Shown here one piece after another: positions 1 to 64,000 of a DNA stretch of 64,000 bases. Origin of the DNA: Tissierellia bacterium KA00581 (lineage in GTDB: Bacteria > Bacillota > Clostridia > Tissierellales > Peptoniphilaceae); assembly GCA_001552895.1 (NCBI GenBank), contig KQ959643.1, positions 40,981 to 104,980 of the forward strand, read 5' to 3'. The translations under genes were made by a program, and so were the position numbers. Below the pieces are notes generated by a model. That model did not search any database and was not told the origin of the DNA. It worked only from the letters and a program-made list of their open reading frames with translations. Numbering within the stretch: position 1 is the stretch's first letter; each line of letters starts with the position of its first letter.

Positions 1-506
1 GTAGTTGGGAATGCAAAACAAAACAAGTTCCAACTCCAACTCCATTTGAAAAAGTTTATAAAGTAAGCTATGAATTTAAATCGAATACTTCAGATAAAGA
101 ATTACCACAAGAAGTTAAAAAATTACTTCCACAAGAAGAAAAATATTATAACATACAAAAAGTAAAACCAAAAGATGTTACACCAAAAGAAGTAAAAGTT
201 GGAAATGATACTTGGACATTTAAAGGTTTTGATAAAAATGAAATTATGCTAAAAGATGGTGAAAATAAATTTATAGGTAGTTGGGAATGCAAAACAAAAC
301 AAGTTCCAACACCAGATCCTGTGCCTACTCCAAATCCTACACCAAATCCAGGATTAGATGAAGATGAGGATGAAAACAATAATAACGATAAAAAACAAAA
401 CGATAAAGAACAAAAACTTCCACAAACAAATATCGCTGGAAACTCTTTATTAACTCTTACATTAAGTGCAATTGCAGTTGTTTTTTCAAAGAAAAAAAGA
501 AAATAG
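1..506 (+). CDS. C-terminal part of a SHIRT-repeat, sortase-anchored surface protein (5' end outside window)
   Basis: The frame is open from nucleotide 3 to the stop at 504-506, so the visible 167 residues are the tail of a longer protein. The visible part has the end of one SHIRT-like module, a full second module (about nt 55-290), a Pro/Thr linker, an acidic Asp/Glu/Asn stretch, the sorting signal LPQTN (nt 417-431), a hydrophobic segment and a Lys/Arg tail. SHIRT domains are rigid spacer modules of Gram-positive adhesins. Nucleotides 1-34 recur exactly at 277-310, giving a 276-nt (92-codon) period. An ATG at 246 lies inside the module and is not a credible start. The ligand-binding part is not in the window. 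Confidence 0.88.
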   Translation, partial: SWECKTKQVPTPTPFEKVYKVSYEFKSNTSDKELPQEVKKLLPQEEKYYNIQKVKPKDVTPKEVKVGNDTWTFKGFDKNEIMLKDGENKFIGSWECKTKQVPTPDPVPTPNPTPNPGLDEDEDENNNNDKKQNDKEQKLPQTNIAGNSLLTLTLSAIAVVFSKKKRK

Positions 507-520
507 TAAAAAAGTAAAAT

Positions 521-553
521 AAAAGAGCATATAAAAACTATGCTCTTTTAGTT
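521..553. terminator. Bidirectional hairpin terminator between surface protein and sortase genes
   Basis: An 11-bp perfect stem (AAAAGAGCATA / TATGCTCTTTT) lies between converging genes. It has A-rich and T-rich flanks, so it can serve both strands. Confidence 0.8.
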
Positions 554-603
554 TATAAAATATTATATTTAAATATTTTTTGATATATAATTTAAGTTGT
601 TTT

Positions 604-1419
604 TTATTTTTCTTTATCTTTTACATTTATAAGTTTTGCAAAAAGAATTCTTCTTAATGTGTTATCATCTGGTTTTTTACAAGTTACAAGCATAAGTAGT
701 TTTGAGTTTTCATCAATTTTATCAACTTCATCTTTAGAAATATGTTTAGATAATTCTTTTTTTATAAAATTTAAATCTTTATTTCTATCAGATGATTGCT
801 CGTAAAGTGGAGTGTTTGGATCTACTAAATCAACGCCAATTATTTCATATTCTAATAATTTATCTTCAGTGTGTATGAAAACTTGTTTATGATTTTCTAA
901 AAATTCTTTGTTTTCAAAATTAACAAAACATGAAAATTTTGTTTTATCCCACATGTTATGTCCAAATATATAACTTATACGATCAGAGAAGTCTTTTTTA
1001 TTGTATACATCTAAAAAAATTGTTCCTGTAAGAGGGTAAGTTTTTTTATCAAAGCTTCTCCATAAGTAATAATCGTTGTCGTTTCCTTGAACTAAAGGTT
1101 CATCTAGATTTGTATCTGGAATTTCTATCCATCCAATTGCATCTTTATTTAATTCTTTTAGCTTTTTTACATCAACAACTTTGTTTTCTCCAACTTTTTT
1201 TTCACTTAAATTTTTATCTTTAAAAACAGAAGTTTTTAAATTTTTTAAATTATTTCCTGCTTTATATGAGCCATAATAGTCTTTTGCAAGGTTAAAAGAT
1301 GAATATATAAAAACTCCAAGACAAACTATAAAAACTACATTCCAAAAAAATTTTGAAATTTTATTTGATTTTTTTTTCTCTTGTTTTTTTCTTTTTATTA
1401 TTAAATCATTTTCTTCCAT
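604..1419 (-). CDS. srtB: Class B sortase
   Basis: This 271-aa cysteine transpeptidase should attach surface proteins to peptidoglycan. A basic N-terminus is followed by one membrane segment (about residues 24-45), so the catalytic domain faces outward. The class B features are the GWIEIPDTN region (96-104), VQGNDNDYYL, the catalytic His of GHNM (H154), Cys of LVTC (C247) and Arg of TLRR (R256 or R257). It starts at ATG 1419 with AAGGAG just upstream and lies 12 bp after the DHFR gene, probably in one transcript. It converges on a surface-protein gene ending in LPQTN. Class B enzymes are often specialised, so the three LPxT[N/S] proteins of this window are candidate substrates, by inference. 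Confidence 0.93.
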   Translation of the reverse strand: MEENDLIIKRKKQEKKKSNKISKFFWNVVFIVCLGVFIYSSFNLAKDYYGSYKAGNNLKNLKTSVFKDKNLSEKKVGENKVVDVKKLKELNKDAIGWIEIPDTNLDEPLVQGNDNDYYLWRSFDKKTYPLTGTIFLDVYNKKDFSDRISYIFGHNMWDKTKFSCFVNFENKEFLENHKQVFIHTEDKLLEYEIIGVDLVDPNTPLYEQSSDRNKDLNFIKKELSKHISKDEVDKIDENSKLLMLVTCKKPDDNTLRRILFAKLINVKDKEK

Positions 1420-1431
1420 ATGAAAATCTCC

Positions 1432-1935
1432 TTATAAAATTTTTTCGTAAGTATAAAATTCTAAAGATGGATTTTTATTTTTCCCATTTTTTATATCTAC
1501 GATTTTCCAAATAGTATCATCAATTTTAGGGAAATGCGCATCTGCATTAATATTTTCTTTTTCTTGAAATTTTGTTATAAACATTTTAAAACAATATGGC
1601 ATTAATTGTCTATAAATGCTTTCTCCTCCACAAACTAAAAATTTTTCAAAAGGATTTTCTTTTATAAATTCAAGTAGTTTTGGTATATCATTAAAAGTTT
1701 TAACGCCTTCAAAATGAAAATCACTTTTTGTAATAACAATGTTTTTTCTTTTTGGAAGAGGTTTAATTTTAAAAGTTTCAAAAGTTTTTCTTCCACATAT
1801 AATTGAATTGAAATATGTTTTTTCTTTAAAAAAATCCATATCTTCTTTTAAAAAATATAATAAATTTCCATTTTTTCCAATGGAATTTGTTTTTTTTGTC
1901 ATAGCTACTATCAAATATAAATTTTTTAAAGTCAA
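1432..1935 (-). CDS. folA: Dihydrofolate reductase
   Basis: This enzyme reduces dihydrofolate to tetrahydrofolate with NADPH, supplying one-carbon carriers for thymidylate and purine synthesis. The length (167 aa) is normal. Visible family features are the N-terminal strand LYLIVAMTKK, the Met20-like loop region IGKNGNLLYFLKEDMDFFK, the cofactor segment ICGRKTFETF and CGGESIYRQLMP near residue 110. I take TTG 1935 as the start because AGGAGG lies 7 nt upstream (1943-1948 on this strand). A TTGATT-18-TATAAT promoter sits about 45-75 bp upstream. The class B sortase gene follows 12 bp downstream, probably in the same transcript, although the functions look unrelated. Confidence 0.95.
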   Translation of the reverse strand: MTLKNLYLIVAMTKKTNSIGKNGNLLYFLKEDMDFFKEKTYFNSIICGRKTFETFKIKPLPKRKNIVITKSDFHFEGVKTFNDIPKLLEFIKENPFEKFLVCGGESIYRQLMPYCFKMFITKFQEKENINADAHFPKIDDTIWKIVDIKNGKNKNPSLEFYTYEKIL

Positions 1936-1979
1936 GACAATTCCTCCTATTTTTAAATAAATAAACTAATTTTTAATTT

Positions 1980-2009
1980 ATTATATCATAGATAATGTAA
2001 ATTAATCAA
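1980..2009 (-). promoter_or_regulatory. Sigma-A-type promoter for folA-srtB
   Basis: On the minus strand, TTGATT (2009-2004) and TATAAT (1985-1980) are separated by 18 nt, upstream of the DHFR start. It is assigned by sequence alone. Confidence 0.6.
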
Positions 2010-2122
2010 ATATTTGTATCTATAAGAAAGATAAAAAATATTTTGAAAAAGCCTCTTTACTCTTGATTTTTTTCTCATTTACTTGTATCATATGGGTATA
2101 AAGTATTTAGGAGGTGATAGTT

Positions 2123-2329
2123 ATGAAAATTACAAAGGATATGTTGGTTGGAGATATTATCCAAATTCACCCTGATGCAGTTGAAATTTTATTCAACTTT
2201 GGTCTTTCCTGTGTGGGTTGTCCAGCAAGTCAAATGGAAACACTTGAAGAAGCGACAATGGTTCATGGGTTAAATTTAGATTTACTTCTAGAAGTTTTAA
2301 ATGAAGATTTAGAACAGAAAAATGAATAA
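2123..2329 (+). CDS. DUF1858 domain protein (hybrid-cluster-protein-associated redox disulfide family)
   Basis: This small 68-aa protein matches the DUF1858 pattern. It opens with MKITKDMLVGDIIQIHP, and LSCVGCPAS contains a CxxC pair that is the likely redox or metal-binding site. The Leu-rich C-terminus ends in an acidic tail. In this family the domain occurs alone or fused to hybrid-cluster or redox proteins; its precise role is not established. I chose ATG 2123 over the in-frame GTG 2114 because AGGAGG (2109-2114) lies 8 nt before the ATG and the GTG overlaps it. It is a single-gene unit closed by a hairpin at 2341-2372. Confidence 0.85.
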   Translation: MKITKDMLVGDIIQIHPDAVEILFNFGLSCVGCPASQMETLEEATMVHGLNLDLLLEVLNEDLEQKNE

Positions 2330-2340
2330 GAAATTAAAAC

Positions 2341-2376
2341 AAATAGCCTAAGAGAAAACCTTAAGCTATTTTTATT
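2341..2376 (+). terminator. Rho-independent terminator after the DUF1858 gene
   Basis: AAATAGC(C)TAAG pairs with CTTA(A)GCTATTT around an AGAAAACC loop, with one mismatch, and is followed by T-rich sequence. Confidence 0.75.
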
Positions 2377-2760
2377 TGTAATTTATAATTTAATTTATCA
2401 AAAAGAAAACAATCGTGTACGATTATTTACAATATTTAATATAAAAAATATTTTTAAAGAACGTGTAAATGCAAAGTAATTTTAGTTTTTAAGGAAAGTA
2501 TTATCGAGGGGAAGGGCGAAGGGAGTTGTACCCACAGGGCATTAAAACCTTCTTACAATTTGCTATTAGCAAATTGAGATAGGTATTAACGATTCTCTCT
2601 TAAATTTTACCTTTAAGATTTTCATAATTTTTAATTTAATATACAGTTTAAATATTTTATAATAACATAAAGTTAAATAGATATAAAATATTAAATAAAA
2701 AATATTGAAAACAATCTTGTAATTTTATTAAGTAAAAGATAAAGAATATTTTATAATAAA
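2377..2760. other. Intergenic region with an unexplained G-rich, possibly structured patch
   Basis: No convincing gene is seen between 2377 and the transporter gene. Most of it is very AT-rich, but 2505-2545 is strongly G-rich (GAGGGGAAGGGCGAAGGG) and is followed by CCCACAGGG and by a perfect inverted repeat, CAATTTGCTA-T-TAGCAAATTG (about 2556-2576). GAAGG near 2517-2521 can pair with CCTTC near 2548-2552. A short palindrome, AATCGTGTACGATT, lies at about 2411-2424. The whole looks more like a structured RNA, or the remains of one, than random intergenic DNA. I could not match it to any riboswitch, leader or sRNA family that I know. Confidence 0.4.
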
Positions 2761-2838
2761 TTTTAATTTTTTTTAAATTGTGTTATACTATTGATAATAT
2801 ATAAAGTGTTTAATTTTAAAAAAATTGGAGGTGATTTT

Positions 2839-3543
2839 TTGGCACTGGTTAAATTTAAAGATGTATATAAGATATACAATGAAAAAAAATCTTCACAAAT
2901 AATAGCAAATAGAGATATTAATTTTGAAATAGAGCATGGAGAGTTTTGCGTAATTTTAGGGCCTTCTGGAGCTGGAAAATCTACTATATTAAATATATTA
3001 GGAGGAATGGATACAGCTACAAAAGGAGAAATTTTTATAGACGGCAAAGATATTTGCAAATTTAATAAAAGAGCTCTTAATGATTATAGAAGATATGATG
3101 TGGGATTTGTTTTTCAATTTTATAATTTAATTACCAATCTTACAGTTTTAGAAAATGTTGAACTTGCAGGTCAAATTGTAAAAAATGCTTTAGATCCAGT
3201 TGGCGTTTTAGAATCTGTTGGGCTTAAAGATAGACTTAAAAATTTTCCAAGTCAATTATCTGGAGGAGAACAACAAAGAGTTGCAATAGCTCGTGCCTTA
3301 TGTAAAAATCCAAAGCTTTTACTTTGTGATGAACCTACAGGAGCATTAGATTATCATACTGGAAAGAAGATTTTATCTCTTTTATACAAAAGATGTAAAA
3401 GTACAAATACAACAGTTATTTTGATAACGCATAATGGGACCATAGCACCTATGGCAGATAGAGTTATTGAGATAAATGATAGTATGGTTAAAAAAATAGA
3501 AATAAATAAAAATCCAAAGAAAATAGAAGAAATAGAGTGGTAG
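2839..3543 (+). CDS. ABC transporter ATP-binding protein (MacB/LolD type)
   Basis: This 234-aa nucleotide-binding subunit powers the FtsX-type permease encoded next. It has Walker [10 protein letters not shown], a Q-loop region (FVFQFYNL), the signature [15 protein letters not shown], Walker [13 protein letters not shown] and the switch His in LITHN. I place the start at TTG 2839, 8 nt after GGAGG (2826-2830); the product then begins with the typical [13 protein letters not shown]. An upstream in-frame ATG at 2791 has no ribosome-binding site. Only one nucleotide separates its stop from the permease ATG, so the two are translationally coupled. MacB-like systems move peptides, lipoproteins or antimicrobial agents; the substrate cannot be told here. 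Confidence 0.93.
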
Positions 3544-3544
3544 T

Positions 3545-6500
3545 ATGAAAAAGAAGGCATTAGTAAAAAATTTTTATAGAACAGTTTATAGAAGTATTAC
3601 TAAATTTTTTTCAATTTTATTTTTGATTTCTCTTGGTGTTATGGTATTTGTAGGTCTTAAAATAACAACTCCTATAATGCAAAATAGCGTTGAAAAAAGA
3701 ATAAAAGAAGGAAATTTGTATGATTTTAAAATAAGTTCTAGCTTTTCTCTTTTAAAAAAAGATATAGACATAATTAAAAATTTAGATAATGTAAAAGATG
3801 TTGAATTTGGATATTCTATAGACCTTCAAGATGCAAAAAGAGAAAAATTTCATATAGAAAATTTACCACAAAAGGTAAGTACTGTAAAAGTTGTAGAAGG
3901 AGAAAAAATAAGTAAAGACTCAGATATTTTACTTGATGAAAGGCTTAAAGATAGATATAAGATAAATGAAAAAATTCATTTTGATGAAATTTCTAAAACT
4001 GGTATATTTAAAGATGAAGTTAAAAAATTAAAACTTGACACTTTTTATGTTAAAGGTTTTATAAAAAGTCCAGAAGTTTTATCTACAACTTTAAGAGGAA
4101 CTACAGAAAATGGTTATCTTGCTATAGTTTCTAAAGACGTTTTTGATTTTACAAATTATTCTTTTGCAAAAATTACTTTTTCTGATATGGAAAATTTAAA
4201 AAAGCAAAGTAAAAAATTTGAAAAAATGAATAATGATAGAAAAATTGAAATTCAAGAAAAATTTTCTAACAGACCTATCGAAGTTTATAATCTTGTTTAT
4301 TCAGAAAAAAAGAGTATGTTAGATGAAAAAAAGAAAGAGCTTTCTGAAAATAAAAATCTTGTTGAAAATAATGAAAAAGAGCTTTCTGAAAATCAAAAAA
4401 AGTTAGAAAGTGGCAAGAGAGATTTAAGATCTTCTCATGCAAATATTAATTATAAAAAGAATCTTTTTTTAGAAAAGATAAATAATAAAAAAGAAGAACT
4501 TTCATCTTTAAAAAATGATATAGACTCTAAAAAAGAACTACTTTTTGAAAAAATTAATGATTTAGTAGATAAAAATAAATCTTTGGTTTCAAAAAAAGAA
4601 AAAATAGTTGCTGGTAAAAATATTTTATCAAAATCTCTATTTCCTTTAAAACAAGATCTTAGACTTCTTGAAGAAAATTACAAAAATAATTTTTTATCAA
4701 AACAAGAATATGATCAAAAAAAAGAAATATTAAGTGAAAAAATTTCTAAATTAGAGCAAAAAGATTTACAACTTGATAAGTCTTTAAGCGAAGTAGAAGA
4801 TGGATTAAAAAAATTTTCATCTATCTTAAAAGAAGTTTATAACAATAAAAAATTATTAGAAGAAAAAGAAACAGAACTAAATAATGGCTTTGATAAGGTT
4901 GATAGAGAATATAAAAAAGGATTAGCTACATTTGAAGCTTATTATGAAAAACTAAATCAAACACAAGAAAAATTAAAATCAGGAGAACTTAAAGTAGATA
5001 GTGGAAAGAAAGAAATAGAAGATGCTAAAGAAAAAATTTCAAATGCAGATGAAAAAATTTCAGATGCAGATGAAATTTTATCAAAACTTATAGATCCTAT
5101 TTATTCAATAGAAGATGGATTTTCTACATCTAGTGCAAGTTTTGTATATCTTGCAGCTGATGGAATATGGGCAGTTTCAAATATATTTTCTTCATTTTTC
5201 TATTTCATAGCACTTCTTGTTTGTCTTACAACAATGACAAGAACTGTAGATGAAGATAGAATACAAATAGGAACATTAAAAGCTTTAGGATATAGTAATA
5301 TAGATATTGCAAAACACTATTTTTACTACGGATTTTTTGCAAGCTTAATAGGAGGAATAATCGGTTGTATATTAGGATTTAAAATAATTTCTCCTTTAGT
5401 TTATAGAGCGTATTTAAAATCTTTCATATTTTCTAAAGTTTCTGATAGTTTACATCCATTAATAGTATTTTCAGGAATTTTTATAGCGATTTTATGTACA
5501 TCTTTTGTATCATATTTTGCATGTATAGGTTCGTTAAAAGAAAATATATCATCTCTTATGAGAGCAAAATCTCCAAAAAGTGGTAATAAAGTACTTTTAG
5601 AAAAGATACCATTTATTTGGAAAGAATTATCTTTTTTACAAAAAGTTACAATGAGAAATATTTTTAGATATAAACTTAGACTTTCAATGACTATAATAGG
5701 CGTTATGGGATGTATGGGACTTTTAATTTTAGGATTTGGAATAAAAGATTCTCTAGATGGCATTTCACAATTACAATATGAAAAATATACAAAATATCAT
5801 TTATCTGTTGTCTATAACCCTTTAGATTTAGAAAAAAATATAAATAAACTTAAAGAAGATATAAAGAATAATAAAGATATAAAAGATTCAATGACAGTTT
5901 CTATGGATAGTGCCAATATAAAGTCTGATATTAAGTTTAATGAAAAAATTGGAGTTTTTTCTGTAGATAATTTAGATGAGTTTTCAAAGTTTTTTGGATT
6001 GTATGAAAAAAAGAAAAAAATAGAAAGTTTAGATGATGGTTTATATATAAACACAAAGCTATCAGAAAAATTTCATAAAAAAGTAGGAGATGTACTTACA
6101 TTTATAGTAAATAATAAAGAATATAGCTATAAAATAAGAGGAATTTTTGAAAATCATGTTGGAAATTTTATAATAATGAATGAACAAACACATGAAAAAA
6201 TATTTTCAAAAAAACCTATTAAAAATACAGAACTTTTAATTTTAAAGAGTATACAAAAAGATTTTGTTTCTAAAGTTAGAAATGATATAGAAAAAAATGA
6301 TTCTGTATTAAAAGTAATGGACATTGAAGTTTTCAAAAAATTAGTAGATGAAGCATCTACTAGTATAGATTCAATTATCTTGGTAATAGTTATTTGTTCT
6401 GGATTTTTATCTATAGTTGTTTTGTATAATTTAAGTAATATAAATATATCAGAAAGAAAAAGAGAAATTGCAACTTTAAAAGTTTTAGGATTTTATCCAA

Positions 6501-6766
6501 AAGAAATAGATAATTATATCTACAAAGAAACATTTATTCTAACTATAATTGGTATAATTCTTGGAATTTTTGTAGGAAAGAAGCTTCATATAAATATAAT
6601 GCAAGATCTTACAGGAGATGGCTTAAGATTTTTTAATATAATAAAATTAAAAAGCTATGTATACTCTGCATTAATTACACTTTTCTTTACAGTAGTAGTA
6701 TATTTTATAGTAAAAATTATATTAAGCAAGATAAAAATGATAGAATCATTAAAAGATGTAGAATAA
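3545..6766 (+). CDS. Large FtsX-like ABC permease with an extracytoplasmic coiled coil
   Basis: This 1073-aa membrane protein pairs with the preceding ATPase. An N-terminal membrane segment (about residues 18-42) is followed by a large exposed region, whose residues about 245-520 are Lys/Glu/Leu-rich heptads (ELSENQKKLESG type) expected to form a long coiled coil. Then comes a first FtsX membrane block (about 535-690, with the typical QIGTLKALGYS). A second soluble region and a second FtsX block (about 930-1070, with EIATLKVLGFYPKEI) follow. The two-block FtsX plan with a coiled coil is known in Gram-positive mechanotransmission or export permeases. The cargo is unknown. It is followed by a strong bidirectional terminator. 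Confidence 0.88.
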   Translation: MKKKALVKNFYRTVYRSITKFFSILFLISLGVMVFVGLKITTPIMQNSVEKRIKEGNLYDFKISSSFSLLKKDIDIIKNLDNVKDVEFGYSIDLQDAKREKFHIENLPQKVSTVKVVEGEKISKDSDILLDERLKDRYKINEKIHFDEISKTGIFKDEVKKLKLDTFYVKGFIKSPEVLSTTLRGTTENGYLAIVSKDVFDFTNYSFAKITFSDMENLKKQSKKFEKMNNDRKIEIQEKFSNRPIEVYNLVYSEKKSMLDEKKKELSENKNLVENNEKELSENQKKLESGKRDLRSSHANINYKKNLFLEKINNKKEELSSLKNDIDSKKELLFEKINDLVDKNKSLVSKKEKIVAGKNILSKSLFPLKQDLRLLEENYKNNFLSKQEYDQKKEILSEKISKLEQKDLQLDKSLSEVEDGLKKFSSILKEVYNNKKLLEEKETELNNGFDKVDREYKKGLATFEAYYEKLNQTQEKLKSGELKVDSGKKEIEDAKEKISNADEKISDADEILSKLIDPIYSIEDGFSTSSASFVYLAADGIWAVSNIFSSFFYFIALLVCLTTMTRTVDEDRIQIGTLKALGYSNIDIAKHYFYYGFFASLIGGIIGCILGFKIISPLVYRAYLKSFIFSKVSDSLHPLIVFSGIFIAILCTSFVSYFACIGSLKENISSLMRAKSPKSGNKVLLEKIPFIWKELSFLQKVTMRNIFRYKLRLSMTIIGVMGCMGLLILGFGIKDSLDGISQLQYEKYTKYHLSVVYNPLDLEKNINKLKEDIKNNKDIKDSMTVSMDSANIKSDIKFNEKIGVFSVDNLDEFSKFFGLYEKKKKIESLDDGLYINTKLSEKFHKKVGDVLTFIVNNKEYSYKIRGIFENHVGNFIIMNEQTHEKIFSKKPIKNTELLILKSIQKDFVSKVRNDIEKNDSVLKVMDIEVFKKLVDEASTSIDSIILVIVICSGFLSIVVLYNLSNINISERKREIATLKVLGFYPKEIDNYIYKETFILTIIGIILGIFVGKKLHINIMQDLTGDGLRFFNIIKLKSYVYSALITLFFTVVVYFIVKIILSKIKMIESLKDVE

Positions 6767-6768
6767 AA

Positions 6769-6803
6769 AAAGCCGAAGAAATTTATTTTTCTTCGGTTTT
6801 TAT
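6769..6803. terminator. Bidirectional terminator
   Basis: AAAGCCGAAGAAA pairs with TTTCTTCGG(T)TTT between the converging permease and SDR genes. It has A- and T-tracts on both sides. Confidence 0.85.
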
Positions 6804-6804
6804 T

Positions 6805-7542
6805 TTATATATATGCACCACCATTTACATTTATAACTTCACCTGTTATATAATTTGCATCTTCTGAAATTAAAAATTTTATAACACTTGCAATTTCTTT
6901 TGGCTTTGCTAAACGACCAAGTAAAACTTCATCACAATATGTTTTAATATCATCTTTTGAAAGATTTTTTAGCATATCTGTTTGAACCCCACCTGGAGCA
7001 ACGGTATTTACAGTTATTCCAGAATATCCTAACTCTTTTGCAAGAGCTTTATTCATTGCAATTATTGCACCTTTTGTTGCAGAATAACTTACTTCTAACG
7101 CACCACCTGTAACACCCCAAATAGAGCTTATACCAATTATTTTTCCATATTTTTTTTCTATCATTTTTGGAATAGCTCTTTTTATACATCTGTATTGACT
7201 ATGCACGTTTACATCAAAAATATCTTTCCATTTTTCTTCTTTTATATCTTGAAAAAAAGAAATATCAGAAATAGCAGCATTATTTATCAAAATATCAACA
7301 TTACCAAATTTTTTTTCTATTTTCATAAACATCTCATCTATTTGTTTTGAGCTTCTTAAATCAGCTTTTATCATCAAAATATTTTTATTATAACTATAAA
7401 TTTCATCGAAAACTTCTTTTGCTTTAATTTCATTTTTTTCATAATGAATTATTACATTGTAATTTTCTTTTGCTATAAGTTTTGCACAACAAGCACCGAT
7501 TCCTCTAGAACTACCTGTTATTAAAACCGTATCTCTTTTCAT
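6805..7542 (-). CDS. Short-chain dehydrogenase/reductase (FabG/YmfI-like)
   Basis: This 245-aa NAD(P)H-dependent reductase has the Rossmann motif TGSSRGIG, NNAA, the catalytic YSATK and the C-terminal ITGEVINVNGG typical of the FabG branch. The segment SSIWGVTGG before the active-site Tyr recalls YmfI, the reductase acting on modified elongation factor P in Bacillus, so EF-P modification is as plausible as 3-oxoacyl-ACP reduction. No fatty-acid synthesis genes are nearby. I prefer ATG 7542, since AGAGG lies 7 nt upstream; the ATG at 7548 is almost on top of that site. Confidence 0.85.
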   Translation of the reverse strand: MKRDTVLITGSSRGIGACCAKLIAKENYNVIIHYEKNEIKAKEVFDEIYSYNKNILMIKADLRSSKQIDEMFMKIEKKFGNVDILINNAAISDISFFQDIKEEKWKDIFDVNVHSQYRCIKRAIPKMIEKKYGKIIGISSIWGVTGGALEVSYSATKGAIIAMNKALAKELGYSGITVNTVAPGGVQTDMLKNLSKDDIKTYCDEVLLGRLAKPKEIASVIKFLISEDANYITGEVINVNGGAYI

Positions 7543-7674
7543 AAACATACCTCTTTAAAAATTATATTATTTAGCATATATTAATTTATAAAAAATTTTT
7601 GAATTAATTATTAATTAAGATTATTATATAATTTTTAAAAAAATTTTTCAATTTTTTTATTTTATGTATATTTG

Positions 7675-7703
7675 TTGCGATGTTTGCAATATTATGCTAT
7701 AAT
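7675..7703 (+). promoter_or_regulatory. Extended -10 promoter for the dltA-like gene
   Basis: TTGCGA, a 17-nt spacer and TATAAT preceded by TGC (extended -10). It lies 44 bp upstream of the TTG start. Confidence 0.65.
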
Positions 7704-7746
7704 TCTATTTGTGATTTTAAAAATTTTGTAATGAAGGTGATTTAAT

Positions 7747-9246
7747 TTGAAATATTTAGAAATTTTAAAACAATATGAAAATTCTACAAATGTTGCATAC
7801 ATAAATGATAAAGAAAAAATTACTTATAAAGACCTTTTGAAATATTCTGATAGACTTGCTAAATATATAATAAAAACTTTAGGTAAAGATGATAAAACAC
7901 CAATAGCAGTTTATGGTCATAAAAGTTATTTGATGCTTGTTTGTTTTTTAGCTTCAACTAAGGCATCTCACGCATATTGTCCTATGGATATTTGTTTTAC
8001 TGAAAGTCGTGTTGAAAATGTTTTGGAAGTTACAGATTCAAAACTTGCATTTTTTACAGAAGATTTAAAGCTTGATAAGGATTTTAATATACTATATAAA
8101 AAAGATATATTACAAATAATAAATGATGAAAGTCTAGATGATTTTTCTTGCGATACAATTGGAAATATAACTAATGAAGATGATGTTTATATAATTTTCA
8201 CATCTGGAAGTACTGGAAAACCTAAAGGTGTAAGAATAGATTATGGCGATTTGAATAATTATATTGATTGGTTTCATTCTGTAATTAATCATGAAAAAAA
8301 TAAAATATTTTTAAATCAAGCTCCATTTTCATTTGACCTTTCAGTGATGGATTTATATATTTCATTAGTTTCAGAATCTACAATTTATACATTATCAAAA
8401 AATGTACAAGAAAATTTTTCAAAACTTTTTGATGCACTTAAAAATTCAAATATAACACATTTTGTTTCTACTCCATCATTTGCAGATCTTTGTATATCAA
8501 TGAAAGAATTTAATGAAGAAAATGTAAAAAATATAGAATATTTTATTTTCTGTGGAGAAGTTTTAACTAAAAAAACTGCTACTAGACTTTTAGAAAGATT
8601 TCCAAATGCAAAAATTTATAATACTTATGGACCAACAGAATCAACAGTTTGTATAACACAAATACAAATTACAAAAGATATTTTAGAAAAATATGATGTT
8701 CTTCCACTTGGAAAAGTAAAAGAAGGCTCAAGAATAGAAATAAAAGATAAAGATAAAGTTTTAAAAGATAAAGAAGTTGGAGAAATTGTAATAATAGGAA
8801 ATACTGTAAGTCCAGGATATTTTAAAAACGAAGAACAAACAAAAAAATCATTTTATATTACAGAAAAAAATGAAAGAGCATATAGAACAGGAGATAGTGG
8901 ATATCTATCAGATGGAAATTTATTTTTCCTAAATAGAATGGATTTTCAAATTAAATTACATGGATATAGAATTGAACTTTTAGATATAGAAAGTAACTTG
9001 CTTAAGATAGAAGGAATTTTACAAGCTTGTGTTATTGCAAATTATGATACTGACAATAAAGTTAAGAGTATAACTGCATTTGTTAGTTGTAGTGATGATA
9101 TTAAAGAAAAGTCAGTTTCATATATAAAAGAAGAACTTGAAAAATTAATTCCTCATTACATGATTCCTAAAAAAATTAAATTTTTAGATTCATTACCAAT
9201 GAACAACAACGGAAAAATAGATAGAAAAAAATTACAAGAAATGTAA
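7747..9246 (+). CDS. dltA: D-alanine--carrier-protein ligase-like adenylation enzyme (DltA type)
   Basis: This 499-aa ANL-superfamily enzyme has the P-loop FTSGSTGKPKG, NTYGPTE, YRTGD, the hinge-like DFQIKLHGYRIE and the C-terminal NNGKIDR with its catalytic Lys. DltA activates D-alanine and loads it on the carrier DltC for teichoic-acid D-alanylation; length and motif order fit. The start is TTG 7747, with GAAGG 9 nt upstream. dltB, dltC and dltD are absent next door: the gene stands alone between its own promoter and terminator. The partners may be elsewhere, or the enzyme may load another amino acid, so the exact substrate is an inference. Confidence 0.78.
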   Translation: MKYLEILKQYENSTNVAYINDKEKITYKDLLKYSDRLAKYIIKTLGKDDKTPIAVYGHKSYLMLVCFLASTKASHAYCPMDICFTESRVENVLEVTDSKLAFFTEDLKLDKDFNILYKKDILQIINDESLDDFSCDTIGNITNEDDVYIIFTSGSTGKPKGVRIDYGDLNNYIDWFHSVINHEKNKIFLNQAPFSFDLSVMDLYISLVSESTIYTLSKNVQENFSKLFDALKNSNITHFVSTPSFADLCISMKEFNEENVKNIEYFIFCGEVLTKKTATRLLERFPNAKIYNTYGPTESTVCITQIQITKDILEKYDVLPLGKVKEGSRIEIKDKDKVLKDKEVGEIVIIGNTVSPGYFKNEEQTKKSFYITEKNERAYRTGDSGYLSDGNLFFLNRMDFQIKLHGYRIELLDIESNLLKIEGILQACVIANYDTDNKVKSITAFVSCSDDIKEKSVSYIKEELEKLIPHYMIPKKIKFLDSLPMNNNGKIDRKKLQEM

Positions 9247-9253
9247 ATTAGAA

Positions 9254-9288
9254 AAATTTGAGTTTTAAAAGACTCAAATTTTTTTATT
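9254..9288 (+). terminator. Rho-independent terminator after dltA-like gene
   Basis: A perfect 10-bp stem, AAATTTGAGT / ACTCAAATTT, is followed by a run of T. Confidence 0.88.
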
Positions 9289-9308
9289 TATTAATTAAAA
9301 AGCTTACG

Positions 9309-9337
9309 TTTACAAATTATTTTTCTTAAGTTATAAT
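9309..9337 (+). promoter_or_regulatory. Promoter for yaaA
   Basis: TTTACA-17-TATAAT, 30 bp upstream of the yaaA start codon. Confidence 0.65.
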
Positions 9338-9366
9338 TATCTAAAACAATTATATAAGGAGAAAAT

Positions 9367-10020
9367 ATGAAAATAATTATATCACCATCTAAGACTATTT
9401 CAAAAACAGTAAATAAAGTTAAAGAAAAGGAAAATTTTTCTAAAGAAACTTTAGAAATTTTAAATAAAATACCACAAATAAAGTTATCCGATGATTTATT
9501 TTATGCTTTTTATATGTATGATGGGCTTTGTTTTAAAAATATTAAAAGAGAAAATTTTGATAAAAGTGATTTAGATTATATAGACAAGCATTTGTTTATA
9601 CTTTCAGCTCTCTATGGTGCAAGTAAGGCTTTTGATTTAATTTTGCCATATAGACTTGATTTTTTAATGAAGACGGATATGGGAAATTTATATAAATTTT
9701 GGAATGATAAAATTTATAAAAAAGTTTTTAAAAATGAAGATTTAGTTATAAATCTTGCAAGTGATGAATTTTCAAAAACTATAAAAAAATATATACCTTA
9801 TGAAAAATTTTTAAATGTTGAATTTTTTGAAAATGTAAATGGAAAATTAAAAAAACACTCTACAATTTCTAAAAAAGCAAGAGGAAAAATGCTTTATTTT
9901 ATGGCAAAAGAAAAAATTGAGAATAAAGATGATATAAAAAATTTTAATCTTGATGGATATAGTTTTGATAAAAAAAATTCAACAGATGAAAATTATATAT
10001 TTATAAAAAATAATGAATAA
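9367..10020 (+). CDS. yaaA: YaaA family peroxide-stress protein
   Basis: This 217-aa protein has the family hallmarks: the N-terminal MKIIISPSKT, LSALYGASKAFDLILPYRL in the middle, NLASDEFSK and the basic SKKARG near residue 170. In E. coli YaaA lowers free iron and oxidative damage after H2O2 exposure; the fold binds DNA. At 217 aa it is shorter than the roughly 258-aa E. coli protein, mostly between the N-terminal motif and the core, as is common in Bacillota. An AAGGAG site precedes the ATG. The gene is monocistronic with its own promoter, and its role in an anaerobe would be oxygen tolerance by inference. Confidence 0.92.
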   Translation: MKIIISPSKTISKTVNKVKEKENFSKETLEILNKIPQIKLSDDLFYAFYMYDGLCFKNIKRENFDKSDLDYIDKHLFILSALYGASKAFDLILPYRLDFLMKTDMGNLYKFWNDKIYKKVFKNEDLVINLASDEFSKTIKKYIPYEKFLNVEFFENVNGKLKKHSTISKKARGKMLYFMAKEKIENKDDIKNFNLDGYSFDKKNSTDENYIFIKNNE

Positions 10021-10030
10021 GAAATGATAC

Positions 10031-10059
10031 TTGCTTTTTTATAATTGTTATAGTATAAT
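10031..10059 (+). promoter_or_regulatory. Promoter for the CorC/CNNM-family gene
   Basis: TTGCTT-17-TATAAT, 32 bp upstream of the start codon. Confidence 0.65.
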
Positions 10060-10091
10060 TTCACTGTAAATAATTTTTAGGAGGCGTATGT

Positions 10092-11444
10092 ATGTCAGAT
10101 AGTGGACCCGAGGTCTATTTTCAGATTACTATTTTAATTTTATTAACATTAGTTAATGCGTTTTTTGCGGCATCAGAGATGTCAATTGTATCAATGGATA
10201 AGAAAAAACTTTTTTCTCTAGCTGAAAGTGGAAATAAAAGAGCAAAAAAAGTTGTTAAATTATTACAAGAACCGTCTAGGTTTTTATCTACAATACAAGT
10301 AGGTATAACTTTTGCGGGCTTTTTTACATCAGCATCTGCTGCTGTGGGACTTTCTGTTAAGTTTGGAAATTTTTTGTCTATGCTTAATGTTCCATTTGCA
10401 CATAAAACTGCATTTGTTTTAACAACTATTATTTTAGCTTTTGTAAGTTTAGTTTTTGGAGAACTTGTTCCAAAGAGAATTGCTCTACAAAATTCTGAAA
10501 AATTTGCACTTTTTTGTGTTGGTATAATAAATGCAATTTATAAACTTATGAAGCCTTTTGTATTTTTACTTTCGGTAGTTACAAATGGTGTTTTAAAAAT
10601 ATTATCTGTACCAACAACAGGAGTTGAAGAAAAAGTAACTCTTGAAGAAATAAAGTCAATAGTTGAAGTTGGTCAAGAACAAGGAATTATAAATCCAACG
10701 GAAAGACAAATGATAGATGGTATTATAGGTTTTGATGATGTTTTAGCAGAAGAGGTAATGACAGCTAGAACAGAGGTTTTTATGCTTGATGCTGACAATG
10801 TTAAAGAAGATTTTGAAACTCTTATGCAAATGCGTTACTCAAGAATACCTGTTTATGAAGACGATATTGATAACATAATAGGAATACTTTATATAAAAGA
10901 TTACTTTTTAGAAGCCTATAAAATAGGTGGATTTAAAAATGTTGATATTAGAAAAATTTTACGTCCAGCTTATTTCATACCTGAAAGAAAAAATATAAAT
11001 GACCTTTTCATTGAACTTAAAAATTCAAGAAATCAAATGGCTGTTTTGATTGATGAATATGGTGGATTTACAGGTATTGTAACAATGGAAGACTTAATCG
11101 AAGAAGTTATGGGAGAAATTGATGATGAATATGATAAAAAAACAAATCCCGCAATTAAAAAAATCGATGATAGAGTATTTGTTGCAACAGGAGCTTGTGA
11201 AATAGAAGATGTAAATGAAGTTTGTGGATTAAAACTTGATGAAAATTCAGAAGATTATGACACATTAGGTGGAATGCTTATGTTTCTTTTAGGCTATATA
11301 CCAAGTGATGGGGAAAAAATAGATATAGAAAAAGATGGAGTTTCTTATAGCATTTTATCTATAAAAGAACATCGTGTAAAAAAGGTAAAGATAACTTTGC
11401 CTAAAGAAAAAGAAGAAAAAGAAGAAAAAGAAAATGAAAAATAA
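10092..11444 (+). CDS. CNNM/CorC-family membrane protein with CBS pair (hemolysin-family)
   Basis: This 450-aa protein has an N-terminal CNNM (DUF21) membrane domain (about residues 1-195, with FFAASEMSIVSMDKKK and the FGELVPKRIALQN motif). A cytosolic CBS pair follows (about 210-335; MTARTEVFMLD, FTGIVTMEDLIEEVMGEIDDEYD), then a C-terminal CorC_HlyC domain (about 350-435) and a short Lys/Glu tail. Such proteins take part in Mg2+ or cobalt efflux or homeostasis; hemolysin is a historical label. AGGAGG precedes ATG 10092. It is a single-gene unit with promoter and terminator. Confidence 0.93.
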   Translation: MSDSGPEVYFQITILILLTLVNAFFAASEMSIVSMDKKKLFSLAESGNKRAKKVVKLLQEPSRFLSTIQVGITFAGFFTSASAAVGLSVKFGNFLSMLNVPFAHKTAFVLTTIILAFVSLVFGELVPKRIALQNSEKFALFCVGIINAIYKLMKPFVFLLSVVTNGVLKILSVPTTGVEEKVTLEEIKSIVEVGQEQGIINPTERQMIDGIIGFDDVLAEEVMTARTEVFMLDADNVKEDFETLMQMRYSRIPVYEDDIDNIIGILYIKDYFLEAYKIGGFKNVDIRKILRPAYFIPERKNINDLFIELKNSRNQMAVLIDEYGGFTGIVTMEDLIEEVMGEIDDEYDKKTNPAIKKIDDRVFVATGACEIEDVNEVCGLKLDENSEDYDTLGGMLMFLLGYIPSDGEKIDIEKDGVSYSILSIKEHRVKKVKITLPKEKEEKEEKENEK

Positions 11445-11446
11445 TT

Positions 11447-11478
11447 AAAAATCACACTGTTTAAGTGTGATTTTTTTA
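11447..11478 (+). terminator. Rho-independent terminator
   Basis: AAAATCACAC pairs with GTGTGATTTT, followed by T. It lies between the CorC gene and the converging helicase gene. Confidence 0.85.
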
Positions 11479-11506
11479 AAAAATAAATATAAATAAATTG
11501 TTAATA

Positions 11507-13354
11507 CTATTTTAGTTTTTTTAGCTCTTCATAAAAAATAGATGTATCAACTTCTTTTTCATTTCTAGTTTTTATTGTAAATAAAGTTAAAGTTTTTTTT
11601 GCTCTTGTCATTGCAACATAAAATAGTCTTCTTTCCTCTTCAAGTAGTGAACTATCCATAGCATTTAATATATTTTTTTGTGGAAATTCACCATCGACAA
11701 GGTCAAGTAAAAATACATGATCATATTCTAAACCTTTAGCAGAGTGAATTGTTGATATAGAAATATTTGATGAAGATTTATTTGCATCTTTTAATTTTTC
11801 TTTTATATCTTTAAGTCTTTGTAAAAAATCATCATAGCTATTAAGATTTGATGAAATATATTTTAAAATATCTATCATGAGATTAGAATTTAATTTTTGA
11901 ATTTCATCATAATTTTCTAAATACTCACCATAGCCTAATTCATTTACTATAAAATCTATTTTATATTTCATAGAAAGTTTTTTTAACATTTTAAAATTAT
12001 TTCTTAAAGCATTAAATTTTTTTAAATAAAATGAATTTAAATCATCTAAATCTAAAAGAGCATCAAGAATATTTTCATCATAAGATTTATATTTTAATTT
12101 AGATATAAAATCTTTCTTTATATACGCATTTAGTTTAAAATAAATTCTTTTAAAAACTTCTAAATTTGTTTGATCTTGTGAAAATTGTAAAATATTATTT
12201 ATATCAAGTAAAATTTTATTTAAGTAAAAATCAAAACCATTTTCTTTTACAAAAAAATCTACATCATTTTCTAAAAAATAATTTGCTACATATATAGAAG
12301 AAATATTATTTCTATATAAAATACCAACAGATTCATCTTTTTTAAGTTGTTTAATAAGCTCTAAAAGTTTTCGCATTTGAATATGTGCATTTTTTACTTT
12401 AAAAAGCATAATTTTAGAATTTTCACTACAAGTGCAAATAGGATTTTTTTGATATCTATTTTTATTTTTAGAAATTAGTTTATTACTTATTTCTATTATG
12501 TTTTTTGTAGATCTAAAATTATGATTCATAATAAAAATTTTACTATCTTTATAAAACTTTTTAAATTCTAATAAATTTTTAGGTTCAGCACCTCTAAAAC
12601 TGTAAATAGATTGATCATCATCAGCTACAACAAAAAGATTATTTTCTGGATAAACAATTTTTTTTATTATTTCAAACTGTAGCATAGAAGTATCTTGAGC
12701 TTCATCAACAGAAAAAAATTTATATCTTTTTTTAATTGAAGAAAGTAAATTTTTATCTTCAGATATATATTTATTTGCAAGATATAAAAGGTCATTAAAG
12801 TCTATAAAATTATATTCTAATTTTAAATTTTCATATGCTTTATAAAGTTTTAAAAGTAATAGACGGTTTGAAATAAATTTATTTTTTCTTACATAATCTT
12901 CAAAATCAATCATTTTATTTTTTGTAAAATCATATAAAGAAAAAAAATCTTTAATTACATCATCTAATATTTTTTGTTCATACATACTAAAAAAATATCT
13001 CTTTAAAAGAGTAGATTTATTTATTCTTTCATCTCCTTCAATTAAAGTTTTTTTAATATTTTTAATTTTCATATAATTTTTTACAATTTCATAACAAAAA
13101 GCGTGAATCGTTTTAAAAGTTATTTGACCTTTAAGCTTTGGAAAAGATTTTAAAAATCTTCTTTCCATATCCAGTCCTTGAGATTTACTAAAAGTTATGG
13201 ATAATATATTTTTTGGTAAAACATCATGATTTTCTATTAAATTTATAATTCTATTTAATATAACAGTGGTCTTTCCAGAGCCTGGAACAGCTAAAACTAA
13301 AGCCGGACCTTTAAAATGATTTATAGCATCTATTTGTTCATTTGTAAAATTCAT
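11507..13354 (-). CDS. UvrD/PcrA-like superfamily 1 DNA helicase
   Basis: This 615-aa ATP-dependent 3'-5' helicase shows all SF1 motifs: Walker A AVPGSGKTT, motif Ia SITFSK, VDEAQDT (motif II), DDDQSIYSFRGAE (III), NHNFRST (IV), TIHSAKGLEYDHVFL (V) and VAMTRAK (VI). At 615 aa it is shorter than PcrA (about 720-750) and lacks the usual C-terminal tail, so it is better called UvrD-like than PcrA. A role in repair or recombination is expected. The ATG at 13354 is preceded by GGTGAT. It is transcribed alone and convergently with the CorC gene. Confidence 0.9.
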   Translation of the reverse strand: MNFTNEQIDAINHFKGPALVLAVPGSGKTTVILNRIINLIENHDVLPKNILSITFSKSQGLDMERRFLKSFPKLKGQITFKTIHAFCYEIVKNYMKIKNIKKTLIEGDERINKSTLLKRYFFSMYEQKILDDVIKDFFSLYDFTKNKMIDFEDYVRKNKFISNRLLLLKLYKAYENLKLEYNFIDFNDLLYLANKYISEDKNLLSSIKKRYKFFSVDEAQDTSMLQFEIIKKIVYPENNLFVVADDDQSIYSFRGAEPKNLLEFKKFYKDSKIFIMNHNFRSTKNIIEISNKLISKNKNRYQKNPICTCSENSKIMLFKVKNAHIQMRKLLELIKQLKKDESVGILYRNNISSIYVANYFLENDVDFFVKENGFDFYLNKILLDINNILQFSQDQTNLEVFKRIYFKLNAYIKKDFISKLKYKSYDENILDALLDLDDLNSFYLKKFNALRNNFKMLKKLSMKYKIDFIVNELGYGEYLENYDEIQKLNSNLMIDILKYISSNLNSYDDFLQRLKDIKEKLKDANKSSSNISISTIHSAKGLEYDHVFLLDLVDGEFPQKNILNAMDSSLLEEERRLFYVAMTRAKKTLTLFTIKTRNEKEVDTSIFYEELKKLK

Positions 13355-13504
13355 AAATTATCACCATGAGATATTATAACATATAAATTTAAAATTTAAA
13401 ATTCTATTTTTTAATTGATTTATTTGTTATTTTTATTATGTAAGCTATTTTTATGCTTTTTATTTTTGCATAAATTTTATAAAACAATAAAATATATAAT
13501 TTAC

Positions 13505-13533
13505 TTGATTTTTTCTATATTACTATATATAAT
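13505..13533 (+). promoter_or_regulatory. Promoter for trmN6-rsmI-udp operon
   Basis: TTGATT-17-TATAAT, just upstream of the AGGAGG site and ATG 13550. Confidence 0.7.
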
Positions 13534-13549
13534 TTAATAGGAGGTTTTT

Positions 13550-14260
13550 ATGCAAAAACATTTTATACCAGGAACTAATTGTTCTATTTTTTCTTTTAAA
13601 GATAAATTTTCTTTTGGAATTGATGCGATTTTACTTTCTAATTTTGTAAATATAAAAAGTAATAAAAAATTAATTGATATAGGAGCAGGTACTGGCATTG
13701 TAGGTTTTAGAATTAACTGTTTAAATGTTGTAGATGAGCTTTTTTTAATTGAAATTCAAAAAGATATGGCTAAGTTAATTGAAAAGAGTATTTCTTTTAA
13801 CTGTTTTAAAAATGTAAAGCTTATAAATGAAGATTTAAAAAATACATATGATTTTTTTGAAAATTCATCTATTGATTATATTGTTTCAAATCCTCCATAT
13901 AAAAAAATTGATACAGGTATTTTAAATGATGATAAAAATTTTTTGATTTCAAGATATGAATATTCTTTAAAACTTTGTGATATTTTAGAATTTTCATATA
14001 AAAAATTAAAATCAAACGGAAAAGTTTTTTTGATATATAGCATGGAGCGTCTTGTTGATGTTTTTTATCAAGCAAGAAAATATAAACTTGAGCCTAAAAG
14101 GATTCAGTTTGTCTGTTCAAATTATTTTAAAAAGCCACATTTATTTATGGTAGAGCTTGTAAAAAATGCAAAAGAAAATTTATTTGTTGAAGATACTATT
14201 TTTATATATGACAAAGATAATAACTATACGAAAAAAATTAAGGAGATATATTATGGATAA
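13550..14260 (+). CDS. trmN6: tRNA1(Val) (adenine-37-N6)-methyltransferase-like protein
   Basis: This 236-aa class I SAM-dependent methyltransferase has the SAM loop DIGAGTGIVGF (about residues 43-53) and the amino-methylating motif SNPPY (about 114-118). N-terminal FSFGIDAILLSNF is typical of the YfiC/YabB (TrmN6) group, which methylates N6 of adenosine next to the anticodon. Placement directly before rsmI matches the Bacillus yabB-rsmI arrangement. The stop overlaps the rsmI start, indicating coupling. TrmN6 is assigned by family resemblance; the tRNA target in this organism is not shown. Confidence 0.85.
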   Translation: MQKHFIPGTNCSIFSFKDKFSFGIDAILLSNFVNIKSNKKLIDIGAGTGIVGFRINCLNVVDELFLIEIQKDMAKLIEKSISFNCFKNVKLINEDLKNTYDFFENSSIDYIVSNPPYKKIDTGILNDDKNFLISRYEYSLKLCDILEFSYKKLKSNGKVFLIYSMERLVDVFYQARKYKLEPKRIQFVCSNYFKKPHLFMVELVKNAKENLFVEDTIFIYDKDNNYTKKIKEIYYG

Positions 14261-15098
14261 ACAATCAAATATTTATTTTGTAGCAACACCCATTGGCAAC
14301 ATGATGGATATAACTCTTAGAGCTTTAGATGTTTTATCAAAAAGTGATATAATATATTGTGAAGATACAAGAAATAGTTCTAATTTGCTTAAATTTCATA
14401 ATATAGATAAAAAACTTATTTCCTATCATAAATTTAATGAAAGTGAAAGGGTAAAAGAAATATTAGACAATCTTAAAAATGGTAAAGTTGTATCTGTTAT
14501 TTCAGATGCTGGAATGCCAATTATAAATGATCCGGGATTTGTAATTTTAAAAGAAGTTGTAAAAAATGGCTTTAGCTTTGAAATTATACCCGGTGCTTGT
14601 GCGCTAATAAATGCTATTTGCGGAAGTTTATTTGATGCAGGAAGTTTTTGTTATATGGGATTTGTTCCAAGGACAGATGTAGAAAGAAAAAAATATTTTG
14701 AAAAATTTCAAAAAATGAATGTTACAGGAATTTTTTATGAAAGTCCTAATAGGCTTTTAAAAACTTTAAAATTTTTAAAAGATTATTTTGGAAATATCAA
14801 TGTTTGTGTTTGTAGAGAGCTTACTAAGCTTTTTGAAGAATATAAGCGTGGAAAAATTACAGATGTAATTTCTTATTATGAAGAAAAAAAGGTTAAAGGC
14901 GAAATTGTTCTTGTACTAGATAAGATAGAAGAAAAAAGTGAAGAAATTGATTTAAATAAAGAAATTTTAGAATTAAAAAAACAAGGATATAGCAACAAAA
15001 AAATAGTTATATATCTAAAAGAAAAATTTAATATATCTAAAAATAAAGCTTATGAATTAGTTTTAAATTATAATGAAAAGGAGAAAGAAGATGTCTAA
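14253..15098 (+). CDS. rsmI: 16S rRNA (cytidine-1402-2'-O)-methyltransferase
   Basis: This 281-aa SPOUT-unrelated, tetrapyrrole-methylase-fold enzyme adds a 2'-O-methyl group to C1402 in the ribosomal decoding centre. Diagnostic stretches are [19 protein letters not shown] (residues 6-24), [19 protein letters not shown] and FYESPNR. The ATG at 14253 has AAGGAG upstream and overlaps the end of trmN6. An in-frame ATG at 14166 lies inside trmN6 without a ribosome-binding site and is rejected. The 3' end overlaps the udp start by eight bases. Confidence 0.95.
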
Positions 15099-15873
15099 AC
15101 AACTACTTAAAGAAAAACAATATCATATCAACATGAAACAAGGAGATGTAGGAAAATACGTTTTACTACCAGGAGATCCTAAAAGGTGCAAATTAATTGC
15201 AAAATATTTTGACGATGCCGTTCTTGTTGCAGATAATAGAGAATATGTAACATATACAGGTTATCTTGACGGTGAAAAAGTTTCTGTTACAAGTACGGGA
15301 ATAGGAGGAGCAAGTACTTCTATTGCAGTTGAAGAACTTTATAAAATTGGAGCAGATACTTTTATAAGAATTGGAACTTGTGGAGGCATTGACCTTTCAG
15401 TAGAATCAGGAAGCTTAGTTGTTGCAACTTCTGCAATAAGAATGGAAGGAACAACTAAAGAATATGCACCGATAGAATTTCCAGCAGTTGCAGATTTTGA
15501 AATAGTTACAGAACTTGTAAATTCTTGTAAAGAAAGAAATGAAAAATTTCATGTTGGAGTTGTTGAATGTAAAGATTCTTTTTATGGACAACACGATCCA
15601 GAAACAAAACCTGTAAGTTATGAACTTTTAAACAAATGGCAAGCTTGGAAAAAACTACATACAAAAGCAAGCGAAATGGAATCAGCAGCACTTTTTGTAG
15701 TTTCAAGTTATCTAAATACAAGAGCAGGTTCAATCTTTTTAGTTGTTAATAATCAAGAAAGAGAAAAGCAAAATCTTCCAAATGAAGTTGTTGAAGATAC
15801 AGATAAAGCTATAAAAACAGCTATAAATGCACTTAGAAATTTAATAAAAAAAGATAAAGAAAAAAATAAATAA
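15091..15873 (+). CDS. udp: Uridine phosphorylase
   Basis: This 260-aa PNP/UDP-family enzyme cleaves uridine with phosphate to uracil and ribose-1-phosphate for pyrimidine salvage. It has [11 protein letters not shown] (about residues 24-34), [17 protein letters not shown], the nucleoside-site SFYGQHDP and the SEMESAALF motif with the ribose-binding Glu. QHDPET fits uridine phosphorylase rather than purine nucleoside phosphorylase. The ATG at 15091 has AAAGGAGA upstream, inside the end of rsmI. It is the last gene of the operon before a strong terminator. Confidence 0.92.
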
Positions 15874-15876
15874 ATT

Positions 15877-15913
15877 AAAAAATCTCTTGAAAAGTTTCAA
15901 GAGATTTTTATTT
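15877..15913 (+). terminator. Rho-independent terminator after udp
   Basis: A perfect stem, AAAAATCTCTTGAAA / TTTCAAGAGATTTTT, is followed by T-rich sequence. Confidence 0.9.
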
Positions 15914-16007
15914 TTAATATATAGAAATTTAATAAATATTTTAATTTTATTTTTCAAAATGATTTTTATTTGATATAATAAACTAAGAATATTTTTTGGA
16001 GTATATT

Positions 16008-18383
16008 ATGAAAAGAAAGTCTTTTTTATTTTTAATTTCACTTATTTTTGGAATTTTATTTTGTTATTTCTTAAAAGAAAAAAACTTAAAAATTTTTATT
16101 ATATTTACTTTAAGCTTTGTAACAGTTGTTTCAATTGTTTTAAAGTTAAATAAAAAATTTAATTATTTTTTAGTATTTTTTTTACTTGGCTTTATCATAA
16201 CTTTTTTTAATACAAAACAGAGCATTTTAAAAAATTATTTTGATGAAAATGTTAATATAGTTGCAGATGTATTTTCTGTAAATAAAACAGAAAATTCAAA
16301 CAAATATGAGATTTACATAAAAAGTGTAGATGATGTTTCTTTAAAAGAAAAATCAATCTTATATACAGATGCAAATTTAAATATAGCTGATAGAATTTTT
16401 TTAACTGGAAAAATAAGAGAAATTAAACAAAATACAAACCCTAGACTTTTTAATTTTAAAAAATTTAATTTAAAAAATAAAATTTATACTAAAATATATT
16501 CTGAAAAAGTAAAAATATTATCAAAAAGTGATGATGTTTTTTTGAATATAAAAGAAAAATTAAACTCATATATAAAAAATGTTTTTGATAAAACTTTAAG
16601 TGAAAAAAATTCTAATATCGTAAAAAGAATTTTTTTATCTTCTAAATTTGATATAGATTTTGATAAAGATGTAAATGAAATCGGCATTTCACATATACTT
16701 TGTGTAAGTGGACTTCATATTGGAATAATTTATATTTTGATAAATAAATTATTTACATACATATATATAAAACGAATATTTAGAGAAATTTTAAGCTTGT
16801 TTTTTATATTTTTATACGTATCTTTTATATCTAATCCATCAAGTGCTATAAGAGCTGAAATTTTTTTAAGCACACTTTTAATTACAAAATATTTTTGCAA
16901 AATAAATGACTCTTTAAATGCTTTGTTTGTAACTTGTTTAATAATTTTAATGAAAAATCCATTTATGCTTTTTGATATTGGACTTATATTAAGTTTTTTA
17001 TCGGTTTTTTCTATTATTTATATATTGCAATATTTTAAAGAAAAAAAAGACGGAATTGTTAATAGGCTATTTAAGATTAGTTTATCAGTTTTGATTATAA
17101 CTTTACCAGTTATTTTGTATGTTTTTGGAAAGATTTCTATTTTTGTATTTTTAGCAAATATAGTTTTAGTTCCTATATTTATTTTTGTTATAATATGCTC
17201 GTTTATTTTACTTTTATTAAGTATAATTAGCATTAAATTAACCATTGTTTTAGCTGTTATCATAGATTTTATATTAGATGTATTAAGATTTAACATTGAA
17301 TTTTTAAAAGATGTAAGCGTAAGAATAAATTTTTATAATTTTACAATAGCTCTAGCTATTTTATATTATTTTTCTGTTTTTATCTTAATTAAAAGAAGAA
17401 TTTTTAAAAAATTATCCTATGACTATAAAAAATATTTACAAATTGCTATTTTTACAATGATTATTTCTATAAGTTTTTTTAATCTTTATAAAGATGAAAC
17501 TAAAATTAATTTTATAGACATTGGACAAGGAGATAGTGCTTTAATTAGAACAAATTCAAAAAATATTTTAATTGATACAGGTGGCATAGCTTTTGGAAAA
17601 GGAAATAATGGAAAAACAACTCTAATACCATATTTAAAAAAACAAGGAGTAAATAAATTAGATTATGTATTTATATCGCATTTAGACGCAGACCATTGTA
17701 AAAATTTAAAATTACTTTGTAAAAATGTAAAAGTTAAAAACATAGTTTTTAGAAAAAATGGATATAAAGATTATTTAAAAAAATATGTTAAAATAAATGC
17801 AAAAAAGATAATTGATATACAATCAAATGAAAATATTATAATAGATAATTTATCTTTGGATATATATCAAGTTATAAACTCTTTATCAGAAAATGACAAG
17901 TCGATAGTCATAAATTTAAAAACCCATAACAAAAAAATATTATTTACTGGTGATATAGGATTATTTACTGAAAATCAACTTCTAAAGAAAAATATATCGG
18001 CTGACTATTTAAAAGTTGCTCATCATGGTAGTAAATATTCTAATACAGAAGAATTTTTAAAAAAAGTAAATCCAAAGGTCGCTGTAATTTCTTGTGGATA
18101 TAAAAATAGATACAATCACCCACATAAAGAGGCTATTTTTAGAATACAAAATGTTACAAAAAATATATATAGAACAGACCTTGACGGAAATGTTATACTT
18201 AAAATAAATAACTGTAAAGAAAAAATAACATCTTTTAATAAAATACATGAAAATTTACTAGAAAGCATTTATTTTTATTTTGAAGATATTATTTTTATAA
18301 CATTTTATTTATTTTCTTTTATGATTTTAATTTTAATAAGGAGAAATTATGGACTATATTCAAGCATTGAAAATATTAGATAA
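16008..18383 (+). CDS. comEC: ComEC/Rec2 DNA-uptake channel with metallo-beta-lactamase domain
   Basis: This 791-aa protein forms the membrane channel for single-stranded DNA during transformation. It has an N-terminal membrane and soluble region (1-180) and the competence core with ISHILCVSGLHIGIIY (about 223-238) and many membrane helices. A metallo-beta-lactamase-like domain follows (about 502-745: FIDIGQGDSALI, ISHLDADHCKN, VAHHGSKYS, YNHPHKEA). An extra hydrophobic segment lies at the very C-terminus. The start is ATG 16008, 6 nt after GGAG (15998-16001); the in-frame TTG 15996 overlaps that site. The last 35 nt overlap holA, the usual neighbour. It implies at least ancestral competence. 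Confidence 0.93.
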   Translation: MKRKSFLFLISLIFGILFCYFLKEKNLKIFIIFTLSFVTVVSIVLKLNKKFNYFLVFFLLGFIITFFNTKQSILKNYFDENVNIVADVFSVNKTENSNKYEIYIKSVDDVSLKEKSILYTDANLNIADRIFLTGKIREIKQNTNPRLFNFKKFNLKNKIYTKIYSEKVKILSKSDDVFLNIKEKLNSYIKNVFDKTLSEKNSNIVKRIFLSSKFDIDFDKDVNEIGISHILCVSGLHIGIIYILINKLFTYIYIKRIFREILSLFFIFLYVSFISNPSSAIRAEIFLSTLLITKYFCKINDSLNALFVTCLIILMKNPFMLFDIGLILSFLSVFSIIYILQYFKEKKDGIVNRLFKISLSVLIITLPVILYVFGKISIFVFLANIVLVPIFIFVIICSFILLLLSIISIKLTIVLAVIIDFILDVLRFNIEFLKDVSVRINFYNFTIALAILYYFSVFILIKRRIFKKLSYDYKKYLQIAIFTMIISISFFNLYKDETKINFIDIGQGDSALIRTNSKNILIDTGGIAFGKGNNGKTTLIPYLKKQGVNKLDYVFISHLDADHCKNLKLLCKNVKVKNIVFRKNGYKDYLKKYVKINAKKIIDIQSNENIIIDNLSLDIYQVINSLSENDKSIVINLKTHNKKILFTGDIGLFTENQLLKKNISADYLKVAHHGSKYSNTEEFLKKVNPKVAVISCGYKNRYNHPHKEAIFRIQNVTKNIYRTDLDGNVILKINNCKEKITSFNKIHENLLESIYFYFEDIIFITFYLFSFMILILIRRNYGLYSSIENIR

Positions 18384-19380
18384 TCAAACCATGTCAGGAC
18401 TTTATGTTTTAAGTGGAGAAGAAGTTTTTTTGATAGATAAATTTGTAGATCTTTTTAAAGAAAAAATCATATCAAAAGAATTTTTTGATATGAACTATAC
18501 ACAAATAGATTTTTCTAAAGTAGATATTACAAAATTAAAACTCGACTGTGAAATGGCTCCATTTTTCAGCAAAAAAAGACTTATATTAGTTAAAGATGTA
18601 AATCTTAGTAAAAATGGCGTTTCGATTTTTAAAACATTTTTTGACCAAATGTATCAATATTTAGAAAAAATTCCAAATACAACAGTATTAGTCTTTGTAA
18701 TGAAAGGCGAACTTGCATTTAAAGGAAAATTTTATAAAAAAATTTCTAGTATAGGACATAATATTGAACTTATAAAACTATCATATATTGACACATTTAA
18801 ATTTGTAAAAAAAAGATTTAACATAAAAAATGTACAAATAAAAGACTCTACAATAAAATATATAATAGATAGAATAGGATATTTAGATTCAAGTAGAAAT
18901 AAAAATCTTTACGATGTTGAAAATGAAGTAAAAAAAATAATTGATTCATATAACGGAAAAACAATAGAAATAGAAGATGTTGATAAAATTTTAGTAGATA
19001 AATTTGAAAATAGTATATTTAAACTTTTAGATTACATTTCATTAAAAGATTATAAAAATTCAATAACAACACTTTTAGAACTAAAAAAATCAAAAGAAGA
19101 TATGTTTTCTATCTTTTATATGATTGTAAGATATGTAAGAAATTTATTAGCAGTAAAAGCATTAAAATTAAAACAAAAAAAAGTTGAACAAATAGCAAAA
19201 GAACTTAAAATTTCAAACTATGAATGCAAAAAATTATATAACGTAGAACAAACTTTTAAAATACAAACTCTTTGTAATTATATACAACTATGTTATGAAG
19301 TTGAAGAAAATATAAAAACAAAACAAAGAAATATAGAATTTGAATTAGAACTTTTAATATCAAAAATGATAATTGCATAA
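18349..19380 (+). CDS. holA: DNA polymerase III delta subunit
   Basis: This 343-aa clamp-loader subunit opens the beta sliding clamp so that it can be placed on primed DNA. N-terminal SGLYVLSGEEVFLIDKFV is the typical degenerate P-loop region, followed by domain II (LVKDVNLSK) and a helical C-terminal domain with EVENEVKKI and the RQRNIEFELELLI-like end (KTKQRNIEFELELLISK). The ATG at 18349 has AAGGAG upstream and lies inside comEC. No terminator follows; the next gene has its own promoter. Confidence 0.92.
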   Translation: MDYIQALKILDNQTMSGLYVLSGEEVFLIDKFVDLFKEKIISKEFFDMNYTQIDFSKVDITKLKLDCEMAPFFSKKRLILVKDVNLSKNGVSIFKTFFDQMYQYLEKIPNTTVLVFVMKGELAFKGKFYKKISSIGHNIELIKLSYIDTFKFVKKRFNIKNVQIKDSTIKYIIDRIGYLDSSRNKNLYDVENEVKKIIDSYNGKTIEIEDVDKILVDKFENSIFKLLDYISLKDYKNSITTLLELKKSKEDMFSIFYMIVRYVRNLLAVKALKLKQKKVEQIAKELKISNYECKKLYNVEQTFKIQTLCNYIQLCYEVEENIKTKQRNIEFELELLISKMIIA

Positions 19381-19398
19381 TTAAATTGATAAAAACCC

Positions 19399-19427
19399 TT
19401 GACAAAAAAATATATATATAATATATT
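19399..19427 (+). promoter_or_regulatory. Promoter of the LRR/SHIRT surface protein gene
   Basis: A perfect -35, TTGACA, is followed by a 17-nt spacer and TATATT. Several overlapping TA-rich -10 alternatives follow. Confidence 0.6.
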
Positions 19428-19457
19428 ATATTATACGTTGTACATAAGGAGAAAATA

Positions 19458-21314
19458 ATGAAAAAATTTAAAAGTTCACTAATGCTTATACCTTTAGTTT
19501 TGACAACTGTAGCTAGTGGTAGTAACGCAAAAGAAATAAAAGAAAATAATATAGTTTTAAAAGATACCGTTAAAGATGAAAAAATAAATAAAAATAATGA
19601 AATAACTTGGGAAAAGGACGACTTTTTTACAACAAATAATGGAAAAACTTTAGGCGGAAGAGTTGACATTCAAACTCCTCAAGGAACAAATAATACTCCT
19701 ATGAGTGGATTTACAGCTAAAGGAAAAGAAAAACTTAAAAAAAATCATCATGTAGTTATTCCTGAAGGAATAGAAATTATAGATGAAGTCGCTTTTACTA
19801 GAACTGTTCAAACGCCAGATGATGAATACATAGAGAGCGTAACTTTTCCAAGTACTCTTAAAAAAATAGGATATGGAGCTTTTCACTCTCAAAAAATAAA
19901 AGGAACTTTAGAAATTCCAGAAGGAGTTACTGAAATTTCTCCAGGTGCTTTTATAAGTAATCAAATAGAAAAAGTAATACTTCCTTCTACTTTAGTTAAG
20001 GGTGATTTTGATGGTATTTCCAATAGAGCCTTTCAAGATAATAAAATTAGAGAAGTTGTTTTAAAAGAAAACTTTAAAAATGTAAAATTTCAAATAGATG
20101 GAAATGATAGAAACTATATGTCTGCAGGTCCTTTTGATAACCAAAATTTTGGTGAAATAACTGCTTGTGTTGGAAGTGAATTTAAAATGCCTTTTGTTAT
20201 AAACCAAATTGGAGAAAGTGATATTCAAAGTTTGGGTGGTTTTATGATAAATGGAACACCAACACAAATTGAAAATTGCGATTTTCTAACTAAAAAAGAT
20301 GGAAAATATATAATTACAAAAGCTGGGAAATATCCTGCACAATTTTTATTTTATGATTCACATGGTAGAACAAATCGTCCAGGTTATGGATTTACACGAC
20401 CTTTTGCATCTATAAATTTTACTTATAACATAGTTAAAAATAACACAGTAACATTTACAGATGGTGATAAAGTTATTAAAAAAGTAGAAGTTGAAAATGG
20501 AAAAAGTATAGATGGCGATAATATAACAGAAGATAAAGGTCAAATGCCAAAAAATCCAACTAAAGAAGGATATACTTTTAAAGGCTGGAATACAAAAAAA
20601 GACGGAACAGGACAAGATTTTACAAAAAATACAAAAGTAACAGAAGATATTATAGTATATGCAATTTATGATAAAAATATTTATAAAGAAAATACTTATA
20701 GAGTAAATTATAAATTTAAATCAGAAGATGACAAAAATTTGCCACAAGAAATTTTAAATTTATTACCAAAAGATGAAAATAAATATAAAAAAGGAGAAAA
20801 AATAACTCCAGCTTATCCTGTGCAAAAAGAAATAAAAGTAAAAGATGAAAAATGGACATTTCTAGGATATGATAAAAAAGAGCAAACAATAGAAGATAAA
20901 GATATAACTTTTATAGGAACATGGAAATGTACTAAAATAAAACCTATAAGTATCTTAAATCATGCACCAGAGCTTGTTGTAATGGATAAAGAAATAACAG
21001 TAGGAGAAAATCTAGATCTTAAAGACTTAATAATAAAAGCAACAGACAAAGAAGATGGAGATTTAAAAGATAAAGTTAAAATACTAGATGATGGAGGATT
21101 TAACAAAGACAAAGTAGGAGTTTATAAAATTACATTTAAAGTAACAGATAAAGAAGGATTAAGTGGTAAAAAAATTTCTACTTTAAAAGTTGTAGAAAAA
21201 AAGATAAAAAACAAAAAAGAAAAACTACCTAAAACATCTGTTTCAAATACTTCAATATTAACATCTATACTAAGTATGGTTTCAATAATCTTTTTAAAGA
21301 AAAAAAATAAATAA
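19458..21314 (+). CDS. Sortase-anchored surface protein (BspA-like LRR, InlB-type repeat, SHIRT, Ig-like)
   Basis: This 618-aa protein carries a signal peptide (residues 1-25, ending SNA). Next come a BspA/LRR_5-type region (about 80-215, with VIPEGIEIIDEVAF and TFPSTLKKIGYGAF) and an InlB/Listeria-Bacteroides repeat (about 329-405, EGYTFKGWNTKKDGTGQ). They are followed by a SHIRT module (about 415-492), a DUF5011-like Ig domain (about 503-581) and the sorting signal LPKTS (590-594) with hydrophobic segment and Lys tail. The SHIRT module resembles that of the protein at 1-506. An adhesin role is inferred from the modules. AAGGAG precedes ATG 19458. It is the gene immediately before the CRISPR locus. 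Confidence 0.88.
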   Translation: MKKFKSSLMLIPLVLTTVASGSNAKEIKENNIVLKDTVKDEKINKNNEITWEKDDFFTTNNGKTLGGRVDIQTPQGTNNTPMSGFTAKGKEKLKKNHHVVIPEGIEIIDEVAFTRTVQTPDDEYIESVTFPSTLKKIGYGAFHSQKIKGTLEIPEGVTEISPGAFISNQIEKVILPSTLVKGDFDGISNRAFQDNKIREVVLKENFKNVKFQIDGNDRNYMSAGPFDNQNFGEITACVGSEFKMPFVINQIGESDIQSLGGFMINGTPTQIENCDFLTKKDGKYIITKAGKYPAQFLFYDSHGRTNRPGYGFTRPFASINFTYNIVKNNTVTFTDGDKVIKKVEVENGKSIDGDNITEDKGQMPKNPTKEGYTFKGWNTKKDGTGQDFTKNTKVTEDIIVYAIYDKNIYKENTYRVNYKFKSEDDKNLPQEILNLLPKDENKYKKGEKITPAYPVQKEIKVKDEKWTFLGYDKKEQTIEDKDITFIGTWKCTKIKPISILNHAPELVVMDKEITVGENLDLKDLIIKATDKEDGDLKDKVKILDDGGFNKDKVGVYKITFKVTDKEGLSGKKISTLKVVEKKIKNKKEKLPKTSVSNTSILTSILSMVSIIFLKKKNK

Positions 21315-21320
21315 AAAACA

Positions 21321-21360
21321 AAAAATCAGAGCTAAAAATATAGGTCTGATTTTTATTTTT
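21321..21360 (+). terminator. Terminator after the surface-protein gene
   Basis: AAAAATCAGA pairs with TCTGATTTTT, with an inner CT/AG pair, followed by T-rich sequence. Confidence 0.82.
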
Positions 21361-21473
21361 TGACTATTTAAATTTACAAAAAACGTTATTAATGATATAC
21401 TTAAACTTATAAAATATAACTTTATGATTATCTACTGTGATTAAATTTATAAAGAATAATACATTATCACAAA

Positions 21474-21589
21474 TAAAAAAACTCACCTTAGTGAGTTTTG
21501 CCTAAACAACTTAGGTTAGCCATTACTGGCGGTTTGAATAAATTTTTATTTGAACTCATAATGTAATCTACATAGGTACTAAAACCTAT
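21474..21589 (-). ncRNA. tracrRNA
   Basis: On the minus strand, the RNA would begin near 21589 with an anti-repeat (about 21587-21548) complementary to nearly the whole 36-nt CRISPR repeat; about 25 consecutive pairs (21584-21560) are followed by a bulge opposite GAGAG. Downstream are small hairpins: AATAA-aaat-TTATT, GCCA-gtaa-TGGC and CCTAA-gttg-TTTAGG. The terminator is AAACTCAC-taa-GGTGAGTTT with a T run ending near 21474. Duplex formation with pre-crRNA allows RNase III cleavage, and the RNA holds Cas9 in its active form. It lies next to cas9 but is transcribed away from it. The exact ends are inferred from promoter and terminator. Confidence 0.92.
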
Positions 21590-21595
21590 ACTTAC

Positions 21596-21623
21596 ATTAT
21601 ATCATAAATTTTATAAAAGTCAA
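21596..21623 (-). promoter_or_regulatory. tracrRNA promoter
   Basis: On the minus strand, TTGACT (21623-21618), a 16-nt spacer and TATAAT (21601-21596) place the start about 7 nt downstream, at the edge of the anti-repeat. It lies in the cas9 leader, so the two transcripts diverge. Confidence 0.85.
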
Positions 21624-21651
21624 TAAAAATTAATATTTTTTGGAGGTTAAT

Positions 21652-24600
21652 ATGGGAAAACAAAAATTTAATGATTACTATTTAGGATTTGACATCGGAA
21701 CTAACTCTGCGGGCTGGGCTGTTACAGACTTACAGTATAAACTTTTAAGATTCAATAAAAAAGATATGTGGGGAAGTAGGCTGTTTGATGAAGCACAGAC
21801 TTCTAAAGAAAGAAGAGTTTACAGAAATAGTAGAAGAAGGCTTGATAGAAGAAAAAAACGTTTAAAACTTTTAGAAGAACTATTTTTAGATGAAATTTCA
21901 AAAATTGATAATACTTTTTTTAAAAGACTTAAAGAAAGTAATTTGTATAATGAAGATAAATCGATTAAGTTTAATTATCCTTTATTTAACGACAAAGACT
22001 ATACGGATATTGACTTTTACAATGAATATAAAACTATATATCATTTGAGAAAAGATTTAATTTTTGAGGATAAAAAATTTGATATAAGACTTGTATTTAT
22101 AGCTTTGCATCATATTTTAAAATATAGAGGTCATTTTATCTTTGAAGGACAAAGTTTTGAAGAAATAAAAAGTTTTGATTCTATTTTTACACAATTATCA
22201 TCTTATTTTTTAGAAAATTTTGATTTTAATATAGATGTAAGTATAAAAGAAAAATTAGAAGAAATTATTTTAAGCGATAATACTAAATCAATAAAGAAAA
22301 CAGAATTTAAAAAGATATTTTCAGATAACAAAGTATTGTCTGTTTTAAATATGGCAATAGGAAGTAAAGTTTCTCTTAAAGATGTTTTTAACAATGAAGA
22401 GCTTAAAGAGCAAAAAATTAGTTTTTCTGAAATTGATTATGAAAACGAAAAAAGAGATGAATTTTATCAGCTTTTAGGAGAAGATATTTTTTTAATAGAT
22501 TTAGCAAAGAAAATTTATGATTTTATGGTTTTAAAGAAAATACTAAAAAATACTGATAGTTTTTCTGCATCTAAAGTAGCTTTATATTGTGAACATAAAA
22601 AAGATTTAGACGATTTAAAATATATTTTCAAAAAATATTTAACAAAAGAAGATTATTTTAAATTTTTTAGAAGTAATGTAGAAAAAATTAATTATCCAAG
22701 TTATATTGGGTTAAATAAAATAAAGTCAAAAAAAATAATTAAAGAAAATAAATGTAGTATATCTGATATAAATAAGGAATTAAAAAACAAATATCTTAAA
22801 GATATAAAATTAGAAGCTAAAGATAAAGAGTTATTTAATCGTATTTTTAATAAACTTGATGAATTTAAATTTTTAGAAAAATTAAAAAGTAGTGAAAATT
22901 CAACCGTTCCTTATCAAGTTCATGAAATAGAATTAAAGAAAATACTTGATAATCAAAGAAAATACTATCCGTTTTTAAATGAAAAAATCGACGGAAAAAG
23001 TGTTTATGAAAAAATCATACAACTTTTTGAATTTAAAATTCCATACTATATAGGACCTCTTAATACAGATCCTAATGTAAAAGGCAAAAATACTTGGGTT
23101 GTTAGAAAAGATGAAAATAATAAAACTCCAATAACTCCTTGGAATTTTGAACAAAAAGTTGACATGCAAAAAAGTGCTGAGGAATTCATTAAGAGAATGA
23201 CAAACAGATGTACTTACTTAAAAGCAGAAGATGTTATAGCAAAAAACTCACTATTATATGAAGAATTTATTCTTCTTAATGAGTTAAATAAAGTTACAGT
23301 TGATAATGAAATTTTACATCCTACTTTAAAAACTGAAATAATAAATGAATTGTTTAAAACAACAGTTAAAGTTACAAAGAAAAAATTTATTGAGTTTTTG
23401 AAAAAAAAGCAAGCTGTAAATGATGTTGAGAGCATTACTGGAATAGGTGTTGAGTTTAATTGTAAGCTACAAGGATATAACACATTTAGAAAAATTTTAG
23501 GTAAAAAGATAGAAAACGTAAATGTAAAAAATTTTGTAGAAAAGTGTATAGAGCTTAAATGCTTATATGGAAGTGATAAAAAATTATTTGAAAATGCAAT
23601 TGGAAAAATATATAGAGAATATAATATAACAGATGAAGAATTTAATAAAATTAATAGATTAAATTTTAACAAATGGGCAAGGCTTTCTAAAAAATTTCTA
23701 ACAGAAATAAGTTTTGAAAAAACTGATGGTACAAAAAGATTTGAAAGTGTTATAGAAGCGTTAAGAAGTACTAACTATAATTTAATGGAACTTTTATCTG
23801 ATAAATTTAATTTGCAATCTAAAATAGATGAAATTAATGGAGAAGATGATTTTTCTAATATAGATATAAAAGAATATGTAGATAAATTATATGTTTCTCC
23901 ATCTGTTAAGCGTTCTATTATTCAAACTTATAAAATTGCTATGGAAATAAAGAAAATTACAAAGAAAGATCCTAAAAAAATATTCATTGAAATGGCAAAA
24001 GATAAAGGAGAAAAAGGCAAAACTACAGAAAAAAGAAAAGATAAAATAAAAAAATTATATAAAAATATCAAAGATACCCTTTCTGATTATTGCAATAATT
24101 TACAAGATTTAACTTTGCAAGTTGAAAAGTATGATGATAATAGATTAAGACAAAAGAAGTTATTTTTGTATTTTATGCAAATGGGAAAATCCATGTATAC
24201 AGGAAGATGTATAGATTTAGAAGATTTATTTAATAATAATGTTTATGATATTGACCATATATATCCTCAATCAAAAGTAAAAGATGATAGTTTTGATAAT
24301 ATTGTACTAGTTGAAAAAGAAGAAAATCATAGAAAGTCAAATGAACTTCTTAAAGAAGAAATTCAATCTAGAATGAATAATTACTGGATATTTTTAAGAG
24401 AAAATAAATTCATTTCAAAAGAAAAGTATAATAGACTTACAAGAAAAAAAGATTTTACAGATGAAGAACTTGGCGATTTTGTTGCAAGACAGCTTGTTAC
24501 AACAAGACAATCTACAAAAGAGATTGCAAAATTTTTTGAAAAAATATTTGAAAAAACAACTGTTGTATATTCAAAAGCTTCCTTAGTAAGTGAGTTTAGA

Positions 24601-25854
24601 GAAAAGTATGATATCATAAAGGTAAGAGAAGTAAATGACGCTCACCACGCACAAGATGCCTACTTAAATATAGTCGTAGGAAATGTCTTTAATACTAAAT
24701 TTACTAAAAATTATTGGAAATTTACAAAAGATATAAAAAGACAAAACGAAGAAAATCCTAATGAAAAAAAAGGATACAACTTAAGAAAGATTTATGAATC
24801 TGATGTTTTTTGTAACGATAGTGTTGCTTGGGTATATTCAAAAGAAAATCCGAAATACAATACAATAAATACCGTAAAAGATATGGTATACAGAAAAACT
24901 GCAAATATAACAAGAATGCTTGTAGAGGGAAAAGGACAACTATTTAATTTAACAATAAAAGATAAAACACAATTAAAGAAAAATGTTGGAAATATAGTTG
25001 CAAACACTCCTATATCTTTAAAAAATAGGAAATTACATTTAAATAGCGTTGAAATTGCTAAAAAATATGGTTATTTTGATTCTTTAAATAATGCTTATTT
25101 TGTTTTGTTTAAGTATGAAGAAAAAGGAAAAGAAAAGATTGGATTTGACTCAATAACTATTGCCTATAAAGAAAGGTTAAAAAAGAATTTAGATATAGAA
25201 AAGTTTTTAGAAAATAAAGGATATAAAAATTCTAAATTGATAAGAAAGATATTTAAAAATCAAAAAGTTTTAATAAACGGATATCCTTATTTATTAAAAT
25301 CATTTAACAAACAAAGTCAAATTAAATTTAATAATTTCAAAATATTATATCTTAATGAAAATAATTTAAAATTTGCAAAAGATGCAATAAAATTTGAAAA
25401 AAATAATGCTAATGTTGATTTGAAAAAGCAAAAATATATAGTAAGTTTTCTAAAAAAGAAAAAGCAAAACGAAATTAATGAAACTTATGAAGAATGTATT
25501 GATAGATTAAATGATGAATTTGATACACTATTTTTAAAACTTTGCGATATTCAAAAATCATCAATATATACAAATTACAAATTACAAGATTTTAGTTCAA
25601 ATAAAAAATCAATTGAAATTAAAGATAAATTTGATATTTTTAAAAGTTTAGATTTATATAAAAAATCTAAATTAATAAAAGAATTTTTAAACTATTATAA
25701 ATATGAGAAAAACGACTTAGATTTTAGTCTTATAGATATTGATAAAAAAGCAAATTGTATTCAAAAACATTTTACAGAAGATCTGGTTAAAGATTTTGTT
25801 ATTGTTGATGAGTCTGTTACAGGATTGTTTGTGAAAAAAGAAAGGCTTAAATAA
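21652..25854 (+). CDS. cas9: Cas9 endonuclease, type II-A
   Basis: This 1400-aa RNA-guided nuclease cuts DNA matched by crRNA:tracrRNA. It has RuvC-I GFDIGTNSAGWAV (D14) and an Arg-rich bridge helix (about 50-75, RRVYRNSRRRLDRRKKR). After the recognition lobe come RuvC-II IFIEMA (E780), HNH with YDIDHIYPQS (H869) and KSNE, RuvC-III HHAQDAY (H998, D1002) and a C-terminal PAM-interacting region. All catalytic residues are present. Size and the adjacent csn2 fit type II-A. The start is ATG 21652, since GGAGG (21642-21646) lies 5 nt upstream; the in-frame TTG 21640 abuts that site. The stop overlaps cas1 (TAATG). The PAM cannot be read from the sequence. Confidence 0.98.
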   Translation: MGKQKFNDYYLGFDIGTNSAGWAVTDLQYKLLRFNKKDMWGSRLFDEAQTSKERRVYRNSRRRLDRRKKRLKLLEELFLDEISKIDNTFFKRLKESNLYNEDKSIKFNYPLFNDKDYTDIDFYNEYKTIYHLRKDLIFEDKKFDIRLVFIALHHILKYRGHFIFEGQSFEEIKSFDSIFTQLSSYFLENFDFNIDVSIKEKLEEIILSDNTKSIKKTEFKKIFSDNKVLSVLNMAIGSKVSLKDVFNNEELKEQKISFSEIDYENEKRDEFYQLLGEDIFLIDLAKKIYDFMVLKKILKNTDSFSASKVALYCEHKKDLDDLKYIFKKYLTKEDYFKFFRSNVEKINYPSYIGLNKIKSKKIIKENKCSISDINKELKNKYLKDIKLEAKDKELFNRIFNKLDEFKFLEKLKSSENSTVPYQVHEIELKKILDNQRKYYPFLNEKIDGKSVYEKIIQLFEFKIPYYIGPLNTDPNVKGKNTWVVRKDENNKTPITPWNFEQKVDMQKSAEEFIKRMTNRCTYLKAEDVIAKNSLLYEEFILLNELNKVTVDNEILHPTLKTEIINELFKTTVKVTKKKFIEFLKKKQAVNDVESITGIGVEFNCKLQGYNTFRKILGKKIENVNVKNFVEKCIELKCLYGSDKKLFENAIGKIYREYNITDEEFNKINRLNFNKWARLSKKFLTEISFEKTDGTKRFESVIEALRSTNYNLMELLSDKFNLQSKIDEINGEDDFSNIDIKEYVDKLYVSPSVKRSIIQTYKIAMEIKKITKKDPKKIFIEMAKDKGEKGKTTEKRKDKIKKLYKNIKDTLSDYCNNLQDLTLQVEKYDDNRLRQKKLFLYFMQMGKSMYTGRCIDLEDLFNNNVYDIDHIYPQSKVKDDSFDNIVLVEKEENHRKSNELLKEEIQSRMNNYWIFLRENKFISKEKYNRLTRKKDFTDEELGDFVARQLVTTRQSTKEIAKFFEKIFEKTTVVYSKASLVSEFREKYDIIKVREVNDAHHAQDAYLNIVVGNVFNTKFTKNYWKFTKDIKRQNEENPNEKKGYNLRKIYESDVFCNDSVAWVYSKENPKYNTINTVKDMVYRKTANITRMLVEGKGQLFNLTIKDKTQLKKNVGNIVANTPISLKNRKLHLNSVEIAKKYGYFDSLNNAYFVLFKYEEKGKEKIGFDSITIAYKERLKKNLDIEKFLENKGYKNSKLIRKIFKNQKVLINGYPYLLKSFNKQSQIKFNNFKILYLNENNLKFAKDAIKFEKNNANVDLKKQKYIVSFLKKKKQNEINETYEECIDRLNDEFDTLFLKLCDIQKSSIYTNYKLQDFSSNKKSIEIKDKFDIFKSLDLYKKSKLIKEFLNYYKYEKNDLDFSLIDIDKKANCIQKHFTEDLVKDFVIVDESVTGLFVKKERLK

Positions 25855-26735
25855 TGGCAGGATGGAGAACAATATTAATAACACAAAGATGTAAGCTTGA
25901 TTTAAGATATAACAACATGAACATTAGAATAAATGACAGTTTAAAACAAGTTAATATTCAAGAAATAGGTGTGCTTATTATAGAAAGCACATCTGTTTCT
26001 CTAACTACATCTTTACTTAGTGAACTTATGAAAAATAAAATAAAAGTTATTTTTTGCGATGAAACACATAACCCACAATCAGAGCTTGTTTCTTATTATG
26101 GAGGATATGACCAAAGCGAGAGGATAAAAAGCCAAATTTCATGGAGTAATGAAATAAAAGAAAATCTTTGGACTATAATCGTATCGGAAAAAATAAAAAA
26201 GCAAATGGAAGTTTTAAAATATTTTAACATTAAAGAATATAAACTTTTAGAAAATTATATGTTTCAAGTAGAACATTTTGATATAACAAATAGAGAAGGA
26301 CATGCTGCAAAAGTGTATTTTAATTTACTTTTTGGAGTTGATTTTAATAGAGATGACAAAGAAAATGTTATAAATATGGCATTAGACTATGGATATTCTA
26401 TTTTACTTTCTCTTTTTAATAGAGAAATTGTTAGTAATGGCTATATAACAAATATTGGACTATTTCACAAAAATAAATTTAATCATTTTAATTTATCCTG
26501 TGATTTAATGGAGCCTTTTAGACCTTTAGTTGATAAAATGGTTGTAGAAATGAATATTAAAAATTTTTCTACAGAAGAAAAAAGACATTTACAAAAGATT
26601 CTATCAACACAATTATTTATAAAAAATAAACAATTTTTTTTGCAAGATGTTGTAAGAATTTATACAAAAAGTATCTTAGATGCATTAGATGAAAATAGTT
26701 TAGATGATATATGGTTTTACGAAAATGAGTTATAG
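25854..26735 (+). CDS. cas1: Cas1 integrase, type II
   Basis: This 293-aa metal-dependent integrase, with Cas2, inserts new spacers at the leader end of the array. It opens with the type II MAGWRTILITQRCKLD; the expected metal ligands lie in TNREGHAAKVYF (Glu, near residue 148), in GLFHKNKFNHFNLSCDL (His) and in MEPFRPLVD. The length is normal for type II-A. The ATG shares one base with the cas9 stop codon, so translation is probably coupled. It ends 11 bases inside cas2. Confidence 0.97.
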   Translation: MAGWRTILITQRCKLDLRYNNMNIRINDSLKQVNIQEIGVLIIESTSVSLTTSLLSELMKNKIKVIFCDETHNPQSELVSYYGGYDQSERIKSQISWSNEIKENLWTIIVSEKIKKQMEVLKYFNIKEYKLLENYMFQVEHFDITNREGHAAKVYFNLLFGVDFNRDDKENVINMALDYGYSILLSLFNREIVSNGYITNIGLFHKNKFNHFNLSCDLMEPFRPLVDKMVVEMNIKNFSTEEKRHLQKILSTQLFIKNKQFFLQDVVRIYTKSILDALDENSLDDIWFYENEL

Positions 26736-27045
26736 ATTTATGAGAATATTATTATTTTTTGATTTACCAACTTTAGAAAGTGAAGATTTAAAAGAGTATA
26801 GACATTTTAGAAAATTTTTAATAAGTAACGGATTTATAATGCTACAAAAGTCTTGTTATGTAAAAATGCTTTTAAATTCAACCTCTACAGATAATTTCTT
26901 ATCTAAACTAAATAAAAATCTACCTCAAAAAGGACTTGTTCAAGTAATTACAATAACAGAAAAGCAATTTCAAAAAATGAAAACTTTAGTTGGACAATAC
27001 AATAACACAATTTTAGATAGTGATGAAAGGATAGAAATATTTTGA
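26725..27045 (+). CDS. cas2: Cas2, type II
   Basis: This 106-aa ferredoxin-fold protein bridges two Cas1 dimers in the integration complex. I start it at ATG 26725, which gives the family-typical MSYRFMRILLFFDLP; the in-frame ATG at 26704 adds seven residues with no ribosome-binding site. The conserved Asp in LLFFDLP and the FRKFLISNGFIMLQKS segment are present. It overlaps cas1 by 11 bases and csn2 by 4, so the four cas genes form one coupled unit. Confidence 0.95.
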   Translation: MSYRFMRILLFFDLPTLESEDLKEYRHFRKFLISNGFIMLQKSCYVKMLLNSTSTDNFLSKLNKNLPQKGLVQVITITEKQFQKMKTLVGQYNNTILDSDERIEIF

Positions 27046-27707
27046 AATTACAATTAAAAAATTTTAATTTTAATGTTGATTTAGACGATAAAATTAATAC
27101 AATTATTATCGAAAATACAATTGAATATAGAAAAATAGTAAATTCATTTATTAACGAATTAAATGTTAAAGATGGAAATATATTATTATCAAAAGATATA
27201 GAGCTTTTAATGCCCGATAAATATTTATTTACTTTCTATGATTATTTTTCTTTTGATATTAATAAATATGCATTAAATAAATTTTATAAAAAATTAAAAG
27301 AAATATCTATGTTAGAATATTTACCTGAAACATCAAATTTAAAAAATAAAATAGAAGAATATGTATATAAAATTACCAAAGAATATGATTTATACTTAGA
27401 TATATCATGTGATTTAGATATTATTGAAATATTAAAGTCATTAAATGTAAAAATAAAACAATATGATAAATTATCCCTTGATAAAATTATAAACTATATG
27501 AACATAATAAGTGAAATTTTTAATATTAAACATTTTGTATTCATATCGCTTAAGAATTATTTTACAGAAAAAGAAATTCTTGACTTCTATAAATATATAA
27601 TATATAATGAATTTAATGTAGTCTTAGTTGAACCTAATAATGTAAAAACTATTCAAACTAAAGAAAAAACTTATATCATTGACAAAGACCTATGTGAAAT
27701 ATATTGA
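27042..27707 (+). CDS. csn2: Csn2, type II-A adaptation protein
   Basis: This 221-aa protein has the size of the short Csn2 group, which forms tetrameric rings on DNA ends and is required for spacer acquisition. N-terminal MKLQLKNFNFNVDLDDKINT, and position after cas2, fit; the C-terminal half (HFVFISLKNYFTEKEILDFY, then NVVLVEPN) matches the family's conserved part. The start is TTG 27042, overlapping the cas2 stop, with GAAAGG about 12 nt upstream. Its last codons contain a TTGACA that may be the -35 of the array promoter. Its presence fixes the subtype as II-A. Confidence 0.93.
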   Translation: MKLQLKNFNFNVDLDDKINTIIIENTIEYRKIVNSFINELNVKDGNILLSKDIELLMPDKYLFTFYDYFSFDINKYALNKFYKKLKEISMLEYLPETSNLKNKIEEYVYKITKEYDLYLDISCDLDIIEILKSLNVKIKQYDKLSLDKIINYMNIISEIFNIKHFVFISLKNYFTEKEILDFYKYIIYNEFNVVLVEPNNVKTIQTKEKTYIIDKDLCEIY

Positions 27708-27708
27708 T
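27680..27708 (+). promoter_or_regulatory. Candidate pre-crRNA promoter within the csn2 3' end
   Basis: A perfect -35, TTGACA (27680-27685), is followed by TATATT after 15 nt or TATTGA after 17 nt. It would start RNA about 45-50 nt before the first repeat. No better promoter is seen in the 53-nt leader. Confidence 0.5.
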
Positions 27709-27760
27709 TACATATTGGCTCATAACCATAAAAACTTTCACCTCAAATCTTTTATTTGAG
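27708..27760 (+). promoter_or_regulatory. CRISPR leader with leader-anchoring sequence
   Basis: The leader is only 53 nt from the csn2 stop to repeat 1. It ends in ATTTGAG (27754-27760), the leader-anchoring motif known from Streptococcus thermophilus type II-A arrays. CTCAAAT (27742-27748) is its inverted copy, forming a CCTCAAAT-ctttt-ATTTGAGG hairpin that touches the first repeat base. Confidence 0.8.
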
Positions 27761-28060
27761 GTTTGAGAGTAATGTAATCTACATAGGTACTAAGACCACG
27801 GAACTTTACTTAAAAATGCAACACTAAGTTTGAGAGTAATGTAATCTACATAGGTACTAAGACTAAAGTTGGGAAGTTTTTTACAACTATGTGTTTGAGA
27901 GTAATGTAATCTACATAGGTACTAAGACTTATAGGGGTGAAATACTTGTAACTATGCGTTTGAGAGTAATGTAATCTACATAGGTACTAAGACTTATGGA
28001 AATTATAAATAATGTTGATTGTCGGTTTGAGAGTAATGTAATCTACATAGTTACTAAGAT
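27761..28060 (+). CRISPR. Type II-A CRISPR array, 5 repeats and 4 spacers
   Basis: Five 36-nt repeats (each begins GTTTGAGAGT; four end GTACTAAGAC) lie at 27761-27796, 27828-27863, 27893-27928, 27958-27993 and 28025-28060. Spacers are 31, 29, 29 and 31 nt. The first four repeats are identical; the fifth has two changes (TAGGT to TAGTT, and final C to T), marking the distal end, so the csn2 side is the leader end. The repeat is the partner of the tracrRNA anti-repeat. No spacer origin can be determined here. Confidence 0.98.
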
Positions 28061-28112
28061 TTATGGTTTTGTTTATTTTTATAAATTTGTCTTTTGTATG
28101 TATTTGTTTTGC

Positions 28113-28141
28113 TTGACATTGTGTTTTATTTATGTTATTAT
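28113..28141 (+). promoter_or_regulatory. Promoter of rpmG-secE-nusG
   Basis: TTGACA-17-TATTAT, 52 bp after the last CRISPR repeat and 58 bp before rpmG. Confidence 0.75.
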
Positions 28142-28198
28142 CTTATGAGGATATAATCTATAGTTATGTCTAATTTGGTTTTTCAAGGAGGTGTTTGC

Positions 28199-28348
28199 AT
28201 GAGAGATAAGATTATATTGGCGTGTACGGAATGTAAAAACAGAAACTATAATACAAAGAAGAATAAGAAGGTTACTACTAATAGACTTGAGCTTAACAAG
28301 TATTGTAATTTTTGTAAAAAACACACTCTTCACAGAGAAACAAAATAG
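28199..28348 (+). CDS. rpmG: 50S ribosomal protein L33 (zinc-binding form)
   Basis: This 49-aa L33 has two Cys pairs (ACTECK and YCNFCK), so it is the C+ form that binds zinc. ATG 28199 follows AAGGAGG by 8 nt; a GTG-type upstream extension to 28166 has no support. It starts the widely conserved rpmG-secE-nusG order and lies right after the CRISPR array, with its own promoter. Confidence 0.96.
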
Positions 28349-28370
28349 TTAATGAAATGGAGGAAGAGTT

Positions 28371-28577
28371 ATGGCAGTAAAAACTGTTGATCAAACTAAA
28401 GCGAAGTCCGGGTTTATGAAGGGCGTTCGTATTGAATTTAAAAAGATTGTTTGGCCTTCAAAAAAGAGTGTTTTTTATTACAGTCTTGCAGTAATTATAA
28501 TCTCTATAATCTGTTCTATTATGATTTGGGGATTTGATAACGTGTTAAAGAAATTGTTGGGTTTAATTATCCGTTAA
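28371..28577 (+). CDS. secE: SecE, preprotein translocase subunit
   Basis: This 68-aa essential clamp subunit of the SecYEG channel has the amphipathic segment FMKGVRIEFKKIVWPSKKSV (conserved E-KKI-WP) followed by a single membrane helix (about residues 39-62). The size is normal for Gram-positive SecE. GGAGG-like GAGGAAG precedes ATG 28371; nusG follows after 35 nt. Confidence 0.95.
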   Translation: MAVKTVDQTKAKSGFMKGVRIEFKKIVWPSKKSVFYYSLAVIIISIICSIMIWGFDNVLKKLLGLIIR

Positions 28578-28612
28578 TTATTAAGGAGGGAAAGGACTTT
28601 TAGTCCATTTGT

Positions 28613-29158
28613 ATGACAGAAGAATTAAAGGATATTAAAAAAGAAAAAGAAAAAGAAGCTAGATGGTATGCTATTCATACATATTCTGGTCACGAAAACA
28701 AAGTGAAGGCAAATATTGAAAAGTTGGTTATTAATCGTGGCAATGATATTGATATTTTTGAGATTGTTGTTCCTACGGTTAAGGAAGAAACAGAAACTGG
28801 AAAGGTTAAAGAAAAACAGTTATTTCCAGGCTATGTTTTAGTTAAAATGATTATAACGGATATTTCTTGGTATTTGGTTAGAAATACTAGGGGTGTTACA
28901 GGATTTGTAGGTTCTGGAAATAAACCTGTTCCGTTATCAGAAAAAGAAGTTGAAGCTCTTGGAGTTTCACAAAAACCATATAATGATGTGGACATAAAAC
29001 AAGGAGATTCTGTTACTATAATTAAAGGAGCGTTTAAAGATTTATCCGCTAAGGTTATAGAAGTCTCTGCAGACAATAGTAAATTAAAGGCTTTCGTTTC
29101 TTTATTTGGAAGAGATACACTTGCTGAATTAGATTTTAGCGATGTTGTTAAAAATTAA
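28613..29158 (+). CDS. nusG: Transcription termination/antitermination factor NusG
   Basis: This 181-aa factor binds RNA polymerase and modulates pausing and termination. It has an NGN domain (ARWYAIHTYSGHENKVKANIEK, then PGYVLVKM and VRNTRGVTGFVG) and a KOW domain (QGDSVTIIKGAFKDLSAKVIE). ATG 28613 is well supported by the frame, but the only good ribosome-binding site, AAGGAGGG (28583-28590), is 23 nt away, separated by a small hairpin, GGACT-ttt-AGTCC. The rplK-rplA pair follows 101 nt downstream. Confidence 0.95.
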   Translation: MTEELKDIKKEKEKEARWYAIHTYSGHENKVKANIEKLVINRGNDIDIFEIVVPTVKEETETGKVKEKQLFPGYVLVKMIITDISWYLVRNTRGVTGFVGSGNKPVPLSEKEVEALGVSQKPYNDVDIKQGDSVTIIKGAFKDLSAKVIEVSADNSKLKAFVSLFGRDTLAELDFSDVVKN

Positions 29159-29202
29159 ATTTGAAAATAATTTGAAAATATTCAAACACAAGATATACGA
29201 GA

Positions 29203-29233
29203 GTGGGAGGGGGGTAGCACCCCGAAAAACCAC
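29203..29233 (+). promoter_or_regulatory. Probable ribosomal protein L1 binding site in rplK leader
   Basis: GTGG (29203-29206) pairs with CCAC (29230-29233), enclosing a GAG / GAAAAA internal loop and a GGGG-tagca-CCCC helix. The plan, GTGGGAG plus a distal CCAC, resembles the L1 target in 23S rRNA and in L11-operon mRNA, where L1 represses translation. Confidence 0.7.
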
Positions 29234-29259
29234 ATTAGTTTTTAAGGAGGAACTATAAA

Positions 29260-29685
29260 ATGGCTAAGAAAGTACAAGCATTAGTAAAATTACAAATTCC
29301 AGCAGGAAAGGCAACTCCTGCACCACCAGTAGGTACTGCACTTGGACCTCATGGTGTAAATATAATGCAATTTACAAAAGAATTTAATGCAAGAACAGCT
29401 GATCAAGCTGGTTTAATTATCCCAGTTGTGTTAACTGTTTATCAAGACAGATCATTTACATTCATTACAAAGACTCCACCTGTACCTGTATTGATTAAGA
29501 AAAAATTAGGTATTGAATCAGGTTCAAAAGTACCTAATAAGACAAAAGTTGGTAATTTAACTAAAGATCAAGTTAGGGAAATTGCAGAGTTAAAAATGCC
29601 AGATTTAAATGCTGCAAGTATTGAATCAGCAATTAGTATGGTAAAAGGTACTGCAAGAAGTATGGGTATAACTGTAGAAGAGTAA
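29260..29685 (+). CDS. rplK: 50S ribosomal protein L11
   Basis: This 141-aa stalk-base protein contacts the GTPase-associated centre of 23S rRNA and the translation factors. It begins with the typical [20 protein letters not shown], with [14 protein letters not shown] in the N-terminal domain and [17 protein letters not shown] in the RNA-binding C-terminal domain. AAGGAGG precedes ATG 29260. A likely L1 site lies just upstream. Confidence 0.97.
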
Positions 29686-29691
29686 TATTAA

Positions 29692-29715
29692 GTGGGAGCG
29701 AAAAGCGAACACCAC
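29692..29715 (+). promoter_or_regulatory. Second probable L1 binding site, rplK-rplA intergenic
   Basis: GTGG (29692-29695) pairs with CCAC (29712-29715) around GAGC-gaaaa-GCGAACA. It has the same GTGGGAG entry as the site before rplK and ends 2 nt before the rplA ribosome-binding site (AGGAGG), so bound L1 would block its own translation. Confidence 0.7.
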
Positions 29716-29728
29716 AAGGAGGATATAG

Positions 29729-30424
29729 ATGAAAAAAGGTAAGAAATATTTAGAAAGTTTAAAATTAATAGATAAAGCAAACTTATACGATTTAAAAGAA
29801 GCTTGTGAATTAGCAGTAAAAACTTCAACAGCTAAATTTGATGAAACAGTTGAATTACATGTTAAATTAGGTGTTGATTCAAGACATGCTGATCAACAAG
29901 TAAGAGGAACAGTTGTATTACCTAATGGAACAGGTAAAACTTTAAGAGTTTTAGTTTTATGTAAAGAAAATAAAGTTAAAGAAGCTACTGAAGCTGGTGC
30001 TGACTATGTTGGTGCTGATGATTACATTCAAAAAATTCAAAATGAAAATTGGTTTGAATTTGATGTTATAGTTGCAACTCCAGATATGATGGGTGTTGTT
30101 GGTAGAATTGGTAAAATTTTAGGACCAAAGGGATTAATGCCTAACCCTAAATCAGGAACTGTTACTTTTAACATAGCAGATGCTGTAAAGGAAATAAAAT
30201 CAGGTAAAGTTGAATATAGAGTTGATAAAGCTAATATTATTCACTCTCCAGTTGGAAAAGTTTCATTTGGAGCTAAGAAAATTGAAGAAAATTTAAGAAC
30301 TTTGCTTTCAGCTATAGTAAAAGCAAAACCATCTGCTGCAAAAGGTAAATATTTAAAATCTATCACTATTGCAACAACAATGGGTCCTGGAATAAAACTT
30401 TCTTCTACAAAACTTGGAGAATAG
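29729..30424 (+). CDS. rplA: 50S ribosomal protein L1
   Basis: This 231-aa L1-stalk protein also acts as translational repressor of its own operon. Typical segments are [34 protein letters not shown] and [17 protein letters not shown]. It starts at ATG 29729 with AAGGAGG upstream. rplJ and rplL do not follow; a strong terminator closes the unit. Confidence 0.97.
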
Positions 30425-30439
30425 TAAATTGATTAAATA

Positions 30440-30470
30440 AAAAGACTAGAATTTTTCTAGTCTTTTTTTA
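30440..30470 (+). terminator. Terminator after rplA
   Basis: AAAAGACTAGAA pairs with TTCTAGTCTTTT around a three-base loop, followed by T. Confidence 0.9.
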
Positions 30471-30607
30471 TTTAAAAAAATTTATTTTAAGCATAATAAA
30501 TTTCTATCTAAAATATAATAAATTTTTATTAAAAAAATATATTTAATAATTAGATTTTATAATTTCACTTAAAGACAAGGAAATATACATAAAAAATTAT
30601 AATTATA

Positions 30608-30636
30608 TTGACAAATTATATATGTATATGTATAAT
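30608..30636 (+). promoter_or_regulatory. Consensus promoter of giant surface-protein gene
   Basis: TTGACA-17-TATAAT is a full consensus match in an otherwise featureless AT-rich intergenic region, 50 bp before the start codon. Confidence 0.8.
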
Positions 30637-30685
30637 TAAATTATATTTTTTAATAAAAATATAATTTATTATGTGGAGGATAATT

Positions 30686-33600
30686 ATGAAAGTTAAGAAA
30701 AAATTTATTAGTTTAGCTTTAACAATTGCTTTATTACAAAGTCCAATTTTTTATGGTGTTTCTAGCGCTACAAAAATTTTGGCACAAGAAGAATATGTAA
30801 ATGTTCCAGATTATAATCTAAAAAGAGGTTTTTTAGAAGCTCTTAGGTCTTTAGAAAAAAATCACACTCCTGTTACAGATAGTGATATTAGGTCTGCAAA
30901 GTTTACAAAAAAAGATTTAGAAAAAATTGTTAATTTAAGTCCTGAAGTTTGTGTTGCTCACTGTGCAACCGAAGAGGGAGTTAAAATTCATGATTTAACT
31001 GGTATTGAATATTGTATTAATCTTGAAAGTTTATCTCTTGTAAATCAAAGAGTAACAGATATTTCCCCAGTTAAAAATTTAACTAAACTAAAAAAACTTG
31101 ATCTTAGAAATAATGCCGAAAAAGGAAAAGTTATAGAGGATATTTCTGCACTTAAAAAGCTTGTAAATCTTGAACAGTTAGATTTATCGCAGGCAAAAAT
31201 AAAAAATGTGGATTTTTTAAAAAATCTTAAAAAGTTAAAAAAATTAAATTTAATGTCAAACAAATTAACTGATATAAGTTTTTTAAAAGAATTTGTAAAT
31301 CTTACATATCTTGACCTTTCTTATAATAGGATAAATGATGTTACACCTTTAAATAATTTAGTAAATCTTGAAATTTTAAAGCTTTCTTGTAATCCGACTG
31401 CCATTGGGGGAGAAACTTTTGAAAAAATAAAAGATATTAGTTCTTTAAAAAATTTAAGAAATTTATCTGAATTTTCCATTTCAAATCATGATATAAAAGA
31501 TATTTCCGTTGTTAAAAATTTTAAAAATTTATCTTTTTTAGAAATTAATAATAATAAAATAGATGATTTTTCAGTTATTTTTAATTTGCCTAATCTTTCT
31601 AAAGCGTGGGTTATAGGAAATAAAGAAAATTTAACAAATGAGAATAAAGATTTTAAAGAAGCTAAAGAAATTTTTAATGCTTTAAATAAATCTTCTTTAA
31701 CTAAAAGTGATATTTCAAATATTGACTCTCTTTTAAATGCTAAGCCAAGTGTAAAAGCATTTTTTTCAAATGATAGAATTAAGTCTTTAGAAAATTTAAA
31801 AAATGATTTAAAGGTAAAAGAAAGTATTGAAAATAAAGTTTTTGATGATATAAAATTAGAACTAATTAAAGGAGAAATCTTAAAAGTAAAAAATCCTAAA
31901 GCAAAACAAATAACAGAGGGGTTTGATATTTCAAAGATAAAAAATAAACTTCCTAAAACTGTTGATGTTATTATAAAGAAAGAAAAAGATGAAGTTAAAG
32001 AAAAAACTTATGGTATCATTAAGAAAGATGAAAGAGATAGAGATATTTTAAGCTTTTTGCTTATTGATGAAAATAATAAAATAATTAAAGATGAAGTTTC
32101 TTTTACCTATGAAAAAGAAGGTAAAAAAACCATAAAATCAAAAGATGGATATTTAGATATTACAATTGATATGATGCAGACTATGCAAAATTTTGATACA
32201 AATTTTTCTCTTAATAGCACTAAATATAAACTGATTAATCCTTATAACCACAGTTTTGCATTTTCACTTGCAAAAACTACTCCAACAAAAATGAGAATGT
32301 TAAATGACAAAGCTTATTATGATCAGACAGATAGAGAGTTTGAAAAATTACTTGTTGTAAAATTACAAAAGGTAAGTGAAAATGAAACTGTAGATCCTAA
32401 TGAAGGTGAAAATCCAAAGGTTAAAAAAGATGAAAATATTGGAGTTAAAGATAAAAAACTTATTCTAAAAATTATAGATGAAAATGGTGCTTTAGTTACA
32501 GAGCCTACTTTAACTGCAAAAGATACTGAAGGAGTTTCTGGTATTGTAACTGCAAAGAAAGAAAATAATTATTATATTTTTAATATATCTGAAGATTATG
32601 AATACAATTTAATTTTTAATTCACAAAATTATGACCTTGTATCTAAGATAGACGGATTTAGTACAAGTTATCCAAATGGAGTTACTCATATAAAATTAAA
32701 TGGAATAAATACTAAAATTAAAGATATAGAAAATAAAGAAAATCGTGATGAATATTTTACAATAAAAGTAAAATCTAAAAATAATGTTACACCACTTCCT
32801 AAGCCAACACCTAATGTTCCAAAGAAAACTGCTGAGGGTGAATTTATTAAAAATAATAAAGGCGAAAGCTTAAAACTTTGTATAATTGATGAAAATAAAA
32901 ATACAGTTTTAGAAAATTTAACATTTTCATATGCTGGAAATGAAATCAAATCACATAGTGGTTACGCTACATTTTCATCAACTGGAAAAAATGAAGAAAA
33001 TGCAATAACTTTAAAATCAAATAATTATAAATTAAAATATGATTTTAAAATAACGTCATCAAATAGGTTTAAGGAGCTTTCAAAAATTTATGTTTATGAT
33101 GAAGAATCAAAAAAATATGTTAGTTTACCTTTAGTGGGACTTAAAAATAATCCAGTATTAAAACCTATTTTAGTTTTAGTTGTAGAAAAAAATAAAAATG
33201 GCTCTGAGTATAATAACAATGAAAATAAGCCTAATTCTAATGAAAATAATCAAAACCCACAAGATAAGGTCGGTATTAAAGACAATACAATTTTCTTTAA
33301 ATTAGTTGACGAAAAAGATAATGCTATAACAGATGTAAAATTACAAAGTTATTGTGCAGATTTTGATTTAACTAAAAATTTTGAAAATAAAGATGGATTA
33401 TTTTCTGTTAAAAATAGTGCAGAAGATGGAGAATTTACCTTAAAACTTATATCAAATAAATATGCTTTAAAAGAAAAAGTAAGCTATGAAACTAAGTCAA
33501 AGTATATAAATGGATTTATGCAAAGTTATTTTTCTAAGGTAACAAATGGAAATGAAGTGCTAACTTTAACTCAAGGGATGGATACAAAAAATATAAATGA

Positions 33601-34882
33601 AAAATACTTTGTAATTAAGCTTAATACTTTAAAACCTTTATCAACAGTAATAAGTAAAGATTTATCATCTACAAATACTTTAAAAAATAGTAATATATTT
33701 TTAGAGAGCTTATTCTTTTTAAAAAGTGCTATTCAAAATACAGATGTAGAAAATGAAACTACTATAGAAAAAGTAAAGGTCAATTGGGATTTAAGTACTT
33801 TAAAAAATACTAAAGGGACTTATAAAATAAAAGGAGATTTAATTTTTGATGAAAATATTAAAAATCCTAAAAATTTAACTGCTACTTTAAAAATAGTTGT
33901 AAAAGAAAAGAAACAAAAAGAAGATAAAAATGAATTCTTAGGTAATATAATCAAAGAAAATGGAAATACTATATTTAAAATAGCGTTAATTGACAAAAAT
34001 AAAGAGCTAATTACGGATTCTATAGTAGTTTCAAATGGAGAAAAAAATTTTATTTCTAAAGATGGATATGTAGAAGTTGAAGCATTAGAGGGAAAAAATA
34101 CCATAAAAATCGTAGATGAAAACTACAAAGGTATATATGATAAATATAAAAATGATGATTTCATTTCATATCAATTATTTGATAAAACTTTAATAAGTTT
34201 AAATAACAAATCCATTAAAGATATTTCAGAACTTGGTATTGGTAGACATTTAAGACTTATTGTAGCTAAAAAAGATAAAATAAATGACGATATGGGTAGT
34301 GATAATCCAAGTAATCCAAATAATCCAAATAAACCAAATAAACCAAACGAAAAACTAAATGTAATTTTTACAAAAGAAAAAGATGCAAATATTAAATCGG
34401 ATGCTTTAAAAGAAATTTTAAATGAAAATTTAATTTTAAAAATATTAAACAAAAATGAATTTTTAAAAGATTTAGAATTTTTTAAAGATAAGGATGTAGA
34501 TATTTTTGATATATTTGTAGAAAATACAAAAACTAATAAAATTATAAAACTTCCAAATGGAAATTACAAAGTAACTTTGACAAAGAAAAAAGATAAAGAA
34601 GTTATAAATGTATATAACATAAAAGAAAATAAAGAACTTATAAAACATATATTTACACAAGATGATAAGACTGTTACATTTGAAACTACCCACCTTTCAT
34701 TATATGCTATAGAATATAAAACAAAAGTTAATGATAATGACGATTTAAATAAAGATTCAAATGATAACAATACACAATTACCTAAAACAAATATTAATAG
34801 TTATACAAGTTATTTAATTTTGATGTTAGTTTTTTCAACTATAGTTTTATTTATAAGAAAAAAATTTATAAATAACAAATAA
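30686..34882 (+). CDS. Internalin-like LRR, multi-domain sortase-anchored surface protein
   Basis: This 1398-aa protein has a signal peptide (residues 1-35) and internalin-type 22-residue leucine-rich repeats (about 104-312; NLEQLDLSQ and NLTYLDLSYN). A Lys-rich region follows, then five copies of an unrecognised module of roughly 100 residues beginning near 453, 590, 728, 868 and 1095 (each opens with a hydrophobic strand followed by DEN or DKN). A Pro/Asn linker, a beta-type C-terminal domain (about 1223-1344) and the sorting signal LPKTN (1365-1369) complete it. The start is ATG 30686, 6 nt after GGAGG; the ATG at 30671 precedes that site. An adhesin or invasin-like role is inferred from architecture only. 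Confidence 0.88.
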   Translation: MKVKKKFISLALTIALLQSPIFYGVSSATKILAQEEYVNVPDYNLKRGFLEALRSLEKNHTPVTDSDIRSAKFTKKDLEKIVNLSPEVCVAHCATEEGVKIHDLTGIEYCINLESLSLVNQRVTDISPVKNLTKLKKLDLRNNAEKGKVIEDISALKKLVNLEQLDLSQAKIKNVDFLKNLKKLKKLNLMSNKLTDISFLKEFVNLTYLDLSYNRINDVTPLNNLVNLEILKLSCNPTAIGGETFEKIKDISSLKNLRNLSEFSISNHDIKDISVVKNFKNLSFLEINNNKIDDFSVIFNLPNLSKAWVIGNKENLTNENKDFKEAKEIFNALNKSSLTKSDISNIDSLLNAKPSVKAFFSNDRIKSLENLKNDLKVKESIENKVFDDIKLELIKGEILKVKNPKAKQITEGFDISKIKNKLPKTVDVIIKKEKDEVKEKTYGIIKKDERDRDILSFLLIDENNKIIKDEVSFTYEKEGKKTIKSKDGYLDITIDMMQTMQNFDTNFSLNSTKYKLINPYNHSFAFSLAKTTPTKMRMLNDKAYYDQTDREFEKLLVVKLQKVSENETVDPNEGENPKVKKDENIGVKDKKLILKIIDENGALVTEPTLTAKDTEGVSGIVTAKKENNYYIFNISEDYEYNLIFNSQNYDLVSKIDGFSTSYPNGVTHIKLNGINTKIKDIENKENRDEYFTIKVKSKNNVTPLPKPTPNVPKKTAEGEFIKNNKGESLKLCIIDENKNTVLENLTFSYAGNEIKSHSGYATFSSTGKNEENAITLKSNNYKLKYDFKITSSNRFKELSKIYVYDEESKKYVSLPLVGLKNNPVLKPILVLVVEKNKNGSEYNNNENKPNSNENNQNPQDKVGIKDNTIFFKLVDEKDNAITDVKLQSYCADFDLTKNFENKDGLFSVKNSAEDGEFTLKLISNKYALKEKVSYETKSKYINGFMQSYFSKVTNGNEVLTLTQGMDTKNINEKYFVIKLNTLKPLSTVISKDLSSTNTLKNSNIFLESLFFLKSAIQNTDVENETTIEKVKVNWDLSTLKNTKGTYKIKGDLIFDENIKNPKNLTATLKIVVKEKKQKEDKNEFLGNIIKENGNTIFKIALIDKNKELITDSIVVSNGEKNFISKDGYVEVEALEGKNTIKIVDENYKGIYDKYKNDDFISYQLFDKTLISLNNKSIKDISELGIGRHLRLIVAKKDKINDDMGSDNPSNPNNPNKPNKPNEKLNVIFTKEKDANIKSDALKEILNENLILKILNKNEFLKDLEFFKDKDVDIFDIFVENTKTNKIIKLPNGNYKVTLTKKKDKEVINVYNIKENKELIKHIFTQDDKTVTFETTHLSLYAIEYKTKVNDNDDLNKDSNDNNTQLPKTNINSYTSYLILMLVFSTIVLFIRKKFINNK

Positions 34883-34888
34883 AAAGTT

Positions 34889-34928
34889 AAAATATCCTCT
34901 TTGCATTTTAGTAGAGAGGATATTTTTA
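34889..34928 (+). terminator. Terminator after giant surface-protein gene
   Basis: AAAATATCCTCT pairs with AGAGGATATTTT around a 14-base loop, followed by T. Confidence 0.85.
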
Positions 34929-34956
34929 TAAAAAAATAAAAAAATTTTAAAAAAAG

Positions 34957-34985
34957 TTTGTAATTTTTAAATTATGTGGTATAAT
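34957..34985 (+). promoter_or_regulatory. groESL promoter
   Basis: A weak -35 (TTTGTA or TTGTAA, 34957-34963) precedes an extended -10, TGG-TATAAT (34977-34985). The predicted start is just upstream of CIRCE. Confidence 0.65.
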
Positions 34986-34998
34986 ATCTATGTAAGAG

Positions 34999-35025
34999 TT
35001 AGCACTCAAATATATAGACTGCTAA
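34999..35025 (+). promoter_or_regulatory. CIRCE operator (HrcA site), one mismatch
   Basis: TTAGCACTC, a 9-nt spacer, then GACTGCTAA. The consensus right arm is GAGTGCTAA, so one base differs. It places groESL under the HrcA heat-shock repressor. Confidence 0.9.
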
Positions 35026-35052
35026 TAAAAGAATTTTTTTAGGAGGTATGTT

Positions 35053-36977
<1,925 letters not shown>

Positions 36978-36996
36978 AATAAATAATATAGCATAT

Positions 36997-37028
36997 AAAA
37001 AAAGGTAAGCTTAAAAGCTTACCTTTTT
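36997..37028 (+). terminator. Terminator after groEL
   Basis: The palindrome AAAGGTAAGCTT-AA-AAGCTTACCTTT is flanked by A and T runs. The same hairpin is repeated at 38624-38655. Confidence 0.9.
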
Positions 37029-37172
37029 TATTTAATCACAGAATAATTTTATCATAATAAATAAAAATTGATTTTATTTTAAGTATTATTGCTTTTAAAA
37101 GTATATTGTGATATAATACAATAAAATAACGAAAATATGGTATTTTACTTGTAAAATATTAATTTATAAATA

Positions 37173-37236
37173 ACTGATGAATTTTATATTTATATTAATT
37201 TTATAATTATAATAGAAAAATACATCAGCTTTTTTA
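37173..37236 (+). promoter_or_regulatory. Terminator-like attenuator in the antiporter leader
   Basis: CTGATG(A)ATTTT (from 37174) can pair with AAAAT(A)CATCAG (ending 37229), directly followed by CTTTTTT. It lies 20 bp before the AGGAGG of the antiporter gene, so it could end transcription before the gene unless opened. The signal is unknown. Confidence 0.5.
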
Positions 37237-37254
37237 TATTATAGGAGGAATTTT

Positions 37255-38466
37255 ATGCTTTTATCTTTATCGCTTATTATTTTATTAGGAGTAACAATTG
37301 GAAATTTATTTGTTAAGTTAAAATTACCACATATTATAGGTATGTTAATAACTGGAATTATTTTAGGACCTCATGTACTTAATCTATTAGATTCGAGTAT
37401 TCTTAAAATTTCAGCTGATTTAAGAAAAATGGCGCTAGTTATTATCCTTTTAAAAGCTGGTTTGTCATTGGATTTATCAGATTTAAAAAAATCTGGTAGT
37501 TCAGCATTTTTTTTATCATTTCTTCCTGCGAGTTTTGAAATTTTAGGATACATAATATTTGCTCCGATATTTTTTAAAGTTAAAGTAATTGATGCTGCTG
37601 TATTAGGAGCAGTCCTTGCTTCAGTTTCTCCTGCAGTTGTTGTTCCTAGAATGATTGATTTGATTGAAAGAAAATATGGAACAAACAAAGGAATTCCACA
37701 AATGATTGTAGCAGGTGCTTCTTGTGATGATATATTTACTATAGTTTTATTTACTACATTTTTAAATACAGCTTTAAATGGTCATTTTAATATTAATAGC
37801 TTGTTTAGTATACCAATATCTATAATATTAGGTATTATTATAGGCTCTATGGTTGGATATTTTTTGCATATAATATTTGAAAATCTTTATAAAAAACATC
37901 ATTATGTAAGAAATAGTATTAAAGTAATTATAATACTTGGTTTTTCTTTTTTACTTGTATCACTAGAAGAAAAATTATCTAATATTTTGCCTATATCAGG
38001 TTTATTAGCAGTTATGAGTATGGCAAGTGTTATAAAAATTAAAAGTGTTGATTTTGTATCAAAAAGATTATCAGAAAAATTTGGTAAGATATGGTTATCG
38101 GCTGAAGTTTTGCTTTTTGTCTTAGTGGGAGCAGCTGTAGATATAAGATATACATTAGGGTTTGGAAAAGAAGCAATATTAATAATTTTTATATGTTTAA
38201 TATTTAGATCTGTTGGAATTTTGATATCAATTGCAAAAAGAGATTTCAATAATAAAGAAAGAGTTTTTTGCATACTTGCATATATTCCTAAAGCAACTGT
38301 TCAAGCTGCAATTGCTTCAATACCATTATTGTCAGGATTAGGTAGTGGAAATTTAATATTATCTATAGCAGTGTTATCAATTTTAATAACCGCACCTATG
38401 GGAGCAATTGGAATAGATAAAACATATGTAAAATATTTAAAAAAATCTAATAATTATCATGGATAA
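37255..38466 (+). CDS. Cation/proton antiporter (CPA family, NhaP/KefB-like membrane domain)
   Basis: This 403-aa polytopic membrane protein of the monovalent cation/proton antiporter superfamily has about 12 hydrophobic segments. Family signs are LKLPHIIGMLITGIILGPHV near the start, the ALVIILLKAGLSL segment, ASVSPAVVVPRM and AGASCDDIFTIVLF, whose Asp pair is the expected ion-binding site. No nucleotide-binding TrkA domain is attached. Na+ or K+ against H+ exchange is inferred. It starts at ATG 37255 after AGGAGG, has an attenuator-like leader, and is bracketed by two copies of the groEL 3' end and terminator. Confidence 0.88.
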   Translation: MLLSLSLIILLGVTIGNLFVKLKLPHIIGMLITGIILGPHVLNLLDSSILKISADLRKMALVIILLKAGLSLDLSDLKKSGSSAFFLSFLPASFEILGYIIFAPIFFKVKVIDAAVLGAVLASVSPAVVVPRMIDLIERKYGTNKGIPQMIVAGASCDDIFTIVLFTTFLNTALNGHFNINSLFSIPISIILGIIIGSMVGYFLHIIFENLYKKHHYVRNSIKVIIILGFSFLLVSLEEKLSNILPISGLLAVMSMASVIKIKSVDFVSKRLSEKFGKIWLSAEVLLFVLVGAAVDIRYTLGFGKEAILIIFICLIFRSVGILISIAKRDFNNKERVFCILAYIPKATVQAAIASIPLLSGLGSGNLILSIAVLSILITAPMGAIGIDKTYVKYLKKSNNYHG

Positions 38467-38525
38467 ATAACTATTTTTAGTAATCTAAATGTATGTAAAT
38501 ATTATTAATTTTTAATTATTGATTA

Positions 38526-38616
38526 TACAAAGATAATAGTTTAAGATATTACTAAAGAAAAGATAGATGCTATGTCCAAATGAAATAAGAAATGAGATAT
38601 AAAATAAACAGGTAAA
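38526..38616 (+). pseudogene. Decayed remnant of a second groEL 3' end
   Basis: This stretch aligns with groEL 36894-36986. It reads DITKEKIDAMSK-stop where groEL has [13 protein letters not shown]. Many differences are G-to-A or C-to-T, as expected of drift in an AT-rich genome. The match continues through the 3' untranslated region (22 of 29 bases after the stop) into an identical terminator. There is no start codon or usable frame. Confidence 0.75.
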
Positions 38617-38623
38617 CACATAA

Positions 38624-38655
38624 TAAAAGGTAAGCTTAAAAGCTTACCTTTTTTA
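38624..38655 (+). terminator. Terminator, duplicate of the groEL terminator
   Basis: AAAAGGTAAGCTT / AAGCTTACCTTTTTT, identical in its core to that at 36997-37028. It now serves the antiporter gene. Confidence 0.88.
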
Positions 38656-38847
38656 TTAATCATTTTGATAACTTGATTTTTTAATTTTTACATTATTAAA
38701 AGAAAGTTTAATAATTAGTTTTAAAAGGCAAGTTAATTAAAATTTATTTATCTATTATATTTTTAAACATTATAATCATATTTATTTTTATAAAAATTAT
38801 AAATTTTAATAATGAAAAAATAATGTTAAAAATATTAATTATTTAAA
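38656..38847. other. AT-rich intergenic stretch without recognised content
   Basis: Between the duplicated terminator and the nadE promoter I see only AT-rich sequence. ATTAATCA just after the hairpin still matches the sequence after the groEL terminator, then the similarity stops. Confidence 0.5.
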
Positions 38848-38876
38848 TTATCACAATCTTTTTTGTGTGGTATAAT
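38848..38876 (+). promoter_or_regulatory. Promoter for nadE-yebC-lgt operon
   Basis: TTATCA-17-TATAAT with an extended -10 (TGG before TATAAT), the same TGGTATAAT as at groESL. It leaves an untranslated leader of about 110 nt. Confidence 0.55.
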
Positions 38877-38991
38877 ATATATTATAAAAACATTTTTATG
38901 ATTAACAAAATATTAAATCAAAAAAATTTTTGTTTGTAGTAGAAAATTTTTTATATTTATGGTAAAATATTTAAGTTAAGGAGGTTAAAAT

Positions 38992-39699
38992 ATGAAAAAT
39001 ACTGTTTCAAGCCTTATAAAATGGTTACAAGATTGTGTTAAATCTGCTAATTGTAATGGAGTAGTTTATGGTTTAAGTGGTGGAGTTGATTCTGCTGTTG
39101 TTGCTTGTCTTTCTAAGATGGCGTTTAATGATAATTCTTTAGCAATTATGATGCCTATACATAGTTCTTTAAAAGATGAAATTGATGCGAAACTTGTAGT
39201 TGATAAATTCAAATTAAATCATATTAAGGTTGATCTTTCTTTAACATATGACGAAATGGTAAAAGTTTTTGAAAGTTCAGAAAATAAAATGGCTTATGCA
39301 AATATAAAGCCTCGCCTTAGAATGACTACTTTATACTATTATGCACAATTAAAAAAATATTTGGTTGTAGGTAGTAGTAATAAATCAGAGTTTTTGCTTG
39401 GCTATTTTACAAAATATGGTGATAGTGGTTCGGATATAATGCCACTTGTTAATTTTTCAAAAAGTGAAATTTATGATCTTGCAAAATATTTAGAAATTCC
39501 AGATGCTATAATACAAAAACCTCCAAGTGCTGGACTTTTTGAAGGACAAACTGATGAAGATGAAATGGGTTTTTCTTACAAAGATTTAGAAAAATATTTA
39601 AATAATGAAAAAATTGATAAAAAATTAAAAGAAAAAATAGAAACAATGATTAAAAATTCAGAACATAAAAGGTGTTTTGCGAAAGGATTTAGGAGGTAA
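38992..39699 (+). CDS. nadE: NH3-dependent NAD+ synthetase
   Basis: This 235-aa enzyme makes NAD+ from nicotinic acid adenine dinucleotide, ATP and ammonia. It has the ATP-pyrophosphatase P-loop SGGVDSAV (about residues 29-36), RLRMTTLYYYAQ, VGSSNKSEFLLGYFTKYGD and PSAGLFEGQTDEDEMGFSY. It lacks the glutaminase domain of the long form. AAGGAGG precedes ATG 38992. It complements nadD at 60 kb. yebC follows after 2 nt. Confidence 0.95.
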   Translation: MKNTVSSLIKWLQDCVKSANCNGVVYGLSGGVDSAVVACLSKMAFNDNSLAIMMPIHSSLKDEIDAKLVVDKFKLNHIKVDLSLTYDEMVKVFESSENKMAYANIKPRLRMTTLYYYAQLKKYLVVGSSNKSEFLLGYFTKYGDSGSDIMPLVNFSKSEIYDLAKYLEIPDAIIQKPPSAGLFEGQTDEDEMGFSYKDLEKYLNNEKIDKKLKEKIETMIKNSEHKRCFAKGFRR

Positions 39700-39701
39700 T
39701 T

Positions 39702-40445
39702 ATGTCAGGACATAATAAATGGAGTACCATTAAACATAAAAAAGGAAAAGAAGATGCTAAAAGAGGAAAAATATTTACAAAACTTGCTAGAGCTATAATA
39801 GTAGCAGCAAAAGAAGGAGGGGTTGATCCTGAATATAACCCAGCTTTAAAAACTGCAATAGAAAAAGCTAAAGCTGAAAATATGCCAAATGATAATATTG
39901 AAAGGTCTTTAAAAAAAGCAGCAGGTGGACTTGATTCAAGCAATTATGAAACAATCATATATGAAGGTTATGGCCCAGAAGGAATAGCTGTTATTGTTGA
40001 GTGCTTGACAGATAATAGAAATAGAACTGCACCAGATGTAAGACATGCCTTTGATAAACATGGTGGAAATTTAGGACAAAGTGGTTCTGTACTTTTTATG
40101 TTTAATAAAAAGGGTGTAATAGAAATAGAAACTTCTAATGCAAAAGAAGAAGAGCTTTTAGATTTTGCTTTAGAAAATGGTGCTAGTGATTTTGAAACAG
40201 ATCAAGACGTTTATACAATTTATAGCGATGTTTCTGACTTTATTTCACTTAGAGATGCTTTACAAAAAAAAGGATATAAACTTTCTGAATGTGATTTACA
40301 ATACGTACCAACAAATTATGTTAAAATTTCTAATGAAGAAAATATAAAGAAAATGGTTAAAATGATAGAACAACTTGAAGATAATGATGATGTTCAAAAT
40401 GTATATCATAATTGGGAAATTCCTGAAGATTTAGATATTGAATAA
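39702..40445 (+). CDS. yebC: YebC/PmpR family DNA-binding/translation-associated protein
   Basis: This 247-aa protein has the invariant MSGHNKWSTIKHKKGKEDAK start, GGVDPEYNPAL, PNDNIERSLKKAAGG, YEGYGPEGIAVIVECLTDN and DVRHAFDKHGGNLGQSGSV. The family has been described as transcription regulators and, more recently, as helping translation through difficult peptide sequences. AGGAGG at the end of nadE precedes ATG 39702. It is part of the nadE-lgt transcript. Confidence 0.95.
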   Translation: MSGHNKWSTIKHKKGKEDAKRGKIFTKLARAIIVAAKEGGVDPEYNPALKTAIEKAKAENMPNDNIERSLKKAAGGLDSSNYETIIYEGYGPEGIAVIVECLTDNRNRTAPDVRHAFDKHGGNLGQSGSVLFMFNKKGVIEIETSNAKEEELLDFALENGASDFETDQDVYTIYSDVSDFISLRDALQKKGYKLSECDLQYVPTNYVKISNEENIKKMVKMIEQLEDNDDVQNVYHNWEIPEDLDIE

Positions 40446-40446
40446 A

Positions 40447-41085
40447 ATGAAAAAGCTAGAATCTATTTTTATTTCTTTTTTAGTTATATTTTCAATTTTG
40501 TTATATTTTATTGATTTTATGGCTTTAGATATATCTTATTATAATAAATTTCATAAAGAAAATAATATTGCAAAAGTTTCAAATCTTTCAGAAAAATATG
40601 TACAAGATGCTTCTGTTTCATTAGTTAGATTTTTAAAAAATGGTAAAGAAGAAGAACTTAAAGAAAATTTTAATAAAAAAGAAATTAGCCATATGAAAGA
40701 TGTTTATAAACTTTTTAGGCTGGATAGAAAATTGTATAAAAGTTTTATTTCTATATCGATAATAGTAATTATATATTGCATGATAAAAAAAGATAGAATG
40801 TTTTTTTACTATCTAAAGAAATATTTTTTGATAGTGTATTTTTCTTTACTTATGTTTTTAGCGATTTGTTCTATGTTTTTTTCAAATAGTTTTATGTATT
40901 TTCATAAAATATTTTTTAAAAATGACCTTTGGCTTTTAGATTATGATACAGATTTTATGATTAGAATTTTACCTGAAAAATTTTTCTTTACATTATTTTT
41001 AAATGTATTAGTTCTATGGTCGATTGTAGTTTTTGTAATTTATATATTTATTAGACTTAAAAAAAGTATAGGAGTTAAGATATGA
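40447..41085 (+). CDS. DUF1461/TIGR01906 integral membrane protein
   Basis: This 212-aa protein has about four membrane segments (near residues 8-28, 102-120, 129-150 and 185-205). A soluble part after the first contains KKEISHMKDVYKLF, and FMYFHKIFFKNDLWLLDYDTDFMIRILPEKFF precedes the last, the pattern of the TIGR01906/DUF1461 family of Bacillota. The function is unknown. I use ATG 40447; the in-frame TTG 40438 lies within yebC and neither has a clear ribosome-binding site, so coupling to yebC is likely. It overlaps lgt by 4 bases. Confidence 0.8.
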   Translation: MKKLESIFISFLVIFSILLYFIDFMALDISYYNKFHKENNIAKVSNLSEKYVQDASVSLVRFLKNGKEEELKENFNKKEISHMKDVYKLFRLDRKLYKSFISISIIVIIYCMIKKDRMFFYYLKKYFLIVYFSLLMFLAICSMFFSNSFMYFHKIFFKNDLWLLDYDTDFMIRILPEKFFFTLFLNVLVLWSIVVFVIYIFIRLKKSIGVKI

Positions 41086-41831
41086 AAGTTAATATAAGTA
41101 GAGTTGCATTTTCAATTTTTGGAATTGATATAATGTGGTATGCAATAATAATTTGTTTTGGAATTTTTATGGGAATGCTTGTAGCAAGTGAAAATTCTCA
41201 TCTTAGAAAAATAAAAAAAGACACCGTTTCAGATTTACTTCTTTATGCATTACCTTTAAGCGTTATAGGAGCTAGAATATATTATGTAATTTTTGAATGG
41301 AAAAGTTATAAAGGAAATTTTCTTTCAATGATAAATATAAGAGAAGGTGGACTTGCTATATATGGAGCTGTTATTACAGCTATCATTGTAGTTTTTTTCT
41401 TTAGCAAATATAAAAAAATTGATTGTAGAGACCTTCTTGATATCTGTGCTCCAGGACTTATCTTAGGTCAAGCAATAGGTAGATGGGGAAATTTTATAAA
41501 TCAAGAAGCACACGGATATGAAACAACATTTCCAATTTCTGTACTAATAGATGGTAAAAGATATCATGCAACCTTTTTATATGAATCAGTTGGAAATTTT
41601 TTGATTTTTCTATTTCTTATGAAATATATTAGAAAATATCAAAAGAAAAAAGGTCAAGTAGTTTTATTATATGCAATACTTTATGGAATAGTTAGGTTTT
41701 TTGTAGAAGGATTAAGAACAGATAGCCTTATGTTTTTAGGGTTTAGAGTATCGCAAATATTATCTTTAGTAGCTGTTATAGTAGGAAGTATAATTTTTGT
41801 TATAAATAGAAAATACGGAAAAAGTATTTAA
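41082..41831 (+). CDS. lgt: Prolipoprotein diacylglyceryl transferase
   Basis: This 249-aa membrane enzyme transfers diacylglycerol from phosphatidylglycerol to the lipobox Cys of prelipoproteins, the first step of lipoprotein maturation. It has REGGLAIYGAVI (about residues 87-98) and the Lgt signature GRWGNFINQEAHG (about 137-149), with VRFFVEGLRTDS near the end. The length is slightly short but complete. The ATG overlaps the stop of the preceding gene. Confidence 0.95.
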   Translation: MKVNISRVAFSIFGIDIMWYAIIICFGIFMGMLVASENSHLRKIKKDTVSDLLLYALPLSVIGARIYYVIFEWKSYKGNFLSMINIREGGLAIYGAVITAIIVVFFFSKYKKIDCRDLLDICAPGLILGQAIGRWGNFINQEAHGYETTFPISVLIDGKRYHATFLYESVGNFLIFLFLMKYIRKYQKKKGQVVLLYAILYGIVRFFVEGLRTDSLMFLGFRVSQILSLVAVIVGSIIFVINRKYGKSI

Positions 41832-41850
41832 AATTAATAAAAAAATTTTT

Positions 41851-41878
41851 GGATGCATATATGCATCCTTTTTTTTAT
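41851..41878 (+). terminator. Terminator after lgt
   Basis: The perfect palindrome GGATGCATATATGCATCC is followed by ten T. Confidence 0.9.
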
Positions 41879-41907
41879 AAAAATTTAAAAAAATTAATTA
41901 CATAAAT

Positions 41908-41928
41908 TTACTCCATATTACTCCACTA
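41908..41928 (-). promoter_or_regulatory. Inverted upstream copy of the MraZ-box cluster
   Basis: On the minus strand, AGTGGAGTAATATGGAGTAA (41927-41908) nearly repeats AGTGGTTTAATATGGAGTGA at 42061-42080. It lies about 135 bp from that cluster, upstream of the mraZ promoter. Confidence 0.55.
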
Positions 41929-42013
41929 TTAATAAAATTTTTAATTTTTTTTACAAATTTAAAGAAAAATTTTAAATTTTTATTAAAAAAACTAAAAAAA
42001 ATCTAAAAAAAAC

Positions 42014-42042
42014 TTGAAAAATTTGTTTAAATAGTATAGAAT
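42014..42042 (+). promoter_or_regulatory. Promoter of the dcw (division and cell wall) cluster
   Basis: TTGAAA-17-TAGAAT, followed by the palindrome TATAGATGTATCTATA. The predicted start is near 42049, just before the TGG repeats. Confidence 0.7.
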
Positions 42043-42060
42043 ATAGATGTATCTATATAG

Positions 42061-42087
42061 AGTGGTTTAATATGGAGTGAAATGGAA
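42061..42087 (+). promoter_or_regulatory. MraZ-box cluster (three TGG repeats, 10-bp spacing)
   Basis: TGG occurs at 42063, 42073 and 42083, exactly one helical turn apart, right after the promoter. MraZ is known to bind direct repeats of TGG-type boxes with about 10-bp spacing upstream of its own gene, so autoregulation is likely. Confidence 0.65.
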
Positions 42088-42110
42088 CAAAATTTTAGGA
42101 GGTGATGGCA

Positions 42111-42542
42111 TTGTTTATCGGAGATTATCCACATACATTAGATGACAAAGGTAGGCTTATTATGCCATCAAAGTTTAGAGAAGAACTAGGAAAAAATTTT
42201 GTTGTAACAAGAGGAATGGAAAATTGTCTTTTTGTATTTACTGAAGAAAAATGGATTGAGTTTACAAAAGATTTAGATTCTAAAGGATTAAACCAAAAAG
42301 ATGTTCGTGCTGTAAAAAGATTTTTTTGCAGTAATGCTATGAGTTCTGATTTAGATAAACAAGGTAGATTTTTATTAAATAAAAAACTTCGTGAACATGC
42401 AAATATTCAAAGAGATGTTATGATAATTGGAGTTTCTGATAGAATAGAAATCTGGGCTAAAGAAAAATGGGATGATTATAGCATTGAACAATATAGTGAT
42501 GAAGAAAAAATTGCAGAAAAATTTGATGCAATTAGTTTTTAG
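42111..42542 (+). CDS. mraZ: Transcriptional regulator MraZ
   Basis: This 143-aa protein of two AbrB-like (SpoVT-AbrB) halves has MFIGDYPHTLDDKGRLIMPSKFR at the start and SSDLDKQGRFLLNKKLREHA in the second half; each DxxGR is part of the DNA-binding loop. MraZ oligomers bind repeats upstream and control the dcw operon. The start is TTG 42111, 8 nt after GGAGG (42098-42102), giving the family-typical MFIGDY; the GTG and ATG at 42102 and 42105 overlap that site. Confidence 0.95.
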   Translation: MFIGDYPHTLDDKGRLIMPSKFREELGKNFVVTRGMENCLFVFTEEKWIEFTKDLDSKGLNQKDVRAVKRFFCSNAMSSDLDKQGRFLLNKKLREHANIQRDVMIIGVSDRIEIWAKEKWDDYSIEQYSDEEKIAEKFDAISF

Positions 42543-42551
42543 GAAAAAATT

Positions 42552-43484
42552 ATGGAATTTAAACATATACCTGTAATGTTAAATGAGGTTATAGAAAATT
42601 TAAATATTAATCCATGTGGAATATATGTTGATCTAACCGTTGGAGGAGCGGGACATTCTTGTGAAATTTTAAAAAGACTTACAACTGGTAAACTTATTTG
42701 TGTTGATCAAGATATAGAAGCTTTAGAAGTTTCTAAAGAAAGACTTTTAAAAATTTCAAAAAATGTTTCTTTTTATAAAAGTAATTTTGAAAATTTTAAT
42801 GATATATTAGATTATTTTGATATCGATAAAGTTGATGGAGTACTTTTAGACATTGGAGTTTCTTCCTATCAAATTGATAATAAAGATAGAGGCTTTTCAT
42901 ATATGCTAGATGCAAAGCTTGATATGAGAATGGATAAAAGTATTAAGAAATCAGCTTTTGATGTAGTTAATTACTATGATAAAAAAGATCTTGAATATAT
43001 TTTTTATACATATGGAGAAGAAAAATGGACAAAAAGAATTGTTGAATTTATAGTTGATTATAGAAAAAAAGCTCCCATAGAAACAACTTTTGATTTGGTT
43101 AATATAATTGAAAAGGCTATTCCAAAGGCTGTAAGAGCTAAGGGAGGTAATCCTTCAAAAAGAGTGTTTCAAGCTATAAGAATAGAGGTTAATAGAGAGC
43201 TTTATGTTATAAAAAAAGTTATTCCAGATATAGTTAATAGACTTAACAAAGATGGTAGACTTTGTGTTATAACTTTTCATTCGCTAGAAGATAGAATTGT
43301 AAAAGATTCTTTTAAAGAACTTGCAAGAGGGTGTATTTGCCCTAAAGAACTTTGTATTTGCGTTTGTAATAATAAGCCCAAAATAAAGATTTTAACAAAA
43401 AAGCCTATAGTACCTTCTGAAAGCGAACTAAAGAATAATTCTAGATCTAAAAGCTCTAAACTTAGAGTTTGTGCGAAAATTTAA
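42552..43484 (+). CDS. rsmH: 16S rRNA (cytosine-1402-N4)-methyltransferase
   Basis: This 310-aa enzyme methylates N4 of C1402 in 16S rRNA, the same base whose ribose is modified by RsmI (14253-15098). It has HIPVMLNEVIENL, YVDLTVGGAGHS, DGVLLDIGVSSYQID, GFSYMLDAKLDMRMD and ITFHSLEDRIVKDSF. A Cys cluster near the end (RGCICPKELCICVC) is usual. Its ATG lies 9 nt after the mraZ stop, with a weak AGGAAAA site. Confidence 0.96.
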   Translation: MEFKHIPVMLNEVIENLNINPCGIYVDLTVGGAGHSCEILKRLTTGKLICVDQDIEALEVSKERLLKISKNVSFYKSNFENFNDILDYFDIDKVDGVLLDIGVSSYQIDNKDRGFSYMLDAKLDMRMDKSIKKSAFDVVNYYDKKDLEYIFYTYGEEKWTKRIVEFIVDYRKKAPIETTFDLVNIIEKAIPKAVRAKGGNPSKRVFQAIRIEVNRELYVIKKVIPDIVNRLNKDGRLCVITFHSLEDRIVKDSFKELARGCICPKELCICVCNNKPKIKILTKKPIVPSESELKNNSRSKSSKLRVCAKI

Positions 43485-43496
43485 GGGGGATTTAAT

Positions 43497-43862
43497 ATGA
43501 ATACTGCTCAAGTAGAATATATCGGTCTTTCAAATGAGAGAATTTTAGAAAACAAAACTAAAGCCGACGGAATTACCAGAAAATCCAGTTTATATAAAAA
43601 TATTTCACTTATTTTATTTGTTGTTTTAACAACTGTTTTTAGTGTAATAATTTTATATGGATATCTAAATATTGCTAAGCAAAATAGAAAAATAAATACA
43701 CTAAATTCTGAAATTCTCTCTTTAAAAACCGAAAGGGATAATTACAATATAAAACTTGAGCCATATAAATCTGTAGATAGAATTGCAAAACTTGCAAAAT
43801 TAAATTATAATATGGATTTTCCTAAAAAGGATCAAATAAAATATTTGGACAAGTTAAAGTAA
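43497..43862 (+). CDS. ftsL: Cell division protein FtsL-like
   Basis: This 121-aa bitopic protein has a cytoplasmic N-terminus, one membrane helix (about residues 36-58) and a short extracytoplasmic coiled coil (KQNRKINTLNSEILSLKTERDN). Sequence identity in the family is low, so the call rests on topology, size and position between rsmH and ftsI. FtsL with DivIB and DivIC recruits and activates FtsW-FtsI. GGGG-type AAGGGGG precedes ATG 43497. Confidence 0.85.
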   Translation: MNTAQVEYIGLSNERILENKTKADGITRKSSLYKNISLILFVVLTTVFSVIILYGYLNIAKQNRKINTLNSEILSLKTERDNYNIKLEPYKSVDRIAKLAKLNYNMDFPKKDQIKYLDKLK

Positions 43863-43886
43863 TTTTTGTGTGCACAAGGAGTTTAG

Positions 43887-46304
43887 ATGAGAAAAAAGCA
43901 ATATATAATTAAGGATAAAACAGTCTCTTCTCGTTCGACTGTTTTATTTTTAATTTTTACTATGATTTTTTTAGTTATAATTATTAAATTGATATATTTA
44001 CAGTTATTTAGCAATAAATATTCCATAGAAGAACATAAAGATTCTATATTTTATACTAAACTTGATGCTAAAAGAGGAGATATATACGATAGAAATAAAA
44101 ATGTTCTTGCTAAAAGTGTTATGGTTTATAATGGATATTTTTCAACAAAAGATTATAATTTATATAAAAAACTTAATGAAAAATTAAAGAAAAAAGAAGA
44201 TGAAAAGCTTGATAAAATTTTTGATCTTTTAAAGCTTAATAAAGAAGAAATTTTAAAAAAAGCATCTACGTATGATAATCTTTTGATAAAAGATAATCTT
44301 ACAAAAGAACAAAAACTTAAGATACAATCAAAAGATATTTCCTTATTAAATGTAAAAGATAATAAGCTTTATTTTTCTGTTATTGAGTATGATAAGTTTA
44401 AATTGTTTTCTAAAAAAAATAAACAAAATCAAGAAGAAAAATTAGATGATATTTTTACAACTTTAGATATAGATAAGAAAAAAGTTTTTGATAGAGCTGA
44501 AAAAGGAACGAGTTTTAAAATAAAAAAATCGGTAGATCCTGAAATTGCAAAAGAAATAATTTCTTTAAATTCTTCTGTAATAAGTATGGAAATAGAAGAA
44601 AGTAGAAATTATGTTGATGGAAAATTTGCACCTTATGTTGTAGGTCATTCTAATGAAAATGGTGGTCAAACAGGAATAGAAAATTATTTTAATGATACTT
44701 TATCTGGAACTCAAGGTGCTAAGAAAATTATAAGAGAAAATTTGAATAAATCTATACAAGATATTGTAAATCCAGTTGATGGTAAAGATGTGTATTTAAC
44801 TTTAGATAGTACCATTGAACAGATGATTTCTAAATATGGAAAAGAGTATTTTGAAAAAGAAAATCCTATAAAATTGAATATAATAGTATCAGATGTTACT
44901 AATGGTGATATTTTAGCTATGGATAGTTTTCCAAAATATGATTTAAATAATCCTACAAAGCCAAGAACAGAAGAAGAAAAAAAAGAGTTTGATGAGCTTG
45001 ATGAAAAAGAAAAAATGGAAAAAATTTTTTCTATGTGGAGAAATACTGCTATAAGTGATGCATACGAGCCAGGTTCTGTTTTTAAACTTATAAGCGGATC
45101 TTCTGCACTTGAAGAAGGAACAGATACTTTAGATTCTATATTTTATTGTAATGGTATAGTAAATGATATTCCAAATGTTGTTTTAAAATGTTTTAATTGG
45201 AGACATCCTCATGGAAGAGAAGACTTTACAAAAGCTATGGACAATAGTTGTAACCCTGCTTTTATTCAAATAGCAAGAAATCTTGGAAGAGATAAAATGT
45301 TTAAATACATAAAGGGTTTTGGTTTTGGAAGAAAAACAGAAATTGAACTTCCTGGAGAATTTGAAGGACAAATTCCTCAAAAAGTAGAAGATATAGGAAT
45401 AACAGAACTTTCAACTATGGGTTATGGTCATGGAATATCAGCTACACCAATTCAAGTTATAACAGCTGCAAATGCTGTTGTAAATGGTGGGTATGTGTTA
45501 AAGCCACAAATAACTTTAAAAAATGTAGAAAATGATAATGGAAATATAAAGATAAAAGAAAACACACCAATAATTAAAAATCAAGTTATATCAAAAGAAA
45601 CAAGTGATAAAATGAGAAATGTAATGGAACATGGTGTAAAAGAGGGTATTGTTAGAAGACTTGCATCAGATAAGGTAAGAATTGGAGCTAAATCAGGTAC
45701 AACTCTTAAAGTTATAAATAATAAATATGATGATTATAAGACTGTTGCATCTATATATGCAGCTTTTCCCATAGAAAACCCTAAATATAGTGTGCTTATA
45801 GTTTTTGACGAACCTAAAAGTAATACAACAGGAACATTAGCAGCTTCTCCTCTTGCAAAAAAAATAATTGAAGATATTGTAACATATAAACAAATTGCAA
45901 GTGATCAAGATGATAATGTCGTTGTAAAAACAACTTCCGTTCCAGATGTAAGAGGTCTTACTTTAGAGTATGCTTGTGATGTTTTAGAAAGTAAATTTTT
46001 AAAATATTCTGTTTCAAATTCTGAAAGTTCACCTAAAAGCATAGTAAAGGAACAAAATGAGTTTGTAGGTAAAAATGTAACTGAAGGTACAACTGTAGAG
46101 TTAACTTTATCAGAGGATAAAGATGAGAAGCTTATAGTTATAGATTTTTCTAAAATGTCTTATGAAAAAGCTATGGAAGCAGTGGAAAAAATGGGGTATA
46201 ATTGTAAAACTTCTGGAGGAAAAGGAAAGTTTTTATCTTGTAATAAACAAGTTGGAAGTTATATTTCTAAAGATGAACAGATTGTTTTAACTTTTGATAA
46301 ATAA
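43887..46304 (+). CDS. ftsI: Septal penicillin-binding transpeptidase with PASTA domains
   Basis: This 805-aa class B PBP crosslinks septal peptidoglycan and is the partner of FtsW. It has an N-terminal membrane anchor (about residues 17-40) and a long dimerisation domain (with KRGDIYDRNKNVLA). The transpeptidase domain carries SVFK (catalytic Ser), SCN and KSGT, and two PASTA domains follow at the C-terminus (about 680-805). PASTA domains are usual in Gram-positive PBP2x/SpoVD types. GGAG precedes ATG 43887. Confidence 0.94.
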   Translation: MRKKQYIIKDKTVSSRSTVLFLIFTMIFLVIIIKLIYLQLFSNKYSIEEHKDSIFYTKLDAKRGDIYDRNKNVLAKSVMVYNGYFSTKDYNLYKKLNEKLKKKEDEKLDKIFDLLKLNKEEILKKASTYDNLLIKDNLTKEQKLKIQSKDISLLNVKDNKLYFSVIEYDKFKLFSKKNKQNQEEKLDDIFTTLDIDKKKVFDRAEKGTSFKIKKSVDPEIAKEIISLNSSVISMEIEESRNYVDGKFAPYVVGHSNENGGQTGIENYFNDTLSGTQGAKKIIRENLNKSIQDIVNPVDGKDVYLTLDSTIEQMISKYGKEYFEKENPIKLNIIVSDVTNGDILAMDSFPKYDLNNPTKPRTEEEKKEFDELDEKEKMEKIFSMWRNTAISDAYEPGSVFKLISGSSALEEGTDTLDSIFYCNGIVNDIPNVVLKCFNWRHPHGREDFTKAMDNSCNPAFIQIARNLGRDKMFKYIKGFGFGRKTEIELPGEFEGQIPQKVEDIGITELSTMGYGHGISATPIQVITAANAVVNGGYVLKPQITLKNVENDNGNIKIKENTPIIKNQVISKETSDKMRNVMEHGVKEGIVRRLASDKVRIGAKSGTTLKVINNKYDDYKTVASIYAAFPIENPKYSVLIVFDEPKSNTTGTLAASPLAKKIIEDIVTYKQIASDQDDNVVVKTTSVPDVRGLTLEYACDVLESKFLKYSVSNSESSPKSIVKEQNEFVGKNVTEGTTVELTLSEDKDEKLIVIDFSKMSYEKAMEAVEKMGYNCKTSGGKGKFLSCNKQVGSYISKDEQIVLTFDK

Positions 46305-46316
46305 TAGGAGAAAATA

Positions 46317-47294
46317 ATGAAAAATATAGCAAATGTATTGATTTTGAGTTTTTTATTTAGCTTTTTTTTAACAGTTTTAATAGCTAAATATTCAATTCCA
46401 TATTTAAGAAAATTTAAACTTGGACAAAATATAAGAGATGATGGGCCTAAAAGTCATCTATCAAAGGCCGGAACTCCAACTATGGGAGGTATATTTTTTG
46501 TACTTTCTATAGTTATAACAAATTTAATTTTTAGAAATTTTTCAAAACAGATACTTGCTATATTTATAGGAATGATAGGATTTTCATCGATAGGATTTTT
46601 AGATGATTTCTTTAAATTAATTATGAAAAGATCTCTTGGTCTTAATGAAAAACAAAAACTTATAATTCAATTTTTTATAAGCATTGTTCTTATAGTATAT
46701 CTTGAAAAAGTTTTAAAACTTAATTTGATGATACAAAAGATTCCATTTTTACAACAAGATATAAATTTTGGATATTTTATTTATCCGATTTTAGTTTTTG
46801 TAATGTTAGCCGTTTCAAATGCTACAAATTTAACTGATGGGCTTGATGGACTTTCATCTTCTGTGTCAATTCCTGTATTTTTATCTCTTGGTGTTATAAA
46901 TTTATTTAAACATCCACAAATAAGTATATTCTCATTTATTTTTATGGCATCTCTTATGGGGTTTGTTATGTTTAATTCTTACCCTGCAAGAGTTTTTATG
47001 GGAGATACAGGCTCTATGGCTTTAGGTGGAGCTATCGCAACTATTTGTATTATAGATTCTATGACTTTTTATTTACCGATAATAGGGTTTATATATATGA
47101 TTGAAACATTATCTGTTATAATTCAAGTTATAAGCTATAAAACAAGAAATAAAAAAAGAGTATTTTTAATGAGTCCTATACATCATCATTATGAATTAAA
47201 AGGATATAAAGAACCACAAATTGTAACGGCGTTTGCTGTTATAAGCTGTATTTTTAGTTTTATTACAGTGTATTTATATTTTATTTTTTGTTAG
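46317..47294 (+). CDS. mraY: Phospho-MurNAc-pentapeptide transferase
   Basis: This 325-aa, about ten-helix membrane enzyme makes lipid I from UDP-MurNAc-pentapeptide and undecaprenyl phosphate. It has GPKSHLSKAGTPTMGG (about residues 42-57), GFLDDFFKL, the catalytic NATNLTDGLDGLS, FMGDTGSMALGG and the MSPIHHHYELKG His cluster. AGGAG precedes ATG 46317. murD follows 9 nt downstream. Confidence 0.97.
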   Translation: MKNIANVLILSFLFSFFLTVLIAKYSIPYLRKFKLGQNIRDDGPKSHLSKAGTPTMGGIFFVLSIVITNLIFRNFSKQILAIFIGMIGFSSIGFLDDFFKLIMKRSLGLNEKQKLIIQFFISIVLIVYLEKVLKLNLMIQKIPFLQQDINFGYFIYPILVFVMLAVSNATNLTDGLDGLSSSVSIPVFLSLGVINLFKHPQISIFSFIFMASLMGFVMFNSYPARVFMGDTGSMALGGAIATICIIDSMTFYLPIIGFIYMIETLSVIIQVISYKTRNKKRVFLMSPIHHHYELKGYKEPQIVTAFAVISCIFSFITVYLYFIFC

Positions 47295-47303
47295 GAGAAT
47301 ATT

Positions 47304-48632
47304 ATGAAAGTAGATAATAAAAAAATTTTAGTTCTAGGACTTGGACGTTCTGGTATATCAAGCATAAAGGCTTTATCTTCTTTAAACGCATCTGTATATT
47401 GTTATGATGATAAAAAAAGAGAAGATCTTTTAGATTCTTTTGAAAAACTTAAAAATTTTAAATATAATTTTATAAAAAATTATAAAGAATATGATTTTGA
47501 TTTTGTTGTAAAAAGTCCAGGCATAAAACCTACTAATGATGTAATAAAATATTTTTATGAAAAAAAGATTCCAGTATATACAGATTTAGAGTTAGCATAT
47601 ACTTTGTTTCCTGAAAAAAAGATAATAGCTATTACAGGAACAAACGGAAAGACAACAACAACATCTCTTGTTGGAGAAATATTTGATAAAGCAAATATTA
47701 AACATAAAGTTTTAGGAAATATTGGCATAGGAATGCTTTTTGAAATTTATAATTCGGATGTAGACAGTGTAAATATATTAGAAGTTAGTAGCTTTGAACT
47801 TCATGATACTGATAAATTTAAACCAACAATAGCATCTATTGGAAATATAACTGCAGATCATTTAGATTGGCATGGAAGTTTTGAAAATTATGTTAAAGAT
47901 AAATTTAAAATATTTAAAAACATGGATGAAAATTCTACTTTAGTTTTAAATATTGATGATGAAATTTTAAAAACTATTGATAGTGATAAATTTAAGATTA
48001 TAAAAATTTCTTTAGAAAATGAAGAAGCTGATTTTTATTTTAATAATGATTTATTTTATCATAAGGGTAAAAAATTATTTTCAATGAAAGATTTAAAAAT
48101 ACTTGGCAAACATAATGCTCAAAATGTTTTAATTGCTATGGCTATTTGTTATAATTATGGTATAAGTTTAGATACAATAAAAAAAGCTTGTGAAAATTTT
48201 AAAGGCGTTGAACATAGAATTGAATTTGTTAGAGAGTTAAATAAAATAAAATTTTATAACGACTCTAAAGGAACAAATGTTGATTCAACTATAAAAGCAA
48301 TTGAAGCAGTAGATAAACCTATTATTTTAATTCTTGGAGGATATGATAAACACGTTGATTTAAATCCACTTTTTAAATCTTTTAATGGAAAAGTTAAAGC
48401 TTGTATTTTAGTTGGAGATACTAAATATAAATTTGAACAAGTAGCTAAAGAAAATGGATTTTTAAATAATTTTATAGTAGATAATTACATAGATGTTATA
48501 AAAAAAGCACTAGAAATTGCAAAAGCTAATGATAATGTTTTATTATCACCAGCATCTGCAAGTTGGGATATGTTTAAAAGTTATGAACAAAGAGGAGATT
48601 TATTTAAAAAATTAGTTAATGAATTGAGATAG
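47304..48632 (+). CDS. murD: UDP-MurNAc-L-alanine--D-glutamate ligase
   Basis: This 442-aa Mur ligase adds D-Glu to UDP-MurNAc-L-Ala with ATP. It has VLGLGRSGISS at the N-terminal uracil site, the ATP loop ITGTNGKTTTTSL (about residues 110-122), EVSSFEL, HNAQNVLIAMAICYNYG, FYNDSKGTN and LSPASASWDMF. AGGAG precedes ATG 47304, and ftsW begins 2 nt after its stop. Confidence 0.97.
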   Translation: MKVDNKKILVLGLGRSGISSIKALSSLNASVYCYDDKKREDLLDSFEKLKNFKYNFIKNYKEYDFDFVVKSPGIKPTNDVIKYFYEKKIPVYTDLELAYTLFPEKKIIAITGTNGKTTTTSLVGEIFDKANIKHKVLGNIGIGMLFEIYNSDVDSVNILEVSSFELHDTDKFKPTIASIGNITADHLDWHGSFENYVKDKFKIFKNMDENSTLVLNIDDEILKTIDSDKFKIIKISLENEEADFYFNNDLFYHKGKKLFSMKDLKILGKHNAQNVLIAMAICYNYGISLDTIKKACENFKGVEHRIEFVRELNKIKFYNDSKGTNVDSTIKAIEAVDKPIILILGGYDKHVDLNPLFKSFNGKVKACILVGDTKYKFEQVAKENGFLNNFIVDNYIDVIKKALEIAKANDNVLLSPASASWDMFKSYEQRGDLFKKLVNELR

Positions 48633-48634
48633 GT

Positions 48635-49729
48635 ATGAATAAGTATATTAAAAGGTATTTAATAACTATATTATTACTACTTATTTTTGGTAGTCTTATG
48701 GTTTTTAGTACAAGTTGGCCGTATAGTTTTAGGCTTTATGGGGTTGAAACAAAGATATTTATAAAACATATTGAGTTTGTAGCATTGTCTTTAATAGCTA
48801 TTTTTGTTGTTTCCCATATAAATATTTTAAAATTTAAAAAATTTAGTAAAGAAATATTTATAATAACATTTATTATGTGTTTTCTCGTTTATTCACCACT
48901 TGGTAGAAATGTAAATAATGCAAGAAGATGGATAGCTATAATTGGTGATTTTACCATTATGCCAGCAGATTTTTTGAAAATTTCTTCAATAATGCTTATG
49001 GCATACTTTATTGATAGATACAAAAATAAATTTACATTTAAAAATGTATTTTTAAAATACTTATTAACTGTATTTTTAGTTGTTTTAGCAATTATGATTC
49101 AGCCCGACCTTTCTACAACATTTGTAATAGTTTCAACAATAACGGCAATGTACATAGTTGCGGGTATGGATAAAAAAGCTGCATTTTTTTCGCTTAGTGG
49201 AATTATTTTAGGAAGTGTATCAGCAATTTTTCTTTTAAAATCTGGTTACAGTAGAATGAGTCGTCTTGAAGCATTTTTTAATCCGTTAAAATATAGAAAT
49301 GATAAGTCATGGCAACTTATAAAGTCGCTTTTTGCAATAACTAATGGTTCTATATTTGGAGTTGGACTTGGAAATGGAAGACAAAAATATACTCTTTCTG
49401 AAGCACATAATGATTTTATTTTTGCAAGTATTGCTGAAGAATTTGGATTTGTAGGAGCAATTTTATTAATTATTGCATTTATTTATTTATCTATGCTTGG
49501 AATAAAAATTGCTAATAATGTAAAAAATATTTATGGAAAAATGATTATAATGGGAATTACTTTTTCTATTGGAATTCAAGCGTTAGTAAATATTGGAACT
49601 TCAACAGGAATTATTCCACCTACAGGAGTTACATTGCCATTTATAAGCTATGGAGGTTCTTCTTTAGTTATGACCTCTGTTATGGTAGCAATTGTATTAA
49701 GTATTGTAAGATATTCAAAGGAGAGATAA
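48635..49729 (+). CDS. ftsW: Septal glycosyltransferase FtsW (SEDS family)
   Basis: This 364-aa polytopic SEDS protein polymerises lipid II at the septum together with FtsI. It has VFSTSWPYS near the first helix, NNARRWIAIIGDFTIMPADFLKI, the catalytic-Asp loop IQPDLSTTFVI, SWQLIKSLFAITNGSIFGVGLGNG, EAHNDFIFASIAEEFGFVG and TGVTLPFISYGGSSL. The position between murD and murG supports FtsW over RodA. Confidence 0.94.
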   Translation: MNKYIKRYLITILLLLIFGSLMVFSTSWPYSFRLYGVETKIFIKHIEFVALSLIAIFVVSHINILKFKKFSKEIFIITFIMCFLVYSPLGRNVNNARRWIAIIGDFTIMPADFLKISSIMLMAYFIDRYKNKFTFKNVFLKYLLTVFLVVLAIMIQPDLSTTFVIVSTITAMYIVAGMDKKAAFFSLSGIILGSVSAIFLLKSGYSRMSRLEAFFNPLKYRNDKSWQLIKSLFAITNGSIFGVGLGNGRQKYTLSEAHNDFIFASIAEEFGFVGAILLIIAFIYLSMLGIKIANNVKNIYGKMIIMGITFSIGIQALVNIGTSTGIIPPTGVTLPFISYGGSSLVMTSVMVAIVLSIVRYSKER

Positions 49730-49730
49730 T

Positions 49731-50834
49731 ATGAAAGTCATAGTATCAGCAGCAGGAACGGGAGGACATATATATCCTGCAATATCTATAATTGAAGAAT
49801 TAAAAAGAAGAGATAAAGATGTTAAAATTTTATATATAGGAACAAAAAAAGGTATGGAAAGTGAACTTATTCCAGATCTTGGTATAGATTATAAAGCAAT
49901 AGATGCTATGGGAATACCAAGAAAAATAAATAAGAAATTTTTTAAAGCTATTTTTGTATTACTAAAAGGATTATGTGAGGCTAAAAAGATAATAAAAGAG
50001 TTTAATCCAGATGTCGTTATAGGAACTGGTGGATTTGTTACAGGGCCTGTATTGTATCAAGCACATAGACTTTCTAAATATACAATTTTTCATGAACAAA
50101 ATAGTTATCCTGGCGTTACAAATAGGATACTATCAAGATATGTTGATGATATGGCAGTAACTTTTAAAGAGTCGATAAAATTTTTTAAAAACAATGAAAA
50201 ATGTGTTATAACAGGTAATCCTATAAGAAATAGATTTAAACATTTAGATAGAGAAGAATCTTTGAAATTTTTTGGATTAAAAGAAAACTCTAAAGTTGTT
50301 TTAATATTTGGAGGAAGTAACGGAAGCGAAAGTGTAAATAACGCTGTTATTGGTATGCTAGATAAATTTTTAAAAGACAAGTCTATTTCTTTAATACATG
50401 TAACTGGGAAATTAAATTATAACGAAGTTTTAGAGAAAATAGAAAAAGAAAAAATACAATTAACTGAAAATATAAAAATATTACCTTATATTACTGAAAT
50501 GGATAAAGCATATGCAGCATCTGATTTAATAGTTACAAGTTCTGGAGCTATAACTCTTTCTGAAATTTCTAACATTGGAAAAGCTAGTATATTAATTCCA
50601 AAGGCATATACAACAGAAAATCATCAAGAGTTTAATGCAAGAGCTTATGAAAATATAGGAGCTTCAAAATTAATTTTGGAAAGAGATTTAAATTCTAAAG
50701 TATTATTTAAAGAAATAGAAAATATAATTTTTGATAGTGAAAAATTGAAATTAATGAGCGAAAATTCTAAAAAATTTGCTACGCCTAAATCGGCTGAAAA
50801 CTTTGTTTCAATATTCTATGAAAAATTTTCTTAA
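49731..50834 (+). CDS. murG: UDP-GlcNAc:lipid I N-acetylglucosaminyltransferase
   Basis: This 367-aa GT-B enzyme turns lipid I into lipid II at the inner face of the membrane. It has the GTGGHIYPAISI loop (residues 9-20), GTGGFVTGPVLYQA, HEQNSYPGVTNR, TGNPIR, the second-domain GGSNGSESVN, SSGAITLSEI and TENHQEFNARAY. It starts at ATG 49731, one base after the ftsW stop, with AAAGGAGAG upstream. Confidence 0.97.
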   Translation: MKVIVSAAGTGGHIYPAISIIEELKRRDKDVKILYIGTKKGMESELIPDLGIDYKAIDAMGIPRKINKKFFKAIFVLLKGLCEAKKIIKEFNPDVVIGTGGFVTGPVLYQAHRLSKYTIFHEQNSYPGVTNRILSRYVDDMAVTFKESIKFFKNNEKCVITGNPIRNRFKHLDREESLKFFGLKENSKVVLIFGGSNGSESVNNAVIGMLDKFLKDKSISLIHVTGKLNYNEVLEKIEKEKIQLTENIKILPYITEMDKAYAASDLIVTSSGAITLSEISNIGKASILIPKAYTTENHQEFNARAYENIGASKLILERDLNSKVLFKEIENIIFDSEKLKLMSENSKKFATPKSAENFVSIFYEKFS

Positions 50835-50846
50835 AGGAGGTAAAAA

Positions 50847-52403
50847 ATGTCTGATAACGAAAGAAAAAAATCTAAGGTTTTTTTAAAGAAAAATAAAGAA
50901 AAAACTACAAGTCAAATAGATGATTTTTATGAATATGATAAAATAAAGTCAGATGTTGATTCTGTAGATGAAGAATTTTTTGAAAATGTTAAAAGTGTAG
51001 ATTATGACAAATTAAAAAAAGAACATCAAAAAGAAGAAAATGAAAAAGAACAAATACAAAAAGACAACAGTTTTACACCGGATAAAGAAAATTTAGATAA
51101 TGCTGATGAAAATTTAAAAACTAAAAATGAAGATAATAAAGTACAAAATGATTATAATTCTTTAGATGATGACAATGATGACGATGATGACGATGATGAC
51201 GATGATGACTTTGGTTCTTTAGATAATTCTAGTTTAAAAGATGATAAAAAAAGTGATGATAAAAATGATGAAAAACTAGATGATAAAAGCAATTTACATC
51301 AAGATTCTATCTTTAATGAATTTGATTTTTCAAAAATGGCAAATCAAAATGAAGAACAGACAAATAATTATAAATCACTTTTTGAAAATGATGAAAAATC
51401 TAAAGAGGATTCTTTACAAACAACTGGAATAATAAATACTATAAATTCTAAATTAAATAAAGATGATACTTTATCTTCGGTTTTTAAAGATAGTGATGAC
51501 GATGATGATTTTGGAAGTATAGATGATGATGAATTTACAAAACCACATGATAAAATAAATGATGAAAATAATTTTAAAACAAATGGTTATGTAAATGTAA
51601 ATCAAAAATCAGATTACTATAAAACAGATGAACTAGAAGATGATGATAAATATTATACAGATAAAAAAGGTAAGAAAAAGAAAGTAAAAAGTAGATTTAA
51701 ATCATTTTTAAAATTTATATCTTTAGCTATACTTGCACTTTTAATTATGTCAGTATATTTTGGACTTACTCATGACCTTTTTAAAATCGATTATATAAAG
51801 ATAACAGGAAATGTTATAAATGAAAAAGAAATAATTTCTGCAAAATCTGGAGTTAAAATTGGAGATAATATATTTCTTTCAAGAAGTGGAAAAATAAAGA
51901 AGAATTTAAAAGAAATTCCAACTATAGAAAGTGTTAATGTAATTAAAGATTATCCAAATATAATTGAAATACAAGTAAAAGAAAATTATATAAGTTCTTA
52001 TGTTAATACAAGTGGAGGTATAATAACTATTGATAATTTTGGAAAAGTAAAAAGTACCTCTGCTGATAGCAATGAATTAACAGGAATTCAGCTTAAAGGA
52101 TTAAAAGAAAATAATTTTAAAGTTGGAGATGCTTTTTCAAAAGATGATAAAAAAGTAAATTTAATTTTAGAATTACTTACAAAATCTTATTACAATAATG
52201 TTTCAGCAATAGATTTTAGTAATGAAAATGAAATAACTTTTCAATTAAAAAATTCTATAAAAGTTACATTTGGAGATTTACAAGACTATTCTAAAAAATT
52301 AAAAATTTTAGATGTATTAATTAAAAAAATTCAAACTGATGGTATAAAAGCATCAGAAATTATTTTAAACGTTGGAAAAAATCCTATAATTGTTAAAAAA
52401 TAA
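50847..52403 (+). CDS. divIB: Cell division protein DivIB/FtsQ with a long acidic cytoplasmic arm
   Basis: This 518-aa protein has an unusually long, Asp/Glu/Lys-rich cytoplasmic region (about 1-285), one membrane helix (about 287-308), a POTRA domain (FKIDYIKITGNVINEKEI, about 313-380) and a beta domain. DivIB/FtsQ links FtsL-DivIC to the divisome. Typical DivIB is about 260-300 aa, so the arm is nearly half the protein. It contains an Asp run encoded by a GATGATGAC-type microsatellite (51165-51209) and two related D-rich FGS[L/I]D motifs. AAAGGAGG precedes ATG 50847. ftsA does not follow. Confidence 0.88.
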   Translation: MSDNERKKSKVFLKKNKEKTTSQIDDFYEYDKIKSDVDSVDEEFFENVKSVDYDKLKKEHQKEENEKEQIQKDNSFTPDKENLDNADENLKTKNEDNKVQNDYNSLDDDNDDDDDDDDDDDFGSLDNSSLKDDKKSDDKNDEKLDDKSNLHQDSIFNEFDFSKMANQNEEQTNNYKSLFENDEKSKEDSLQTTGIINTINSKLNKDDTLSSVFKDSDDDDDFGSIDDDEFTKPHDKINDENNFKTNGYVNVNQKSDYYKTDELEDDDKYYTDKKGKKKKVKSRFKSFLKFISLAILALLIMSVYFGLTHDLFKIDYIKITGNVINEKEIISAKSGVKIGDNIFLSRSGKIKKNLKEIPTIESVNVIKDYPNIIEIQVKENYISSYVNTSGGIITIDNFGKVKSTSADSNELTGIQLKGLKENNFKVGDAFSKDDKKVNLILELLTKSYYNNVSAIDFSNENEITFQLKNSIKVTFGDLQDYSKKLKILDVLIKKIQTDGIKASEIILNVGKNPIIVKK

Positions 52404-52414
52404 TAAAAAATATA

Positions 52415-52443
52415 TAGAAATTTATTTTAAAATTTAGTATAAT
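52415..52443 (+). promoter_or_regulatory. Candidate internal promoter before ftsZ
   Basis: TAGAAA-17-TATAAT in the 90-bp gap between divIB and ftsZ would allow extra ftsZ-nrdR transcription. Confidence 0.5.
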
Positions 52444-52493
52444 TAAAGTGTATAAATTAATTTGAAATTGAAAATAATAGGAGGATAATACTT

Positions 52494-53549
52494 ATGGCAT
52501 TCGAAATGGAAGTATATGGAAATGATTTAGCTAAAATTAAAGTTTTTGGTATTGGTGGTGGTGGTAATAACGCCATTTCAAGAATGAAACAATCTGGACT
52601 TAAGGGTGTAGATTTTGTAGCAATTAATACCGACAAACAAATTTTAAACGCTATTGATATAGAAACAAAGATTCAAATAGGAGAAAAATTAACAAGAGGA
52701 CTTGGAGCTGGAGCTAACCCAGCTGTTGGAGAAAAAGCTGCAGAAGAAAGTCAAGATGAAATAAAAAAAGCACTTGAAAGTACAGATATGGTATTTATAA
52801 CAGCTGGAATGGGTGGCGGTACTGGTACAGGAGCTGCCCCAGTTGTTGCAGGTATTGCAAAAGAAATGGGAATTTTAACAGTTGGAGTTGTAACTAAGCC
52901 TTTTACATTTGAAGGTAGAAAAAGAACTATTCAAGCTGAACAAGGAATAAAAGCTTTAAAAGAAAAAGTTGATACATTAATTATTATTCCAAATGATAGA
53001 TTAATTCAAATTTCTGAAAAAAGAACAACAATGCTTGAAGCATTTGCTATGGCAGATGAAGTACTTATGAATGGTATTCAAGGTATTTCTGATTTAATCG
53101 CTGTTCCTAATATAATAAATCTTGATTTTGCCGATGTTAAATCAGTAATGCAAAATCAAGGAATTGCACATATGGGTATAGGACGTGCTAGTGGAGAAAA
53201 TAGAGCTGTTGATGCTGCAAAAATGGCTATAAACAGTCCACTTCTTGAAACTTCAATAGACGGAGCAAAAGCTGTTTTATTAAATGTAACAGCTGCAAAT
53301 GTAGGTTTATTTGAAACAAATGAAGCAGCAGAATTGATAAGAGAAGCTATTGACTCTGATGCAAATGTAATTTTTGGTTCTGGAATTGATGAATCTTTAG
53401 GAGATGACATAAAGATTACAGTTATCGCAACTGGTTTTGATCCACTTGTTTCAGGAAATTCTCAAAAACCAAAAAGCTTTGAAAAAAAAGATAAAAAAGA
53501 TTCTAAAGATGACGGATTTGATTTAGATATACCAAGCTTTTTAAGATAA
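52494..53549 (+). CDS. ftsZ: Cell division GTPase FtsZ
   Basis: This 351-aa tubulin homologue forms the cytokinetic ring. It has [13 protein letters not shown], the tubulin signature [10 protein letters not shown] (about residues 104-113), NDRLIQI, the T7 loop [11 protein letters not shown] and, after a short charged linker, the conserved tail DIPSFLR that binds partner proteins. AGGAGG precedes ATG 52494. The stop overlaps the nrdR start (TAATG). Confidence 0.98.
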
Positions 53550-53998
53550 TGAAATGTCCAAATTGTAAAAATGAGTATACTAAAGTTTTAGATTCTAGAA
53601 ATTCTAATGATAAAACTACAATAAAAAGAAGAAGAATGTGTGAATCTTGTGGATATAAATTTACCACTTATGAAAGAATGCCAGAATTTGAAATTTTTGT
53701 TCTTAAAAAAAATGGTAGTAAGCAAATTTTTTCTAAAAATAAAGTTTATGCAGGAATTTTTAAATGTTGTGAAAAAAGAGAAATTACAAAAGAAGAAATA
53801 GATAATGTTATAAACTTAATTGAAATGGAAATAAGACAAAACTATAAAAATGAAATTTCATCAACAGAAATAGGAAATCTAGTTTTAAAACATTTAAAAA
53901 AACTAGATGAAGTTTCATTTATTAGATTTGCTACGGTGTATAAAGATTTTAAAAATATAGATGCGTTTTTAGAATATTTAAAAAAAGAATTTCAATAG
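53549..53998 (+). CDS. nrdR: Ribonucleotide reductase regulator NrdR
   Basis: This 149-aa repressor senses ATP/dATP and shuts off ribonucleotide reductase genes. An N-terminal zinc ribbon (CPNCKNEYTKVLDSR ... CESCGYKFTTYER) is followed by an ATP-cone (about residues 49-139; VLKKNGSKQIFSKNKVYAGI). Its ATG shares a base with the ftsZ stop codon, so the two are probably translated together. A terminator follows. Confidence 0.96.
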   Translation: MKCPNCKNEYTKVLDSRNSNDKTTIKRRRMCESCGYKFTTYERMPEFEIFVLKKNGSKQIFSKNKVYAGIFKCCEKREITKEEIDNVINLIEMEIRQNYKNEISSTEIGNLVLKHLKKLDEVSFIRFATVYKDFKNIDAFLEYLKKEFQ

Positions 53999-54027
53999 AA
54001 TTTTTAAAGATAATTATAAAAATATTT

Positions 54028-54066
54028 AATATCAGAGGTGATTATTCATTTCTGATATTTTTTTAT
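54028..54066 (+). terminator. Terminator ending the dcw-nrdR unit
   Basis: AATATCAGA pairs with TCTGATATT around a 14-base loop, followed by seven T. The remaining 200 bp to the phosphatase gene are AT-rich, with a TATAAT at 54219-54224 as candidate -10. Confidence 0.85.
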
Positions 54067-54270
54067 TAAAAAATATTTTGTAAATGTGTTATCTTTATTT
54101 TTTCTTATAACATTATTGATATAAAATTTTTTGTAGCGTTACTTTTACATATTTTACAAATATACAAATAAGAATATAAAAAATTTTTTAAAAAGATGAT
54201 TTTTGTTTTTGTTTATGATATAATAAATCTGTTAAAGTTTTTTTATAAGAAATCTTTAAGGAGGTACTTT

Positions 54271-55017
54271 ATGTCTTTTTATATGGATTCTGATAAAGGA
54301 AATGTTAGAAAAAATAATGAAGATAGTTTTTTATTTGAAAAGTATGAAAAATTAAATATTTTAATTTTAGCAGATGGTATGGGAGGACACGAAGATGGTG
54401 AAATAGCATCAAAAATGGCTGTAGATTTTGTTATGAATTTTATAAAATCAAATTATAAATTTTATACAGATTTTAACAGATTGTTGGTAGATGCTTTTTG
54501 TAAGTCTAATGAGTTTATATATGATGCTAATTTGAAAAAGTTATCTAAAAATGCACCTGATATAGAAAAAATGGGAACGACTTTAGAAACTTTGCTTGTA
54601 GTTAAAGATATGTTGTATTTTGCACATGTTGGAGATAGTAGAATTTATTTAAAAGATAAATCTAATCTAAAACAAATAACAAAAGATCATTCTTTAGTTG
54701 AATATCTTTATTCAAACGGTGCTATTACAAAAGATGAAGCAGATAATTTCGAGCAAAAAAATTCTATATTAAGAGCAATTGGTGTTGAACAGGTAGTTGA
54801 AGTTGATACAGGAAAGATAAAGCTTTCAGATGGCGATATACTTGTTGTTTGCTCTGATGGTCTTACAAACGAGTTAAGTGATATTGAAATTTCAAATATA
54901 TTAGATTTAGATATAGATAGTGAAAAATTAGTTAAGTTTATAATAGAAACTGTAAAGAAAAAGACAGCTAAAGATAATGTTACAGTTGGAATATATAAAT
55001 ATAAAGAGGTGATTTAA
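54271..55017 (+). CDS. prpC: PP2C-type protein phosphatase (PrpC/Stp)
   Basis: This 248-aa metal-dependent Ser/Thr phosphatase counteracts the adjacent kinase. It has the PP2C metal and phosphate motifs: SDKGNVRKNNEDSF, LADGMGGH, MGTTLETLL, HVGDSRIYL, VCSDGLTNEL and KDNVTVGI. The start is ATG 54271 after AAGGAGG; an in-frame upstream ATG at 54196 has no ribosome-binding site. The stop overlaps the kinase ATG. Confidence 0.95.
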   Translation: MSFYMDSDKGNVRKNNEDSFLFEKYEKLNILILADGMGGHEDGEIASKMAVDFVMNFIKSNYKFYTDFNRLLVDAFCKSNEFIYDANLKKLSKNAPDIEKMGTTLETLLVVKDMLYFAHVGDSRIYLKDKSNLKQITKDHSLVEYLYSNGAITKDEADNFEQKNSILRAIGVEQVVEVDTGKIKLSDGDILVVCSDGLTNELSDIEISNILDLDIDSEKLVKFIIETVKKKTAKDNVTVGIYKYKEVI

Positions 55018-56960
55018 TGATAGGTTCTCTTTTAAATAATAGATATGAGATTTTAGAAAAAGTTGGCGTTGGTGGTATGGCTATAGTTTATAAAGCTAAA
55101 GACATATACCTTAAAAGAATCGTTGCAGTTAAAGTTTTAAAAGAACAATATCTTGAAGATAAGGAATTTATTAAAAAGTTTGTTATTGAAGCACAGTCAG
55201 TTGCAAATTTAAATAATCAAAATATTGTTAAGATTTACGATGTAGGTCAACATTTTGAAGGTGGAAAAACTTATAATTATATTGTTATGGAGTATATTAA
55301 TGGTAAGACTTTAAAACAATTGATTAATGAAAATGGTAGACTTAAATCCAGTGCTGTTGTTAATATTTCTAAACAAATAGCTAATGCACTTGATTGTGCA
55401 CATAAGCATCATATAATACATAGAGATATTAAACCGCATAATATTCTTATTGATGAAAAGCTTAATGTTAAAGTTACAGATTTTGGAATTGCAAGGATTT
55501 CAACTAGTTCGACTATAACATATACATCATCAATTTTAGGAACAGTTCATTATATTTCTCCAGAACAAGCGAAGGGAAAATTTATAGATGAAAAATCAGA
55601 TATCTATTCTCTTGGTGTTGTTATGTATGAAATGATTACAGGAAGAGTTCCTTTTGATACAGATAATGCAGTTGGAATTGCTCTTCAACATATTAATGAG
55701 CCTCTTGTTGAACCTAAAACATATGTTCCAGGACTTGAAAGCTGGCTTAATGATATTGTTGTTAAATGTATGCAAAAAGATCCTGAAAATAGATTTAAAA
55801 GTGCAAGTGAATTGATTGATGCCTTAGATAAAAAAGAGGTAGTAAGTTTAATAAAAAATGATAATCTCGATAGAATGCACTATAAAGAATCTGTTTATTC
55901 GACATCTAACTCTAAAGAATTAAATAGATCAAAACTTAAAAACAATAATAAAAATAGAGATATATTAAAAAAGGGTAAAAAAGGAATTTTTGATTATACT
56001 ATAACTTATATTATTTTAGCCTTAGTTTTAATTACTTCTGTATTTTTAATATATAGACTTGCTATAGCTAATAAGGCAAAAAATGTTGTTTCTGTTCCAG
56101 CTGTTGTTGGTCTAGACAAAGATGAAGCTATTAAGCTTTTAAAAAGCAAAAAATTAAATGGATTAGTAGTTCAAACAATTAATGATGATAATGTTGAACC
56201 AGGAAAGGTTATTAAACAAAAACCAAATGCAAATGAAAAAGCTAAAGAGGGTACAAATGTTGAGCTTACTATAAGTCTTGGTAAAAATAAAACAATAGTT
56301 CCAGATTTAACAAATCTTGATATTAAAAAGGCAGAAGAGCTTTTAAGTAAAAATAAATTATCTATAAGAAATATAGAAAAAGAATATGATGATAAAATAG
56401 AAGAAAATAAGATTATAAGTCAAAGTGTACAAGCCGGAACTGAAGTAGACGTTGATAGTAAGATAGATGTTGTAGTAAGTAAAGGTAAAAAGGATAAAAA
56501 AATTGCAGTTCCTGATTTAATTGGAAAATCAAAAGAAGAGGCAGTAAGACTTTTAACAGATAGTGGTCTTAATATTGGAAAAGTAGAAACTAAAAATGAT
56601 GAAAGTAAAGAAGGTACTGTTATATTTCAATCTTATGGTAAAGGTACTAAGATAGATCCTGAAAATAATGTTGATATTATCGTAAGTTTAGGGCCTAAGG
56701 TTAGAGGAGATCAAGAAAATGTTGTAAGTATATCAACTTCTAATGGTGCATCAAGTGTTATAAAACAATATACTATAGATGAACCAGATAAAAATTATAC
56801 TTTACTTATAACTAAAAAATTAAATTCAGATGAATCTAGAGTTTATGAAAAAAAGATGTTAACTAAAAATGGAAAACTTATAGTATCTATCCAGGCAAAA
56901 CCTGAAGATGATTTTTCAATATATATTAATGGCCAATTAGTTACAAGTAGAGAGAATTAA
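55017..56960 (+). CDS. prkC: PASTA-domain Ser/Thr protein kinase (PrkC/StkP)
   Basis: This 647-aa membrane kinase senses cell-wall fragments or lipid II and phosphorylates division, wall and translation proteins. It has a kinase domain (about 9-265) with VGVGGMAIVYKA, AVKVL, HRDIKPHNIL and DFGIAR. A Lys-rich juxtamembrane region precedes one membrane helix (about 334-354). Three PASTA domains follow (about 358-565), then an extra C-terminal domain of about 80 residues. The ATG overlaps the phosphatase stop. Confidence 0.96.
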   Translation: MIGSLLNNRYEILEKVGVGGMAIVYKAKDIYLKRIVAVKVLKEQYLEDKEFIKKFVIEAQSVANLNNQNIVKIYDVGQHFEGGKTYNYIVMEYINGKTLKQLINENGRLKSSAVVNISKQIANALDCAHKHHIIHRDIKPHNILIDEKLNVKVTDFGIARISTSSTITYTSSILGTVHYISPEQAKGKFIDEKSDIYSLGVVMYEMITGRVPFDTDNAVGIALQHINEPLVEPKTYVPGLESWLNDIVVKCMQKDPENRFKSASELIDALDKKEVVSLIKNDNLDRMHYKESVYSTSNSKELNRSKLKNNNKNRDILKKGKKGIFDYTITYIILALVLITSVFLIYRLAIANKAKNVVSVPAVVGLDKDEAIKLLKSKKLNGLVVQTINDDNVEPGKVIKQKPNANEKAKEGTNVELTISLGKNKTIVPDLTNLDIKKAEELLSKNKLSIRNIEKEYDDKIEENKIISQSVQAGTEVDVDSKIDVVVSKGKKDKKIAVPDLIGKSKEEAVRLLTDSGLNIGKVETKNDESKEGTVIFQSYGKGTKIDPENNVDIIVSLGPKVRGDQENVVSISTSNGASSVIKQYTIDEPDKNYTLLITKKLNSDESRVYEKKMLTKNGKLIVSIQAKPEDDFSIYINGQLVTSREN

Positions 56961-56963
56961 TTT

Positions 56964-57836
56964 ATGTTTAAAGCAAAGATATTTGATATTTCTAAAGATT
57001 TATATTATATAAAGTCAAATGAAAATATATATATTGCAAAAGCAAAAGGAAATTTTAGAAAAAAAAATATTAAACCCATGGTGGGAGATGATGTTTTTTT
57101 TGAAATTTCAAATGATAATATTGCTTATATAACAGAAATTTTTCAAAGAAAAAATCAAATTTTACGCCCACCTGTTTCTAATATAGATAATGCAATAGTT
57201 GTTCTATCACTTAAAGAGCCGAATATAAGTTATAGAATTTTAGATAGATACATTATGTATTATGAAATTATGAAAATTCCACTTGTTATTTGTTTAAATA
57301 AATGTGATTTAATAGATGAAAATTTAAAGGAAAATTTTAAAAATATTTATACAAATTTAGGCTATAAAGTTATTTTAAATGACTTATACATTGATAATAC
57401 AGAAAATTTTAAAAATATTTGTAAAGATAAGATTTCTGTTATAACAGGGCCTTCAGGAGTTGGAAAAAGTACAATTTTAAAATCTTTAAATCCTCTTTAT
57501 GATATAGAAACTTCATCTATTAGTCAAAAAAATAAAAGAGGAAAAAATACTACTAGAAAAAGCACTTTTTATGAAATATTTGAAAATTCTTTTATAATTG
57601 ATACAGCTGGATTTACATCTTTAGATATTAATATGTTTGTAGAAAAAAAAGAAGATATTAGAGATGCTTTTAAAGAGTTTTCTTTTACAGATAGATGTAA
57701 ATTTTCAAATTGTATGCATGTAAATGAGCCAAATTGTTTTATAAAAAAAGAAATTGAAAATAAAAAAATAACTCAAAGTAGATATGAAAGTTATTTATTT
57801 TATCTTGATGAATATCTAAAAAATAGGAGGTATTAA
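56964..57836 (+). CDS. rsgA: Ribosome small-subunit-dependent GTPase A
   Basis: This 290-aa circularly permuted GTPase checks late 30S maturation. An OB-like N-terminal domain is followed by G4 (NKCD), then G1 (GPSGVGKST) and G3 (DTAGF), the permuted order, and by a zinc site (RCKFSNCMHVNEPNC). The phosphatase-kinase-rsgA-rpe order is common in Bacillota. ATG 56964 lies 3 nt after the kinase stop. Confidence 0.96.
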   Translation: MFKAKIFDISKDLYYIKSNENIYIAKAKGNFRKKNIKPMVGDDVFFEISNDNIAYITEIFQRKNQILRPPVSNIDNAIVVLSLKEPNISYRILDRYIMYYEIMKIPLVICLNKCDLIDENLKENFKNIYTNLGYKVILNDLYIDNTENFKNICKDKISVITGPSGVGKSTILKSLNPLYDIETSSISQKNKRGKNTTRKSTFYEIFENSFIIDTAGFTSLDINMFVEKKEDIRDAFKEFSFTDRCKFSNCMHVNEPNCFIKKEIENKKITQSRYESYLFYLDEYLKNRRY

Positions 57837-58499
57837 ATGTTAGAGTTATCCCCATCATTGTTGTCAGCTGATTTTACAAATTTAAAAAAAGAAATAGATA
57901 CTTTAAATAAATTAGATGTAAAATATTTGCATCTTGATGTTATGGACGGTATGTTTGTTCCAAATATTTCATTTGGTCCAATGATTATAAAAAAGTTAAG
58001 ACCTCTTACAAATATGATTTTTGATGTTCATTTAATGATTGAAGATCCAGATAGATATATAGAAAATTTTAAAGATGCAGGTGCTAATATCTTAACAGTT
58101 CATGTAGAAGCTTGTAAACATCTTCAAAGAACAATTTCTCATATAAAATCTTGCAACATGAAAGCTGGAGTTTCTATAAATCCTGCTACACATCCAGATG
58201 TTTTAGATTATGTTCTTGATGATATTGATGTTATACTTGTTATGAGTGTAAATCCTGGATTTGGTGGACAAAAGTTTATTAAACAAACTATAGAAAAGAT
58301 TTTAAAAATTAGAGAAAAAATTGATAAGAGAAATTTAGACATAATACTTGAAGTTGATGGCGGAATAAAAACAACAAACGTACAAAACGTCATAGAAGCA
58401 GGGGCAAACTTGATTGTTTCTGGCTCAGATGTTTTTTGTGATAAAGAAAATAAAATAAGAGAATATAAAGAAATTTTTAAAAATTATAAAAAAGATTAA
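57837..58499 (+). CDS. rpe: Ribulose-phosphate 3-epimerase
   Basis: This 220-aa TIM-barrel enzyme interconverts ribulose-5-P and xylulose-5-P. It has LSPSLLSADFTNL, HLDVMDGMFVPNISFGP, VHLMIEDPDRYI, MSVNPGFGGQKF and EVDGGIKTTN. AGGAGG at the rsgA end serves ATG 57837. Its product feeds the transketolase encoded at 62.3 kb. Confidence 0.96.
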   Translation: MLELSPSLLSADFTNLKKEIDTLNKLDVKYLHLDVMDGMFVPNISFGPMIIKKLRPLTNMIFDVHLMIEDPDRYIENFKDAGANILTVHVEACKHLQRTISHIKSCNMKAGVSINPATHPDVLDYVLDDIDVILVMSVNPGFGGQKFIKQTIEKILKIREKIDKRNLDIILEVDGGIKTTNVQNVIEAGANLIVSGSDVFCDKENKIREYKEIFKNYKKD

Positions 58500-58544
58500 A
58501 GTATTAATTTATTTTTTAATATATTATTATAAAAGAGGGATTAA

Positions 58545-59810
58545 ATGTTTATAGATATTGCTAAGATAGAACTTAAAGCCGGTAAAGGTGGAGATGGTTG
58601 TGTATCTTTTAGAAGAGAAAAGTATGAACCAGACGGAGGCCCTTACGGTGGAGATGGCGGAGATGGTGGAAGTATAATTTTTATTTCTGATGAAAGCGTA
58701 AGAACACTTATGGATTTTAGATATAAAAAACATTACTTTGCACAAAATGGAGAAAATGGAAGAACTAAAAAACAATATGGAAAAAAAGGTGAAGATTTAA
58801 TCATTAAAGTGCCTATTGGGACTTTAGTAAAAGATTATGAAACAGATAAAGTAATTTATGATTTTAAAGAAAAAGATGATAAATTTATCATAGCAAAAGG
58901 TGGAAAGGGTGGAAAGGGAAATGCACGTTTTGCAACTAGCACAAGACAAGCTCCCCGTTTTGCACAGCCTGGAACAAAAGGAGAACAAAGAGTTATAAAT
59001 CTAGAATTAAAACTTATTGCAGATGTAGGACTTGTTGGACTTCCAAATGTTGGAAAATCATCATTACTTTCTATTTTAAGTGATGCAAAACCTAAGATTG
59101 CAAATTATCATTTCACAACTTTAGAACCAAACCTTGGAGTATGTAGAGTTGAAGAAAATAAATCATTTGTTATTGCTGATATACCAGGGCTAATTGAAGG
59201 AGCAAGTAGTGGAGTTGGACTTGGATTTGAATTTTTAAAGCATGTTGAAAGGACAAGACTTCTTGTACACGTTTTAGATGTTTCTGGTATTGAAGGAAGA
59301 GATGCTATTTCAGATTATGAAACAATTTATAAAGAACTTAAATTATATAATGAAAATTTAAAAAGCAAAAAAGAAATAATTGTTTTAAATAAAATAGATT
59401 TACTATCTTCAGATGAAAATATAAAAAAAGCAAAAGAATATTTTAAAGATAAAACCGTTTTAGAACTATCAGCCGTTACAAAAATGGGTATTAAAGAATT
59501 GAAATATAAAATTTACGATGAACTTTCAAAAATAAAAATAGATTATGATACATTCGATGAAAAATTTGAATATGTAGAAGAAATCGAAAAAGATGCATAT
59601 GAAATTTATATGGAAGATGGAACATTTTACGTTGAAGGTCCACTTATTGATTACTTAGTTTATATAACTAATTTTCAAGATTATGATTCGCTTAAATATT
59701 TTCAAAAAGTTCTTTTAGATAAGGGTGTAATAAACGAGCTTAAAGAAAAAGGCGTTAAAGAAGGACAAACAATAGTAATTGGAGAAATGGAATTTGAATT
59801 TTTTGAGTAA
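58545..59810 (+). CDS. obg: Obg family GTPase
   Basis: This 421-aa essential GTPase is involved in 50S assembly and stress signalling. It has a glycine-rich Obg fold (1-158; KAGKGGDGCVSFRREKY), a G domain (GLPNVGKSSLL, DIPGLIEGASSGVGLG, NKID) and a C-terminal OCT domain (about 340-421, ending EMEFEFFE). The AGAGGG ribosome-binding site precedes ATG 58545. It heads a ribosome/NAD group. Confidence 0.97.
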   Translation: MFIDIAKIELKAGKGGDGCVSFRREKYEPDGGPYGGDGGDGGSIIFISDESVRTLMDFRYKKHYFAQNGENGRTKKQYGKKGEDLIIKVPIGTLVKDYETDKVIYDFKEKDDKFIIAKGGKGGKGNARFATSTRQAPRFAQPGTKGEQRVINLELKLIADVGLVGLPNVGKSSLLSILSDAKPKIANYHFTTLEPNLGVCRVEENKSFVIADIPGLIEGASSGVGLGFEFLKHVERTRLLVHVLDVSGIEGRDAISDYETIYKELKLYNENLKSKKEIIVLNKIDLLSSDENIKKAKEYFKDKTVLELSAVTKMGIKELKYKIYDELSKIKIDYDTFDEKFEYVEEIEKDAYEIYMEDGTFYVEGPLIDYLVYITNFQDYDSLKYFQKVLLDKGVINELKEKGVKEGQTIVIGEMEFEFFE

Positions 59811-59819
59811 GGAGAATAT

Positions 59820-60116
59820 ATGATAAATGCAAAGCAAAGAGCATTTTTAAAGTCTATTTCACACTCTATAGAACCTATTATGAATATAGGAAAATTTGGA
59901 GTTAATGATGAAACTATTAGGCAATTAGATTTAGCTTTAGAAAAAAGAGAAATTGTAAAGATAAAAATTTTAAACAATAATTTAGATGATCATGATGAAA
60001 TTATAGATTTTGTTCTTAGAAAATCAAGAGCAGAATTTGTATCTCATATAGGTAATAAATTTGTTATTTATAGACAAAAAAGAAAAAAAGAAAATAGAAT
60101 AGAGTTACCAGTATAA
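59820..60116 (+). CDS. yhbY: YhbY-type CRM-domain RNA-binding protein
   Basis: This 98-aa single-CRM-domain protein associates with pre-50S particles. It has NAKQRAFLKSISHSIEPIMNIGKFGVND and the GNKFVIYRQ end. AAGGAG precedes ATG 59820. Its stop shares a base with the start of the nadD-yqeK fusion. Confidence 0.93.
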   Translation: MINAKQRAFLKSISHSIEPIMNIGKFGVNDETIRQLDLALEKREIVKIKILNNNLDDHDEIIDFVLRKSRAEFVSHIGNKFVIYRQKRKKENRIELPV

Positions 60117-61255
60117 TGGAAAAAATTGGTATTTTAGGAGGAAGCTTTAGTCCTGTACATAATGCTCATCTTCAAATTGCTCAAGATTGTTTAGATAAAT
60201 TTTGCCTTGATAAAATTATTTTTTTACCAAATGCTAATCCACCACATAAGAAGCTTGAAATTTTTTCTTATGAAGATAGAGTAAAGATGTTGAATCTTGC
60301 AATTTCTAACGAAAAATATTTTGAAATTTCTAATCTTGAAAATGATAAAAATAAAATTCATTATTCATATAATACAGTGAATGAAAATTTTAAAAATGAA
60401 GATGTGTATTTTATTATGGGTGATGATGAATTTTTAGATATTCGTTCATGGTACAATTATGAGAAATTTTTACAAATTTGTAAAATAATAGTTTTTTGTA
60501 GAAATCATACTTTAAACTATATTATCAAAAAAAATAAAGACTTAATTGAAAAATATAATATTAGCTTTGTTGAAAATAAAAAAATTTCTATCTCTTCAAC
60601 AGATATACGATATAGAATAAAAAATAAGTTATCAATAAAATATCTAGTTCCAAAAGAGGTATATAATTATATATATGACGATTTAAATTTTTTTGATATT
60701 TCTAAAATAAAAGAAGATTTAAAGAAAAAACTTAAAGAAAGTAGATATTATCACTGTCTAAGAGTTGCAGATTATTGTAAATTTTTAGCAAAAATTTATG
60801 GTGTAGATGAAAATAAAGCATATATTTGTGGACTATTACATGATTGTGCTAAAAATAATGAACAATATTATTTATTGAATAAAAAAATAAGTTCTGATAT
60901 AATATTTGATAAAGAGGAAAAGGATAATAAATTTTTGTGGCATTCTTTGATAGGTGCAGTTGTTTCTAAAAAAATATATGGTGTTTTAGATGATGAGATT
61001 TTTTCTGCTATTAGATTTCACACAACAGCAAAAGAAAATATGACTCTTTTAGAAAAAATACTTTTTATTTCAGATAAAATAGAACCTAAAAGAGATTATC
61101 CAGAAGTTAATCATTTAAGAAAAATTGTTGTTAAAGATATTGATCTTGCAATAATAGAATTTTTAGATTCAAACTTTAAATATTTACAAAGTAAAGGTCA
61201 AAAAGTACACAGCTTATCAATAAAAGCAAAAAAATATTTAGAAAGTATGAGGTGA
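60116..61255 (+). CDS. nadD: Fused nicotinate-mononucleotide adenylyltransferase and YqeK-type HD phosphohydrolase
   Basis: This 379-aa protein joins two enzymes that are separate neighbours in Bacillus. Residues 1-190 are NadD, which makes nicotinic acid adenine dinucleotide: GGSFSPVHNAHL (nucleotide site), PNANPPHK and ISSTDIR. Residues about 200-379 are YqeK, an HD-domain hydrolase of diadenosine tetraphosphate: YYHCLRVADY, CGLLHDCAK (HD), WHSLIGAVV, RFHTT and FISDKIEPKRDYP. The frame is continuous with no internal stop, and no separate yqeK exists. The ATG overlaps the yhbY stop. Confidence 0.93.
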   Translation: MEKIGILGGSFSPVHNAHLQIAQDCLDKFCLDKIIFLPNANPPHKKLEIFSYEDRVKMLNLAISNEKYFEISNLENDKNKIHYSYNTVNENFKNEDVYFIMGDDEFLDIRSWYNYEKFLQICKIIVFCRNHTLNYIIKKNKDLIEKYNISFVENKKISISSTDIRYRIKNKLSIKYLVPKEVYNYIYDDLNFFDISKIKEDLKKKLKESRYYHCLRVADYCKFLAKIYGVDENKAYICGLLHDCAKNNEQYYLLNKKISSDIIFDKEEKDNKFLWHSLIGAVVSKKIYGVLDDEIFSAIRFHTTAKENMTLLEKILFISDKIEPKRDYPEVNHLRKIVVKDIDLAIIEFLDSNFKYLQSKGQKVHSLSIKAKKYLESMR

Positions 61256-61259
61256 TTTT

Positions 61260-61568
61260 TTGAATAAAATAGATCTTGTTTTAAAAACTTTAGATGATAA
61301 AATAGCTAGAGATGTTGTTTCTATAGATTTAAAGAAAAAATCATCAATAGCAGAGTATTTTGTTATCGCAACAGGTTCTGTTATTAATCATAATCAAGCG
61401 ATTTGTGATGAACTTATATCACAATTAAAAGAAAATAATATGGATTATATAAATATAGAAGGTTATAAAGAAGGAAATTGGATTTTATGTGATCTTGGTG
61501 ATATAATAGTCCATATTATGACGAAAGATTATAGAAACTACTACAATCTTGAAAGATTGTGGAGTTAA
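61260..61568 (+). CDS. rsfS: Ribosomal silencing factor RsfS
   Basis: This 102-aa protein binds L14 and prevents subunit joining in starved cells. It has VVSIDLKKKSSIAEYFVIATG and WILCDLGDIIVHIMTKDYRNYYNLERLW. The start is TTG 61260, after GAGGTGAT. It sits directly behind nadD-yqeK, as in Bacillus. Confidence 0.95.
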   Translation: MNKIDLVLKTLDDKIARDVVSIDLKKKSSIAEYFVIATGSVINHNQAICDELISQLKENNMDYINIEGYKEGNWILCDLGDIIVHIMTKDYRNYYNLERLWS

Positions 61569-61585
61569 TTTTAGGAGGTAGTAAA

Positions 61586-61957
61586 ATGGCAGTAGAATTT
61601 TTAAAAACTGATAAGGCTCCTGCAGCAATTGGACCTTATTCACAAGCAGGTAAAGTAGGAAACTTAATTTTTGTTTCAGGTCAATTACCAATTACAGATG
61701 GACAACTTCAAACTGAAATAAAAAAAGCAACACTTGCAAGTCTTACAAATGTTTTAGAAATCATTAAAGCAGGTGGCGGAAAGTTAGAAAGCATTGTTAA
61801 AGTTAATGTATTTGTTAAAGATATGAATGATTTTGAACAAATTAATGGTGTTTATGCTGAATTTTTTGGAGAACATAAACCAGCAAGAGCTTTAGTACAA
61901 GTTGCAAAATTACCAAAAGATGCTTTAATAGAAATCGAAGCAGTAGCAGCAGTTTAA
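61586..61957 (+). CDS. ridA: RidA family enamine/imine deaminase
   Basis: This 123-aa trimeric enzyme hydrolyses reactive enamines and imines formed by PLP enzymes. It has APAAIGPYSQAGKVGNLIFVSGQLP, the ligand-binding Arg in KPARALVQVAKLPKDALIEIEAVAAV, and VKVNVFVKDM. ATG 61586 follows AGGAGG; the 27-nt in-frame extension to 61559 overlaps rsfS and lacks a site. Confidence 0.94.
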   Translation: MAVEFLKTDKAPAAIGPYSQAGKVGNLIFVSGQLPITDGQLQTEIKKATLASLTNVLEIIKAGGGKLESIVKVNVFVKDMNDFEQINGVYAEFFGEHKPARALVQVAKLPKDALIEIEAVAAV

Positions 61958-61987
61958 AAAAACAAAAAGTAGACGATTTTTCATTTA

Positions 61988-62032
61988 CTAAAAGCATAGA
62001 TAAACTTTACGTTTTATCTATGCTTTTTTTTA
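61988..62032 (+). terminator. Terminator after ridA
   Basis: AAAAGCATAGATAAA pairs with TTTATCTATGCTTTT, followed by T. It closes the unit that began at prpC. Confidence 0.9.
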
Positions 62033-62269
62033 TAAATTTTTAATTTTTTTTAATATTTCTTACTTATTTTTAATCTAAAATTTATTAGAATTTTTTAAAT
62101 ATTATTAATTTTAATTTTTTTAAATTCTATTTTTTATTTAATTAAACTTAAGTGTAAATATATAATTTGTATATCATTTGAAATTTTTTTATTAGCATTT
62201 TTAAATAAAAAAATAATAATTTAATATATCATATAAAAAAGCTTATTAAAAAATCATTTTATTTTTTTG
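62033..62269. other. AT-rich intergenic stretch, nothing recognised
   Basis: Of the 375 bp between ridA and the transketolase gene, the first part is the terminator and the last 60 bp the promoter. The middle is almost pure A/T with no repeat, frame or hairpin I can support. Confidence 0.6.
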
Positions 62270-62298
62270 TTTACATTTATTTGTATTGTTGATATAAT
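62270..62298 (+). promoter_or_regulatory. Promoter of the transketolase gene
   Basis: TTTACA-17-TATAAT, 34 bp before the ATG. Confidence 0.7.
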
Positions 62299-62332
62299 AA
62301 ATATGATAAAAAAGAAATGAGAGGATATTTAT

Positions 62333-64000
62333 ATGGATATTAAGACTTTATGTATTAACACTATTAGAACTCTTAGTGCAGATGCGATTCAAAAAGCAAA
62401 TTCAGGACACCCTGGTCTTCCACTTGGAGCTTCTCCAATGGCTTTTGTTTTATTTGATGATTTTTTAAAAATTTCTCCTAAAGAACCTAACTGGTTTGAT
62501 AGAGATAGATTTGTTTTATCTGCAGGTCATGGTTCTATGTTACTTTATTCTTTGTTACATTTATTTGATTACGGAGTTAGTATTGATGATTTAAAAAATT
62601 TTAGACAACTCGATAGTTTAACTCCAGGTCATCCTGAATATGGACATACAAAAGGAGTAGATGCTACAACTGGTCCGTTAGGTCAAGGAATTTCTATGGC
62701 AGTTGGAATGGCTATGGCTGAAAGTCATTTATCAGCTATGTTTAATACTGATGATGAAAAAATAATTGATCACTATACATATGCTATTGTTGGTGATGGT
62801 TGTTTGATGGAAGGTATAAGTAATGAAGCATCATCTCTTGCTGGAACGTTAAAGCTTGGAAAGTTAATCGTTCTTTATGATAGTAATAATATAACAATAG
62901 AAGGAGATACTTCTAGTGCTTTTAGCGAAAATGTAATTATGAGATATAAAGCTTTAGGTTGGGATACTTTTTATGTTGATGATGGAAATGATATAGAAAA
63001 AATAAAACAAGCTATAGAATCTGCTAAAAAAACAGATAAACCATCTTTAATTGAAATTAAAACTAAAATTGGTTTTGGTTCTACAAAAGAAGGATCTGCA
63101 AAAGCACATGGAGAGCCTTTAGGAGAGGAAAATATTCCTATTTTTAAGAAAAATATAGGCTGGAAATATACAGATTCGTTTTTTGTTCCAGATGAAGTTA
63201 AAGATTATATGAAAAATAAAGTTAATAAAAAAAATAAAGCTTTTATTTCATGGAAGGAAAAACTAGAAAATTATAAAAATAAATATCCACAAAAATATAA
63301 TCTTTTTATTAAATGTATAAATGATGAAATTGATGAAAAGATATTTACAGATGAAGATATTTTTAAATTTGATAAAGATATGGCAACACGTCAAGCAAGT
63401 GGAATAGTTTTAAATAGATTATCAAAAAGAATTTTTCAATTATTTGGTGGTTCTGCAGATCTTGGACCTTCAAATAAATCTGTAATGGAAGAATTTGACT
63501 ATTACTCTTGTAAAAATAGAATTGGTAAAAACATTCATTTTGGCGTAAGAGAACATGCAATGGCCGCAATTTGTAACGGTATTTCTCTTCATGGTGGACT
63601 TTTAGCTTATTGTGCAACTTTCTTTGTTTTTAGCGATTATCTAAAACCTGCTGTAAGACTTAGTGCACTTATGAAAAAAAGAGTTATATATATATTAACT
63701 CATGATAGCATAGGAGTTGGAGAAGATGGACCAACTCATGAACCTATAGAACATTTAGCAATGTTTAGATCAACTCCTAATGTTTCAATGTTTAGACCAT
63801 GTGATGCAACAGAAACAGCATATTCATATATTAGTGCCTTAAAAAATAAAAACACACCAACTTGCATTGCACTTACAAGACAAAAATTAAAAAATTTAAA
63901 AGAAACTTCATCTGAAAGTTTAAAAGGTGGATATATCCTTAAAGATTTTGGAAATAACATAGAACTTATAATAATAGCGTCAGGTTCTGAAGTTTCACTT
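62333..64000 (+). CDS. tkt: Transketolase (3' end outside window)
   Basis: The frame is open from ATG 62333 to the last base, giving 556 residues of an expected 650-670. This thiamine-diphosphate enzyme moves two-carbon units in the pentose phosphate pathway. Visible are [49 protein letters not shown], the ThDP/Mg motif [13 protein letters not shown] followed by [21 protein letters not shown] and [14 protein letters not shown] in the pyrimidine domain, and [16 protein letters not shown]. It is a single domain chain, not split into the two short subunits seen in some bacteria. AGAGG precedes the ATG. Confidence 0.96.

Follow-up and report, generated by a model that had tools for sequence, protein, structure and literature searches.

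A candidate auxiliary MraZ operator, inverted and upstream of the mraZ promoter, in a Tissierellia bacterium and some of its relatives

The window analyzed here, a 64,000-nucleotide stretch of DNA from Tissierellia bacterium KA00581, carries mraZ and, downstream of it, genes that we take from their translations to be mraW, an ftsL-like gene, a penicillin-binding protein gene, mraY, murD, an ftsW-like gene and murG. The features around the mraZ start, in window positions, are as follows.

41082..41831, plus strand: lgt, the gene upstream of mraZ and in the same direction (PF01790, 4.1e-72)
41851..41868, plus strand: predicted intrinsic terminator of lgt, GGATGCATATATGCATCC followed by a T run
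41908..41927, minus strand: upstream inverted MraZ-box cluster, AGTGGAGTAATATGGAGTAA, sharing a pattern with 42061-42080
41911..41916, minus strand: outer inverted box, ATGGAG, found in the window's species only (1 of 6 genomes)
41921..41926, minus strand: inner inverted box, GTGGAG, invariant in all 6 genomes of the genus
42014..42042, plus strand: predicted sigma-A promoter of mraZ, TTGAAA-17-TAGAAT (10 of 12 consensus matches)
42062..42085, plus strand: main MraZ operator of three direct boxes, with TGG at 42063-65, 42073-75 and 42083-85
42097..42106, plus strand: ribosome-binding site, AGGAGGTGAT, strong and conserved in the genus alignment
42111..42542, plus strand: mraZ (PF02381, 1.8e-36, two stretches)

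The order is therefore lgt terminator, AT-rich spacer, promoter, three TGG boxes, ribosome-binding site and mraZ, with the inverted cluster placed beyond the terminator. The predicted promoter, which aligns with TTGCAA-17-TAAAAT in five congeners, falls between the two box clusters, in keeping with the initial annotation, which had described clusters flanking the dcw promoter. The mechanically called mraZ ORF starts at a GTG (42102) that overlaps the ribosome-binding site; judging from that site and from homologues, the true start is probably the TTG at 42111. The encoded protein matches the PDB MraZ chains 1n0e (3.5e-21), 9qlr, 9qlg and 9sx6 (the solved MraZ structures being 1n0e, 9qlr, 9qlg/9r4j and 9sx6/9sz7), and the D-x-K-G-R and D-K-Q-G-R columns of the MraZ alignment are invariant, which identifies it as a protein with the MraZ (AbrB-like) domain.

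Taking a main operator to be at least three direct TGG boxes at a 10-bp step beside the mraZ promoter, the window has one, its boxes beginning at 42063, 42073 and 42083 just as first annotated. The inverted cluster proposed upstream is also there, with two boxes and not three: minus-strand TGG (CCA) occurs at 41913-15 and 41923-25, 10 bp apart as in the main operator, whereas each of the five congeners has a single box. The 20-letter pattern AGTGGNNTAATATGGAGTNA, allowing as many as 3 mismatches, is found at two places in the window and no others, 41908-41927 on the minus strand and 42061-42080 on the plus strand (mean expected count 0.19), and RTGGN6RTGG occurs 6 times in the 64 kb, 3 of them at this locus, against a mean expectation of 1.23. 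When the 230-bp spacer was shuffled with dinucleotides preserved, 4 of 20000 trials produced a minus-strand pair and none a TGGAG-TGGAG pair, so that a chance origin of the pair is unlikely. These counts, together with the invariance of the inner box, make it very unlikely that the cluster is a functionless inverted duplication, whether accident or remnant, even though the outer box is present in one species of six, as such an origin would allow.

Conservation was assessed in six genomes of the genus, the window's species (L001) and five others (L002-L006) whose MraZ proteins are 71-73% identical to that of the window. In the alignment of their upstream regions a single invariant island, CTCCAC (GTGGAG on the minus strand), stands out from an AT-rich spacer that otherwise changes fast: of the 41 gapless columns with any G or C in this 156-column spacer, 4 are invariant and all 4 lie inside the island (Fisher p 1e-5, with columns treated as independent). 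The inner box lies 140, 139, 131, 143, 131 and 142 bp from the first main box in L001 to L006, respectively. The outer box is absent from all five congeners; one half of the cluster is thus conserved and the other peculiar to the window's species. The initial annotation had named loss of the upstream copy in all close relatives as an observation that would count against its looping or doubled operator; the outer box is indeed absent from all five and the inner one kept. Because the outer box is missing there, a multi-box site of the usual kind is not conserved in the congeners, and the lone inverted box may bind weakly.

Several other roles for the island were considered and rejected. By eye, a stem around CTCCAC is inconsistent among the six genomes, as opposed to what a hairpin or terminator would require, and a leftward ribosome-binding site would have no suitably spaced start codon in L002 or L004. 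The helical phase signal of the inner-box distance within the genus is weak (Rayleigh p about 0.044) and was set aside as evidence, since it comes from six related genomes, and a constant phase between lineages is ruled out by the varying distances.

The strength of the boxes was compared using a profile whose training set was 671 main boxes, taken from the first 231 loci of the survey described below and including the window's genus; it reads AAAGTGGT-like. By this profile, built largely from genera other than the window's, in which MraZ shares only about 40-55% identity, the inverted box outscores every main box in all six genomes (11.6 to 16.6, versus 8.3 to 13.2 for the best main box). In the genomes of the genus the best main box ranks 6th to 38th from the bottom of 295, and their main operators are thus among the weakest. 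A strong inverted box facing a weak main operator fits an upstream element that would anchor and aid the main operator; MraZ of this genus may also have shifted its box preference. An association of strong inverted with weak main boxes across loci (4/15 versus 5/269, with L003 undercounted; a spurious ORF cut its spacer) is driven mainly by the window's genus and L066, is therefore not independent, and was discarded.

The conserved GTGGAG could instead be the site of another DNA-binding protein, its likeness to an MraZ box being coincidental and the second box of the window's species drift. Such a protein would account for the conservation of one box only within the genus, where an MraZ site is normally a row of boxes. 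We nevertheless consider this explanation unlikely, as inverted pairs at the exact MraZ step recur in other lineages and the window's outer box, AATATGGAGTA, repeats the genus-specific sequence of box 2 in the main operators of L003 and L006. Also in favor of an MraZ site, three-box operators are nearly unique within a genome.

The recurrence of inverted pairs was established in a survey that drew mraZ loci from the window's family, order and class and from 80 named records, in which 322 loci yielded 312 distinct upstream regions after removal of L248, L301, L305, L306 and L307 (no usable MraZ start or upstream stretch) and five duplicates (L159, for example, duplicates L050). A recognizable main operator, defined as a 10-bp TGG pair near the mraZ start, is present in 295 of the 312. 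Counting only between the upstream gene and the main operator, we found minus-strand RTGG pairs at 10 bp in 11 of the 312 loci; any other spacing between 5 and 25 gave 0-3, the direct orientation gave 2, and the reversed motif gave 3 and 2. For inverted GTGG pairs the count is 9 of 312 at the 10-bp step and 0-2 at the other spacings in that range, against 2 for the direct orientation and 1 and 1 for the reversed motif, and a profile pair score of at least 15 is reached on the minus strand in 11 of 217 loci, on the plus strand in 1, and in 0 and 1 of the controls. The enrichment rests on these intergenic counts; in fixed 400-bp windows that include coding sequence, which we rejected as its basis, the signal is weaker, RTGG pairs at the 10-bp step numbering 14 on the minus strand and 12 on the plus strand and those at other spacings reaching 10 and 14, respectively. 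Counts of single boxes over all loci (minus-strand AAGTGG in 21 of 210, plus strand 18, reversed controls 10 and 4) were likewise dropped as uninformative, because the plus strand contains sequence near the main cluster.

The 11 pair-bearing loci are L001 (the window), L066 and L015 (same family), L010, L012, L022, L050, L014, L024 and L025 of the same order, and L205, a named Bacillota MAG contig; L010 (terminator region) and L015 (edge of lgt) are doubtful members, and the copy in L022 is more than 400 bp off. Allowing for kinship, they represent roughly six to eight lineages, among which the inverted-to-main distance differs widely (about 107-590 bp). The remaining 301 of 312 loci have no inverted pair. 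No further intergenic case was found among 60 class-level regions and 30 additional loci, and the feature therefore appears to be concentrated in the window's order. The initial interpretation is thus upheld in part. A doubled operator is supported, in that the inner box is present in six of six genomes and matches the profile better than any main box, and inverted pairs at 10 bp are enriched upstream of mraZ; the outer box is found in one genome of the six. The looping that the initial annotation also suggested is conjectural, the distances varying widely between lineages and the phase signal within the genus being unconvincing.

Two further elements precede mraZ elsewhere in the Tissierellales. 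In genus g31 of the window's family, the two species L018 and L090 share a conserved AA(A/T)GTGGGAAATTGTGTTTG on the minus strand, about 127 bp upstream of their main boxes, a distance similar to that in the window; the element consists of a box and a degenerate second box. Separately, a GGAC-N4-GTCC palindrome, which we take to resemble the mycobacterial DosR box, occurs in 22 of 295 loci (e.g. L007, L017, L048, L049, L105, L110, L111 and L128), compared with 0-2 for the same half-site at other gaps, and in most carriers its distance to the first MraZ box, which follows it, hardly varies (76-81 bp). The palindrome is rare elsewhere in the genomes (a stricter form occurs in 4 of 61), has no match in the six genomes of the window's genus, and is possibly an activator site for the mraZ promoter.

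The orientation of the upstream pairs would be accounted for directly if they were operators of a separate leftward (antisense) promoter, also repressed by MraZ and with its boxes downstream of the start as at mraZ. This is the main competitor in explaining the orientation, and AT-rich TATNNAAT-like stretches can be seen by eye before several inverted pairs (L012, L022, L024). In the window's genus, however, there is no consistent minus-strand -10/-35 before the inverted box and the invariant G/C columns are the box alone; moreover, promoter-like matches in the spacer region are no commoner than in shuffles (5 found versus a mean of 7.6) and none of the 5 is on the minus strand there. A leftward promoter has, in our estimation, a low probability.

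Many Clostridia carry a short Spo0E-like ORF between lgt and mraZ (35 of 312 loci), a position that puts a sporulation phosphatase gene beside the division cluster. In three families, f7 (L012, L022, L050, L089), f12 (L014) and f8 (L024, L025), an inverted copy lies 9-39 bp behind the stop codon of such an ORF, here of 50-60 residues, though one box is mutated in L089, which for that reason is not among the 11 pair-bearing loci. Two of these ORFs were tested and match PF09388 (7.3e-8 and 4.6e-7); the others were recognized with a profile built from five of them. A terminator follows the copy in L012, L022, L050, L089, L024 and L025, and a strict scan detected none in L014. In L205 the order is reversed, the inverted pair preceding the Spo0E-like ORF, and 28 of the 35 ORF-bearing loci have no copy behind it.

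In f7 and f12, the inverted copy equals the locus's own main operator over 16-19 letters, spacers included (with one change in L089). Located in the 3' end of the upstream transcript, such a copy could act as an antisense RNA that pairs with the mraZ 5' leader. In these two families, the sequence that follows the spo0E-like stop is predicted to pair with this leader with energies of -33 to -43 kcal/mol (z -3.2 to -6.3), giving the top 5 of the 34 spo0E-bearing loci examined (all of the 35 but L152, which lacks a main operator), and the single changed base in L089 retains a G-U pair and destroys the TGG box. RNA pairing is accordingly a serious rival in f7 and f12. It is not one in the window's genus, where the window's copy comes after the lgt terminator and pairing in the five congeners is weak (-12 to -19 kcal/mol) despite the invariant GTGGAG; L024, L025 and L205 also have boxes and no long continuous duplex. 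As a general account of the inverted copies, we regard it as highly improbable.

The upstream site itself is well supported, and MraZ is likely to be the protein that binds it. Since the close relatives that were sampled conserve its core and some more distant ones carry similar copies, the element is probably an extra repressor site and not an accident. Our preferred reading, to which we assign an even chance, is that the element serves as an auxiliary inverted operator for MraZ, an oligomer of which probably bridges it and the main operator. MraZ forms a ring-like oligomer, and in the published structures its DNA-binding faces outnumber those that the main operator uses. We infer that MraZ would bind the three weak boxes that lie just beyond the transcription start, together with the stronger inverted box (a pair in the window's species) about 140 bp upstream; because of the spare faces, one oligomer, or two touching, could hold both operators. 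Bridging would raise the occupancy of the weak main operator and shut the promoter inside a small loop, so that the division and cell-wall cluster would be autorepressed more tightly. A preference for inverted orientation is not predicted by simple looping, and a ring that lets DNA follow it in one sense only would favor a there-and-back path.

A broader and rather doubtful proposal is that some Clostridia autoregulate mraZ through two operators placed in opposite orientation on either side of the promoter and bridged by the MraZ ring into a repression loop, that this arrangement arose or was kept in several lineages, and that where the copy lies in a spo0E-like 3' end, control of the sporulation phosphorelay would be linked to control of the division genes. 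MraZ is among the most conserved bacterial regulators. A second, inverted operator would offer a natural and testable substrate for bridging by the MraZ ring, supply a reason for its spare binding faces, and predict which genomes show co-operative repression of the division cluster.

The MraZ profile of our survey agrees with the Mollicutes operator consensus (AAAGTGKN3)3, as quoted in PMC5282649; for the E. coli MraZ boxes we refer to Eraso et al. 2014, as relayed by PMC8475190 and PMC5138195. The main operator of the window is like the known dcw MraZ operator, with its direct TGG boxes at 10-bp steps, in having three boxes and the mraZ promoter adjacent, and the upstream boxes share its core and step; the window differs in the additional inverted cluster on the far side of the promoter, of which we found no description in the openly licensed PMC literature on MraZ operators, boxes, looping and oligomers. 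This arrangement can be set beside better-studied repression loops. LacI and lambda CI use auxiliary operators and loops, in which two operators lie around or away from the promoter and one oligomer binds both. The window resembles these systems in having two operators around a promoter, with bridging by MraZ being our proposal, and differs from them in that its sites are asymmetric rows of boxes, so that their orientation may matter.
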